Position numbers and translations under genes: made by a program | NCBI RefSeq assembly: GCF_025698545.1 | Contig: NC_068565.1 | Location: 5,022,001-5,086,000, forward strand | Direction of reading: 5' to 3' | Length of the DNA: 64,000 bases | Origin: Gossypium raimondii | Lineage: Eukaryota > Streptophyta > Magnoliopsida > Malvales > Malvaceae | In this document: positions 1 to 64,000 of the stretch, in pieces | Layout: the number at the start of each line of letters is the position of its first letter | Numbering within the stretch: the first letter of the stretch is position 1 | The notes under the pieces: generated by a model | The model's database searches: none | The model's input: the letters and a program-made list of their open reading frames with translations, nothing else | What the model was told of the DNA's origin: nothing

Positions 1-1676
1 CGAACTAAAATTCAAGTCAATTTAATAATTAATTTTATTTACTAAGATAAATTAATTTACATTTTAATTTAATAGAAATAACACATTAATATGAACTTTA
101 ATGGAATAAAACAACCAAGAAAATTAATTATAGTTTAAATATTTAATTTTAAAATTATCATAGATATAATTACAATTTGAATAGCTAATTTTAAAAATTA
201 CTAAGAGCAAATACGTCATTCACTGTTAATAAATTTTGAGTTGATAAATATTTTTGAAAAGAAGTATTACAATTTTAAAATATATTTATAGTTTTAATTT
301 TGGATATATTCTTTTAATTTTTAAAGTTTCAATTTTTAACTATTTAAATGTTTTTTTTTTAAAACTTGAGGTGATTTTATCATAAGAAAATGGGCTCAAG
401 GCATATTATTATTATTATTATTGTCTCAAACCTTGCAAATTGAAAGTAGTGGCTTAAGGAAGACTGTAATCCACTTGTTTTATTGGATAAAACTTATATT
501 TATCCTTCAGCTTTTATTTTGGGTGGTTTTTATAATGATTTAATAGGTTTATTTATTCAGAATTGTTATGAATGGCTGCCTAAATAGGTTGCAATTGGCA
601 GGTTGAAGATGCAGTTGGGGGCAAGGAGGAAGTCAGAAAATGTTTTTAAGGGTTAAAATTAAATTTTAAATTTTAATAATTTATATTTTTATAATTTTTA
701 AAATATTAAATTAAAATATTTAGTAATTTAAAATTCAATCTCGTATTTGGACAATCTATTTAGACAACAATTTAAATAAGACGCAAACTAAAATATTATT
801 TTCAATTAGGCAGATTAATACCAACGGTAACTCATTTTATTTTATATCCTTTTTCATATTTATTATCAAAAATAGTTTGAATGAGAATCAAGGCTTAGAT
901 TTCCTATGCTAATCATCACTAAAATATTAAAAAGTTTCAGAGAAAAATGGGAACATTTGCTGCAGATTGCTTTATCAGTACAACCGTTCATGAGTCCGGA
1001 ATAAATTTCAATAAACAATTACAATTATCATGGAAAGTTTTGATTGAGAGGATTCTTAGTTGATATCTTACTTCAATTATTTAGCTTTCTTTTTCTCCAT
1101 AGTCTGGGATTTTGACGATTTGGCAACAAGTTTGAAATGAATTGCTACATCAATGCTTGACTCAGTCATGAAGTCCGTTTTCAATGTTCAAGTGCTTCAT
1201 CTCTGAAAATAAATTCACACTTCACAGGACTCTTATATTCATCCTATTTACTTGAAACAGTAAATGCTATTAAAGAAGTGAAGAAGGATGGACGCAATTC
1301 CAGTGATTTCTCAGAATGACTTTTAAAGTTTGGAAGCGACTAGGAAAGTGAAGATGGAGCCAAATCATTTGAAATTTAATACATCAATGCTTGAGTCAGT
1401 CATGAAATTAGTTCCTTACCATGACGTACCTATTGAAAATATTGAATAGGAAATTATAAGTCAAGTCGACCACAATTTTTATAAGCTAGAAGTCGTCAGT
1501 AAATCATAGATGTAGCCAAATTTTGTAGGAAAAGTCAACTTCTTAAAAGCAACGTTAGAACAAGGATCTCAACACAAATTTCTCCACTTGGAGTAGACCC
1601 CCCCCCCCCCTTTTTTTTCCATCATGTATAATTAAAAAAAAATTCCCTCTCACAAGTTGTATTTCCACAGAACTTG
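1..1676. other. AT-rich intergenic DNA upstream of RLP-1
   Basis: No coding ORF is supported here. The stretch is AT-rich, with a short (ATT)n run near 404-421 and a C-run followed by a T-run near 1597-1618. From about 1310 to 1440 it resembles segments near 39.78 kb and 59.84 kb (shared phrase GTGAAGATGG, then a region around AATTTAATACATCAATG), so part of it is the upstream module common to this receptor cluster. Confidence 0.6.
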
Positions 1677-4629
1677 ATGGGAAACACTGGGTTAATTATG
1701 GCTCTTATGATGGCGGTGCTGTTGCTTCATTTTGTCGTTTCATTCTCTACCAAAACAACTGATATCAACACAGATCGGTCGACTCTTCTTGCACTGAAAG
1801 CCCATGTTAGTGATCCTCGAAATTTTTTGACAACCAATTGGTCTGTTGATATCTCGATTTGTAATTGGGTCGGTGTCACCTGTGAATCTCGTAATCAAAG
1901 AGTCATAGCTCTCGATCTTTTTAACATGAGTCTCTCTGGCACCATACCACCTGACATGGGAAATCTATCTTTTCTTACTCGGCTCAATATCGGGTACAAC
2001 AATTTTCAAGATCTATTACCGGTCCAGTTGACTAATTTGTATCGATTGAAATTTATCAGCATGTCTGATAACAATTTCCACGGAGAAATCTCATCATGGG
2101 TTGGTTACTTCCCTGAGCTTCAGTATTTGTCTTTGAGCAATAACAGTTTCACCGGTCCTATCCCATCTGATATGTGTGATCGTCTACCCACACTGAAAGA
2201 GCTTTATTTGTCTGACAACAAGCTTTCTGGGAAAATTCCAATAGGTTTATTCAAGTGCAAAGGGAACTCGATGCTTAGGACTCTAGATCTCCGCCGCAAC
2301 CAGATCCAAGGTAAAAAGCATTTGGATTCAATTTTAGCTTATTTTGTTGTCTTTCTCCGACTGCAATTGTCTGCTTTGTTCGACAGGAAAGCCTCAAATT
2401 TTCTTTTACCAAGTAATTTTTTTTTAATAAAAATCATCATGCTTTTCATCAATCATAATAGCTTGTTAATATCTTGCACTTCAACGTTTGAATCTCTTTG
2501 GTTGACCCAGTAATAATTTAATAAGTACTATATCGCATTTCTTCATTATTTATATTGATTTTTAAATTTCTTAATGAAATTTATGTTTAATTTCTACAAA
2601 TTTGTTTAATATTTTAACCTTGTGCATTTCATAATTTTTATAATAATATTTCAAGGACTAAAATATAGAAAAATAAAATGCTGAATTATTTCATTTTTTA
2701 AAGTAACTTTTATATATCTTTACCCAAATAAATTTTTATTTATTAAAATATTAGATTTCTATCCAAATTATAAGTTCTGACTTGCTTAACTCACATATAA
2801 TAATTATTTGATTAGGAAAGAAAGAGAACAAAAGTAAATGGAAATTAATAAAAGGAAAATTACAAATTGGGCCTTATTTGATTAAGACTGTATAATAGAT
2901 GTAGAATAAATTATAGGCAATAAAATTTGGATTATTGGACCATACCTCTTTTAAATTAAAGAAAAAAGAGGTACGATAACAAACCTTTTTTTACATTTGT
3001 TTAACAAATTAATTCTATGGTGCAGGTGTAATCCCACAGCAAATTAGTAATCTAACAGGTCTGAAAGTTCTATATTTATCCCATAACTTTTTAACAGGTA
3101 TTATATAATATTTCTTCACTTTTCAATTTCACTAATTAGTAGTTTAGTATGCATATATATATATATATATATATGCGCCTGATTGTGAGAATTAGGAATA
3201 GAACCCAACCCAATGAATTAGAAAATTGGGAAAGGGATGATATGGTTAGGTTGAATTTGTTCATTGTATCGATAATGCAGGACATATTCCAGTTACCTTG
3301 GGCAATCTAAGAGATCTAGAATTGCTGGACCTATCGGAAAATGATTTAAGTGGAACACTTTCATCCTCGGAAAGGAGCTTCCTGTCATCATTAGCTAATT
3401 GTAGTGGGTTGACAACCTTGGCATTTGGAAGTAATCCATTAATCAGTGGTTACCTTCCGCCTTCTATAGCAAATCTCTCGGTTTCTCTTCAATATTTCGA
3501 TGCTTCGAGTTGCAGCATTAGTGGTAGCATTCCAGGGGAAATTGGTAACTGGAATGTTGCTACATATCTGGATTTTTCTGGAAATCATTTTTCAGGTGCA
3601 ATCTCAGACAGAGTTTGTAAGCGGAATAATGATTTGAGATATCTTGCCGTTAATGACAACCAATTGGAAGGAACATTACCGTTGTCTTTAACTAATTGCA
3701 GTGAAATAGTATTTTTGAATGTTGCAGACAACAATCTAAGCGATACATTTCCTCATTGGTTAGGTATTCTTCCACAGCTTCGAGTTCTTATTTTGAGATC
3801 TAATAGATTTCACGGTTCCATTCAAAGTTACATAGCCACATCTTCTTTCTCCAAATTGCAAATTATTGATCTCTCTCATAATGACTTCACTGGCCTATTG
3901 CCAACCAATTTCTTCCAAAATCTCATGGCTATGAAAGAAGCTGAATACGTAGACAATGGTAATTGGTACTCCCTTGTTGTTAATTTAACTATTAAAGGCT
4001 TGGAGCTAGAGTTTACGCTAAAAGTACGTATGCCCTTATTAACATGCATAGATTTGTCGATGAATGGATTCCATGGAGAAATTCCTAAGGTAGTTGGAGA
4101 GCTTAGATTGCTTCAAGCACTCAATCTCTCTCATAACAGCCTGACTGGTCCTATCCCACCGTCATTTGGGACTTTGGCAGCACTTGAATCAATAGATCTC
4201 TCATTTAACAGGCTGAGTGGCAGAATCCCTTCCCAATTGACAAATTTGACATTTCTTCAAGTGTTAAGGTTTTGGAACAATAATCTTGTGGGGCCCATTC
4301 CCCATGGGAAGCAATTTGATACATTTGAAAACGACTCTTATCGAGGAAACTTGGGTTTGTGTGGATTCCCATTATCAAAAGAATGTAACAATGATGAAAT
4401 AGCAGAACCAGCACAAGATGAGGAAGATAATGGTAATGGTAATGGAAATGGAAATGGAATAGCTTTTATTTGGAAAGTTGCAATGATGGGGTATGGATCT
4501 GGAATGGTATTAGGAATTAGCATAGGATACATTGTATTCACGACAGGAAGACCGCGGTGGCTTGTAAGAAAGATTGAGAGAGATTTGCAAAACAAAGTTT
4601 CAAGCTGGTTTGGGAAGAAAAGTAAGTAG
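1677..4629 (+). CDS. RLP-1: chimeric LRR receptor-like protein (LRR-XII-like N-terminus, Cf/Ve-type RLP C-terminus)
   Basis: Three-exon model: 1677-2310, 3026-3097 and 3281-4629. The exons total 2055 nt, giving 684 residues plus stop with all phases consistent. The introns are GT-AG and exon 2 is exactly 72 nt, one LRR. The start is the first ATG; the TTG before it is not used. Residues 1-24 form a signal peptide, followed by an LRRNT cap with CNWVGVTC, then LRRs typical of LRR-XII kinases such as FLS2/EFR relatives. From about nt 3600 onward the LRRs are of RLP type (VCKRNNDLRYLAVNDNQLEG). An acidic Asn/Gly run, a membrane helix with Gly-rich spacing (MMGYGSGMVLGISIGYIVF) and a short basic tail follow. 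No kinase is present. Family knowledge says such proteins are plasma-membrane immune receptors that signal through SOBIR1/BAK1. The chimeric reading is inferred from family style; ligand and function are unknown. Confidence 0.82.
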
Positions 4630-5050
4630 TCCTGCAAATCCATCTTTATATGTGAGTTATTGTATTTCATAGAAATAAACATTCAACTTTTTCCATGCTA
4701 AATGAATAATTAGGTAAATCACAAATTGATTATTTTTATTTTCATCCATCAGGAATGAGTCCGAGAAAAGATGAAGTTCCTCAGCTTGTACAAGAGCAAG
4801 GTGTATGTATGTAATGCATCCATAGCAGCTTCTCTCCATGGAATGTATGTTCTGATAATGGGAGTTCTTACTGATAGTTTGCTTTGGTTTTTCTGCTTTT
4901 CTTTGCATAGTTTTTCAGCTTTCATGGTCTGGGATTTTCGCCTTTCGCAAGAAATTTGCGTGTGCTAAACTTTACTAATGATCGTAATGTTTTTTTTTTT
5001 CAAGGCAATCAGTTCTGTACCGGTAGATGTATTGTTCCGTATTCATGGGT
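4630..5050 (+). other. RLP-1 3' untranslated region with a probable 3'UTR intron
   Basis: Past the stop, a donor-like TATGTGAGTT near 4660 and an acceptor-like CATCAG near 4750 suggest an intron in the 3'UTR. RLP-3 and RLP-5 show the same layout. No coding region is supported. Confidence 0.5.
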
Positions 5051-5480
5051 GTTTGTGGCTTGTAAGAATGGTTGAGAGAGATATGCAAAACAAAGTTTGA
5101 AGCTGGTTTGGGAAGAAAAGAAAGGAGTCCTGCAAATCCATCTTCATTATGTGAGTTACCGTACATCATTAAAATAAATGTCCTTTCTTTGGCATGCGAA
5201 ATTAATTATAAGTAGATAGATCTCAATAATTTTGTAAAATCAAAATTAGACCATTTTTATTCTCATTCATCAGGTAACTTCCGAGATGAGTCTAAGAAAA
5301 GATGAAGTTCCACAACCTTTATAAGAGCGAGCTGACATGTATGTTCTGCATCCATAGCTGCTTCTCTTCATGGAATGTTCTGGCTGGTAGCTTGCTCCAG
5401 TTTTTCAAAATTTTTCCAAAGTTTTTCAGCTTTCATGGTCTGGAATTTTGACAATTTGTCAAAAAGTTTGTTTTAAAGTG
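5051..5480 (+). repeat. Tandem partial duplication of the RLP-1 3' end
   Basis: The tail coding sequence and 3'UTR of RLP-1 (from about 4553) recur here at an offset near 498 bp. The copy covers the GGCTTGTAAG...GAGAGAGAT tail codons, the TCCTGCAAATCCATCTT 3'UTR and the CATCAG acceptor-like region. The copy has no ORF upstream and is not coding on its own (it reads KVstop after the first tail codons). It looks like a decayed duplication of only the last part of the gene. Confidence 0.75.
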
Positions 5481-5794
5481 TAGAAATAAATTGCAACACC
5501 CCCTATAAGCAGTTCTCTGTTTTGGATTGGTGTTTGTTTGCAAAATTTTAGTAGGGATGGTAACAATTTTCTTCAAGGCAGCTGGTAATGGGACCGAATC
5601 TCTGATACTTCGACATCCCTCACTCGTTAGATAAAATCTCACCAATATACAAGACTATCACTATTTAATTAAATTCAAATAAATTAAAACATTTAATATA
5701 AAAATCATAGAGATCAAAATTTGTTTTGAAGATAACTTTCAAATTGTGTAGTAAATGAAGGAAGTTCAAAATAAAATTTTGTCTTAGTAGTATC

Positions 5795-5944
5795 TGTAGC
5801 AGGCCCAATTGCCCGGGCCCAGAATAATAAATAAAATCATGAATAAAAAGTCATCACCGATCACACCTTTACAAAATGTCGGTGACGACTCCTATTTTTG
5901 TTTTTAAAAGTTGATCCCCTTTTATTAAAAAAATAGTTTCGACA
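5795..5944. mobile_element. 150-bp internally deleted solo LTR with perfect target-site duplication
   Basis: The left edge TGTAGCAGGCCCAATTGCCC matches the LTR start style of the large element at 24986. The right half (GATCACACC..., GGTGACGACTCC, ...TTTCGACA) matches that LTR's end. Five bases GTATC flank both sides (5790-5794 and 5945-5949). It is a 150-bp remnant of a roughly 2-kb Tat-like LTR in which nearly all internal sequence is lost while both termini and the target duplication remain. Confidence 0.8.
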
Positions 5945-7470
5945 GTATCGAAAATATAAAACTTTGAAATGTTTTGAAAATTTCAAAGAAATGAAATAAT
6001 ATCTTAAATCATCACAACTCAAGTTTATAATTAAAATCAAAATTTGTAAAAATATTAAAAGGAGCGAGTTTAACTACTCATTGAGTAACTAGCATTTCTC
6101 TTAATTGGATTAAACAAACATAAAAATATTTAGGCCAAATATCTTATTGGAAATACGTAATCGCAAACTTTATAAGTAACCCGTAATGATATAATCCAAA
6201 ACATATTTCATGTTAAAACAGTAATTAATAAAAAATAATAATTTCAAAATACACTAATAGATAAAAAAAATCAACTCTTTTTTTATCGCTATGATCACTC
6301 TTAACCTTGATGGCAAAGGTCAAAAACCACAATTCACCCTAGTAAAAATGGGTCAAAACAAAAGCCATAAATCTCCCCCAACAGTAATGGTTCAAAAACC
6401 ACTATTGGCACGGTTGAAACTTATTTCTAAGCACAAAATACATGTCAATACAAACCATATTTAACCCATTGGTAAGGTTGGAACATAGCATACCGAAAGC
6501 AAATTTAAAATCAAAAAATTGAATTTCTTGTAATGTCTCAAATATACATATAAAACATACTTCATATAACAAGACGTAATTTAATATTATATTCCCTCAA
6601 AACATATTATATATAAATATACCAAAACATTATTTGAATAGCATAAATATACCAAAAGCATAATTCAAAAACACATTTCTCAAAAATAATCACATAATCC
6701 AATTTAAATATAGAAAAATATTAACACTTAACTAATTCAAAATTTCACTTTGTTAATTTAAAACCATACTGGCATGTTTAACCTAATTTTCATAAAACAT
6801 GAATAAAATATCATATATTACTTAAATACCATAGAACATTTTAAGTCGATTTTGAAAATTAAACACCAAAGAAATATTGACTTGTGTGGCGTACAATAAT
6901 TTTTATAAGTCTCCTAATAACTTAAAATTTAAGAATAGAACTTGAAAATCAAAATTTGATCAACAAAGCATAGACTTAAAAGCTATGACTTTTCGTGATA
7001 ATCCTAAGACATTTCAGTTGTGGATCAATTCCTTAATAAATTAAGACAATTGTACAATTTAATAAGACTATCTTTTACCTCAAAATTAAGTAAATTAAAT
7101 TTAATAAAATACATGCATATTATAAGAAATTTTAATATATTAATAAAAATCAATTTAGTATAGTTTCCAACAAATAAATATTTTTAAAAATAATTAAAAT
7201 CAAATTTTCAAAATTTTGAAATCGTCCTAAACATCGAGATGATTTGGCTTAGTTGAAGCCATTCTCAAATTTTACTTGGTATTTCTACAAAGCAAAAACA
7301 TGATTTTGAATAAAAAATTTAATACTAAAACTAAAAATTTATTTTATTAAAATCAATTTCCAAATTTAAAACATAAGAAATCATCATAGTTATCTAGATT
7401 TATCTGTGTTAACAATTTCAACTTACTTTAGAGTCTTATAGTTTTGTAGCACAAAATTCTTGATTATGAT
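5945..7470. other. AT-rich intergenic DNA with a dispersed repeat
   Basis: No coding ORF is supported. The part from about 6245 to 6480 (AATCAACTCT..., ATCACTCTTAACCTT, then GGCAAAGGTC) is a dispersed repeat that recurs at 9830-9990 and 18695-18840 upstream of RLP-3 and RLP-5. The remainder is AT-rich DNA in which nothing is recognised. Confidence 0.55.
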
Positions 7471-8255
7471 AATAAGAAAGTTTAGTTTAAAATTACTTCT
7501 TATTTAGATTAAATTAGAGCTCTAGTATAGTTAAGAGTTCTATTTAGATTTATTTAGCTATCTTTGTATTGTACACAATGGAGACAATTTATTATTATTC
7601 TATTTTTGTTTTGAGTTAATAAATTCCTTTTATGTTTTCTTTTCAGAAATTCCTTTTGAGTTTCTTTTTAGAAGAGTTTTTAACAATCTTTTTAGATTGT
7701 GAAGGTCATTTTGAAACTTTTTCTTGTCAAGATTTCTATTTTGGAGAGGAAATTAGAGTCGCTTAAAGGGATTGTGAATTTTTCGTATTTCCAGGTTTCT
7801 TAGGATTTCTACCTACCATGTTCTTTCTTTCCATCTATCTTCTTTATTTTCATTGTTCTAATATTTGATTTATTTATTTATTTTGACTTGGATTCTATTG
7901 CATTTCAAGTTGAAATCCAAATTTATTTTTGAACGTCTATAGCCCTAAGTCAAATTCGTGACCTGAATAAACTTTACAATCCACTGTCGCATTGATCCGC
8001 CTCATTCTTTATCATTGGTATCAGATTTGGGCATTTTAGGTGTTTTTTATGTTCTTATAAAATTGGTTTCCAGCAAATAACATCAAAACAATTTTTTTTT
8101 ACTTAGACAATTTTCGGAAAAAATATATTTCAGTGGGTAAACGTTTTTGATCTGAAATTTTACATACTATTTATTGACACTATTTTAGAATATAAAAAAT
8201 ATTTTCCAAAAAAAAGTGATAAAAAAGTATAGAAAAGAATAGAAAAAAAAAAGAT
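7470..8255 (+). mobile_element. Truncated LTR retrotransposon end (3' part of LTR, primer-binding site, start of internal region)
   Basis: This is similar over its length to 62540-63360. The LTR portion ends at TTATCA (8014), followed at once by TTGGTATCAGATTTGGG. That is close to the TGGTATCAGAGC primer-binding site complementary to initiator tRNA-Met. About 220 bp of internal sequence follows before an abrupt junction with RLP coding sequence at 8261. No gag or pol ORF survives. Confidence 0.7.
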
Positions 8256-8260
8256 TGGAC

Positions 8261-8957
8261 AGTCCTCGAGATCGTTATGACAGTCCCGAAAACTATTAAA
8301 AAAAATGTGAAAGTAACCATGAAATGGTTGGAGATAGAGCTAGATCTGGACAAATCATTAACTAATTTCACACTCATTGATTTTTCAAACAATCGATTCA
8401 GTGGACGAATCCCTGAGGCACTCGGCGAACTTCATGCTCTTTTAGTGCTCAACCTCTCACACAACAGATTAAACGATACCCTATACCACCGTCATTGGCA
8501 AATATGGCAGCACTTGAATCATTAGATCTGTCATCTAACAAGCTTGGTGGTAGAATTCCTTCCGAGTTAACGAAACTGACATTTCTGGAAGTGCTAAACT
8601 TGTCGCAAAACAATTTTTTCGGACCAATTCCGGTTGGACATCAATTCAATACTTTCGATATTGATTCCTATGCTGGAAACTTGGGTTTATGCGGCTTCCC
8701 ACTATCAAAGAAATGTGGTAGTGAGGAGGAACGAAAGCCACCAACACCAAAGCTTGTGGAAGATGGAAGATTCTGCAATACCCTTTATTTGGGAACTTGT
8801 AATGATGGGGTATGGGTGCGGAGTGGTGTTGGGATTGAGTACGGGATACATAGTATTCACAACTGGAAGACCGTGGTGGTTGGTTAGAATGGTTGAGAGA
8901 GACTGGCAGAGGAATTTTACAAGATGGGCCCGCAGGATTGGAAGAAAAAGAAACTAG
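8261..8957 (+). pseudogene. RLP-2: 5'-truncated, frameshifted RLP fragment (C-terminal LRRs, membrane helix, tail)
   Basis: It corresponds to RLP-3 from the island region (nt 13643) to the stop. Relative to RLP-3 there is a 2-bp insertion near 8483 (CCCTATACCACC against CCCTACCACC) and a 1-bp insertion near 8766 (GATGGAAG against GATGAAG), so the frame is lost and then regained. Everything before the island domain, including signal peptide and most LRRs, is missing and replaced by retroelement DNA. The homology continues through the 3'UTR to about 9255. It cannot make a receptor, though it carries a nearly intact C-terminal template that could serve in gene conversion. Confidence 0.85.
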
Positions 8958-9255
8958 CACTTCATCCAAATTGCATAGGTGAGATTCAAATATGTTTTGC
9001 TTAAACTTGGACCAAAAATTGTATTTACTTTTTAATTGATAATGCATATATAGTAATTTAGACTTAACTTTTCCATTCTATTTGCCATAGTTGGACCTGA
9101 GGTGAATTGGAGGGAAAATGAAGAACTGCTTCTGTAAGATTTGGGTCGAAGCCTCTGTTCTTACCTTTTGGGTTCATTTTCAAGGCAGTGGCTCAATGAT
9201 AAGATGAAGCTGTTGTTTGAGGATAGCTTGCTCTTTCTTGGCTTATTATTCAACT

Positions 9256-9624
9256 TCGATAATATGGGTGTTTTTATTTGTAAATTTACATTTATGGATT
9301 TATGTTCTACTTTTGTAAGAATATGTACTGTTTTAATTCCTGTTTTCAGGTATGTTTTATCCTTAATGTGTTTGAATACAACTTTTCTTGAATATTCAAA
9401 GAAAACTTAGTAGTTTTGGTCATCTTTGTTTGAATTGTTTATACTTTGCCAATTCTTGCTTTGTTTCTGTTGTCAGGATTGTTAAGATTTATTTTGGATA
9501 TTAACAAGATTTATTTGCTGTTTTTTTTTTATATTAGACAATGGTTAAAATTTGATTTTGATATCTATACTATGCTCAAATTATGATTTGATATCCTTAT
9601 ATATTAATTTATGTTGCTTAGAAA
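9256..9624. other. Intergenic DNA between RLP-2 and the first duplicated segment
   Basis: AT-rich and 3'UTR-like. A short open frame runs through it, but nothing in its translation resembles a protein family. Confidence 0.4.
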
Positions 9625-10250
9625 TTGATCATTGTGACTTAATGAGTGAATGTAGGTTTCGTGGGTTCCAGACGTGTGATTTGTCAAATTAGCAATCAAG
9701 TGTGTGAAACTAACCCGAAACCTTGCTCGAAACTTGAGAAAATTATGAACTAGGGATTGTTTTCGAAATTACCTAACCAATATAATGCTCAAATCCTCAC
9801 TTCTGTGCTTGTTTAACAGCCTAAATTATATCGCTAATAGATAAAAAAAAATCAACTCTCATTATATCGCTAAGATCACTCTTAACCTTAATGACAAAGG
9901 TCAAAATAACAATTAACTGGAGTGAAAATAAATTGAAATAAAAACCACAATTAACTCTAGTGGCAATGAATTGAAACAAAAATTAGGGTTAATATTTTCT
10001 CATTTTATTTAAAATTTAAAATTGTGACGTTGATATTTTAATTTTATCGATTCTTTGGTATAAAATAGAGGGTGGATGGAAATATTTTATTTGAGAAAAT
10101 GTTATCTTGATTTGGTGCAGATATTAAATACGAAATTATGTTTATAGTCTTTTAATTTCAAGCTACTTTCACATGACTCTTTCCATAGTCTGCTAAGCGG
10201 GCAATAATATAAAAAACAGAAACCACTCTTTTAAATGAATTGTGGACATG

Positions 10251-10300
10251 GTTGACCAAGACCATATCAAGTCAATATACTGCTCTCCACTACTACTTTT
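10251..10300 (+). promoter_or_regulatory. Conserved W-box-containing motif
   Basis: A block reading GGTTGACCAAGACCAT, then AAGTCAAT and CTGCTCTCCACTA recurs at 15073-15116 and 19146-19195. TTGACC is the core of the W-box bound by WRKY factors in defence genes. Its recurrence in front of several cluster members suggests a shared control module. Confidence 0.5.
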
Positions 10301-11187
10301 ATTTTCATCAATCATGCATAATTGTCTTCCACACCTTTCTCTTTATTTTATTTTTATTTTTTTGTTTTCCAATTTAGTGTGAATGCTTAGAAATTACAGT
10401 AGCTGGGAACAAAGACCATGAAATTAGTAAATTAATATATTTGTTCCATATTTTCTGAAATAACTTAAAATTTTATTTGTCTCACAGTGAAAGGAGAAAT
10501 TACATCATAGCACACTTGTTCACACTAGGCCATCCCCTTTAGGACGGCTACTGCCATTTCCTCTTAATTCAGTGTATATATAGGACATATATTAATTGCC
10601 AAATGAATCAACAAACTCACTACACTTACTGACATTGACATTCAAGAAATCTGATACAATCAAACTAAAATAGAGTAAATAAAACTTAAAAAAGACAAAA
10701 GGTAATTTAACAAACAGACTAAACAAAAAAAACATTGATTTTAGAACATGTGAATCTTATTCACACTTTATCTTGCAGTTCGCCAAAACCTTTAACAGTT
10801 GAATTTGCATCTTTGATGAGCTCTTATCTTTGATTAAATTTGCGTCTTGATGAGCTCGCACCTTTGAATTAGCTCATAACTGTGGATGAACTCACAGATT
10901 TGAATGAGTTAGTAGGTACGCGATCTGGTTTCATCATTTAATGAATGATCACTCTGCAACATTTATAATGGTGAATATAAAATCAAATTAAAATAGAGAA
11001 AGTATATCATGTACGTTAACGCGTAATTAAAAGAGTAAAATAAAACATAAAAGACAAAATGATATTCTGTAATTGAAATAATATAATAAAAGAACAGCTG
11101 GAAGGAAAGGTCTTTTCTGAATAAGTAAAATAAGTTTTTTTAAAGACTCGGGAAAGACTTGATAACAGTCCACATGAAATTAGAGAA

Positions 11188-11195
11188 TATAAATA
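11188..11195 (+). promoter_or_regulatory. TATA box of RLP-3
   Basis: TATAAATA sits 130-137 nt upstream of the RLP-3 ATG. RLP-5 has the same element at the same distance. Confidence 0.6.
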
Positions 11196-11324
11196 GAGGC
11201 CAATGAATCAACTTTGGCATAGCATCTCTAAAGCCTACATCCCTCAACTTATAGCAAATTTCCAATTCCGTTTTCCTTAAAACACTGCCCCCTTTCATAG
11301 CTTCTTCCTTATTAGGTTCTAAAA

Positions 11325-14300
11325 ATGGGAAAGTTTATATGGTTGTGTCAAATCCGTAGTCTCCTCTTTGTGCTGTTCTTTCTTTCCGTAGTTGATTGTT
11401 GTCTGAGTTTGTCATCCTCTTCTCTTAATCCAACTCCTCCATGTCTACCAGAAGACACTTCAGCCTTGCTCCAATTCAAGAACACTATGTCCATTGATGA
11501 TTCTGCTATTTTTTCCTACTGTTATCCCAAAACAAACTCCTGGAATGAAAGCACCAACTGTTGCTCATGGGAGGGAGTCATTTGTGATAAGGCAACCGGT
11601 CAGGTGATTAGCCTAGACCTTAGTTGCTCTAAGCTTGTTGGCTCCCTTTCTCCAAACACCACCCTTTTCCGCCTTCGAGGACTTAAACGACTTGACCTCT
11701 CTTTGAACAATTTCGATGCTTCTTCGATTCCGTCTGGGTTTAATCAGTTAGTAAGTCTAACACATCTTAATCTTTCTGGTTCTTTACTCAGTGGTTCAGT
11801 CCCATCAGATATATCTTTGCCATCAAAATTGATTTCACTTGATCTTTCTGGAAATGATCAATTGAAATTTGACAGTCACGGTTTTGACATGCTTACGCGC
11901 AACTTATCTAAATTAGAAAATCTTTTACTTGGCTGGGTAAATATGTCTGATGTTGTGCCTACCTCCTTCAAGAACTTGCGTTCGTCTTTAAAGCGTTTGA
12001 GTCTCGAGTTTTGTGATTTACAGGGGGATTTCCCTAGTGAAATATTCCAGCTTGGGTACCTAGAGTATGTTGATCTAAGATGGAATTCTTTAACAGGTTA
12101 TCTCCCTAACTCCAATTGGAGTAGTCCCCTCAAATTCTTTGACCTTTCCAGTAATTATTTCGGAGGGTCAATTCCTTCTTCACTTGAAAACCTCACAAAA
12201 ATCACTTATCTCGGTTTTTCTTATAACAAATTAGAGGGACAAATTCCAGATGTCTTTGGAAACCTTAACAAACTTACTACTTTGGATTTCTCTGATTGTA
12301 ATTTTAGTGGTCAACTTCCCCCATCAATGTTCAACCTCACACAACTTACTTATTTAGACTTATCACTCAATAGGCTAGAAGGTCCCCTTCCAACTCATGT
12401 AACAGGATTTCAGAATTTGAAGGACTTCAGTTTAATTGATAACTTACTAACAGGAGGAGTTCCATCTTGGCTTTTTACTTTGCCATCTTTAGAATCCTTA
12501 GACCTCAGTTATAACAATCTCACAGGTCCAATCAATCAAATTCAAAGGCCTAATTCAATTCAAAGGGTTTATTTAGCGGATAATGACATCCATGGTGAAA
12601 TACCAACTTCTTTCTTTGGTCTTTCAAGGCTTACCCAACTTGATCTTTCATCAAACAACTTGAGTGGAGTCATTAGATCAGATATGCTTTCAAAGCTAGA
12701 GAGTCTTGAAACGCTCGATCTTTCGACAAATAATTTTAGTGGTTTTATCAACTTAGATGTTCCATCAAAGTTGAAGAATCTCACTGAAGTTAATCTTTCC
12801 AATAACAAGTTAAGGCAATTCCCGAGTTTCTTGCGATCTGCGAAAAGCTTGAGAAGTCTTGATCTTTCCAATAACAAAATTCAGGGTTCAATTTTCAAAT
12901 GGGAATCGGAAGGTTGGGAACAATTGATTGATTTCAATCTTTCCAACAATTCGTTGACGAGTTTAGAGCAACTTCCAGGGAAGAATATTCTTAGCCTAGA
13001 TCTTCGTTCCAACCGACTCCAAGGTCCTCTTCCAGCTACGCCACCTTCATTGCAGGAATTCCTGATTTCAGATAACAAATTGACAGGAGAAATACCTCCT
13101 TCAATTTGTAATTTGACTTCACTTGATATTCTTGATTTGTCTAAGAATTACTTTGGTGGAATTATTCCATCATGTCTTGGAAATTTTAGTCGGGGGATCA
13201 GTGTCATAAACCTACAAAAGAATAACTTGAGTGGCAAAATCCCTGATTTTTGTGTTGAATTAAATAGTTTGACAACTCTTGCTCTTAATGACAACAAATT
13301 TGAAGGGTTATTGCCACGGTCCTTTGTTAATTGTACCGTGCTACGTTTTTTGAACCTAGCAAACAACACCTTGTACGATCTCTTTCCCCGTTGGCTCAGT
13401 GTACTTCCAGTCCTGCAAGTTCTTATCTTACGCTCTAATAGATTTTATGGTCGCCTAGACCATCCCATGGCTACATCTAGCTTTTTAAGCTTGCAAATCC
13501 TTGATCTCTCTAAAAATGAGTTCACTGGCCCCTTTCCGAAAATATTCTTCCAAAGTTTTAGACGTTTGAAATTAGTTGCAGCTTCACAACCACAACAAAT
13601 GAGTAAATGTGGTAGAGTTGGTGTATCTTGTTTTCCTAGTCCTCGAGATCGTTATGACAGTCCCGAAAACTATAAAAAATATGTGAAATTAACCATGAAA
13701 AGGTTGGAGATAGAGCTAGATCTGGACAAATCATTAACTAATTTCACACTCATAGATTTTTCAAACAATCGATTCAGTGGACGAATCCCTGAGGCACTCG
13801 GCGAACTTCATGCTCTTTTAGTGCTCAACCTCTCACACAACAGATTAAACGATACCCTACCACCGTCATTGGCAAATATGGCAGCACTTGAATCATTAGA
13901 TCTGTCATCTAACAAGCTTGGTGGTAGAATTCCTTCCGAGTTAACGAAACTGACATTTCTGGAAGTGCTAAACTTGTCGCAAAACAATTTTTTCGGACCA
14001 ATTCCGGTTGGACATCAATTCAATACTTTCGATATTGATTCCTATGCTGGAAACTTGGGTTTATGCGGCTTCCCACTATCAAAGAAATGTGGCAGTGAGG
14101 AGGAACGAAAGCCACCAACACCAAAGCTTGTGGAAGATGAAGATTCTGCAATACCCTTTATTTGGGAACTTGTAATGATGGGGTATGGGTGCGGAGTAGT
14201 GTTGGGATTGAGTACGGGATACATAGTATTCACAACTGGAAGACCGTGGTGGTTGGTTAGAATGGTTGAGAGAGACTGGCAGAGGAATTTTACAAGATGG

Positions 14301-14330
14301 GCCCGCAGGATTGGAAGAAAAAGAAACTAG
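11325..14330 (+). CDS. RLP-3: intact LRR receptor-like protein, 1001 aa (Cf-9/9DC/RLP33-like)
   Basis: Single exon. Residues 1-29 form a signal peptide. The LRRNT cap has PCLPEDTSALLQFKN and NCCSWEGVICD. About 25-30 plant extracellular LRRs follow (LxxLxLSxNxLxGxIP), with a variable island region near residues 755-790 before the last four LRRs. Then come the LRR C-cap (GNLGLCGFPLSKKCG), an acidic stretch, a membrane helix (about 945-969, GYGCGVVLGLSTGYIVF with GxxxG spacing) and a 32-residue basic cytoplasmic tail ending RIGRKRN. No kinase is present. This is the full RLP layout and a normal family length. Family knowledge: RLPs sit in the plasma membrane, sense microbial or damage ligands and pair with SOBIR1 and BAK1; the GxxxG helix is the usual SOBIR1 contact. 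The ligand is unknown. RLP-5 is its close tandem paralogue. Confidence 0.93.
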   Translation: MGKFIWLCQIRSLLFVLFFLSVVDCCLSLSSSSLNPTPPCLPEDTSALLQFKNTMSIDDSAIFSYCYPKTNSWNESTNCCSWEGVICDKATGQVISLDLSCSKLVGSLSPNTTLFRLRGLKRLDLSLNNFDASSIPSGFNQLVSLTHLNLSGSLLSGSVPSDISLPSKLISLDLSGNDQLKFDSHGFDMLTRNLSKLENLLLGWVNMSDVVPTSFKNLRSSLKRLSLEFCDLQGDFPSEIFQLGYLEYVDLRWNSLTGYLPNSNWSSPLKFFDLSSNYFGGSIPSSLENLTKITYLGFSYNKLEGQIPDVFGNLNKLTTLDFSDCNFSGQLPPSMFNLTQLTYLDLSLNRLEGPLPTHVTGFQNLKDFSLIDNLLTGGVPSWLFTLPSLESLDLSYNNLTGPINQIQRPNSIQRVYLADNDIHGEIPTSFFGLSRLTQLDLSSNNLSGVIRSDMLSKLESLETLDLSTNNFSGFINLDVPSKLKNLTEVNLSNNKLRQFPSFLRSAKSLRSLDLSNNKIQGSIFKWESEGWEQLIDFNLSNNSLTSLEQLPGKNILSLDLRSNRLQGPLPATPPSLQEFLISDNKLTGEIPPSICNLTSLDILDLSKNYFGGIIPSCLGNFSRGISVINLQKNNLSGKIPDFCVELNSLTTLALNDNKFEGLLPRSFVNCTVLRFLNLANNTLYDLFPRWLSVLPVLQVLILRSNRFYGRLDHPMATSSFLSLQILDLSKNEFTGPFPKIFFQSFRRLKLVAASQPQQMSKCGRVGVSCFPSPRDRYDSPENYKKYVKLTMKRLEIELDLDKSLTNFTLIDFSNNRFSGRIPEALGELHALLVLNLSHNRLNDTLPPSLANMAALESLDLSSNKLGGRIPSELTKLTFLEVLNLSQNNFFGPIPVGHQFNTFDIDSYAGNLGLCGFPLSKKCGSEEERKPPTPKLVEDEDSAIPFIWELVMMGYGCGVVLGLSTGYIVFTTGRPWWLVRMVERDWQRNFTRWARRIGRKRN

Positions 14331-15130
14331 CACTTCATCCAAATTGCATAGGTGAGATTCAAATATGTTTTGCTAAAACTTGGACCAAAAATTGTATTTA
14401 CTTTTTAATTGATAATGCATATATAGTAATTTAGACTTAATTTTTCCATTCTATTTGCCATAGTTGGACCTGAGGTGAATTGGAGGGAAAATGAAGAACT
14501 GCTTCTGTAAGATTTGGGTCGAAGCCTCTGTTCTTACCTTTTGGGTTCATTTTCAAGGCAGTGGTTTAAAGATATGATTAAGGTGTTGTTTGAGAATAGC
14601 TTGCTCTTTCTTGGCTTGTTGTTCAACTTTGGCTCTTGAGTTGGCCTTTGATGACAAATTGGAAGACATACAGATCCACCTGCACCTTCCTCTGTTTAAA
14701 GGAATTTGGCTTCGACCCTCAAGTTGGCGTTCACACACATATTTTGAAATTTAAGACCCCTTGTCTTTTAGTTTCATTTGATTAGCCAAAATGCAACATT
14801 AAAATATTATCAAATATAGGGAAATTAAAATGTAATTATATTATAATGAGAAAAATTAAAAGGAGTAATATTTTATATAATGCTAGTGGTATTGTATTTT
14901 TTGTCTTAATTATGAAGCATGCACCAAAGACAAAGTTCATGCTAAAGACAGAAAAGAAAAAGATTAATAATAATTAATGACCGCTTACTAGTTAGTTCTA
15001 TTGTATTTTAATAATTATGACCGCTCATTACGTGGATAGGGTTGACGAAGACTTACTTTGTTGGTTGGAAGTGGTTGACCAAGACCATTTCCAGTCAATA
15101 GACTGCTCTCCACTATTCACTATTTGTCTG
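14331..15130 (+). other. RLP-3 3'UTR with intron, then duplicated downstream DNA
   Basis: A probable 3'UTR intron runs from 14352 (GTGAGATTC) to 14463 (TTTGCCATAG). RLP-2 and RLP-5 show the same layout. The downstream sequence to about 15044 matches that after RLP-5 up to 23754, where an LTR fragment breaks the match. At 15075-15080 another TTGACC copy of the W-box module occurs. No gene is seen. Confidence 0.55.
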
Positions 15131-15640
15131 TGGTCCCTTATAGGGTAAATTTAAATTATAAAATATCACTTAATTATTTAATTTTATCATTTTATCACCA
15201 ACAAACTAATAGTGATAGCTTTTAAAATTAAAAAAATAATAATTTTAACTCTCAATATTTATAAATTACTTTAATTTTATTTTTATTTTAAAATAAATTT
15301 AACCTGTAATATATATATTGTGTACATTTCTTTTCAGTTTTATTTTTATAATATTTAGGATTAATTTTAAAAATGAAAAAAATAAAATTATCTTATTTTT
15401 GGGTGTTTTCATTTTTATATATTTTAAATTAAACTTAATTAATAATTTTTATAACTTTTAGAGGAAAGATTAAAAGAAATCTGTAAAAATACCAATTATA
15501 TATAATACGTAAATGTCGAAAACAATTTTCTCATGATGCTTTTATAACTTGGTTTTTCTTTACCCTTTTGGTCATTCTATTTAAACTGGAAAAAATATTT
15601 TTGGTCAATACGTAATAATCTATTTGGTTCAAGAGAAAAT
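15130..15640. other. AT-rich intergenic DNA
   Basis: Nothing recognised; AT-rich with no supported ORF. Confidence 0.5.
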
Positions 15641-15671
15641 CAATTTGTGAACCACAGAACAAGATGAATGC

Positions 15672-15990
15672 TTGACGGAGAAAGAAACCACCACTACACA
15701 ACCACTTAAAAACGGCCATCAGATGAGTCATTGTCAAACCATTTTTATCAATATTTTACCACCGAAAATCCACTGGAAAGGTTTATGGCATATTTTCCAA
15801 TTCCATGGTAAAGTCATTGATGCTTTTATTCCGCGAAATAGGGGAAAGAGTGGGAATAGGTTTGGGTTCATTCGATACGAAAGTGTGAGAGATGTTACTA
15901 GAGCAATATAGAGACTGAACGATTTTAGATTGTATGGAAATCGCATTGCTGTTAGTATGGCAAATGTTTTGCGTAAGGTCTTCTTTTTAA
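15672..15990 (+). pseudogene. RRM-domain fragment (broken), retroelement-associated type
   Basis: The conceptual translation contains an RNA-recognition motif: an RNP2-like TIFINIL, then HWKGLWHIFQFHGKVIDAF and an RNP1-like NRFGFIRYESV. A stop codon (15909-15911) breaks it, and the frame continues with RLNDFRLYGNRIAVSMA, the usual last strand. No upstream ATG stays in frame. After the domain, the sequence to about 16250 is non-coding and resembles a terminal 3' end. RRM pieces of this style accompany plant LINE-like and dispersed gene families. It is probably a dead copy; no function is assigned. Confidence 0.6.
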
Positions 15991-16249
15991 TGTAAAGTTT
16001 GATTCGGTCAATTTTTCAACTTGTAAAACACTTTTGAAGTTTCATGGTGGATGCTCTTGATAAAGTTGGGGAGATAGGATTTTCTATGTTTCAGGATTGG
16101 TGTTGATTGTGTTGTTTTGTTTTGATGTTGCATCAGTTTTTTGTTCTTTTTTATGCTTGCAGCATGCTTTGGTGTCTTTCTTTGTCGTTGTAATGGAATT
16201 TTGGTACCTAGTTCCTTTATAAAACTCGCTTGATTGTTGATAAAAGAAA

Positions 16250-17354
16250 AAGGTTAAATTGATACTATATATAAATATTATTATTATGCTAATGTTAAAA
16301 GTTACCACTCTTAATCCGCTGATGATGAAAAAAGGCAAAACTGAATAATTGAGTGATTATGTTATAATTTTTATAATTGATTAATTAAAAATAAATTTAT
16401 TAATACTTGAGTGACATTTTATACCTTTACCTAATTAGATGACAAAAATTAAGTGAGTATCAATATAATTTACCTATAATTATAATATATAGATTGCTTA
16501 GAAATTTCAACAACATACCACATCAAAAGGATCGATATGTGATAAGAACAAAGACCAATGACTACTGCAATTACTCTTTTATTTAATATTGTTTGAAATG
16601 ATCTTTAAAGTTACATATATCTCTTACTCTCAAAATAAATTTTTAATACAAACAATTCTCAGATTGCAAGGTTAAAGCCAAGATGCAATAAGTTTCTTAA
16701 TGCAAAAAAGAAAGCAAGTGCTCAAGATTTTGGTTTTACTCTAAATATTAACTTATTATTTAGATAAAATTACTTTTATTTTCATCTTTCTTATTATATA
16801 TGCTCAAGAAATTAAAATTCATATGTTCATCATCACTAAAATATTAGAAAAATAAAGGTTGAGATAGTAAATTAAATAGCTTCAAGTATTGGGACCTTAA
16901 GTGATGTCCTTTCATTATTTTTTATTCAGTTTACGTACAAAAACAAAAGCATATCATTTGAAAGATCAACGCGTAATTAAAACAGAAGGCTCAACAAAAA
17001 CTGAGGCAATTACCATGAGACTTAACAAAAGCAAAAGCAAAGGTAAATGACCAACCCTAATTAAGTAACAATTGATTTTTAAAATAGATAACAAAAATTC
17101 GAATAGAAATAAATGAAAATTTAAGAGATTTAGAAAAGATTGACTACAAAAGGATCCAATTAAGAAAAAAAATCTCAGCTTGCAAGTTCCACATTAGGTA
17201 TTTAAAGAATTTTAAAAGACTTATAGTGGACTTGAAATGATATAAACCTCCTTATTCCACTTTCATACCTTAAGCCTTCAACCCATAGCACATTTCCAAG
17301 TTCATTTCCTTAAAACTTTGTCTCCTGCCATCGCTTACTTCAAATATTTTTAAA
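16250..17354 (+). promoter_or_regulatory. Upstream region of RLP-4
   Basis: AT-rich, with no gene. The part around 16497-16650 (CTTAGAAAT..., ACTGCAATTACT, TTGTTTGAAATGA, ATCTCTTACTCTCAAAATA) is the recurring cluster upstream module. The final 235 bp match the DNA upstream of RLP-6 (24851-24985 joined to 35851-35952). TATAAAC at 17241-17247 is the probable TATA box, 108-114 nt before the ATG. This copy is the undisturbed version of the site where the large retrotransposon inserted at RLP-6. Confidence 0.65.
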
Positions 17355-18379
17355 ATGGGAAAATTTATATGGTTGTGTCAAATCCGTAGTCTTCTCTTAG
17401 TGCTGTTCTTTCTTTCCGTTGTCGGTTGTTGTCTGGGTTTGTCTATCTGTTCTCTTAAGCCAACTCCTTTATGTCTACCAGAAGACGCCTCAGCCTTGCT
17501 CCAATTCAAGAACACCATGTCCATTGATTATTCTAGTGATGATTCCTCTTGCTATCCCAAAACAAGTTACTGGAATGAAAGCACCAATTGCTGTTCATGG
17601 AAAGGAGTCAGTTGTGATAAGGCAACTGGTCAAGTGATTGGCCTCGACCTTAGTTGCTCTTTGCTTGTTGGCTCTCTTTCTCCAAACACTAGCCTTTTCC
17701 GCCTTCAAGGACTCAAACGGTTCAACCTTGCTTCCAATGATTTCAATGGTTCTTCGATTCCGTCCGGGTTTAGTCAATTAGTAAGTTTGATACATCTTGA
17801 TCTTTCTGATTCTTCTTTCTCCGGTTCAGTTCCATCGGATATTTCTTTGCCAGCAAAACTGATTTCACTTGATCTTTCTCAAAATAACCATTTGAAATTT
17901 GATAGCCATAGTTTGGCCATGCTTACACGCAACTTATCTAAATTAGAAAACCTTTTTCTTAACAGTGTAAATATGTTTGATGTTGTGCCTACTTCCTTCA
18001 ACAACTTGCCTTCGTCTCTAAAGCGTTTGCGTCTCGAGTTTTGTGATTTAAAGGGGGAATTCCCTAGTGAAATATTCCAGCTAACGTACCTTGAGCATGT
18101 TGATCTAAGTTGGAACTCTTTATCAGGTTATCTCCCTAAGTCCAATTGGAGCAGTACCCTCAAGTACTTTAAACTTTACAATAATCACTTTGGGGGGTCC
18201 ATTCCTGCATCCATTGGAAACCTCACAAAAATCACCTTTCTAGATTTATCCCTCAATGAATTCGAAGGTCAGCTTCCCTCAACGCTGTTCAGCCTTAAAC
18301 AACTTACTCATTTAGTCTTATCATCCAATAGACTAGAAAATCATTTTAATAAATCTAACATTTTATTAAAATATCAAAT
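17355..18379 (+). pseudogene. RLP-4: truncated RLP (N-terminal part only)
   Basis: An open frame of 344 residues begins with the same signal peptide and LRRNT cap as RLP-3 (MGKFIWLCQIRS, ... PEDASALLQFKN, NCCSWKGVSCD). It continues through about ten LRRs, then loses RLP identity near nt 18340 (after SSNRLEN). It has no island, membrane helix or tail. An LTR end remnant follows directly. The sequence is nearly identical to RLP-6 over this part, so RLP-4 and RLP-6 form one sub-family and RLP-3 and RLP-5 another. If translated it would be a secreted LRR fragment; whether that has any role, for example as a decoy, is speculative. Truncation by a retroelement-linked deletion is the simplest reading. 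Confidence 0.8.
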
Positions 18380-18485
18380 TTTGAGGTGATCCGATCACAC
18401 CTAATTAAAAGAAGATTGGTGGTGACTATATTTTTTGTTTTCTAAAAAAAATAAAAATTCGATTTTCGAAAAAAAGGTTTTGACA
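18380..18485 (+). mobile_element. LTR 3'-end remnant that truncates RLP-4
   Basis: GGTGATCCGATCACACC, then GATTGGTGGTGACT and a terminal GGTTTTGACA resemble the last ~110 bp of the Tat-like LTRs at 27210-27313 and 35745-35845. It lies exactly between the RLP-4 break and the start of the duplicated RLP-5 segment. Confidence 0.65.
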
Positions 18486-20038
18486 TTGATCAGTGTGACT
18501 TAATGAGTGAATGCACGTATCGTGGGTTCCAAACGTGTGACTTATCAAATTAGCAATCAGGTGTGTGAAACTAACCCAAAACCTCGCTCGAAACTTGAGA
18601 AAATTATGAAATAGGGATTGTTTTCGAAACTACCTAGCCAATGTAATGCTCAAATCCTCACATTTGTGCTTGTTTAATAGCCTAAATTATATCGCTAATA
18701 GATAAAAGAAATCAACTCTCATTATATCGCTATGATCACCCTTAACCTTGATGACAAAGGTCAAAAATAACAATTAACTCGAGTGAAAATAAATTAAAAT
18801 AAAAACCATAATTAACTCTAGTGGCAATGAATTGAAACAAAAATTAGGGTTAACTTTTTCTCATTTATTTAAAATTTAAAATTGTGACCTTGATATTTTA
18901 ATTTTATCGATTCTTTAGTATAAAATAGCAGGGTGGATGGAAATCTTTTATTTGAGAAACTGTTATCTTGATTTGGTGCAGATATTAAATACGAAATTAT
19001 GTTTATAGTCTTTTAATTTCAAGCTACTTTCACATTAGCCCAAGATCACATTACTCTTTCCATGGCAGCTAAGCCGGCAATAACATAAAAAACAGTAACC
19101 ATTCTTTTAAATGAATTAGTTTTTATCCTGTGGAGTGTGGACATGGTTGACCAAGACCATACCAAGTCAATTTACTGCTCTCCACTACTACTTTTATTTT
19201 CATCTATTTGTCTCACAGTGAAAGGAGAAATTACATCATAGCACACTTGTTCACACTAGCCATCCCCTTTAGGACGGCCACTGCCATTTCCTCTTAATTC
19301 AGTGTATATATAGGACATATATTAATTGCCAAATGAATCAACAAACTCACTACACTTACTGACATTGACATTCAAGAAAGCTGATACAATCAAACTAAAA
19401 TAGAGTAAAATAAAACTCAAAAAAGACAAACGGTAATTTAACAAACAGACTAAACAAAAAAAAACATTGGTTTTAGAACATGTGAATCTTATTCACACTT
19501 TATCTTGCAGTTCGCCAAAACCTTTAACAGTTGAATTTGCATCTTTGATGAGCTCTTATCTTTGATTAAATTTGCCTCTTGATGAGCTCGCAACTGTGGA
19601 TGAACTCACAGATTTGAACGAGTTAGTAGGTACGCGATCTGGTTTCATCATTTAATGAATGATCACTCTGCAACATTTATAATGGTGAATATACAATCAA
19701 ATTAAAATAGAGAAAGTATATCATGTACGTTAACGCGTAATTAAAAGAGTAAAATAAAACATAAAAGACAAAATGATATTCTATAATTGAAATAATATAA
19801 TAAAACAACAGCTGGAAGGAAAGGTCTTTTCTGAATAAGTAAAATAAGTTTTTTTAAACACTCGGGAAAGACTTTATAACAGTCCACATGAAATTAGAGA
19901 ATATAAATATAGGCCAATGAATCAACTTTGGCATAGCATCTCTAAAGCCTACATCCCTCAACTTATAGCAAATTTCCAATTCCGTTTTCCTTAAAACATT
20001 GCCCCCTTTCATAGCTTGTTCCTTATTAGGTTCTAAAA
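18486..20038 (+). promoter_or_regulatory. Upstream region of RLP-5
   Basis: Duplicate of 9625-11324. It carries the TTGACC W-box-like core at 19147-19152, a GTCAA at 19166-19170 and a TATA box TATAAATA at 19902-19909, at the same distance from the ATG as in RLP-3. Small indels distinguish the copies, including a missing stretch near 19195 and a shorter GAGCTC region near 19585. Confidence 0.6.
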
Positions 20039-23000
20039 ATGGGAAAGTTTATATGGTTGTGTCAAATCCGTAGTCTCCTCTTTGTGCTGTTCTTTCTTTC
20101 CGTAGTTGATTGTTCTCTGAGTTTGTCATCCTCTTCTCTTAATCCAACTCCTCCATGTCTACCAGAAGACACTTCAGCCTTGCTCCAATTCAAGAACACT
20201 ATGTCCATTGATGATTCTGCTTTTTATTCCTACTGTTATCCCAAGACAAACTCCTGGAATGAAAGCACCAACTGTTGCTCATGGGAGGGAGTCACTTGTG
20301 ATAAGGCAACCGGTCAGGTGATTAGCCTAGACCTTAGTTGCTCTAAGCTTGTTGGCTTCCTTTCTCCAAACACCACCCTTTTCCGCCTTCGAGGACTCAA
20401 ACAACTTGACCTCTCTTCGAACAATTTCAGTGCTTCTTCGATTCCGTCTGGGTTTAATCAGTTAGTAAGTCTGACACATCTTGATCTTTCTGATTCTTTA
20501 CTCAGTGGTTCAGTCCCATCAGATATATCTTTGCCATCAAAATTGATTTCACTTGATCTTTCTGGAAATGATCATTTGAAATTAGACAGTCAAGGTTTTG
20601 ACATGCTTACGCGCAACTTATCTAAATTAGAAAATTTATCCCTTAACTTATTAAATATGTCTGATGTTGTGCCTACAGCCTTCACTAACTTGCCTTCGTC
20701 TTTAAAGCGTTTGAGTCTCGAGATTTGTGATTTACAGGGGGATATCCCTAGTGAAATATTCCTGCTTGGGTACCTAGAGTATGTTGATCTACGTGGGAAC
20801 TCTTTAACAGGTTATCTCCCAAAGTCCAATTGGAGTAGTCCCCTCAAATTCCTCGACCTTTCCCGTAATTATTTCAGAGGGTCAATTCCTTCTTCACTTG
20901 GAAACCTCACAAAAATCACCTATCTCGGTTTTTCTTATAACAAATTAGAGGGAAAAATTCCAGATGTCTTTGGAAACCTTAGCAAACTTACTACTTTGGA
21001 TTTCTTTGATTGTTATTTTAGTGGTCAACTTCCCCCATCGATGTTCAACCTCACACAACTTACTTATTTAGACTTATCAGCCAATAGGCTAGAAGGTCCC
21101 CTTCCAACTCATGTAACAGGATTTCAGAATTTGAAGGACTTCAGTTTAATTGATAACTTACTAACAGGAGGAGTTCCATCTTGGCTTTTTACTTTGCCAT
21201 CTTTAGAATACTTAGGCCTCAGTAATAACAGTCTCACAGGTCCAATCAATCAAATTCAAAAGCCTAATTCAATTCAATGGGTTGATTTGGCGGATAATGA
21301 CATCCATGGTGAAATACCAAGTTCTTTCTTTGGTCTTTCAAAGCTTACCCACCTTGATCTTTCATCAAACAACTTGAGTGGAGTCATTAGATCGGATATG
21401 CTTTCAAAGCTAGAGAGTCTTGAAACGCTCGATCTTTCGACAAATAATTTTAGTGGTGTTATCAACTTAGATGTTCCATCAAAATTGAAGAATCTCACTG
21501 AAGTTAATCTTTCCAATAACAAGTTAAGGCAATTCCCGAGTTTCTTGCGATCTGCGAAAAGCTTGAGAAGTCTTGATCTTTCCAAAAACAATATTCAGGG
21601 TTCAATTTTCAATTGGGAATCGGAAGGTTGGGAACAATTGATTGATTTGAATCTTTACAACAATTCGTTGACGAGTTTAGAGCAACTTCCAGGGAAGAAT
21701 ATTCTTACCCTAGATCTTCGTTCCAACCAACTCCAAGGTCCTCTTCCAGCTCCGCCACCTTCATTGCAAAAATTCCTGATTTCAGATAACAAATTGACAG
21801 GTGAAATACCTCCTTCAATTTGTAATTTGACTTCACTTGATATTCTTGATTTGTCTAAGAATTACTTTGGTGGAATTATTCCATCATGTCTTGGAAATTT
21901 TAGTCGGGGGATCAGTATCATAAACCTACAAAAGAATAACTTGAGTGGCAAAATCCCTGATTTTTGTGTTGAATTAAGTAGTTTGACAACTCTTGCTCTT
22001 AATGACAACATATTGGAAGGGTTATTGCCACGGTCCTTTGTTAATTGTACCGTGCTACGTTTTTTGAACCTAGCAAACAACACCTTGTACGATCTCTTTC
22101 CCCGTTGGCTCAGTGTACTTCCAGTCCTGCAAGTTCTTATCTTACGCTCTAATAGATTTTATGGTCGCCTAGACCATCCCATGGCTACATCTAGCTTTAT
22201 AAGCTTGCAAATCCTTGATCTCTCTAAAAATGAGTTCACTGGCCCCTTTCCGAAAATATTCTTCCAAAGTTTTAGACGTTCAAAATTAGTTGCAGCTTCA
22301 CAACTACAACCACAACAAGTGAGTAACTGTGGTAGAGACGCTGGTAATGTATCTTGTCTTCGTAGTCCTCGAGGTCCCGAAAACTATAAAAACTATGTGA
22401 AACTAACCATGAAAAGGTTGGAGCTAGAGCTAGATCTAGACAAATCATTAACTAATTTCACACTCATAGATTTTTCAAACAATCGATTCAGTGGACGAAT
22501 CCCTGAGGCACTCGGCGAACTTCATGCTCTTTTAGTGCTCAACCTCTCACACAACAGATTAAACGATACCCTACCACCGTCATTGGCAAATATGGCAGCA
22601 CTTGAATCATTAGATCTGTCATCTAACAAGCTTGGTGGTAGAATTCCTTCCGAGGTAACGAAACTGACATTTCTGGAAGTGCTAAACTTGTCGCAAAACA
22701 ATTTTTTCGGACCAATTCCGGTTGGACATCAATTCAATACTTTCGATATTGATTCCTATGCTGGAAACTTGGGTTTATGCGGCTTCCCACTATCAAAGAA
22801 ATGTGGTAGTGAGGAGGAACGAAAGCCACCAACACCAAAGCTTGTGGAAGATGAAGACTCTGCAATACCCTTTATTTGGGAACTTGTAATGATGGGGTAT
22901 GGGTGCGGAGTAGTGTTGGGATTGAGTACGGGATACATAGTATTCACAACTGGAAGACCGTGGTGGTTGGTTAGAATGGTTGAGAGAGACTGGCAGAGGA

Positions 23001-23044
23001 ATTTTACAAGATGGGCCCGCAGGATTGGAAGAAAAAGGAACTAG
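20039..23044 (+). CDS. RLP-5: intact LRR receptor-like protein, 1001 aa, tandem paralogue of RLP-3
   Basis: Single exon with the same architecture as RLP-3: signal peptide, LRRNT cap (NCCSWEGVTCD), LRRs, island region, C-terminal LRRs, GNLGLCGFPL cap, GxxxG-type membrane helix and basic tail. Substitutions relative to RLP-3 are scattered across the LRR surface. In the island, compensating indels (+2, +2, -4 residues) keep the total at 1001. From the post-island LRRs to the stop the two proteins differ by a single residue (SEVTK here, SELTK in RLP-3). No kinase is present. It is inferred to be a plasma-membrane immune receptor signalling through SOBIR1/BAK1, with a recognition specificity possibly different from RLP-3. 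Ligand unknown. Confidence 0.93.
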   Translation: MGKFIWLCQIRSLLFVLFFLSVVDCSLSLSSSSLNPTPPCLPEDTSALLQFKNTMSIDDSAFYSYCYPKTNSWNESTNCCSWEGVTCDKATGQVISLDLSCSKLVGFLSPNTTLFRLRGLKQLDLSSNNFSASSIPSGFNQLVSLTHLDLSDSLLSGSVPSDISLPSKLISLDLSGNDHLKLDSQGFDMLTRNLSKLENLSLNLLNMSDVVPTAFTNLPSSLKRLSLEICDLQGDIPSEIFLLGYLEYVDLRGNSLTGYLPKSNWSSPLKFLDLSRNYFRGSIPSSLGNLTKITYLGFSYNKLEGKIPDVFGNLSKLTTLDFFDCYFSGQLPPSMFNLTQLTYLDLSANRLEGPLPTHVTGFQNLKDFSLIDNLLTGGVPSWLFTLPSLEYLGLSNNSLTGPINQIQKPNSIQWVDLADNDIHGEIPSSFFGLSKLTHLDLSSNNLSGVIRSDMLSKLESLETLDLSTNNFSGVINLDVPSKLKNLTEVNLSNNKLRQFPSFLRSAKSLRSLDLSKNNIQGSIFNWESEGWEQLIDLNLYNNSLTSLEQLPGKNILTLDLRSNQLQGPLPAPPPSLQKFLISDNKLTGEIPPSICNLTSLDILDLSKNYFGGIIPSCLGNFSRGISIINLQKNNLSGKIPDFCVELSSLTTLALNDNILEGLLPRSFVNCTVLRFLNLANNTLYDLFPRWLSVLPVLQVLILRSNRFYGRLDHPMATSSFISLQILDLSKNEFTGPFPKIFFQSFRRSKLVAASQLQPQQVSNCGRDAGNVSCLRSPRGPENYKNYVKLTMKRLELELDLDKSLTNFTLIDFSNNRFSGRIPEALGELHALLVLNLSHNRLNDTLPPSLANMAALESLDLSSNKLGGRIPSEVTKLTFLEVLNLSQNNFFGPIPVGHQFNTFDIDSYAGNLGLCGFPLSKKCGSEEERKPPTPKLVEDEDSAIPFIWELVMMGYGCGVVLGLSTGYIVFTTGRPWWLVRMVERDWQRNFTRWARRIGRKRN

Positions 23045-23754
23045 CACTTCATCCAAATTGCATAGGTGAGATTCAAATATGTTTTGCTTAAACTTGGACC
23101 AAAATTTGTATTTACTTTTTAATTGATGATGCATATATAGTAATTTAGACTTAATTTTTCCATTCTATTTGCCATAGTTGGACCTGAGGTGAATTAGAGG
23201 GAAAATGCAGAACTGCTTCTGTAAGATTTGGGTCGAAGCCTCTGTTCTTACTTTTTGGGTTCATTTTCAAGGCAGTGGTTTAAAGATATGATTAAGGTGT
23301 TGTTAGAGGATAGCTTGCTCTTTCTTGGCTTGTTGTTCAACTTTGGCTCTTGAGTTGGCCTTTGATGACAAATTGGAAGACATACAGATCCACCTGCACC
23401 TTCCCCTGTTTAAAGGAATTTGGCTTCGACCCTCAAGTTGGCGTTCACACACGTTTATTTTGAAATTTAAGACCCCTTGTCTTTTAGTTTCATGTGATTA
23501 GCCAAAATGCAACATTTAAATATTATCAAATATAGGGAAATTAAAATGTAATTATATTATAATGAGAAAAATTAAAAGAAGTAATATTTTATATAATGCT
23601 AGTGGTATTGTATTTTTTCTTAATTATGAAGCACGCACCAAAGACTAAGTTCCTGCTAAAAACAGAAAAGAAAAAGATTAATAATAATTAATGACCGCTT
23701 TACTAGTTAGTCCTATTGTATTTTAAAAATTATGACCGCTCATTACGTGGATAG
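23045..23754 (+). other. RLP-5 3'UTR and duplicated downstream DNA
   Basis: Matches 14331-15044 downstream of RLP-3, including the 3'UTR intron (GTGAGATTC donor near 23066, GCCATAG acceptor near 23177). The match stops at 23754, where a TGTAATACCC LTR-type start begins. Confidence 0.6.
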
Positions 23755-23925
23755 TGTAATACCCAAATTTACCCGGCCTAATTTAAGAAAATAAATAAAA
23801 CTAAATAGAAAAGTCTAATAATATAGTCAATTACCTAGCCCAATACAACTATTAACCCAAAGCCCAGTTATATGAGCCCAAATTACTAAACTGAAAATAG
23901 AACAAAAAAAAAACCCTAGGGCAAC
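23755..23925. mobile_element. LTR 5'-end fragment (Tat-like)
   Basis: It begins TGTAATACCCAAATTTACCC and continues with repeated AGCCCA-type phrases and AACCCTAG, the pattern seen at the start of the LTRs at 24986, 53064 and 63387. It then changes abruptly to an unrelated repeat. The matching right end was not found. Confidence 0.5.
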
Positions 23926-24120
23926 GTTTAATTCGCCGTAATGGAATAGAGGTGTAATGGAATAAAGCTGTAATAGAATAAAGGCGTAATAGTAATTCAA
24001 TTGTTTGGTTTAATGGAATGGAATAGAACTGTAATAGTATTCTTGTGTTTGGTTGAATGGAATGATGTTGTAATAGTATAAGGAAAAAAATTAAAATGAC
24101 TAGAATACCCTTAGCAGAAT
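23926..24120. repeat. Short interspersed repeat rich in GTAATGGAAT/GTAATAG motifs
   Basis: Degenerate repeats of TAATGGAAT, GTAATAGAAT and TTGTTTGGTT-type phrases. No ORF. Origin unknown; it may be a MITE-like terminus. Confidence 0.45.
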
Positions 24121-24224
24121 TTTTTTTTAGGTAGATAATTATTATTATTGTTATTAAATTTTAATAAGATTATTAATATAAATAATAAATAATTTAATCA
24201 TATTTTAATATAATTATTATTAAA

Positions 24225-24660
24225 TATAATTTAATAAAATATATAATTTAATAAAATCTTAATATTAAATATTCTTATATGAATTTACTAAAATCATAAT
24301 ATATAATACTATAAAATATAATTTAAAATAATTATTATTAAATATAATTTAATAAAATATATAATTTAATAAAAATCTTAATATTAAATATTCTTATATG
24401 AATTTACTAAAATCATAATCTATAATACTATAAAATATAATTTAAAATAATTATTATTAAATATAATTTAATAAAATATATAATTTAATAAAATTCTTAC
24501 TATAATTATTCTTATATGAATTTACTAAAATCATAATCTATAATACTATAAAATATAATTTAAAATAATAATTATTAAATATAATTTAATAAAATTCTTA
24601 ATATAATTATTCTTATATGAATTTAGTAAAATCATAATATATAATAATATAAAAATAATA
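24225..24660. repeat. AT-rich minisatellite, ~119-bp unit, four copies
   Basis: The phrase GAATTTACTAAAATCATAAT starts at 24281, 24400 and 24518, and a variant at 24619, giving spacings of 119, 118 and 101 bp. Each unit is almost pure A/T. The surrounding DNA to 24840 is AT-rich with no gene. Confidence 0.8.
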
Positions 24661-24850
24661 TATAATCTACTTTATTATTTTTAAATTGCAATACATATTT
24701 AATGTGATAAAATATCATTGGTGAAACAAATAATTTAATTATTTTACAATAAAATTATTAGCAGTAATTTAATTATTCTACAATAATTTAATATTCATAT
24801 ATTAACAAAAGGTTACATGAAATTCATGAAATTCTATGTCATAACCCATA

Positions 24851-24985
24851 TGTTAAGAGATTTAGAAAAGATTGAATTCAAAAGGATCCAATTAAGAAAA
24901 AAAAATCTCAGCTTGCAAGTTCCACGTTAGGAATTTAAAGAATTTTAAAAGACTTATAGTGGACTTTAAATGATATAAACCTCCT
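24851..24985 (+). promoter_or_regulatory. Displaced promoter of RLP-6, cut off by the retrotransposon
   Basis: Matches RLP-4 upstream DNA 17120-17254 nearly base for base and ends in TATAAAC (24974-24980) plus the target-site copy CTCCT (24981-24985). The rest of the promoter and 5'UTR is found only after the element at 35846. The TATA box is therefore 10.9 kb from its original transcription start. Confidence 0.85.
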
Positions 24986-27313
24986 TGTAATACCAATTAT
25001 TTGCCCGGGCCCACATAATAAATTAAAACAGAAAAAATAAACAGTCCAACACTAGTAGGCCCAATAGCCAATTTTCAAACCCTAGCCAAGCAAAATTAAT
25101 TTGCTGAAATCCTAAACCGGCCTCCCCTACACGCGCGCCGCTTCCACGCACAACAGCACCCACGTTCTCCTCCACATTGACTGGCCGCATACCTGCAATA
25201 CAACAAACAAGGAGCAAATAGCGAAAGAAAGGGATTCATAGCAAAATGGAAGGAAAGAAATATTTTTATATATCTATTTTCCTTTTCGCTTTGGCTATAA
25301 AAAGCCAATTAAAATCTGTATACCAGGGGAAAAAAAAGAAATAGAGGAGAATACTGAAAATTGAAAGAAAAACAGTGAAATAGAGGAGAATACTGAAAGT
25401 CGAAAGAGGTGAATCGCATCTTTGATTATTCATTATTTATTTTTGTTGTTTTTTTACTGCTTTTATATTGAACCAAGGGGAAAAATACTACCTTCGTGGT
25501 TACGCCGTGGGGATCCAAGTCTGCCACGCCTGAGTCGGGGTCGGAATCGGTGCCGGAATTTTGACCGACCGAATCGCTTCAAACGGCGGTGCAAGGATGG
25601 GTTAAAAGAACCCTAGCAGAGCCACATTTTGTTTTTTTAAAAAGGAACCAAATGATTTTGTTTTTTCTTTTTTTTTTTCAGTTTTGTTTCATTTATGCAG
25701 CACACAAAGATGGCACCGCTTGGTTTGGGGGTCTGCGCATATCAACCTTAAATGGTAGAATTGCGCAATAAGTCCTCCCCCTTTGCGCCATGTTTTATTA
25801 AGTCAGTTATTTCTTTTTAATTTGGCCCAAATGTTTTTACCTTGTTTCAAATCGGTCCCCATTGCGGCGCAGCGTTTTAGGGAGGCGGATTATTTCCATT
25901 AGGGCCCCCTCATATAATGCGTGCGTTGCAAATTGGTCCCTGTTCTATTTTAATTTCGTTTTCTGGTTATTTTGTTCTTTTTTTTGCAATTCGTTTTTTT
26001 TTAATTTTTATTTTTAAATTTATTACTATATTATTTATTATCATTTATTACTATTTCTATATTCATACATGCATTTTTTATATAGTATATATATATATAC
26101 ATATTTCTTTATTTAATATTTTTTAAGCTTTTATAAATACATGCATTCATACGTGTTAAAATTTTCTTTTTATATATAGTTTTTTTTTTTGTTTTAGCTT
26201 TCATATACTTTATATTATATATGTATCCATAAGCATTTTTATTTTGTAAATATATGCATATCCACATACTTTTATATTATTTTACTCCCATAAATTTTTT
26301 TTTACATTCATATATACGTGCATACATACATATTTAAATTCTCATACACACATATTTTTTTATATTTTATAAATTTTGATTCCATAGTTTTTATAAACAA
26401 GTATATATATATACATGTACATACACTTTTATTTTATAGTACATACGAATTTTCCTTATTCTGGCGCATATGCATTTTTTAGAAATTATTATAAATTTTG
26501 CCTTTTATATGTACACTTATATATGTGTTTTAACATATGTGTACACATATTTGCAAGTTTACTTGTATATTGTACTTGTATATATATATTTGTAAATATT
26601 TAGTCATATATGTTTTAAATCAAAGCATTTGTATCATATTCTACATTACCTTTTTAACATACCCTTTTTGAAAATATGTTTTGGTTTTAACCATACATCA
26701 AAGTTATTTTCTTGCTTCAAAGGTTTTTTTTGAATAAAAGCAATATTCGAAGTTTGGGATTTTCGAGGGAAATTGAGCCCTAACATATTGAGTTCGGATT
26801 TTCTTTGTTAATCTTAAATAACCGAGGATATTCTTTATTCAAAACACATGAGTATAAAAATCATTTCTGGGAACTTAACTTGTTGTGTCCTAACGTATTG
26901 GGTGTGGCATGTTACTTTCTCAAAATGAAGATTTTCGCATAAAATAAAAGTGATATTCAAAGTTCGGGAATTATGAGGAATTGTACCCTAATGTATTGGG
27001 ACTCGATTTATTTACATGACTTGAACAATTGATTATCCTTTTGCAAATTTTATCATCTGAGCTGATTTTAAAATATTTTTAACCTTCGACACTAAGACAT
27101 TAAATGATCAATTTGGTACCGATTGTGGGCGTTACGAGGGTGCTAACCCTTCCTCGTGCGTAACTGACTCACGAACTCGTTTTCTCAAAATTCGTAGACC
27201 AACATATTTTTTAAGGTGAGCCGATCACACCTTAATAAAGGATCGGTGGTGACTCCAGTTTTATTTTTAAAGTCGACAACTGAAATTTTTGCTTTCAAAA
27301 AACGGTTTCGACA
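24986..27313 (+). repeat. 5' LTR of the 24986 element
   Basis: 2328 bp. A TATA box (TATAAAAA) lies at 25296-25303. Internally there are spaced copies of a CCTAAC(G/A)TATTG motif near 26778, 26888 and 26987. It carries an extra ~19-bp repeat (GAGAATACTGAAA region near 25385) not present in the 3' LTR. Confidence 0.9.
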
Positions 27314-27315
27314 GC

Positions 27316-27333
27316 TTGGCGACTCCACTGGGG
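27316..27333 (+). other. Primer-binding site (tRNA-Arg type)
   Basis: TTGGCGACTCCACTGGGG starts two bases after the LTR end. It complements the acceptor end of plant tRNA-Arg with its CCA tail. Confidence 0.7.
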
Positions 27334-28514
27334 ACTTTAGAGAGTCGAGCCATAAACTGATTATGTTTGTCTTTGTGTCGGAAATCAAAAGTTTTTTTAA
27401 AAAAATTCATGAGTTCCCTTCATACTCATTGATTTTTTTTCTTTCCCATCATGGTGTTAGCAACTTTGTATTTGCATTTACATTTTGCATTACATGGTCA
27501 GTTTTACCCTTTAAGTGGGAGCGAGAAACTAGTCCTTCGTGAGGTCTTCACCTCCGTGTAGGGTAGTGGACCGCTTCCGGGATACATCCGTACCTATGTC
27601 TTCGTGAGATTTTCATCTCCGTGCAGCCATAGGGAAATGTATCCCCCTGAACTGAAGTCGATCCACATGAGCCTATAATGGGTGAGGATTGAGGAATCTG
27701 CTGGTTCGGGTACCCTTACTCTAGAAACTAAGCCTCATATAGTGAGTTTTAGGAACTTGCCCTAGGTAGAGCTATACCAAACCCTAGTGGATTCCTAAAT
27801 AAATGCTCTTGCTATTTCATGTTTGTATTGGATTATATCTTTTTGGTGTGATACTGACTTGGGTTTATTTTGTTTTGATTGCATGACATCATGATTGCAT
27901 TGCATTTTCATCATAAAAAGAGGTGTTGATTCACGTTCGATTGTTAAATAGAGAGCTTGTCATAAGGAAATGGGTTTCTTGATAAAGTGGAAAATAATAC
28001 GGTTGCCCGAATATGTTCCGAGAAAACACAACAAGAGAAAGATAATAGTTTAATGGAGGACTACACAACCATTGCTCCGTTGCCCGAAGACTCAAGCTGA
28101 CGAAAATTATTCGAGAGCCGCTGAACTTTTTTTTAAAGGGAAGCCAACGAGTATCACGACGGTAAAAGAGCAACGAGTCACGGCCCGGATCAAGTAAAAA
28201 GCAGATAGAAGAGACATCCCTTTTGAAGAGTTCGTGAGATTTATCTTAATGCTTGAATGAAGAAGAGGATCGAATGACTCCGCCTATAAGGGCAAAATCG
28301 TATATATATCTGCTTTATGTAAAGAGATTTGTTTTCTAGTAAAGTTGTTCTAATAGAATTGAACCAAGAATCAACGTCTCTTTTCGCATTCACTTCATGC
28401 ATTTGCATTACACAACATTACATGCATTAAGGGCCATTAAAAGACCCTAATTGAGTAAATTTATTTCAGCTAAAAAACCAACATTCCTGCGGTACCCGAA
28501 CAGAAACTAAAGGA

Positions 28515-29531
28515 ATGGACCAAAGGTTGGAGAGATTAGAGCTGATGCAAATACAGATGCTAGAGTAATTGGCCAAATTTCAACAAGATATGAAGGATTA
28601 GATGCTAGAAATCCAAAGAAATTTGATGAGCCAATTAACCCAGTTATTGGATATGAGGTTAGGAAAAGGAAAAAACCCAATGGTCCACTTTGGGAATGAT
28701 AATGAAGGCCTTGCATATCTTCCAGGCTTTACCCCAACAAACATCCAAGTACAACCAAACACATATCCACAAAGGGTAACTGTTAACATTCGACCACAGT
28801 ACCAGACCAATACCTCGACACCGGTGAATTTCACTACAGGCTCAGGTTCCAATCTTAGGGGCAATCTAACTAATCCTGTTGTCATCGATGATCTAGCAGA
28901 AACAAAACAGGCGAAACTAGAGTTTTCAAAACAATTTGAAGATTGTTGCAAACGGAATGGGCAAGAGTGGAACTCCCAAGACAATACTTCAAAAGTCTCG
29001 AGGAAGAGGAAAAATGAGGTGAATAATGTGGGTAGGTATAACGAGAGTTATTCAAAGCCGATTACCGCAAACCAGCCAAAGACGGTTACTATTGGCCATC
29101 AGATCCCTCCAAGACAAGAATCTGGCACAAAGCAAAACATTAAGAAGTCTCAATTTACACCAATCCCAATGTCGTACCAGGAGCTGTATCAAAGTTTATT
29201 TGACGCACATGTTGTCTCCCCTTTCTACTTGAAGCCTTTACAACCTTCGTACCCCAAATGGTACGACACAAATGCGCAATGTGACTATCATGCGGGAATT
29301 ACGGGGCATTCTATAGAAAATTGCACTGCCTTTAGAAAGCTGGTCGAAAGGTTTATCAATATGGGCATTGTCAAATTTGAGGATTCTTTCAGTACAGAAA
29401 ACCCGCTACTCAATCATACGGATAATGAAGGGACTGCGATAAATGAAGAAATGTTGGGAAACGTTCACATCAGTGCCGAACACAAAGAAACAACTAGAGA
29501 AGAGATCTTGTTAGATGTTCGCCCTTTATAA
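28515..29531 (+). pseudogene. Gag remnant of the LTR retrotransposon
   Basis: The frame starts at ATG 28515 and is broken by TAA (28566-28568) and TAG (28599-28601), then stays open for 309 codons. It shows the Gag-Pro N-terminal region of cotton-type Gypsy elements (LAYLPGFTP..., NPVVIDDLAE) and a C-terminal zinc-knuckle-like CDYHAGITGHSIENC followed by FRKLVERFINMGIVKFED. The capsid-sized middle appears deleted, since the text jumps from LEFSKQFEDCCK to a basic linker. No protease follows in an open frame. Confidence 0.75.
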
Positions 29532-30049
29532 ACCTGGGAATGTTCTAAATAGTTGGACTGCAGAGGAAACCCTGTAGTATTTAGAGTCTGTTAGAGTAAT
29601 GTTCAGAACACACTTGTTGCTTTCAGCCTAGAAGCAATAAGAATTTCTTTGTGAGATAGGCTCACGTCTAAACATTATTATTTTAATGAAATACATTATT
29701 GCAATCATCTTTGAGCAAATGTTCTTTCATTCTTTACGTTTTTTTCCATTCTTTCAAATTTTTTCTGCCAAATTATTCATTCATTTATTCATATTACTCA
29801 TACATTCTTTTGTATATTCTTCGGTACCCACTATGGGTCCCCAAATATCAATGACATGAGTGATGCTGCAGCAGACCCAGAATCTCATTTTGAGTGAGAC
29901 ATGTGTTTAGAGGGATCTCACAACTTTGAAGATGACATGGATTGTAGCTTATTTCTGGACTTATTAAGGATGGTAGAGCAGGAAGGAAATTTTACCTCAT
30001 GAGGAGACAATAGAAACTGTGACCTTGAGGGAACATGCATGATCGAAAA

Positions 30050-30720
30050 AATAAAGCAAGGCGTTGCTGAGTTATTTCAAGCATTCAAAGATGCCTTCGT
30101 ATGGTCATACCAGGATGTACCCAGTTTAAGCGCTGTCATTGCAATTTGAACAACAGCCCGATATCAGAAATTTGCAGTATGTTCAAGGTGAATATCATGA
30201 ATGGTGCAGTGAAAACTCTACCGGGGCAATGCCACTCTTTTTAGTTTATCACGTTGTTTCATTAAAGTTGAAATTCCTTCTCTTCGAGTTTTGACTGAGC
30301 TGAAGTAGGATAAAGATCCAATCCCGACACGATTAGTTGAACTTAATTGAAGAAAAAGGCTAGAAACTATTCATCAAGGTCAGATGTACCAAGAAATGAA
30401 TGATGCGAGCCTATAGCAAAAGGTTTGTCCCAGAGAATTCCACGATGGCAACCTAATGCTGAAGAAGATCCTCACTCTACAAAAAAAATATAACGGATGC
30501 CAAATTGGGAAAAACATTATGTTATAGAGAAGGTCTTTTCCAAAGGATCTTTGATTTTGAGCGAGTTGGATGATAAACCTGCAAAGTCCTGTAAACTCAG
30601 GTTCAGTCAGGAAATACTCCGCTTAAAGAATGAGATGACCAAGGTGAAAACCCACAAAGGGTGCTTTGAGTCCAAAAAAATAAAAAGAGAAAAAGAGAAA
30701 AAGAGAAAAATGGAGAGGCT
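30050..30720 (+). pseudogene. Pol remnants (before RT, and late integrase)
   Basis: At about 30061-30130 the translation reads VAELFQAFKDAFVWSYQDVP, the segment just ahead of the reverse transcriptase in these elements. It jumps directly to late-integrase text near 30210-30420 (STGAMPLFLVYHVV, then LNLIEEK) with several stops. A C-terminal piece (30497-30660, WEKHYVIEKVFSKGSLIL) follows. RT, RNase H and the integrase core are deleted. Confidence 0.6.
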
Positions 30721-31934
30721 AAGGTGAAAACCCATAAAGGGCACCTTGAGACCAAAGGGGATTTGAGTTGAAAACCCGAAAAGGGCGGCTCAAATATTGA
30801 TCAGAATGAGGCATGAGGTAATCAGAGCAGCTCAAATACTGATCACAATGGGGCATGCAGTGGTCTTGCTATACTTGAATCAACAGGAAATGGTAGGCGA
30901 CATCTTGGGGCATCGACAAAGTACTTCTAAACACATGTTAAACTCAGAATGGTCTTCAGAAAGTTTGTACAAAGAAGTTCAAGCTGCGATATCTGGGGCA
31001 CCTAATCCTTATACCATTTTCTGTTATTCTTGGAACACTTCATTCATTTCCAAGATGCGCATTCCTAAATCAATTTCTTTGTTATCCATCTTTATTATCT
31101 TTGATAATCTATTCATTTCAGAGCCATGCTCTAAATCAATTCAAATCCTACCCATTGTTATAATCTCTTGCAAGCATGTTGCATTAGAATAATGATGAAT
31201 AGACTAATAAAACTTTCACAACAGAAGTTTTGTATATTACTCTAGAAGTTTCTAAATAATACAGGAACTTGAAACAGGACTATTGTTTAGAACGCACCAG
31301 GTTGGAAATCTGATAAGGAAAAGTCTAAATTCAGACTATCCCTTTGAGTTTTACTGTCTAAAACATCGATTGAACAATACGGCAAGATGTCGTGTTGGTG
31401 ACAAAGCTTAAATGAACAAGCAAGCAATGATCACCGAATAATAAGAATAAGTTGTTCTTGGAGAAAACAATTCTTCATTTTCGCATGAGCATTTGGTAGG
31501 ACACCCTGGGAATGGTGTAAGAGACCAAAGAGTTTTACATCCTGTATCCTTGAATTGTGATAGTAGAGGATTAAGAAAGGCCAAATCTTTTTCTCATGGG
31601 TTACAACGGGAGAAAGATGGTACAAATTTTACATCCCAGTGGATCGAACTTGAAGGTTTACAGTGGGGGCAACCTGATTAAATGTTTCCTCAGAAAAGCC
31701 AGCTAAGCAAGAAGGCGTTGTAGCACGTCAGTGATAAAGCCTTAATAAACTTTGAGCAATGATAGCCTAAGAAGGATCATTCTTGAAAAAATATAAAATA
31801 AAATTATGTATTCATGCAAACACCATTCACATCTGTTTAGTTAGGAGCATTTGATTCATTTTTGATCATGTCATCCTAATCATTAGGCATAATTAGGTTC
31901 ACTATACAGGTCATGTTCCCCAGAGAACAGATCA

Positions 31935-33240
31935 GTGATGCTAACAGATATTGCCTTCCTGCATCGAAAGAGTGAAGCAGATCGAAGACACCAACCTCGC
32001 CTCCCTCAGAGACAGTGGAGCAGGTTGAAGATAGCAGATCTTGCCTTCATGCATAGACAGCGAAGCAGATCAAAGATGACAGATTTTACCTCCCTGTGGT
32101 TACAGTGGAGTACATTGAAGCCAGTAATTCTACTTCCCTGGGCAGCAGTGGAATAGATTGAAGATTTCAGATCTTGCCTTCTTGCATCGACAATGAAGCA
32201 GATCGAAGATGGCGGATTTTACCTCCCTGAGGTTACAGTGGAGTACATTGAAGCCAGTAATTCTATCTCCCTGGGCAACAGTGAAATAGATTGAAGATTA
32301 CAGATCTTGCCTCCCTAAGCAGTAGTGGAGCAGATCAAAGATGGCAGATTTTACCTCCCTGAGGTTACAGTGGAGTACATTGAAGCCAGTAATTCTATCT
32401 CCTTGGGCGACAATGGAATAGATTGGAGATTTCAGATCTTGCCTCCCTAAGCAGTAGTGGAGCAGATCGAAGATGGCAGATTTTACCTCTCTGAAGTTGT
32501 AGTGGAGTATATTAGTAATTCTACTTCCCCTGTTGGCGTGAAGTAGATCAAAGATAGCAGATCTTGTCTTCCCATACTGGTGGCGAAGTAGATCGAAGAA
32601 AGTAGATCAAAGATGGTGGATTTTACCTCCCTGAGGTTGCAGTGGAGTACATTGAAGCCAGTAATTCTATCTCCCTGGGCAACAGTGGAATAGATTGAAG
32701 ATTTCAGATCTTGTCTCCCCAAGCAGTAGTGGAGCAGATCAAAGATGACAGATTTTACCTCCCTGTGGTTACAACGGAGTACATTGAAGCCAGTAATTCT
32801 ACTTCCCTGGGCAGCAGTGGAATAGATTGAATATTTCAGATCTTATCTCCCTAAGCAGTAGTGGAGCAGATCAAAGATGGTGAATTTTACCTCCCTGTGG
32901 TTACAGTACATTGAAGCCAGTAATTCTACTTCCCTGGGCAGCAGTGAAATAGATTAAAGATTTCAGATCTTGTCTCCCTAAGCAGTAGTGGAGCAGATCA
33001 AAGATGGTGAATTTTACCTCATTGTGGTTATAGTGGAGTATATTGAAGCCAGTAATTCTATCTCCCTAGGCAGCAGTGGAATAGATTGAAGATTTCAGAT
33101 CTTATCTCTCTAAGCAGTAGTGGAGTAGATCAAAGATAATGGATTTTACCTCCCTGTGGTTACAGTGGAGTACATTGAAGCCAGTTACCCTATCTCCCCG
33201 AAGTTGCAGTAGAGCAGATCGCATCAGATTTATCTTTAAG
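31935..33240 (+). repeat. 3' internal tandem repeat, 132-bp higher-order unit made of three ~44-bp monomers
   Basis: The phrase TTTTACCTCCCTG or a variant recurs near 32083, 32217, 32349, 32480, 32620, 32752, 32884, 33011 and 33144, with spacing of 127-140 and mostly about 132. Within each unit, three monomers of 45, 43 and 44 bp share the frame GAAG...CTCCCT...AGTGGA. The array sits just before the polypurine tract, in the 3' untranslated interior. Confidence 0.85.
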
Positions 33241-33540
33241 TTGTGGCAGAACAAGTTAAAGCTATAAGTCTCATCTCCATGAGTTTACAGTGGAGCAGAT
33301 TAAAGATAGCAAATTTTGTTCTTTTGAGGAGCTACAACGTAGAAATCCTATCTCCCCGACATTGCAGTGGAGTAGATAGAAACACCAATTCCTATACCTC
33401 TCAGGATGCAGTAGGAAGGAATGAAGCTATTGGAAGTAGAGAAGCAATGAAGAAATCGAGGCTTAGTAAAACCGGGCATAATTGGGTATTTTAGTCTTTG
33501 CTCTGTTCCCGTCACACGACAACGAGTAAAGAGGGGCAAC

Positions 33541-35845
33541 TGTAATACCAATTATTTACCCGGGCCCACATAATAATTAAAACAGAAAAAATAAACAGTC
33601 CAATACTAGCAGGCCCAATAGCCAATTTTCAAACCCTAGCCAAGCAAAATTAATTTGCTGAAATCCTCAACCGGCCTCCCCTACACGCGCGCCGCTCCCA
33701 CATACAACAGCACCCACGTTCTCCTCCACATTGACTGGCCGCATACCTGCAATACAACAAACAAGGAGCAAATAGCGAAAAGAAAGGGATTCATAGCAAA
33801 ATGGAATGAAAGAAATATTTTTATATATCTATTTTCCTTTTCGCTTTGGCTATAAAAAGCCAATTAAAATCTGTATACCAGGGGAAAAAAAAAGAAATAG
33901 AGGATAATACTGAAAATTGAAAGAAAAACAGTGAAATAAAGTCGAAAGAGGTGAATCGCATCTTTGATTATTCATTATTTATTTTTGTTGTTTTTTTACT
34001 GCTTTTATATTGAACCAAGGGGAAAAATACTACCTTCGTGGTTACGCCGTGGGGATCCAAGTCTGCCACGCTTGAGTCGGGGTCGGAATCGGTGCCGGAA
34101 TTTGGACCGACCAAATCGCTTCAAACGGCGGCGCAAGGATGGGTTAAAAGAACCCTAGCAGAGCCACATTTTGTTTTTTTAAAAAGGAACCAAATGATTT
34201 TGTTTTTTCTTTTTTTTTTCAGTTTTGTTTCATTTATGCAGCACACATAGATGGCACCGCTTGGTTTGGGGGTCTGCACATATCAACCTTAAATGGTAGA
34301 ATTTGCAATAAGTCCTCCCCTTTGCGCCATGTTTATTAAGTCGATTATTTCTTTTAATTTGGCCCAAATGTTTTACCTTGTTTCAAATCGGTCCCCATTT
34401 GCGCGCATCGTTTTAGGGAGGCGGATTATTTCCATTAGGGCCCCCTCATATAATGCGTGCGTTGCCAATTGGTCCCTGTTCTATTTTAATTTCGTTTTTG
34501 GTTATTTTGTTTTTTTTTTTTGCAATTCGTTTTTTTTAATTTTTATTTTTAAATTTATTACTATATTATTTATTATCATTTATTACTATTTCTATATTCA
34601 TACATGCATTTTTTATATAGTATATATATATATATACATATTTCTTTATTTAATATTTTTAAGCTTTTATAAATACATGCATTCATACGTGTTAAAATTT
34701 TCTTTTTATATATAGTTTTTTTTGTTTTAGCTTTCATATACTTTATATTATATATGTATCCATAAGCATTTTTATTTTGTAAATATATGCATATCCACAT
34801 ACTTTTATATTATTTTATTCCCATAAATTTTTTTACATTCATATATACGTGCATACATACATATTTAAATTCTCATACACACATATTTTTTATATTTTAT
34901 AAATTTTGATTCCATAGTTTTTATAAACAAGTATATATATATATACATGTACATACACTTTTATTTTATAGTACATACGAATTTTCCTTATTCTAGCGCA
35001 TATGCATTTTGTAGAAATTATTATAAATTTTGTCTTTTATATGTACACTTATATATGTGTTTTAACATATGTGTACACATATTTGCAAGTTTACTTGTAT
35101 ATTGTACTTGTATATATATATTTGTAAATATTTAGTCATATATGTTTTAAATCAAAGCATTTGTATCATATTCTACATTACCTTTTTAACATACCTTTTT
35201 TGAAAATATGTTTTGGTTTTAACCATACATCAAAGTTATTTTCTTGCTTCAAAGGTTTTTTTTGAATAAAAGCAATATTCGAAGTTTGAGATTTTCGAGG
35301 GAAATTGAGCCCTAACGTATTGAGTTCGGATTTTCTTTGTTAATCTTAAATAACCGAGGATATTCTTTATTCAAAACGCATGAGTATAAAAATCATTTCT
35401 GGGAACTTAACTTGTTGTGTCCTAACGTATTGGGTGTGGCATGTTACTTTCTCAAAATGAAGATTTTCGCATAAAATTAAAGTGATATTCAAAGTTCGAG
35501 AATTATGAGGAATTGTACCCTAACGTATTGGGACTCGATTTATTTACATGACTTGAACAATTGATTATCCTTTTGCAAATTTTATCATCTGAGCTGATTT
35601 TAAAATCTTTTTAACTTTCGACACTAAGACATTAAATGATCAATTTGATACCGATTGTGGGTGTTACGAGGGTGCTAATCCTTCCTCGTGCGTAACTGAC
35701 TCACGAACTCGTTTTCTCAAAATTCGTAGACCAACATAATTTTTAAGGTGAGCCGATCACACCTTAATAAAAGATCGGTGGTGACTCCAGTTTTATTTTT
35801 AAAGTCGACAATTGAAATTTTTGCTTTCAAAAAACGGTTTCGACA
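33541..35845 (+). repeat. 3' LTR of the 24986 element
   Basis: 2305 bp, ending in TTTCGACA and followed by the target duplication CTCCT. TATA box (TATAAAAA) at 33851-33858. It now supplies the DNA immediately upstream of RLP-6, so any RLP-6 transcript would have to start in or after this LTR. Confidence 0.9.
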
Positions 35846-35952
35846 CTCCTTATTCCACTTTCATACCTTAAGCCTTCAACCCATAGCACATTTCCAAGTT
35901 CACCTCCTTAAAACTTTGTCTCCTGCCATCGCTTGCTTCAAATATTTTTAAA

Positions 35953-38932
35953 ATGGGAAAATTTATATGGTTGTGTCAAATCCGTAGTCTTCTCTTAGTG
36001 CTGTTCTTTCTTTCTGTTGTCGGTTGTTGTCTGGGCTTGTCTATCTCTTCTCTTAAGCCAACTCCTTTATGTCTACCAGAAGACGCCTCAGCCTTCCTCC
36101 AATTCAAGAACACCATGTCCATTGATTATTCTAGTTATGATTCCTCTTGCTATCCCAAAACAAGTTACTGGAATGAAAGCACCAATTGCTGTTCATGGAA
36201 AGGAGTCAATTGTGATAAGGCAAGTGGTCAAGTGTTTGGACTCGACCTTAGTTGCTCTTTGCTTGTTGGCTCTCTTTCTCCAAACACTAGCCCTTTCCGC
36301 CTTCAAGGACTCAAACGGCTCAACCTTGCTTCCAATGATTTCAATGCTTCTCCGATTCAGTCCGGGTTTAGTCAGTTATTAAGTTAATTTGATACATCTT
36401 GATCTTTTTGATTCTTCTTTCTCCGGTTCAGTTCCATCGGATATTTCTTTGCCAGCAAAACTGATTTCACTTGATCTTTCTCAAAATAACCATTTGAAAT
36501 TTGATAGCCATAGTTTGGCCATGCTTACACGCAACTTATCTAAATTACAAAACCTTTTTCTTAACAGTGTAAATATGTTTGATGTTGTGCCTACTTCCTT
36601 CAACAACTTGCCTTCGTCTTTAAAGCGTTTGCGTCTCGAGTTTTGTGATTTAAAGGGGGAATTCCCTAGTGAAATATTCCAGCTAGCGTACCTTGAGCAT
36701 GTTGATCTAAGTTGGAACTCTTTAACAGGTTATCTCCCTAAGTCCAATTGGAGCAGTACCCTCAAGTACTTTAAACTTTACAATAATCACTTTGGAGGGT
36801 CCATTCCTGCGTCCATTGGAAACCTCACAAAAATCACCTTTCTAGATTTATCCCTCAATGAATTCGAAGGTCAGCTTCCCTCAATTCTGTTCATCCTTAA
36901 ACAGCTTCCCTCAGCTTCCCTCCCAACTCATGTAACAGGGCTTCAGAATTTGAATGAGTTCTTTCTAAATGATAACTCGTTAACCGGAGGAATTACATCT
37001 TGGCCTTTTACTTTGCCATCTCTAAAATATTTAGACCTTAGTAATAACAGTCTAACCGGTCCAATTGACAAGATTCAAAAGCCTAATTCAGTTCAAGAGG
37101 TTTATTTGGCATATAATCACATGCATGGGGAAATACAAAGTTCGTTCTTCAATCTTGCAAATCTGATCGAACTTGATCTTTCATCAAATAACTTTAGTGG
37201 TCTCATAAAGTCAGATATGCTTTTAAAGTTGAAGAACCTTGAAACACTCGTTCTTTCGTCAAATAATTTTAATGGTGCCATCAAGTTAGATGTGCTTTCA
37301 AAGCTGAAGAATCTTTCAATGCTTGAGCTTTCACATAACAAGTTGCTATCATTGAGTAGTGACGATGGTGTTAACTCCACTTTTCAAAAGCTCGAGACTT
37401 TATACTTCTCTTCTTGCAATGTACAACAATTTCCGAATATCTTGAGATCAGCCAAAAGCTTGCGTTATCTTGATCTTTCTAATAATGCAATTAAGGGTTC
37501 AATTTTCAAATGGGAATCAGAAGGTTGGGAACAATTGTCCTAGTTAAATCTTTCCCACAATTTACTGATGAGTTTAAAGCAATTTCCAGGGGAGAATTTT
37601 CATATCCTGGATCTTCGTTCTAACCTACTCCAGGGTCCCCTTCTAGCTCCACTACCACCTTCATTGGAAGAATTCTGGATTTCAAATAACAATTTTACAG
37701 GAGAAATCCCTCCTCCTATTTGTAATTTGACTTTCCCTCAGATTCTTGATTTATCTAGAAATTACTTGGGTGGAATAATTCTGAAATGTCTTGGAAGTTC
37801 GAGTTATGGTTCCAGAATCATCAACCTACAAAAGAATATCTTTAAAGGAAAAATCCCTGATTTTTGTGCTGATTACAATGGTTTGATAAATCTTGCCCTT
37901 AATGACAACCAGCTGGAAGGGCCATTGCCACGATCCTTGATCAATTGTACCTTTTTAAAGTTTTTAAATTTGGCAAATAACAAGTTAAATGATACTTTTC
38001 CCCGTTGGTTGGGTGCACTTCCAGCTCTGCAAGTTTTAATCCTACGATTCAACAGGTTTCATGGTCTCTTGAACATTTCCGGAGATATTAGACCATCCTT
38101 TTCATCATTGCAAATTGTTGATCTCTCTGGGAATGAATTTAATGGAGTCTTACCTACAACTTTCTTCCAAAATCTAAATTCTCTGAAGCATGCAAGAAAC
38201 CTAAGTGAACTAGTACAAGAATCCGATAAGGAAGGACTGACTCCGCTTTACGCATTACATTTCTATGATCAAGTTTCGGTCAATGTAACATGGAAAAAGT
38301 CAGAAATGGAGTTGGAGTATATAAGAACGTTACCCATTTTCACTGCCATTGATTTTTCAAATAATAGATTCTCTGGAAAAATCCCGGAGGCAATTGGAGA
38401 GCTTCGTACACTTGAGGTGCTCAACCTGTCTCACAACAGCTTCACCGGTAATATTCCACCATCGTTGGGGAACTTAGTAGAACTTGAATCATTAGATCTT
38501 TCATCAAATAACCTCAGTGGCGAGATTCCTTTTCAAATGACAAAATTGACGTTTCTCGAAGTGTTAACTTTTTCACACAACAATCTTGTGGGACCCATCC
38601 CCCATGGAAACCAATTCAACACTTTTGAGAATGATTCCTATTACGGTAACTTGGGATTATGTGGCTTCCCCTTGACAAAGCAATGCGGCAATGGTGAGGG
38701 ATCGAAACCACCTGCACCGAAGCGTAAGGAAGCTAAAGGTTCTCCAGTAGCCTTTATATGGAAACTTGTGATGATGGGATACGGATGTGGAGTAGTGCTA
38801 GGATTGAGCACTGGCTACCTTGTGTTCACCACTGGAAGGCCATGGTGGTTTGTAAGAATGGTTGAGAGATATTGGAAACCGAATGTTACAAGATGGATTT
38901 GCAGAATTAGAGGAAAAAGAAACAAGCACTGA
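35953..38932 (+). pseudogene. RLP-6: full-length RLP pseudogene (frameshift plus nonsense codon)
   Basis: Shares the signal peptide and cap of RLP-4, then continues through LRRs to the complete C-terminus: island (YDQVSVNVTWKKSEMELEY), GNLGLCGFPLTKQCG cap, GYGCGVVLGLSTGYLVF helix and a tail ending in RGKRNKH. Compared with RLP-4 it has a 4-bp insertion (TAAT) at 36385-36388 that creates a TAA stop and shifts the frame. It also has an in-frame TAG at 37541-37543 where RLP-3 has an Ile codon (GWEQLI). Near 36905 an in-frame loss removes about half an LRR. The promoter is split by the retrotransposon. The last 454 codons remain open. Broken at three levels, it is very probably non-functional. 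Confidence 0.87.
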
Positions 38933-39780
38933 ACCCAAATTCCAAGATACGTTTTGACCATCTATTAGTTTTTTTTTTTTTTTTCTGATTTTGTAGTTTA
39001 CAGACAAGCCTTATTCTTTCTTTTTGTCATATGTAGTGGTTCGAGATCAGGAAGATGCAGCCTTGCTACTGTATGTTTTGGCCAGAAATAGCATGTTTTT
39101 GGAGTTCATTTTCGTGTCCAGTGATTTGAAGAAAGGATTCAAGGTGGACTTGGAGGATAACTTGCATTCCTTCTTGTTCAATTTGATCATACGAGTGTTT
39201 GCATTTGTAAATTAGTATTTTTGGGCTATGTTAGGTTTATGAGACGTTGTATGCTGTTTTAGTTTTTAGTTTTTTCTTTTCCTTTTTTCGTCAAATCTAT
39301 GGCTTTGGTGTGTTTGCCTGGAGTTGTTTGAATTTAAACAATGTTCAATGTTCAAAGGAAATGTTGTATTTGCCCTTTGATATTATTGTCTTTGATATTT
39401 TCTTAAATAGATAACCTATAAAGAAGAATTTGTTAGCAGGCACAAAAATGATAATGTAATTTATTTTAATAAATGAACTTATTTTATTTTTATATATAAT
39501 TAGTCTTCTTTCCATTTTGCATGGTTATAGTTATTAAAAAAAAAAAGTAGGACTTTTCAATTGGTTGTACTAAGCCATTGCATCTAAATATTTCTAGGCC
39601 CCCTAATAAAAGTTGGGAAAATCATCTTTTTTTTCAATTTTTTTAGAGAAAATACCGAAACACCTCTTGAATTAAAAATAAAACAAAACATATTAAACTC
39701 ATACACATGTGTTCGTCTGCACATCCTTAAAGGGCAAGTAGAATTGAAAAGACTTCGTACGTATGTCCCTTAGAAATTTA
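38933..39780. other. RLP-6 3' region and AT-rich DNA
   Basis: 3'UTR-like. An acceptor-like CATATGTAG near 39037 suggests the same 3'UTR intron as in the other copies. Beyond 39215 it is AT-rich without a gene. Confidence 0.45.
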
Positions 39781-40860
39781 TGAATAAAGAAAAGAACAGG
39801 AAAGTGAAGATCATGTAATTAAAGTGACGGTTGAGACAAATCATAACTTAATCTGTTAAAAGTCATTGGTCAAGGTATCAATTTGGCGAATTCCACAACT
39901 TTTATACAATTTTATTTTAGTACTAAAACTAAAAAGTTTGTAATATGAGTATTGATGTTATATATTTTATCATTTTAATCACTTATTATTAATTTGTCAT
40001 TACATAGAATTATTTTAGTCATCCAACTTAAATAAAATTTCATTTTAGTCACTTATTTTATATTTTTAATTTTTATATATTTTTTAAGAATTAACTTATG
40101 TCGGGTTAGCAAAATCATTTTATCTTTTTCATTTCTTTTATTTTTAATTTTAGAATTAATTTCAATTTTTTCTCAATAAAAGGAAGGGAAAAACTTAAGA
40201 TTTTGCAGAGAATTATTTGGATTCTAATAGGAAGAACTTGAGTTTTTAGTGGAAAAATCAATTTATTTTTTCATTTTCATTTTTAAAATTAGTTTTAGGT
40301 TTTTCAATAAGAAGGAAATATTTGGGGTTTTGTAGGAAATTACTTTGAATTTTTATAAGAAATTTTTGAATTTTTAGAGGAAAAATTATTTTATCTTTTA
40401 ATTTCTTTTACTTTATCGTTTTAGAATTAAATTAAAATGAAATGAATTATGATTTTTCGATAAATGGACAAAAGTTGTGGTTATAATATATAGGTTGCCA
40501 TTCTTTTGTTTTAAAGAGTACTAGCACTCTTAGTACTCTTTTTTTTTTACCTCTTTTTTTCCCAATATAGTGTGAATGCTTAGAAATTGTAATAAGAAAT
40601 TACAGATGCCAACACCAAAGGGTTGAAGTTTGGTCGGAAGAAAGACCACTAGTATTGCAATTACTATCTTTGTTTCATATTATTTGAAATGACTTAAATG
40701 TTACGTATATCTCTCACTCTCAAAATAGAAATTACATCATAGCACACTTGGTCATATTTTTAATTAAGATTTGACTGGCATTTTTTTTTTTTTACAAAGT
40801 CAAGGTACATCCTAGCACACTCGTTCACACTAGCCATGTTTTTCTTTTTCTTTAAAAAAA
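39780..40860. repeat. RLP upstream-type module without a gene (copy A)
   Basis: Similar to 59840-60617 plus 61782-62090 and partly to 1310-1440. Shared phrases include CTTAGAAATTTATGAATAAA, TTTTAGTCATC, TGTGAATGCTTAGAAAT, GAAGAAAGACCA and AAATTACATCATAGCACACT. It has no R1 insertion, so it represents the empty site (GTGGTTATAATATATA near 40470). No coding region follows. Confidence 0.65.
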
Positions 40861-41529
40861 TTATTTTAATCAAATTATATTTATTTTTATGATAAATATT
40901 ATATTATGTTTTTATTTTCTAAATTTGAACTTTAAATATACTTTTAAGGGTAAATAAAAAATATTATTTAAATTAAATTTTCTATGAAAACTTTAACTTT
41001 AAAACTAAATATAAAAATTAATGAATTTAGTTTTAGAATTTAAAATAATAAATTAATAACACAATTAAAATACAAAAGTTAAAACTCAAGTTGTCGTAAA
41101 TATTAAAGTAAAAATTAAAATTTAGAATCAAAACTAAAATAAATAATACATATGAGAAACTTGTATGGCTTCTTCCATCTGTATTGTGCGTTTTGGAACA
41201 ACTTCCTAATTACATTTCAAAATGTCAATGAGTAGGCATGAGTCAGTACAACTTTAGACAACCTTAAATAGTTTTATGTATTACGAAATCTACACAAGTG
41301 AGGAAAATTGCACTAGTTTAAAAAAGTAGACCAAAATGCATAATATGAGGATGAACTTGCTTGGAAGTTTTCTCATCTACATGTTTTCATGTTTTCTCTG
41401 GGAAAATTAGCAGAAAGGCTGGTTAATTTTTCCAAGGGTAAGTGTTGGAAATGCCTTGATAATGGATAAAAATTAGGTTGCATGAAGCTCATCCATGAGA
41501 AAATATTCCTAGCAAACGATGGCAAGAAA
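40861..41529. other. AT-rich intergenic DNA
   Basis: No supported ORF. The left end of the captured-exon segment must lie here or slightly further on, but no CACTACACC-type terminus is visible. Confidence 0.4.
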
Positions 41530-41885
41530 AAGGCACCTATTGTTCTTGCTCCCATCCTCCTAATCTCTCCCCAGGGTCATAGTTTGTGAACACCCGAAAC
41601 TCATTTCCAAGTTTGCTTGAGTGTCGTGGCCGAAAATTGCATGCACGCAAACCCAAAAGCTCTGCAGCTCTATCCCTCTGCACCTCTCCTGCAAGTCAAT
41701 CTCTTAGCAATCAATAATACCAAACCACGAGAAAGGATGCAGATTAATTGAGACAGAATCTTGCAAAATCTAATCGTAAGTATATTTCATGTTCTTGTGG
41801 GGAAAAAATTATCTCCCTGCAGAGTAGCAACTATAAACCTATAGTTGGAAAAATGTAAAACATGAGGATTGGAGAAAATACTCAC

Positions 41886-42306
41886 CACAGCAATAATGAT
41901 GAAGAGATCTTCCTAGTGTTTTTCATCTACTAGTTGAACTGCAAGACTATCACTTCCATCATCCTCCTAGAGGTATTAAAAAAGAAGAAAATATAAGAAT
42001 TGGTTACTCAAAGGTACTACCCTTCCTGATGAAAGATGAACTGTTAAATACATGCAGAAATGAACCGCTCAACACATACAGAAAGAACTTACTTTTCCCA
42101 TAATCCACTTAACGAATCCACCAAACAAACTCCGACAAGCACTACCTGAACCTTGCCTACAAAATATTTTTAAAAAATCAATAAATCATCAATTGAATTA
42201 CAACTAAAATTCTTGCATCTCTATAAGTAAAAAAGGCCATACCTAGCTATAGCAGAAAGTTGACTCTCATCTTCACTGACATTCATAAGCTTTGCAAGTG
42301 CAAAAA
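41886..42306 (-). pseudogene. Captured fragment of mevalonate diphosphate decarboxylase (MVD), three exons
   Basis: Minus-strand exons 42306-42243 (64 nt), 42156-42093 (64 nt) and 41966-41886 (81 nt), joined by GT-AG introns with consistent phases. They read ALAKLMNVSEDESQLSA, then [17 protein letters not shown], then EDDGSDSLAVQLVDEKH, stop, EDLFIIIAV. This matches the centre of MVD, the ATP-dependent last step of the mevalonate pathway to isopentenyl diphosphate, including the GSGSACRS substrate loop. The stop (41913-41915) replaces a Trp that I recall as conserved in plant MVD. The protein's start and end are missing. MOB1 and MLO fragments lie upstream in the same orientation. A further open piece (41709-41530, minus) downstream was not recognised. 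Confidence 0.85.
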
Positions 42307-43248
42307 CTGCATCAAACCCAAAACCATTAGTCCTATAAACTGTATTAAACAACAAAGTAAAAAAAAGAAAAGAAGGTTAAAGGGTCTGCACAAGGCTAGC
42401 TGAATTTATTCCACTGCTTAGCATGGTTTATATTAACTTCATTGATCAGATTCAAAGAACAACATATAATCTGTAACTAACTGAATTTATTTCTTAAACA
42501 CGGAAAGCTACAAACTGATATATGGTCGATATAAAACTCACCATTAGGAACCGATAACGAGACCTTCCCGAGCGATGTTTGTTGTCACACGAAGCACTGC
42601 TTTACAAGAAAAATATTTAAATATCAATACAAATACATAAACTCTTCTTTACAAGAAAAATATTCTAAGCTATCAATACGAAAAACATATTTAGTAAGTT
42701 TGAAAATTTCATAATTAAAGCAAAAGATATTTAAATATCAAAAATATAATAGTTTTAGCTTTAACATATTTGATGTCTTTCTACTGACATCTAAAATATG
42801 GCAAAAATCAAATTATTACAAAAGACAAAGGCAAATCATAATAATAATAAAATAATAAACATCATCTCATCATAACCTAGGACTATCAAATCAAAGAAAA
42901 CATGATATAAAGTCAAACTCTTATCCCACTAATCAGCCAAGATTAAATGATATATTTTGACATCAAAATTCAAAAAAAAAAAAAAGGCAGATATATATAA
43001 CTTTAACAAAAATAAATTAATACAGTATCATCTAGCTCAAAGAGATAAAGAGCCTAAATTCAAGTTGAGGGAGTTTCGATTTATCTAGATCCTTAGAGAC
43101 TGAACACATGCATTGTTTGAGAGAAAAGGTTTCAATACCATCAATGGATCCAAACACGACAGAGGTCATGAGGGAAAACAATAATATTTAGGAATTGTAC
43201 GCCTAATTTATTGAAAAGGGCAAAAAGAATCTAGTTTATATCTCTTAC

Positions 43249-43342
43249 TTAGGTCCTGCAGTCATTGTAGGGCAATTCTCAAGAGTACAAAACTTAGTGA
43301 GGGTACCATAGAGCAGATTCACCTGATTGAAGAAATCCACAG
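43249..43342 (-). pseudogene. Captured exon of MOB1 (Mob kinase activator-like)
   Basis: A single exon with a TTTTTCAG acceptor and GTAAGA donor, 94 nt, reading [19 protein letters not shown] then [12 protein letters not shown]. This is the plant MOB1 region holding the Cys residues of the zinc site. MOB1 is a co-activator of NDR/LATS-type kinases in growth and division control. Only this exon of the gene is seen. It lies between the MLO and MVD pieces, same strand. Confidence 0.85.
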
Positions 43343-43934
43343 CTGAAAAAGATCCAACAATTATGCTTTAGCAATGAGCTTCAAAGAACAATCGGTAGTA
43401 ATCTAGAACTAGGGAAGAAAGTACTAAAACATTCTATGAAAAATAAACTAATGAATGGAATACAAGTAAATTAGTTGTTATGAAAGTAATGACAGCAAGG
43501 CCATGCTAAAGTAGAAAATACATGGATAAATTATATCCACAGTTTTTTTTTTTTTTTTTGCAAAAATAAACATTTATTCAAACTGTTCAATATGTTCATG
43601 GTAGCAAGATCTTATCGTAAATTCATACTGAAATTTGATGAAAAATGACTTATTAGATAAGGTGATCAAACAATTGCATATGAAACACATGTACAAATTT
43701 GCATATCAAACAATTTGCTCATAATCCCAAACCAGAAATACATGTACAAATAAATCAAACATGCTATTGTACTTACAATTAAGGGAATAAAAGGTAGCCA
43801 TAAATATGAATACCATCATGTTGATGAAGAGCAAATTGATCATTAATCATTAGTAAGCTCAAAAATATCCATCACTATGTTCATATGATGACACTATTGA
43901 ACTCAATTCTTTATGAATATGATGAGATACTTAC

Positions 43935-44332
43935 CATGTGTATAGGCAAGCAAGAACAAGACAGCAATGAACCAGATGATTGGACTGCAAACACAATCAT
44001 TAACTTAGCATCGTAAAGTTTTAACTAATAAAATTGAAGAACTCTTGGTTAGCTTGAGACTACCAACCTGATCCCTACAACAACTTTAAAATCATTCTCT
44101 AATGATCTCTTGATGTATTTCTGGAAATCGAATTTTGTTTCGTTTTCAGGTGCCAAATGTGCCTGAAAGTATTGCAGATTGAAGTTTCAATTAGAAACAA
44201 GAAAATAGGAAAAATAAAATAGCATAAAACTCCATAGAAATCCATGGCTTAGCTTACCATGATAAATCCATGCCTCAATGTCAGGTAATCAACCTTTGTG
44301 ACTGACCCAAAGAATTGTCTAAAGAAACAGAC
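43935..44332 (-). pseudogene. Captured fragment of an MLO family gene, three exons
   Basis: Minus-strand exons 44332-44258 (75 nt), 44162-44068 (95 nt) and 43984-43935 (50 nt) with GT-AG introns and matching phases. They read VCFFRQFFGSVTKVDYLTLR..., then [17 protein letters not shown]..., then PIIWFIAVLFLLAYTHG. This is the loop and following membrane helix in the middle of MLO, a seven-helix plasma-membrane protein that in several plants conditions powdery-mildew susceptibility. The rest of the gene is absent. Splice sites and reading frame are intact within the fragment. Confidence 0.88.
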
Positions 44333-44339
44333 CTATAAA

Positions 44340-45160
44340 TAAAGAATCGAATCAGAATTCATAACCATAAAATGTCACCTAAAGAAAAAGAATCCTATGC
44401 TATAAATTCAATGGTTGCTGGACTTCTTTTACAGAAGGGACTCGGATTTTTCATTTTTCTTGAAATACTCAAGTTTTTTCGTAGAAGTCGGGCCCTCCAA
44501 TTATATGAAAAAAAGTTCAAATGTTCATCTGATTGTACTTACAATCCAAAGAGTTAAGGTAGAACGGCTCCAAAAGCTCAGATGCCTAAACCTGAAAACT
44601 AATAATCATAAAGTAAACCAATTGAATTAGAAGTAAAAAAAAAAAAAAAACATAGTTCTAAAACTAAAAATAGAAATGAAAAGGCAAAAGACAAAGAGAA
44701 AGACAGAAATGAAAACGCAAACACAAGTAAAGATTCATACCTGAAATCAGTTTTCGACAAAGCAACCAAAAAGAAACAGACAGACCCACAACAATAGATT
44801 TCAAACAAAGAGTGAAACTGTGAGTTTTGTAATAGAAAGCTTAGGGATTATCCCTCACGAAAGTAGACAAATAAAAAACCAAAAAGAAACAGACAGGCCG
44901 ACAACAATAGATTTCAAACAAATATCGAAAACAGGGGATTTCATTATCACCAAAAAAAAAAAGAAACGGCAGACAAAATCTTTGGGTTTCTCCCTCTCAC
45001 GAAAAAGAATGAGGGGAAATATTGAAATGAAACCGAGAGAGAGAGAGAGATAATGAGAAGGAAGCGGGATATGAAAAGTCTAAAGAAAACGGGAGTGAAG
45101 AAAAGTCTGAAGATTAGGGATTTCAGGGGGTGAAATTGGGGTAAAATGGCGGGATTTTAT
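44340..45160 (-). promoter_or_regulatory. Possible promoter/5'UTR of the captured-exon unit
   Basis: Read on the minus strand this has a CT-microsatellite leader (plus-strand GA run at 45039-45050) and a donor-like TTCAGGTATGAATC near 44740. A ~45-bp phrase (plus strand AACAGACAG..., ACAACAATAGATTTCAAAC) is duplicated at 44773-44810 and 44888-44925. It could be a captured gene 5' end that drives transcription into the MLO, MOB1 and MVD exons. No transcript evidence is available. Confidence 0.4.
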
Positions 45161-45164
45161 AAAA

Positions 45165-45606
45165 TTAAATGATTTTTGCGGCGTTTTCTAAAAAAAACGC
45201 CGCTATTGTCAAATTGAACAAAAATTATTTCATTTGTATTTTAATTAATATAAATAAATAAAATATTTTTAGCGGTGCTTTTTCAAAAACGCCGCTAAAG
45301 ACCCCAACATTAGCGGCGCTTTCTCAAAAACGCCGTTAAAGACACCAGTATTAGCGGCGCTTTTCCAAAGACACCGCTAAAAACCCCAGCATTAGCGGCG
45401 CTTTTACGAAAACGCCACTAAATCCCCCAAAGGTAAGAAAACGACGCCGTTAGGCTTTGGTTTTTTGCGGCGTTTTTTTTAAAAACGCCGCTAATGCTTA
45501 TTTTTAGCGGCGTTTTTTGAAAAACGCCGCTAATGCTCGATTTTTACCGGCATTTTTTATCCAAACGCCGCTAAAAGTGCCGCTAAAAGTCTGTTTTGGT
45601 GTAGTG
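45165..45606. mobile_element. CACTA transposon end: subterminal repeats plus right terminus
   Basis: Many copies of TTAGCGGCGCTTTT and AAAACGCCGCTAA in both orientations end in GTTTTGGTGTAGTG (45593-45606), the reverse complement of a CACTACACCAAAAC terminus. Such clustered inverted short motifs next to the terminus are the transposase-binding subterminal regions of CACTA elements. The matching left end (CACTACACC...) was not found between 40 and 45 kb. The 3-bp target copy would be CAC on the right. Confidence 0.8.
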
Positions 45607-45932
45607 CACTGTTCGGGAGTTTTTCATTCTATGGTTTTTTAGGAATATTTTATGCCTTTTTGTATGACGATACTCTGTTTCTATAATATATCCCTTTTGT
45701 ATTCGGAATAATTTATATTTTTACGAGCCAACGCCATTAAGACTTTGGTATGCACCCATTTTTCCCATCATCTAAATTCAAAAATTTTCGTCTGATCACA
45801 AAGTTCCATTTCTTGTTTCTGCCTGCTGCTTTTTTCAACTTGTTCACGATCCTACGTTATTAAATTTTTTAGTACGTAAATAGAAAATACTATAAACCAA
45901 AATAATTAAAATAGTTTGGAAGTACGTCATAC

Positions 45933-46686
45933 CTCGCCTTTCTTCGAATGCCAAAATCTAACCGCATCTTCCCATTGGTACCTCAACATACCCGGCGGGA
46001 CAGTTTGCAATTTCTCATCGAGGGTTGTTTTTGTCTTATAATAATTTTTCTTCAAAGTACTTTTGTTGTCTCTCCATCTTTTTCCCAATGCCTTCTTTAC
46101 ATAAGCATCCGAGACCTCTAAAGCATACCTCGCCTACAAAAAACAAAAAACACAAGTTAATAAAGTAAATATAAATGAAACTATTTCCCAAGCATTACAG
46201 ATGACATTAACATTATATTACCTTAATATTATCGAGGGCTTGGTTTTTGTTGCTATCGGGCATTTGAGGCCATGACTCGTAGTTGATAGGCAACATATTC
46301 GGATTTCATGCTAAAATGCCCATGTATCCTACTAAAAGTCGAGCTTCTGATCCAACAGGCTGACCAAAATTGTTTCGTCCAACTTTGACACGCTCGACTG
46401 GATCTAACTCATATAACTCTCTAAGTAGCGTACGTCCTCGACCTCTGCGCGTCCCACCATTTTCACTACAAATGGTATATTATAATATAAGAATTTGAAA
46501 ATAAATAAACTATAATGAAACACGCATGTAAATTAAATGTAAAATTACTTTGAACTTCAGAGGATCCTCAGTTGTAATCGAACATTCAGAGATCCAAGCT
46601 GCATCTGTTGTTCAAGATTATTTGTTTCATCGAGTTTGGATCATTTTGAACAATGCTTCCCCTTAGAATTTTTCTTCTAGGCATTT
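45933..46686 (-). pseudogene. CACTA Transposase_24 (Ptta/En/Spm)-like protein remnant
   Basis: Minus-strand exons: a first piece beginning at ATG 46686 (PRRKILRGSIVQNDP), then 46465-46222 (RGRTLLRELYELDPVERVKV) and 46133-45933 (VSDAYVKKALGKRWRDNK, then WEDAVRFWHSKKGE). Splice signals are GT-AG. This is the plant En/Spm-type Transposase_24 accessory protein. A TGA breaks the second exon (VGYMGILA, stop, NPNMLP). A further exon piece near 45850 (DREQVEKSSRQKQE) runs into stops. Dead copy. Confidence 0.75.
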
Positions 46687-46881
46687 TATCTGCGATACAC
46701 ATAAAATAGTTGACAACGGGATAACTAATTACAACAATAATAAAGACATATAAAAGCAGTTGAAATATATAATAAGACCAAGATTTAAATTATGATATTA
46801 CATATAATTAAACAATCGTAAAATCTTACTACATCATTATTCGTAAATATCTTCATCGGTATCCTGACGAACCTATTGAAA

Positions 46882-47398
46882 TTATGCACTAGTACTAGGG
46901 ATATTATTGTTTAAGTTTTGTTCTGAAAAGGGCAAAGTTACTGATCTATCGTCGATGTTATCTCTACTCCCACTGCCCATGTCAAACAAGCCTCTAGGGA
47001 TGTTACGGAGTACAACGTACCAACCCTCATCAGTTGGATCTTTTGAGTAAAAAACTTGTTTGACTTGAGATGAGAATACATACGGCTCATCTATCAGTTG
47101 TTGTCCTGTGTGAATCAATCGGTCAAAGTTCACCATTGTAAAACCAAATTGATCTTGCTTAATTCCACGAGCTGTATTAACATCGGCCCAATCACCACGA
47201 AATAAGACAACTTTCCATTTGCCGTAGTAATCCAACTCAATTATGTCAGTAAGATGTCCGAAATATTCCACATTTCCCTCGACAGGATTATTGTCCCTAG
47301 CACTTGCATAACTGGTAATTGCAGAATTGACAACTATTCCACAATTTTGCGTTCTCCTCAACCTCTCGCTATATTTTGTATGAAATCTAAATCCGTTG
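46882..47398 (-). pseudogene. CACTA transposase C-terminal remnant (DUF4216-like)
   Basis: An open frame on the minus strand reads ILINGFRFHTKYSERLRRTQ, then GIVVNSAITSYASARDNNP, KWKVVLFRGDWADVN, KQDQFGFTMVNFDRLIH and EPYVFSSQVKQVFYSKDP. This is the DUF4216 region that follows the Tnp2 transposase in plant CACTA elements. It begins abruptly at about 47398, where a TAAGTTATG repeat array starts, so the catalytic part is lost. It lies directly upstream of the Transposase_24 remnant, in the usual order. Confidence 0.8.
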
Positions 47399-47409
47399 AT
47401 GAGGATCGC

Positions 47410-47640
47410 GATATTATCTAAGTTATGTATTATGTAACTTATGTAAGTTGTGTATTATGTAACTTATGTAAGTTATCAAAGTAATGTATGTTATGTAAGT
47501 TGTAAGTTATTATGTATTATATAACTTCGTAAGTTATGTAAGTTATGTAAGTTATGTAAGTTACGTAAGTTGTGTAAGCTATTTCGGTTGTGTAAGCTTT
47601 GTATTATGTAAGTTATGTAGGTTATGTATGATGTAAGTAT
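47410..47640. repeat. Short tandem repeat array (GTAAGTTAT-type)
   Basis: Irregular tandem copies of TAAGTTATG, TATTATGTAACTT and related phrases. It interrupts the CACTA transposase remnant. Confidence 0.75.
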
Positions 47641-48785
47641 ATCACTATTACGTATCGATTTATAACCGATTTAAAACTATAATATATTTTAACAAGTTCG
47701 TAAGTAATGTAATATATACTTAAATTTATAGCGGGTAATGTATTTAAGTAACATATTTAAGTAAAAATTTAACCAAATTTTAGTAAGTAATGTTTCGAGT
47801 AACATATTTAAGTAAAAATTTAACGAAATTTTAGTAAGTAATGTATTTAAGTAATTTATTTAAGTAATATATTCAAGTAATATATTAAGAGTAAAATTTA
47901 GTAAAAATATGTTTTATTTATTAATGTAAGACATCTAAAATATACTTAAAAATATTTATTTAAGTAATGTAAGATATAAATTTTAAAAATTATATTCGAA
48001 CAATATATATATTAGTAATAAGTTAAATTAAATTGTAAAAATATTAACATATATATAAATTTTAATATTAATAAGTTATGATAAAATATATGAATATATA
48101 CTTTTTTAATATTAATAAGTTAAATAAAAACTAAAATGTGTCAAAATCATTGTCGCCTATGTATTATGTTTATTTTCCTTTACAGCACACAGTATTGTAC
48201 AAGTTGAGATTTATGATGTTGTTACTTGATTGATAGAATCATCAAATTGAACCAATCCTCTCTAACATCCTTTTCTCATCACAAAACTCAGAACCACATC
48301 AAAAGAAAAACTTTAATTGATGATTTTGACAAATAATATTTTTCTCAATGTTTAGCAAACTGCTGATACAAATTAATCTAAACTGGAAAACCTCCTCAAG
48401 TTGGAGCAGTGGGGGAACCACTCGGTTTTTGTTTCCACTTGATAAACACTTCATTCAATGAAAATAGCAAAACAGAAAACAAAACATAGAAAAGCGAAAA
48501 TGAAAATAAAGAAACATAAAATGGTACAGATACATAACATGCTAGAGAAATGAAATTTCGTGTCCATATTCCTTTCAAAGTCGCAAGATTTGTTACCAAG
48601 TAAAAGAATTTATTTTCATGAAAGAAATCCGAACAAATAAATACATTTGATGATTTAAGCAAAGTCTAAATTTGATTATGAATCGGTTTATAGTTTCTGT
48701 TCCTAAATAAAGAAAAAGAAAACTATATATAATAAAGAGATTGAATCAAAAATGTATATAAATTTATATCCATTTTAAACTAGAT
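47641..48785. other. AT-rich DNA, no gene recognised
   Basis: Repeated AAGTAATGTA/TTTAAGTAA phrases to about 48000, then unassigned AT-rich DNA. One minus-strand open frame (48396-48662) has no recognisable family. Confidence 0.45.
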
Positions 48786-49390
48786 ATTAAAACTATATAT
48801 ATTATATATTAAAATGTATATAAATTTTAAGTATATTATAAAAGAAAAAAAGATTGAATCTCGGATTTCAACCAAAAATATAACTTTGCTCTTTAGAAGT
48901 TTGAACTTACAAGTTTTGAACAGTGCTGTAGTGTTCAGTTCCTTGAGACTATTGGATTTTTTCTAACAGTAGTATAGTAGCCCTGCCATAGCAAATATTA
49001 ATAGATATCATTCAATAGGTTTAGAAACAGTTTTGCAATTTTAAATGAGCAATGTAAATAAATGATTCAACATGGTAGCAATTAAAACTATATATATTAT
49101 ATATTAAAATGTATATAAATTTTAAATATATTATAAAAGAAAAAAATAAAAAAAAAGATTGAATCTCAGATTTCGTGCTAAAATATTACTTTGCTCTTTA
49201 GAAATTTGAACTTACAAGTTTTGAACAGTGGTGTAGTGTTCAGTTCCTTGCCAGTATTGGATTTTTTCTGATAGTAGTATAGTAGCCCTGCCATAGCAAA
49301 TATTAATAGATATCATTCAATAGGTTTTGAACAATTTTGCAATTTTCGACAGAACAACAGTAAATGATGAAACATGGTAGCAATGGAAAC
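48786..49390. repeat. Direct tandem duplication, ~300-bp unit, two copies
   Basis: The block starting ATTAAAACTATATATATTAT and containing TTGAACAGTG, GTAGTGTTCAGTTCCTTG and AGTAGCCCTGCCATAGC occurs at 48786 and again at 49081, with few changes. Confidence 0.8.
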
Positions 49391-49529
49391 TAATTTTCGA
49401 CAAAACAGCAGTAAATGATTCAATTTGAAATGAGAAATCCAAATGCTCAAAAGCCCCAAATTCCAGATATATTCGAAAGACCCTTTTTACTGTACGCAAT
49501 TAGTAAACATTTGTTCAAATTCAGTATTC

Positions 49530-49700
49530 CAGAAACATTCGCGCATGAAGAAGATGAAGGAAGTAGTTGAACTTACCAAGCAGTTCTATGCACCGCATAC
49601 AGACGGAGGTGTTGATGCGATGAAGCGAGCGGTTTGGGAGAATGAGAGGTTGTGATGCAGTAAGGGATTAGGGAAATTTTAGGGGTTTGGGAGAATGAGA
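49530..49700 (-). other. Possible first-exon fragment on the minus strand
   Basis: On the minus strand a segment ending in ...GAACTGCTTG is followed by GTAAGTTCAAC, a good donor, and lies just inside a CACTA subterminal array. It resembles a captured 5' leader exon. Its plus-strand translation has no known family. Low certainty. Confidence 0.25.
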
Positions 49701-49739
49701 GGTTGGGGATGGAGAATCGGGTTTTAGCTTAAGTTAAAA

Positions 49740-50530
49740 GGATGGGAAAAAAACGACGTCGTTTTCATCAAAATAATTAACCAATTTATGGCGTTTATAT
49801 ACCAAATACCACTAGTAATATGATCAAACGCTGTCGTTTCCCGATCGATTAACTCAAACTCATGGCATTTAGAGAAAAGCGGCATCGTCTCCATAAAATT
49901 AAAACATTTTTGCGGCGTTTACTAAAAGCGCCACTAAAGTAAATAAGAAAAAGCCGTTTTCCTAAACAATTTCTGTAATTTGCGGCGTTTATATACCAAA
50001 TACCACTAGTAATATGATCAAACACTGTCGTTTCCCGATCAGATAACTCAAACTCATGGCGTTTTAGAGAAAACGGCATCGTCTCCATAAAAATTAAAAC
50101 ATTTTTGCGGCGTTTACTAAAAGTGCCACTAAAGTTAAATAAGAAAACGGAGCCGTTTTCCTAAACAATTTCTGTAAATTGCGGCGTTTATACATAAACG
50201 CCACTAAATATTAGGCCAAATACAGTCCATTAACTCGAACTCCTGGCGTTTTAGCCCAATCGCCACTAATAATACAGATAAAACGGCAGCGTTTGCATAA
50301 ATCTTAAAACATAGTTACATTAATTTGCGGCGTTTTTCTAAAGCGCCACTAAAAGCAAATAATAAAAAGTAGCGATTTTTATCAAATGGTATGAATCTCA
50401 CCAAAAATCGCACTGCTTTGTCTCCAATATTAAGAATATTTTTGGCGTTTGTTATAAAACGCCGCTAATATCTAGTTTATAGTGGCGTTTTTAATAAAAA
50501 CGCCACTACTACATTAAATTTTCTATTGAG
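49740..50530. repeat. CACTA subterminal repeat array
   Basis: Many GCGGCGTTTA, AAACGCCACTAA, ACGGCATCGTC and similar motifs in both orientations, including a near-exact repeat of a ~190-bp block at 49793 and 49980. No CACTACACC terminus was found on its left. Confidence 0.7.
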
Positions 50531-50869
50531 ACGGCGCTGTTTTGCCAAATTTTAATGAATAGTTTTGTTAATTTGGTAATATTTAAAAAATTAGATAAAA
50601 TTATCAATCTCAGCTTTTTAAGTAATATTTATAAAAATTAGGTAAAATAAAATTTTAGTTTTTTATTTCTTTTTATTTTTATTTTCATTTTATTTTTGTA
50701 ATTTTGACAATTTTTTACAATTTTACAATTTTAAATTATTATATTCAAATTATTATATATTGCATATCAATTTTAAATTAATAATCTTTACAATTTATTA
50801 TTATCTCCTTTACAATTATATAAAGAACTTATTTAATATGTTAATTAAAAAGTACTAATTAATTCAAAT

Positions 50870-51310
50870 GTTAATCCCTAACCCGACTCCAAATCCATAA
50901 CCCCTAACCCCTAACCCCTAAACTTTATTTAATATATAAATTAAAAACACTAATTAATCTAAACCTTAAACCATAGCCCAATCCCTGACTCCTAACCCTT
51001 AACCCTTAACCCTAAACCCTTAACCCATAACCTCTAACCCCTAACCCCTAAACCTTATTTAATATATACTTAAAATACACTAATTAATTTAAACCCTAAA
51101 CTCTAACCTAACACCGAGTTTATAAACCCTAAATCCCTAACTCTTAACATCTAACCCCTAACCCATAACCCCTAACCCATAAACCTTAAATCACATTAAC
51201 CCTTAAACCAGAATCCCTAATCCATAATCTCTAATTTCATAATCTATAAAACTTAAAATTGTAACTCCTAAACCGATCTTAAATCCTAAATTAACCATAT
51301 ATATACCTTA
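50870..51310. repeat. Degenerate telomere-like repeat stretch
   Basis: Irregular runs of CCCTAACCCCTAA, ACCCTAAACCC and TTAACCCTTAACCC, related to the plant telomere repeat CCCTAAA. The stretch lies between two CACTA subterminal arrays. Copies are too irregular to be a functional telomere. Confidence 0.7.
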
Positions 51311-51479
51311 ACCATATTTATTAAACCCTAAACTATAATGATAATTAAATTAAATATTTTAAAATTAATACTATCTTATCTCTTACAATTATATTTGAAA
51401 TAATTTAGTACATAAATTAAAAATCAATAGTATTTTAATTTATCCATTTTTAACAAATATTTTAATTTATTTTAAATCC

Positions 51480-52294
51480 ACAGTATTAGTGGCGCTTCAT
51501 AAAACGCCACTAAATCCTCAAAGCTAAAAAAGCAGCGTCGTTGAAATTTGAAGTATTTTTATGCTTTCCAAAAACGCCGCTAAAGACACGAGCATTAGCG
51601 GCAAGATACATAAAAACGCCACTAAATCCTTCTCATTTCGTAAAAGCGGCGTTAAGGCGAAGTATTATTGTGACGCTTTCACAAAAACGCCGCTAAATCA
51701 CTGAGTATTAATGGCGCTTTAATAAAAACACCACTAAATCCCCGAAAGCTCAGAAAACGGCGTCGTTGGGCTGAAGTATTGTTGTGGCGCTTTCACAAAA
51801 ACGCCGCTAAATCCCTGAGTATTAGCGGCGCTTTAATAAAAATGCCACTAAATCCCCAAAAGCTCAGAAAACGGTGTCGTTGGGCTGAAGTACGTTTGCG
51901 GTGCTTTCCCAAAAACGCCGCTAAAGACCTCAGCATTAGCGGCGATTTCATGAAAACGCCACTAAATCCCCCGAAAGCTCAAAAACGGTGTCGTTGGGCT
52001 GAAGTACGTTTGCGACGCATCCCCAAAAACGCCACTAAATCCCCAAAAGCTCAGAAAACGGCATCGTGGGGCTGAAGTCTTTTTGCGACGCTTACCGAGA
52101 AACGCCGCTAAAGACTGATAATTGGCGGCGCTTTCATAAAATCACCATTAAATCCTTCTCAGCTCAGAAAACGGCGTCGTTGGGCTGAAGTCTTTTGCGG
52201 CGCTTTACCAAAAACACCGCTAATGCTTATTTTCTGCAGCGTTTTTCGTGTAGCGCCGCTAAAAACGCGGCTAAAAGTCAGTTTTGGTGTAGTG
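51480..52294. mobile_element. CACTA subterminal array and right terminus
   Basis: About ten units of AGTATTAGCGGCGCTTT...AAAACGCCGCTAAATCCC with GAAAACGGCGTCGTTGGG spacers. It ends in GTTTTGGTGTAGTG (52281-52294). The adjoining DNA (TTAGAGTG...) is Copia coding sequence, so the terminus marks an insertion point. Confidence 0.8.
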
Positions 52295-52905
52295 TTAGAG
52301 TGTAACACCGGATTAACAACTACAACAACAGCACCAGAGTTATCACACCAAATAGTAGGAACATCCACGAAACAAACATGTAGTTCCTGTAACAACAAAA
52401 TTATCCACGTGACATCAAATGCTGCGCAGCCAACCTTCGGTACTCTGCTTCAACAGTGGAACGAGACACCACTTGTTGTTTCTTCGAGCACCAAGAAATA
52501 GGATTGTCACCAAAATAAATATAATATCCGGTGGTAGATCATCGATCATCAAAATCCAATCTCCAGTTAGCATCAGCATAGTCGACCAAGGACAGACGGG
52601 TAGAAGGACGAAACATCAATCCATGACCAACAGTCCCACAAAGATTGCTTAAAATACGCTTTAAGGCAACCATATGAGTGTCCGTCATGGCATGCATGAA
52701 TTGACAAACGCGATTAACAGCATAAGCAATATCTGGTCGAGAGAGAGCAACATACTCATGCACCAGTAAGACTCCTATACTCAGTCGGATTAGTAAGTAG
52801 ACGACCATCATGTTTAGACAAGGTAGAAGAACTAACCATAGGAGTATGTATGGCTTTTGCATTAGTTAGAGAGTACCGATCAAGAAGGTCAAGGACATAC
52901 TATCA
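52295..52905 (-). pseudogene. Copia retrotransposon pol fragment (end of RT and RNase H)
   Basis: Minus-strand text, with frameshifts and gaps: THTPMVSSSTLSKHDG region, ALSRPDIAYAVNRVCQFMH, MVALKRILSNLCGTVGHGL, LSLVDYADANWRLDFDD, LQELHVCFVDVPTIWCDN and NPVLHS. These are typical Ty1/Copia RT-end and RNase H motifs (DANW, WCDN). The reading stops at the CACTA terminus at 52294, so the CACTA element inserted into an older Copia copy. The right side ends at 52905, where an RLP-upstream/R1 block begins. Confidence 0.85.
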
Positions 52906-52955
52906 ATAAAAATATTATGATTTTTCAATAAAAAGAAAATTTTTGTGGTTATTAA

Positions 52956-54148
52956 TGTGCACGAAACCAACTAAAAATCTGACTAAGACAAGTGAATCTA
53001 TCAATTAATAGTACAGCTACGGTGAGTAAAAATATCGCTCCCACAAAAACTAAAAGTAATAGTTGTAATACCCAATTATTGCCTGAGGCCCAAAACCATT
53101 TACACAACCCAAATAAATTTGGCCCAATAAGGCCCAAATTTGCAAACCCTAGCCCTACCCTAAGCAGCAGATAGCCCCGACGCCACACGACCCACGTTGC
53201 AGCAACTACCCATCACCCCCACGTCGCTTCACCCACGATCAGTAGCTCCGTATAACGCCGTTTCCACCTGCAATAAACCACAAACAGTGGGAGTGACCCA
53301 AAAGATAGCAAATTGTAAAAAGATTTGGCTATAAAACGCCAATTGATTTCTGTAATAGAGGTTAAAAAATGTGGTATTAAGAAATATTAAAAATACAAAA
53401 ACAAGGAATCAAAAGAATGTAAAAGGGGGAGTTTTTATTTCGGCTATATAAAGGTGATTTTCTTCATTCTTTTTATATAGCTTTCTCCGTTATTTCTTTG
53501 TTTTTTCGTTTTTTCTGGGTGTGCAAAACAGAAATAAAGAGAATGAGAAAAGATTCTTACCTGCGTGGAGGAAGACGGAGCCCTATTTGCTCTGCCCGAA
53601 TCGGAGCCGGAAGGAAGCTTCAGGCTCGCTGAAGTGGCTACGGCTGCTGGGGAGTTTGGGTTAAGGAAAACCTAGAAAAGGTTTTCCCCCTGTTTTATTT
53701 TTTTTAAAATGAAATGAAATGTTTTTTAGAAAAATTTTGTTTTTAATAATAAAAGTAAAACGGTGCCGTTTGGTGAGGGCAGGATCCGCATGTCGACCCG
53801 ACCCGTAGGCAGGGTCCGCGCGTTTCTGCCCTAAATGGGAAATTTTCGCAATAAGGACTCCTTTTTCGTGAAGCATTTTAAATAAACCCGTTGTTTCTCT
53901 TTTAATTTGGCCCGAATATTTTTCTTCTTTGGCAGTTTAATCCGTGTTACTGTGCAGTGTTTTGGAGGGCGGGATTAATTTCACTTTTGGTCTTCCACTG
54001 TTATCCGTGTGGTCCATTTGGTCCATTTTTTTATTTTTTTATCTTCAAATTGGCCCCAAACATTTGTTTTAGGACTAATTTGATCCTTTTTGTACATGTT
54101 TTTTAAAAAATAAATTAATAGATTTGATATCATTTTATTTTTACACTC

Positions 54149-54182
<34 letters not shown>

Positions 54183-56187
54183 TTAAATTACTATTATTGT
54201 AATTATTATTATTATTATTATAACAATGTATTTGCGTAAATACTTTTGAAATATATGTACATATCGTGTTTATAATTTATATATATACGTGCATACTTAC
54301 ATTTCTTTTATATATTTTACAATTTATAAACATACCTATATATATCTAATTTTCTTTTTTCTTTTTTAATATATTTGTATATATATTTTTAAATGTTTGT
54401 TTTTTTATTAAAGCACGAAAATCATCTTATTTTGTAAATTTTCAAAATATTTGGTATTCACAATTCTCGAGACGGATTGTGTCCTAACTTACTGGGCTTC
54501 AATTCTTTTCGATGAATTTAGATAGCCAAGTATTTATTTTGCAATAAAATCACACAGATTTAAAATAAAAAGTTTTCTTGGGATTTCAAAATATTGGATC
54601 CTAACTTACTGGATATGACATTTTGCTACCTTGAGTTAAAGATTTCTAAAAATAAAGGCAATATTCTGTATTTAGGAATTTTGGGAAATTGAGCCCTAAC
54701 TTACTGGGTTTTGATTTTTTCATTCAACCCAAATAACCGAACATCATTTGCAAATTTAAATGCATGAGTTTTAAAAATCAAAAGACAAACTTAATTTTGA
54801 AGATTAAAAATGTTGCGCCCTAACTCACTGGGTGTGACGTTTTATTTATTTGAAATAAGAATGTTTTATTATTTTAATTCACTTAAGTTAAAAAGTTTTC
54901 TTTTAAAATCTTTTCAAATTTTCGACACCAAGACATTAAACAATCTATTTGGTATCAATTTTGGGCGTTACGAGGGTGCTAACCCTTCCTCGTGCGTAAC
55001 TGACTCCCGAACCTGGTTTCTCAAATTTCGCAGACCAAAATCGTTTTTAAGGTGAGCCGATCGCACCTTAATAAACGATCGGTGGCGACTCCAATTTTTG
55101 TTTTTAAAGTCGATAACTAATTTTTATTTTCAAAAAATGATTTCGACAATAGTAATTATTGTCTTTCTATTATTTAACCAATAAATTTTACTATTTAATA
55201 ATTTAAGAAAATAAACTATTAACAACCAATAAGCGAAATAATACCTAGGAAAGAGTTCACCTAGATTTCATCTGTCATTATCAATTTAAATTCCTAAATT
55301 ATGTTAATATCTCTCCTCAAGAATAAAACAACTGACTCTAGGTTAATTAAAAATTATTTCTAATTAAAATCTCTATTATCGTATTAACTAGATTTGTGGA
55401 TTCCCCTATTAGATTTGACTCTAATCCGATAGATTTATGTCGTCCTAATTCTAGGATTGCATGCAACTCCACTCAATTACACTAGATCTACTCTTAAATA
55501 GGGTTTATTCCTTCTATGATTTAAGCACATCAAACATGGATCAATAATTTAGAAATATTAAACAAAGAATTAAGTACACATAATTGAGAACAAGATCTAA
55601 GTCTTTATTGCGGAAAATAAAAATCAGACAACAGAATATATCATAAGGTTCATCTCTCTATGTATTCAGAAAATTAGTTCATGCTTGCAAATAAAAACAT
55701 CCAAAGTACAGTATGACCACAAGAAACAAAGAAACTCATGATAATCTCTAAAGAAATCAAATAAGAATATTCAATCTTGATTGAAATCTGTTTCAGAATC
55801 CATTTTAATGGTGTTTTTCGAGTTGTTTTATTGATTATTCTATAACAGCTTTCTTCTATTATTATTATTTTTCATATATAAGTCTTAGAATACCTGAAAA
55901 ACCCTAAAAATCGGGTTTCCATCTCGGAGCTGTGTGGCAGATCATGTGGCTTATACAGCCATGTGTCCAGGTAGTGTGGAATGGTCCAACTCGTGTGGTT
56001 CCTATTACTCGCTTCAATTTTTTTAATTTTTACTCGTTTTTCTCTCTTTTTGCTTCAAAATGCTCTCCTAAATATAAAAACATAAATTTAAAAGATCAAA
56101 AGCATAAAATTCACTTTTAATATTAAATAATCATCAAAAAACATATAAAGAATGAAGCTAAAAATATATTACTTTTAGCACCTATCA
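52956..56187. mobile_element. R1 repeat copy 1 (LTR-like, about 1.14 kb), split by a nested solo LTR
   Basis: TG...CA ends (TGTGCACGAAACC to CACCTATCA) with imperfect 5-bp flanks ATTAA and ATTAT. Removing the nested solo LTR 53064-55148 and one target copy leaves about 1142 bp, like copy 2 (60618-61781). It contains the CATGTGTCCAGGTA/GTGTGGAATGGTCC phrases common in LTR-like repeats. No coding potential. Confidence 0.7.
53064..55148. mobile_element. Solo LTR (Tat-like), 2085 bp, with ATAGT target duplication
   Basis: Starts TGTAATACCCAATTATTGCC and ends TTTCGACA. ATAGT occurs at 53059-53063 and 55149-55153. It shares the terminal module CGTTACGAGGGTGCTAACCC, CGATCGGTGGCGACTCC with the LTRs at 24986 and 33541 but differs elsewhere, so it is a related, distinct family. 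TATA-like ATATAAAG lies near 53445. A (TTA)n microsatellite runs near 54150-54180. It was formed by LTR-LTR recombination inside R1 copy 1. Confidence 0.88.
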
Positions 56188-56900
56188 ATTATAATATATA
56201 TGTTAGCTTTTGTTTTGTTTTAAAGAGTAGCAGTACTCCTTTATTTTTGTCACCTTTCTTTTTTTTCTTAGTTTTCCAATTTAGTGTGAATGCTTAGAAA
56301 TGGATACCGACACCAAAGGTGGATGTTTGGTTGGAAGAAAGACCATGACTACTGCAATTATAATTTTTGTTTCATATTATTTGGAATGACTTAATGTTAT
56401 GTACATCTCTCACTCTCAAAATAGAAATTACATCATAGCACACTTAGTCATCATTTTTAATTAAGATTTGACAGGCATTTATTTGATTTTTTTTTTTAAC
56501 TAATTCAAGGTACAGCACACTCTCACTAGCCATCATTTTCAATTAAGATCTGACTGGCATTTATTTGATTTTTTATTTTTATTTTTTACAAATGCAAGGT
56601 ACATTGTAGCACACTTGTTCACACTAGCCTTGTTTTTCTCTTTTTTAAACACTGCTAGTACTGCTTTATCTTTGTCATCCTTCTTTTTATTTTTGTTGTT
56701 TTTCCAGTTTAATGCGAATGCATAGAAATTGCAACAAGAAATCACATATCCTCACACCAAAGGGTCGATGTCTGCTTGGATCAATCACCATGACTATTGC
56801 AATTACTATTTTTTTCCATATTGTTTGAAATGACAATGTTACATATATCCCTCACTCTCAAAATAAAAATACAACTTTATTCGTAATGTTAAAAAACATT
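56188..56900. repeat. RLP upstream-type module without a gene (copy B, itself tandemly repeated)
   Basis: Phrases GTGTGAATGCTTAGAAATG, ACACCAAAGG, GGAAGAAAGACCATGAC, ACTGCAATTA and AAATTACATCATAGCACACT match the regions upstream of the RLP genes. The set occurs twice (from about 56220 and from about 56640). No receptor coding sequence follows, so these look like leftover flanks of lost RLP copies. Confidence 0.6.
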
Positions 56901-57009
56901 TTTTTTTTATCATTGGTGAAATTATTTTCGATGAAATTAAAAACAACAGTGGTGATGTGATGGTGGGGAGAGTAGTTATTGTAATAATGAGATTAAAAAA
57001 TCGAAGAAA

Positions 57010-58022
57010 GGTCCAGAGGCCACACGGGTTGACCCCTTTCACACGGTCGTGTGTGTCACACGGGCTGCCACACGGTCGTGTGGCAGGCTGTATCGATTTC
57101 GTGAATTGCATTCTAAATAGCGAAAAAATACGATTTTTAAGGTTTTCCGGGCATTCTGAGACCTATATATGACAAAAATAAGAAGATAAGAGGGAGCCAT
57201 CATAGAATATTCAAGAAAACAACTTGAAAACACCATTGAAGTCAATTCTGAAGTAGATTTATGTCAAGATTGAAGACTCCCAATTGATTTCTCAAGAGAT
57301 TATAATGAGTTTCTTTGCTTCTTTCGTTTATACTGTGTTTTGGATTTTTTTTATTTTTAAGCATGAAATAATTTTCTAAATGCCTAGGGGAGATGAAATT
57401 ATGTCATTTGATTTTTACTTTATGTGATAAACCTTAGGGTATTAATCCATGTTTGATGTGCTTAAATCAGAGGAAGAATAGACCTTGTTTAAAAGTAGAT
57501 TTGATGTAACTGAGTGGAGTTGCATGCAATCCTCGAAATAGGACAACATAAATCTACCAGGTTAGAGTCAAATCTAATAGGGGATTTATAGATCAAGTTA
57601 ATTCGATAATAGGGGTTTTAATTAGAAAATAATTTCTATTAATCAACCTAGAGTCGATTGCTCTTACTCTCATAAGAGATATTAGCATAATTTAGGAATT
57701 TCTACGGATCAAGATACTAAGTGAAGAAATTGCGTAATTTAGATTGATAGTGACAGATGAAGTCTAGGTGAATTTTTTCGTAGGTATTATTTAGCTTATT
57801 GGTTGTTAATCATTTATTTTCCTGAATTGTTATTTGCCGTGTCCATAGTTAATTTTAGTTTTTAATTAATAACTCGAATTTGTCGGTTAAATAATAGAAA
57901 GACGATAATTACTAGTACTTGTAGTCCTCGTGGGAACGATATTTTTACTCACCATAACTATACTATTCATAGATAGGTGCACTTGCCTTAATTAGATTTT
58001 TAGTTGGTTTCGCAATGCATCA
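57010..58022 (-). mobile_element. R1 repeat copy 3, inverted and truncated
   Basis: The reverse complement of 57010-58022 starts TGATGCATTGCGAAACCAAC and matches R1 copies 1 and 2 through the GTTGCATGCAATCC, ATAAATCTA and AATTCGAG... regions. It ends in a GTGTGGC/CACACGG inverted-motif region near 57030-57090, lacking the last ~200 bp. Confidence 0.6.
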
Positions 58023-59760
58023 ACACAAGAAGCATTTCATTAGGCTTCTTCTTGTTCCTCTTTGCCTATTGGCTTTGACTCTTCCCACGATTGAACCAAG
58101 TCTCATGGGCGCTCTGTCTAACAATGTGATAATTTAATAACTGAGTTGGGGCTCGATTATGGGTGACACAAACTCAGTCAGAATCTTTATATATAGTATA
58201 GATATAGAAGTGATGGAAGTAATGAAGTGTGCATAATAAAATTAAAAAGTGCAAAAATATTAAAACAAACTTTATTTGAGTGGTAAATTAAAAGTTTTAA
58301 TAATGCAATTGCTTCAAGTTCAAATCCCACCATATACATATTTTTATTGATTTTTAAATATAAAGATTAAAGTATCCTCAAAGAATATAACTTATTTTAA
58401 TTACAAAAGGACGTTTCCGTAATTTCCTTAACAGTGACACCAACTTAGTCAAAAAGTTAAATAATAGTATATAGTAAGTATAGATATACAATTGTTAGAA
58501 GAAATGAAGTGTGCATAATAAAATTAAAATGTATAAAAATATTAAAATAAAGCTTTATTTTAGTGATAAATTAAAAGTTTTGGTAATGCAACAATTGATT
58601 TGGGTTCAAATACCTGCATATTTTTATTGGTTTTTAAATAAAAATACAGTATTTTAAATAATATAACTTATAATTTTAATTACAAAAGATATTTTGTAAT
58701 TTTTCTAACTTAGTTAATCCAATAAACTGTACCACCAACTCAATAAAAATGTTAAATAATAATAGATTTCTATATGCGAAAAGAGAAATTAATAATAGTT
58801 ATCTTTTCGGCTTTGCCTGTTAAGAGTAGTAGAAATTTCTTCCTAACGTCTGCTTTGAAAGTTCCTCTTTTTGTTTTTATATAAATATGTTAAATTTATA
58901 TAAATTTATAATTAAATACAACTATGAGTAATAAAAAATTATCCTGGGATTTGAATTAGTATTTTTAAAAATATTTTTTATTACATAATTATCAAAGAAT
59001 TTTTTAAATTCTAAAATGTCACACTAAATAATTTAATAAAAGAATTTCAATAACGGTAATAATTGAATATAAATTTTAGAATTTGAAAGTAAATAACTAT
59101 ATTTTTAAAAATAAAAGTAAATAAACTAAATTACAAATGTAACATATTTTAACCTTCAAAATTTTTACTTTAATCATTTTAGTAACTATTTATAGAAGGA
59201 AGGTAGAACGGGGCAACACGTGGACTAGCCTTTTCCTTTTTCTTTTATGGCATTATATTAAGAAATGGTTAAATTTTAATTTTAGTTTCTAAGCTATACT
59301 TAAATTTAAGAATATATAATAATGGTTAAATTTTAATTTTAATTTTCTGTACTTGAATTTAAGATTTAAATTTTGTACTTCAACTTTTAACAGAATTTGG
59401 TATCTCAATTTTACAATACCATTTATTGGCCCAAATATTTTTAATGTAACTTTTAAAATATTAAAATTATTTGTTAAATTCAAATTCATTTCAATGTCAT
59501 TTTTGTTATATTATAACTAAGTGAGTGTTTTTAATTTTAAAATGTCACACTAATAAATTTAATAAAAAATTAATGGTATTAATAATAGATCTGAATTTTA
59601 AATTCAAAAATAAAAAAATAAAATTTTAAAAATAAATTTATTTAAAACTAAATTTTAAATATATAAAATATAGAAACTTAAAATATATTTTATTTTATAA
59701 TTTAACTAAAAATAATTAATAAATAACAACGCGAACCATAATAAATTTTAATAGTAGAGC
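58023..59760. repeat. AT-rich DNA with a ~290-bp direct duplication
   Basis: GAAGTGTGCATAATAAAATT recurs at 58214 and 58505 within a repeated unit (58170-58440 and 58460-58730). The remainder to 59760 is AT-rich; one short minus-strand open frame (59289-59489) is low-complexity. No gene recognised. Confidence 0.55.
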
Positions 59761-59839
59761 CTAGATGCAGAAAATTTGTGTTAGGCAAGTGCTGTATATT
59801 CGAGGTTTTCTCTCTAAAGATGTGATGAAATGACTTCGT

Positions 59840-60617
59840 AACGGATGTCTCTTAGAAATTTATGAATAAAGAAAAGACTAGGACAGTGAAGATGGGGCCA
59901 ATAATTTGAAATTTAACACATCAATGGTTGACCCAGTCATATCATTAGTCAGCGAAGTATAAATTTCGTAAATTCCACAACTATTTTATAAATTTATATT
60001 TTTAGTACCAAAATAAAAAATTTACAATACGGGCATTCATCTTACATATTTTTATCATTTTAGTCAAGCATTGTTAAATTGTCATTACATAGACTTGTTT
60101 TAGTCATCTAACTTAAATAAATTTTCATTTTGACCACTTATTTTATCTTTTTAATTTTCTTTATGCTTTTCTTTTTAAGAATTAATTTTTATCAAGGAGA
60201 AAAACTTTGGTTTTAAAAGAGAAAATTTAGGTTAGAAAATTTATTTTATCTTTCTAATTTATTTATTTAAAATTAATTTTAATATTTTTAGGAAGAGAAA
60301 ACTTGGGATTTTGCAAAGAATTATTTAGATTTTTATAGGAAGAATTTGAATTTTTATAGAAAAATCAATTTATTTTTTCTTTTCATTTTCTTTTTGGAAT
60401 TAATTTTAGTTTTTCAGTAAAAAAAGAAATATCTAGGGTTTTGTAGGAAATTAAGATCTAGGGTTTTGTAGGAAATTACTTCAATTTTATAATAAAATTG
60501 TGAATTTTTATAGGAAAAACTATTTTATCTTTTTACGTTATCCTTTTAAAATTAATTTTAGATTTTCAATAAAAATATTAAGATTTTTCAATGAAAAGAA
60601 AAATTTGTGGTTATTAA
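59840..60617. repeat. RLP upstream-type module (copy C, left part)
   Basis: Matches 39790-40470: CTTAGAAATTTATGAATAAA, GTGAAGATGGGGCC, TTTTAGTCATCTAACTTAA, TTTGTGGTT. It is interrupted by R1 copy 2 at 60618 and continues at 61782. Confidence 0.65.
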
Positions 60618-61781
60618 TGTGCACGAACTAACTAAAAATCGACTAAGACAAGTGCATCTATCAATTAATAGTATATTTACGGTGAGTAAAATATCGCTCC
60701 CATAAAAACTAAAAGTAGCAGTAATTATTGTCTTTCAATTATTTAACCAATAAATTCTACTATTTAACAATTTAGGGAAAAATGATTAACAACCAAGAAA
60801 CAAAATAATACTTAGGATGTAATTCATCTAGATTTCATCTGTCATTATCAATCTAAATTCTTAAATTATGTTAATATCTCCTCAAGAATAAAAACAATCG
60901 GCTCTAGGTTCATTAATTGAAAATTATTTCTAATTAAAATCTCTAATATCGAATTAACTCGATTTATGAATTCCTTTATTAGATTTGATTCTAATCCAAT
61001 AGATTTATGTCGTCCTATTTTTAGGATTGCATGCAACTCCACTCAATTACACTAGATCTACTCTTAAACAGGTTTATTCCTTCTATGATTTAACCACATC
61101 AAACATGAATCAATAATTTAGAAATATAAAACCAAGAATTAATTACACATAATTGAGAATAAGATCTAACTCTTTATTCGTAAAATAAAAATCAAACAAT
61201 GAATATATCATGAGGTTCATCTCTCACGATTTAGAAAATTAGTTCATGCTTGCAAATAAAAACATCCAAAGTATAGTATAACCACAAGAAACAAAGAAAC
61301 TCATGATAATCTCTAAAGAAATCAAATAGGAATCTTCAATATTGATGGAAATCTGTTTCAGAATCCATTTCAATGGTGTTTTTCGAGTTATTTTCTTGAG
61401 TATTCTATTACGGCTTTCTTCTATTATTTTTTTCCATATATAGGTCTCAGAATACTTAAAAAACCTTAAAAATCGCGTTTTCCAGCTTGTAGTGCAATTT
61501 GGGAAATCGACATAGCTTGCCACATGGCCGTGTGGCAACTCATGTGGCTTATACGGCCATGTGTCCAGGTAATGTGGAATGGTCCAACTCGTGTGGCTCA
61601 TATTACTCGCTTCATTTTTTTTTATTTTCGCTCGTTTTTCTCTCTTTTTGCTTCCAAATGCTCTCTTAAATATAAAAACATAAATTTAAAGGATTAAAAA
61701 CATAAAATTCACTATTAATATCAAATAATCATCCAAAAACGCAAAAAAAAAGCTAAAAATATATTAGTTATATACCTATCA
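60618..61781. mobile_element. R1 repeat copy 2 (1164 bp, uninterrupted)
   Basis: TGTGCACGAACTAAC at the start and ATACCTATCA at the end, flanks ATTAA and ATTAT. The same flanks as copy 1 show that the two lie in duplicated segments that already carried R1; copy A at 40470 lacks it. Confidence 0.7.
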
Positions 61782-62091
61782 ATTATAATATATATAAGTT
61801 AGCTTTTGTTTTGTTTTAAAGAGTAGCAGTACTCCTTTATTTTTGTCACCTTTCTTTTTTTCTTATTTTTCCAATTTAGTGTGAATGCTTAGAAATGGTC
61901 ATAAGAAACTACAGATCCCGACACCAAAGGGTGGATATTGGGTTGGAAGAAAGACCATGACAACTGCAATTACTATTTTTGTTTCAAAATAGAAATTACA
62001 TCATAGCACACTTAGTCATCATTTTTAATTAAGATTTGGCAGGCATTTATTTGATTATTTTTTTTACTATGTCAAGGTACAGCACACTCAT
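61782..62091. repeat. RLP upstream-type module (copy C, right part)
   Basis: GTGTGAATGCTTAGAAATGG, ACACCAAAGGGTGGAT, GGAAGAAAGACCATGAC and ATCATAGCACACTTAGTCAT match 40560-40800. It ends where the 62092 LTR begins. Confidence 0.65.
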
Positions 62092-63124
62092 TGATACATA
62101 CACGGATGGGGTGAAATTTATTAGATTCCAATCATCAAAATACCAATTTTCAAGCTTGGAAAATCAGCAGATTTGTGACGACTTTTTGGATGGGATCCTG
62201 GCATTTCTGGGTTGAGATGTCTCATGTCATTTGAATATCTATCTCTTAGCTTCGAAACACATTTTGAATCACTCGATTTTGAGTCTGGGAGCTCAAGTTA
62301 TGACCGTTTTAGTGAAGACTGTGCGAAAAGAATTTTTGAACCGGATTATGACGGGAATTACGAGTCTCGAGCTTTTAATTCGAGTTTAAATCATATTGGG
62401 TTTGGGTTTTAGGCTTAATTTTTATTATATATAAACTCAATATTGTATTTATCATATTTTATTATTTTATTATGATTTTATTCCGAATTTTTAATAATTA
62501 TTAAGTATTTTAAGTTATTTAGGAGTTTTATGTTAAAAGAAAGTTTAGTTTAAAACTACTTCTTGTTTATATTAAATTAGAGTTCTAGTATACCTAAGAG
62601 TTTTATTTAGATTTATTTAGCTAGCCTATATATACGCCTTTGCATTGTATACAATTTAGACAATTCATTATTATCTTATTTCTCTTTTGAGTTAATTAAT
62701 TCTCTCTGGGTTTTTCTTTTCAAGAATTTCTCTTGAGTTTCTTTTAGAAGAGTTTTACCAATCTTTTTAGATTGTGGGGATCATCTTCAAACTTTTTCTT
62801 GCCAAGGTTTTTATCTTGGAGGGGAAATTAGAGCTGCTTAAAGGGAGTTGTGGATTCTTCGTGTTTTCAAGACTTCTTAGGACTTTTATACGCCACATTT
62901 TATCTTTCCATTTATCTTCTTTATTCGCTTCCTTAATATTTGATTTATTATTTGATTTTAGTTATTTATTTTAATTTTTTAGTCTGACTTGGATTCAATT
63001 TTGTTTTAGGTTGTGTCAAAATCTAAATTTCTTTCCAAACGTCTAGAGCCCTAAGTTAAATCTGCGACTTTGACAAACTAACTTTACGATCCGCTTTCGC
63101 GTTCATCCTTCTCATCCTTTATCA
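62092..63124 (+). mobile_element. LTR (1033 bp) with Met-type primer-binding site following
   Basis: Starts TGATACATACACGG, ends CCTTTATCA, and TTTGGTATCAGATTTGGG follows (TGG at 63127), the initiator-Met-like priming site. The 3' half matches the fragment at 7470-8014. The open frame inside (62212-62412) is LTR sequence and is not proposed as a gene. The interior (63125-63386) is cut by the next LTR. Confidence 0.7.
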
Positions 63125-63386
63125 TTTGGTATCAGATTTGGGTGTTTTAGGAGTTCTTTTTATTTTTATAAATTGATTTTTAGAAAACAGCCTCAAAACA
63201 AATTTTTACCCTTACAGTTTTCAAAAAAAAAAAAAATTCAGTGGGTAAACGATTTTTAAATTCTAAAATTTTACATATGATTTCTTGGCACTATTTTAGA
63301 GTATAAAAAAATATTTTCCACAAAAAAAGTGATAAAAAAGTACAAAAAATAAAATATGAAAATATAAAAAAATATTTTGTGGGTTT
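63125..63386 (+). other. Start of the internal region of the 62092 element
   Basis: Primer site and roughly 240 bp of leader matching 8015-8240. No gag. It is interrupted at 63387 by TGTAGGGCCC. Confidence 0.55.
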
Positions 63387-64000
63387 TGTAGGGCCCAATT
63401 TTTGCCCGACCCGTTAAACAAATAAAGCCCAAACAATTACAAGCCCAAATCAGCCTAAAACAAAAAAAATAGAATAGCAGAAACCCTAGCTTCGCCTCGG
63501 TAGCAGCAGAATCAAGCACAAGAATCGCTGCGTCACACGCTGTTGATCCCGCACATCGTGCCCTCGCCGCCATGAATCTCCGACTTCCCACAAGCACGCA
63601 CTGCAACAAGCTTAAAGAGAATAGCAAAAGATCTCGCCAACAAAGAGAAATGAAGGGATTTCTTTAGATTTTGGTTTCATTTTTTCCCATTTTCGGCTAT
63701 TTAAAAGGCCATTTAGAAATCTGTAGGGGGAAAAGACCGAAAGAAATTCAAAGGCAAATAGATTTTTCTTTTTGAAAGACAAAGGTTTTCTTTCTCTCTG
63801 GTTTTTACCTCATTGAGATTATCATTCTTTTATTTTGTTTCATATATACATATATCTTTTTTTCTATAGAGTTTCTTTTTATTTTTATTTATTTTTGTTT
63901 AAAATATAAAGAAAAGGGACGAACATAACTATTTTCATCGGAATCGCTGAGTTGGCACCCCTCTCCGTCGCAATCGGAGACCGGGGTAGCCGTGGCATGC
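63387..64000 (+). mobile_element. Start of another Tat-like LTR, running off the window
   Basis: TGTAGGGCCCAATTTTTGCC, repeated AGCCC phrases, AACCCTAG, a TATA-like CTATTTAAAAGGCC near 63700 and a downstream TCGGAGACCGGGG region follow the layout of the LTRs at 24986 and 53064. It inserted into the 62092 element. The end is not in the window. Confidence 0.65.

Follow-up and report, generated by a model that had tools for sequence, protein, structure and literature searches.

Host-gene capture by CACTA transposons has been described in several plants. Tgm-Express1, a soybean CACTA of 5.7 kb, carries fragments, exons as well as introns, from five unrelated host genes; it sits in the intron of a gene, and the captured fragments are spliced as cassette exons in transcripts (PMC1947982). 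In Arabidopsis, gene capture by Pack-CACTA elements involves tandem insertions and aberrant excision (Catoni et al., 2019, as related in PMC13317346 and PMC8903248), and the gene-capturing CACTAs of Chenopodium hold captured fragments beside the element's own coding sequence (PMC8978399). Fused Pack-TYPE elements have been described in rice and maize, and group AB of the rice Os-Pack-Mariner cluster 217, which contains parts of groups A and B, was explained by the fusion of neighbouring insertions (PMC8903248). The gathering of genes by neighbour fusion in Pack transposons had thus been inferred from element structure (PMC8903248).

Here we focus on a unit in a 64,000-nucleotide stretch of Gossypium raimondii (the window) which very probably is a copy, truncated on the left, of a non-autonomous CACTA transposon (Pack-CACTA) that is itself a hybrid. 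Set against the accessible parts of these accounts, it resembles Tgm-Express1 as a CACTA of similar size with multiple host-gene pieces (PMC1947982), with the differences that genes and host are others and that its probable hybrid origin is legible from its relatives. It shares the CACTA superfamily and gene capture with the Arabidopsis Pack-CACTA (Catoni et al., 2019, via PMC13317346 and PMC8903248), for which mobilization was observed, whereas in cotton we read a history from DNA. Captured gene fragments and subterminal repeats are common to the cotton unit and the Chenopodium elements (PMC8978399), but the cotton unit is a coding-free mosaic of several genes. Along with Tgm-Express1, the closest systems are the fused Pack-TYPE elements: the halves match two separate element lineages, and the published fusion model fits (PMC8903248). 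Unlike in rice group AB as there described, host-gene fragments were already present in each of the two cotton partners, and both captured fragments are cut by the join. The literature listed for the terminus and for Pack or CACTA elements in cotton contained no report of the hybrid element, and the available portion of PMC8214411 cites Catoni et al. (2019) with nothing further on the topic. Exon shuffling by Pack transposons is clearly known already, and the hybrid is a finely resolved new example of it. Likely parents, an intact sister with its ends and target duplications, the shared join, the shared stop and both donor-type lineages are observed side by side, so that much of the order of events is readable.

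Extent of the unit and its captured gene fragments

A sequence-only reading of the window had proposed a Pack-CACTA from 41886 to 45606, carrying exons of three host genes: MLO, MOB1 and mevalonate diphosphate decarboxylase (MVD). The CACTA terminus with its subterminal repeats was found where that reading had seen it, at 45606. The left limit, however, has to be moved outward, as alignment with relatives puts the start of the shared unit at 40850/40851. From left to right, the unit consists of the following parts.

40851..45606, minus strand: the whole unit, a probable hybrid Pack-CACTA with its left end missing; near-full copies at L021 and L022; right CACTACACC end at 45606
40851..41160, no strand: left internal element sequence, family-wide, found complete or partial in 12 of the 13 two-ended elements (76-97%)
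41161..41340, minus strand: MVD fragment that includes a piece of a later exon (about 41161-41205, EVVPKRTIQMEEAIQ); 97.2% to L034 3440-3619
41388..41708, minus strand: PF10237 methyltransferase fragment; last exon 41537-41688 with native stop, and flanking sequence; Pfam match
41703..42388, minus strand: MVD fragment; exons 42243-42306, 42093-42156 and 41886-41966; match to L034
42389..42747, no strand: segment present in full or in part in 9 of the 13 two-ended elements
42748..43586, minus strand: MOB1 fragment; exon 43249-43342; Pfam match and match to L030
43586..44587, minus strand: MLO fragment; exons 44258-44332, 44068-44162 and 43935-43984, partial exon 44543-44590
44588..45160, minus strand: CT-rich leader, common to L021-L025 only, among the loci compared
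45161..45606, minus strand: subterminal repeats of the TTAGCGGCG type and right CACTA terminus CACTACACCAAAACAGAC, ending at 45606

Exon and intron pieces of four genes are present instead of three, with a PF10237 methyltransferase (likely parent L041) recovered by a six-frame scan. MLO, MOB1 and MVD do lie on one strand, the minus strand, in the order proposed, as judged from Pfam matches on hand-joined exons (Mlo, E 3.8e-37; Mob1_phocein, 6.4e-10; MVD-like_N, 1.4e-17). The exon lengths that had been given (75, 95 and 50 nt; 94 nt; 64, 64 and 81 nt) are exact, each exon having AG before and GT after it, although the tally had missed the partial MLO exon at 44543-44590 and the MVD exon at about 41161-41205. 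The unedited six-frame Pfam scan lists Mob1 and MVD-like_N and adds PF10237; Mlo is not listed there at E 0.1. The identity of the MLO piece is secured by the hand-joined Pfam match together with its DNA identity to L027 (97.6% over 878 columns), a locus with 12 Mlo stretches over three frames. No transposase was found in 41401-45160 by the six-frame Pfam scan at E 0.1.

The sequence-only reading had suggested searching for parent loci, introns included, and likely parents of all four genes were located, "parent" here meaning a locus that carries the neighbouring exons and not necessarily a complete gene. The captured pieces are 96-98% identical to these loci. Besides L027 for MLO, these are L030 for MOB1 (96.4% over 840 columns, with further Mob1 exons alongside), L034 for MVD (98.25% over 686 columns, the captured part being flanked by further exons on either side) and L041 on contig C9 for the methyltransferase (97.5% over 321 columns, with earlier exons upstream). 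Since the identity runs through the introns, at 96-98%, retrocopying is excluded, as had been argued from the retained introns. Relative to L027, the MLO fragment has an internal deletion at 43688/43712, which is common to the window copy and L021-L025. The methyltransferase reading frame ends in EVQRDRAAELLGLRACNFRPRHSSKLGNEFRVFTNYDPGERLGGWEQEQ and a stop, and the piece is flanked by MVD sequence on both sides; its join at 41703-41708 is common to L026 and three hybrids, and it is a later deletion, since L028, L029 and L037 keep longer methyltransferase and MVD pieces. The segment at 42389-42747 has no match in L034, and its origin was not found. The gene annotation of Gossypium raimondii may count such captured pieces as genes.

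Copies, relatives and the MOB1-MLO join

The search of the plant's own genome covered 750.8 Mb in 281 contigs, and 40 of 3037 candidates were scored, which makes all copy counts lower bounds. Matches to the stretch first delimited are near-full on C10 and C6 and partial elsewhere, on contigs between C1 and C13, again as minimum counts. Copies of the whole unit, which the sequence-only reading had proposed to look for, do exist: there are at least three hybrids, in the window (C1), at L022 (C6) and at L021 (C10), in addition to modular relatives. L022 is intact, with 5,007 bp, both CACTA ends and a 3-bp target duplication, while L021 has lost the outermost part of its left end. Over about 4.8 kb the window copy is 96.5% identical to L021 and 95.7% to L022. 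With gaps not counted, the three differ pairwise within 40851-45160 at 57/4284, 60/4277 and 63/4288 sites (1.3-1.5%) and have 27, 29 and 32 private changes, similar numbers which are expected if the hybrids spread from one source at about one time. At a few 1e-9 substitutions per site and year, this divergence would correspond, as a guess, to roughly two million years.

Around some of the listed places, 20 stretches were fetched, three with likely parents (L027, L030 and L034) and 17 with elements. An element was called two-ended if each end had at most 3 mismatches in 14 within the fetched stretch, pairs being chosen around shared modules. On this definition, 13 of the 17 element loci have two convergent CACTA ends, and L021, L028, L032 and L038 have a single end. 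Two features bear on how the unit arose.

43580..43592, no strand: join of the MOB1 half and the MLO half; switch at 43586 with a 1-bp overlap
41913..41915, minus strand: in-frame TAG in the third MVD exon where L034 has TGG; TAG in all three hybrids

L026, an element of 7,102 bp with a target duplication, has the order left end, MVD, methyltransferase, MVD, MOB1, and its match to the MOB1 parent extends 135 bp beyond the point where that of the window copy stops. L023, L024 and L025 carry the MLO fragment together with the leader and the right end, and in them the match to the MLO parent extends 264 bp beyond the join. The window copy, L021 and L022 all switch at 43586, with one shared base, from L026-type to L023-L025-type sequence. 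These three also share with L026 the join of the MVD side to MOB1. As for the third MVD exon, among the only six sequences with the searched motif TAG is present in the window copy, L021 and L022, and TGG in L026, L028 and L034. The left half thus matches the L026 lineage and the right half the L023-L025 lineage, with each relative passing the join into its own parent gene, which argues for a hybrid origin: most likely, two Pack-CACTAs gave rise to one hybrid, which then spread, and a joint capture of its four genes is improbable. That MOB1 and MLO were each taken independently and directly from the genes was rejected in view of the shared joins and the shared MLO deletion.

The case for fusion rests on the shared joins and gaps instead of on trees, because the segments are too short to resolve the order. 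The splits between the three hybrids and L023-L025 reach 86 and 92% support in the trees of MLO and the leader, respectively; over the seven single-segment trees, 28 of the 32 support values fall below 80%, and the hybrids are not grouped in all of them. For MOB1b and the segment 42389-42747, L026 is nearer to L022 than the window copy is. In the MLO segment the window copy differs from L024 and L025 by 2.4% and from the parent L027 by 2.2%; later gene conversion is possible.

From these relationships a course of events can be proposed. One Pack-CACTA lineage would have collected pieces of the PF10237 methyltransferase, mevalonate diphosphate decarboxylase and MOB1, and a second lineage the MLO piece. 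The left portion of an element of the former lineage and the right portion of one of the latter would then have been united in a single element, with the join at 43586 inside both captured fragments. The most likely route is that two neighbouring insertions became mobile together through their outer ends, while deletion and end joining removed the inner ones. The fetched loci included no pair of the two donor types side by side. The hybrid, with the stop codon in MVD, would have reached at least three loci by transposition presumably powered in trans.

Alternatively, one ancestral Pack-CACTA could have captured the four genes successively, with L026 and L023-L025 as derivatives that lost or exchanged a half and with the join at 43586 as an internal deletion. 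We regard this as unlikely. The single overlapping base at 43586 does resemble a simple deletion, and another internal deletion, at 41703-41708, occurred in the family. However, outside the terminal regions neither L026 nor L024 matches the other half of the hybrid, and comparison of left ends with that of the hybrid (about 85% for the L024 type, 96% for L026) means that two separate replacements would be required. An older all-in-one element that was later split is a less simple account than the fusion of two lineages.

Coding potential of the captured exons

The sequence-only reading held that every exon keeps its coding phase. This applies from MLO into MOB1, whose exons would splice into one open frame from the leader, but not from MOB1 into the first MVD exon, nor to the third MVD exon with its in-frame TAG. 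If MVD exon 1 is skipped, MVD exon 2 would continue the MLO-MOB1 frame up to that TAG. Such an arrangement might be taken for a working chimeric gene, in which transcription would start from the leader and splicing of the captured exons would yield a new protein or an MLO regulator, and for Tgm-Express1 in soybean splicing of captured exons into transcripts is indeed on record (PMC1947982). The exons are also closer to the parents than the non-exon sequence is (1.1 vs 2.6% difference for MLO, 2.1 vs 4.6% for MOB1 and 1.0 vs 1.9% for MVD), yet this is expected if the parent genes alone are under constraint. Among the hybrids themselves (window-L022 and window-L021 summed), exons differ at 9/1136 sites and other sequence at 25/2733; exons differ about as much as non-exon sequence, so that no constraint is seen since the hybrid formed. 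With the MVD stop common to three copies and the left end of the window copy deleted, a working gene is highly unlikely. The parity of exon and non-exon sequence among the hybrids and the shared MVD stop give no sign of a working protein, and function would appear to be lacking.

The family looks modular, since L029, L031 and perhaps L035 carry other gene pieces in their right halves. L029 has a methionine synthase piece there (Pfam 33.4 bits, cut-off 27) and L031 a methionine synthase match just under the cut-off of 27, at 26.3 bits. Pfam matches below the cut-off are also seen to exportin-7 in L035 (right half), to GLTP in L026 and to a tRNA synthetase in L024; L033 (5127-7500) has no Pfam match. 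It is a speculative and rather improbable reading that the family acts as a combinatorial exon shuffler in which repeated fusion between elements recombines modules from the methyltransferase, MVD, MOB1, MLO, methionine synthase and perhaps an exportin-7-like gene, and that at least one product, the in-frame MLO-MOB1 join, is transcribed and then either translated or made into small RNAs against the parent MLO.

Transposon superfamily, left junction and neighbouring DNA

Multi-gene mosaics with introns are typical of Helitrons, which make no target duplication and have TC and CTRR ends. The mosaic here resembles that type, and the window copy lacks a left CACTA end, but capture by a Helitron or a Mutator-like element with a CACTA end merely alongside has a negligible probability: complete relatives have CACTA ends on both sides and 3-bp target duplications, and L022 refutes it. 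Identical 3-bp flanks are found in 12 of the 13 two-ended loci, L022 included and L023 being the exception. In the window copy, repeats of the TTAGCGGCG type are found at the right end; relatives have them at their left ends. Assignment of the unit to the CACTA superfamily is well supported by the ends, 3-bp target duplications and subterminal repeats seen in these relatives. The sequence-only reading had named two observations that would speak against a Pack-CACTA, the absence of any other copy sharing the CACTA ends and the contiguity of the fragments at one ancestral locus. L022 shares the ends, and remnants of a single host locus with no transposon are hardly conceivable, as the fragments match likely parents at four separate loci (C8, C9, C10 and C13), positions which refute that idea, and the unit recurs at three sites. 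Genomic capture by a CACTA element, in line with the original proposal, is well supported by the two-ended relatives, their flanks and the match of the parents through introns.

To the left of 40850/40851, the other copies examined run into TTAGCGGCG-type subterminal repeats, whereas the window runs into spacer DNA of a receptor-like-protein cluster.

40845..40856, no strand: putative left deletion junction; TTTAAA (40851-40856) common to the host spacer and the element interior

Host homology at this junction extends over 40782-40856, which matches 56576-56649, and TTTAAA is found in both alignments, to the host and to L022. From these alignments, the left CACTA end of the window copy appears to be lost by a deletion joining the element to host DNA at the TTTAAA microhomology; this would have happened after the spread of the hybrid, and the copy should now be immobile. 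No left CACTACACC end of the hybrid is present in the window (plus strand, one mismatch allowed). Additional left-end matches (up to 5/18 and 3/14 mismatches) have no adjoining subterminal repeats and were rejected as ends. A weak match at 41883, near the start first proposed, is the end of MVD exon 3.

To the right, the unit adjoins a second, related element.

45607..52294, minus strand: part of a second CACTA adjoining the hybrid; same-family terminus at 52294

This element contains a DUF4216 reading frame (46882-47454, E 2.8e-20) and subterminal tandem repeats over about 800 bp; no left part of it was found. From its position, the hybrid probably inserted into this second CACTA. Within the second element, a direct repeat of about 300 bp (87% identical) lies at 48786-49392; it includes CACTACACC at 49230-49238 and CACTACAGC at 48925-48933, neither of which has subterminal repeats nearby, and both were rejected as ends. 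The receptor-like protein cluster itself, with leucine-rich repeats, occupies 1632-38932 and consists of two 1004-aa reading frames and several broken copies, with repeated spacers between the copies. Finally, positions 50830-51330 of the second CACTA are rich in degenerate CCCTAAA-like repeats, and similar stretches occur in L028, L031, L032, L036 and L037.
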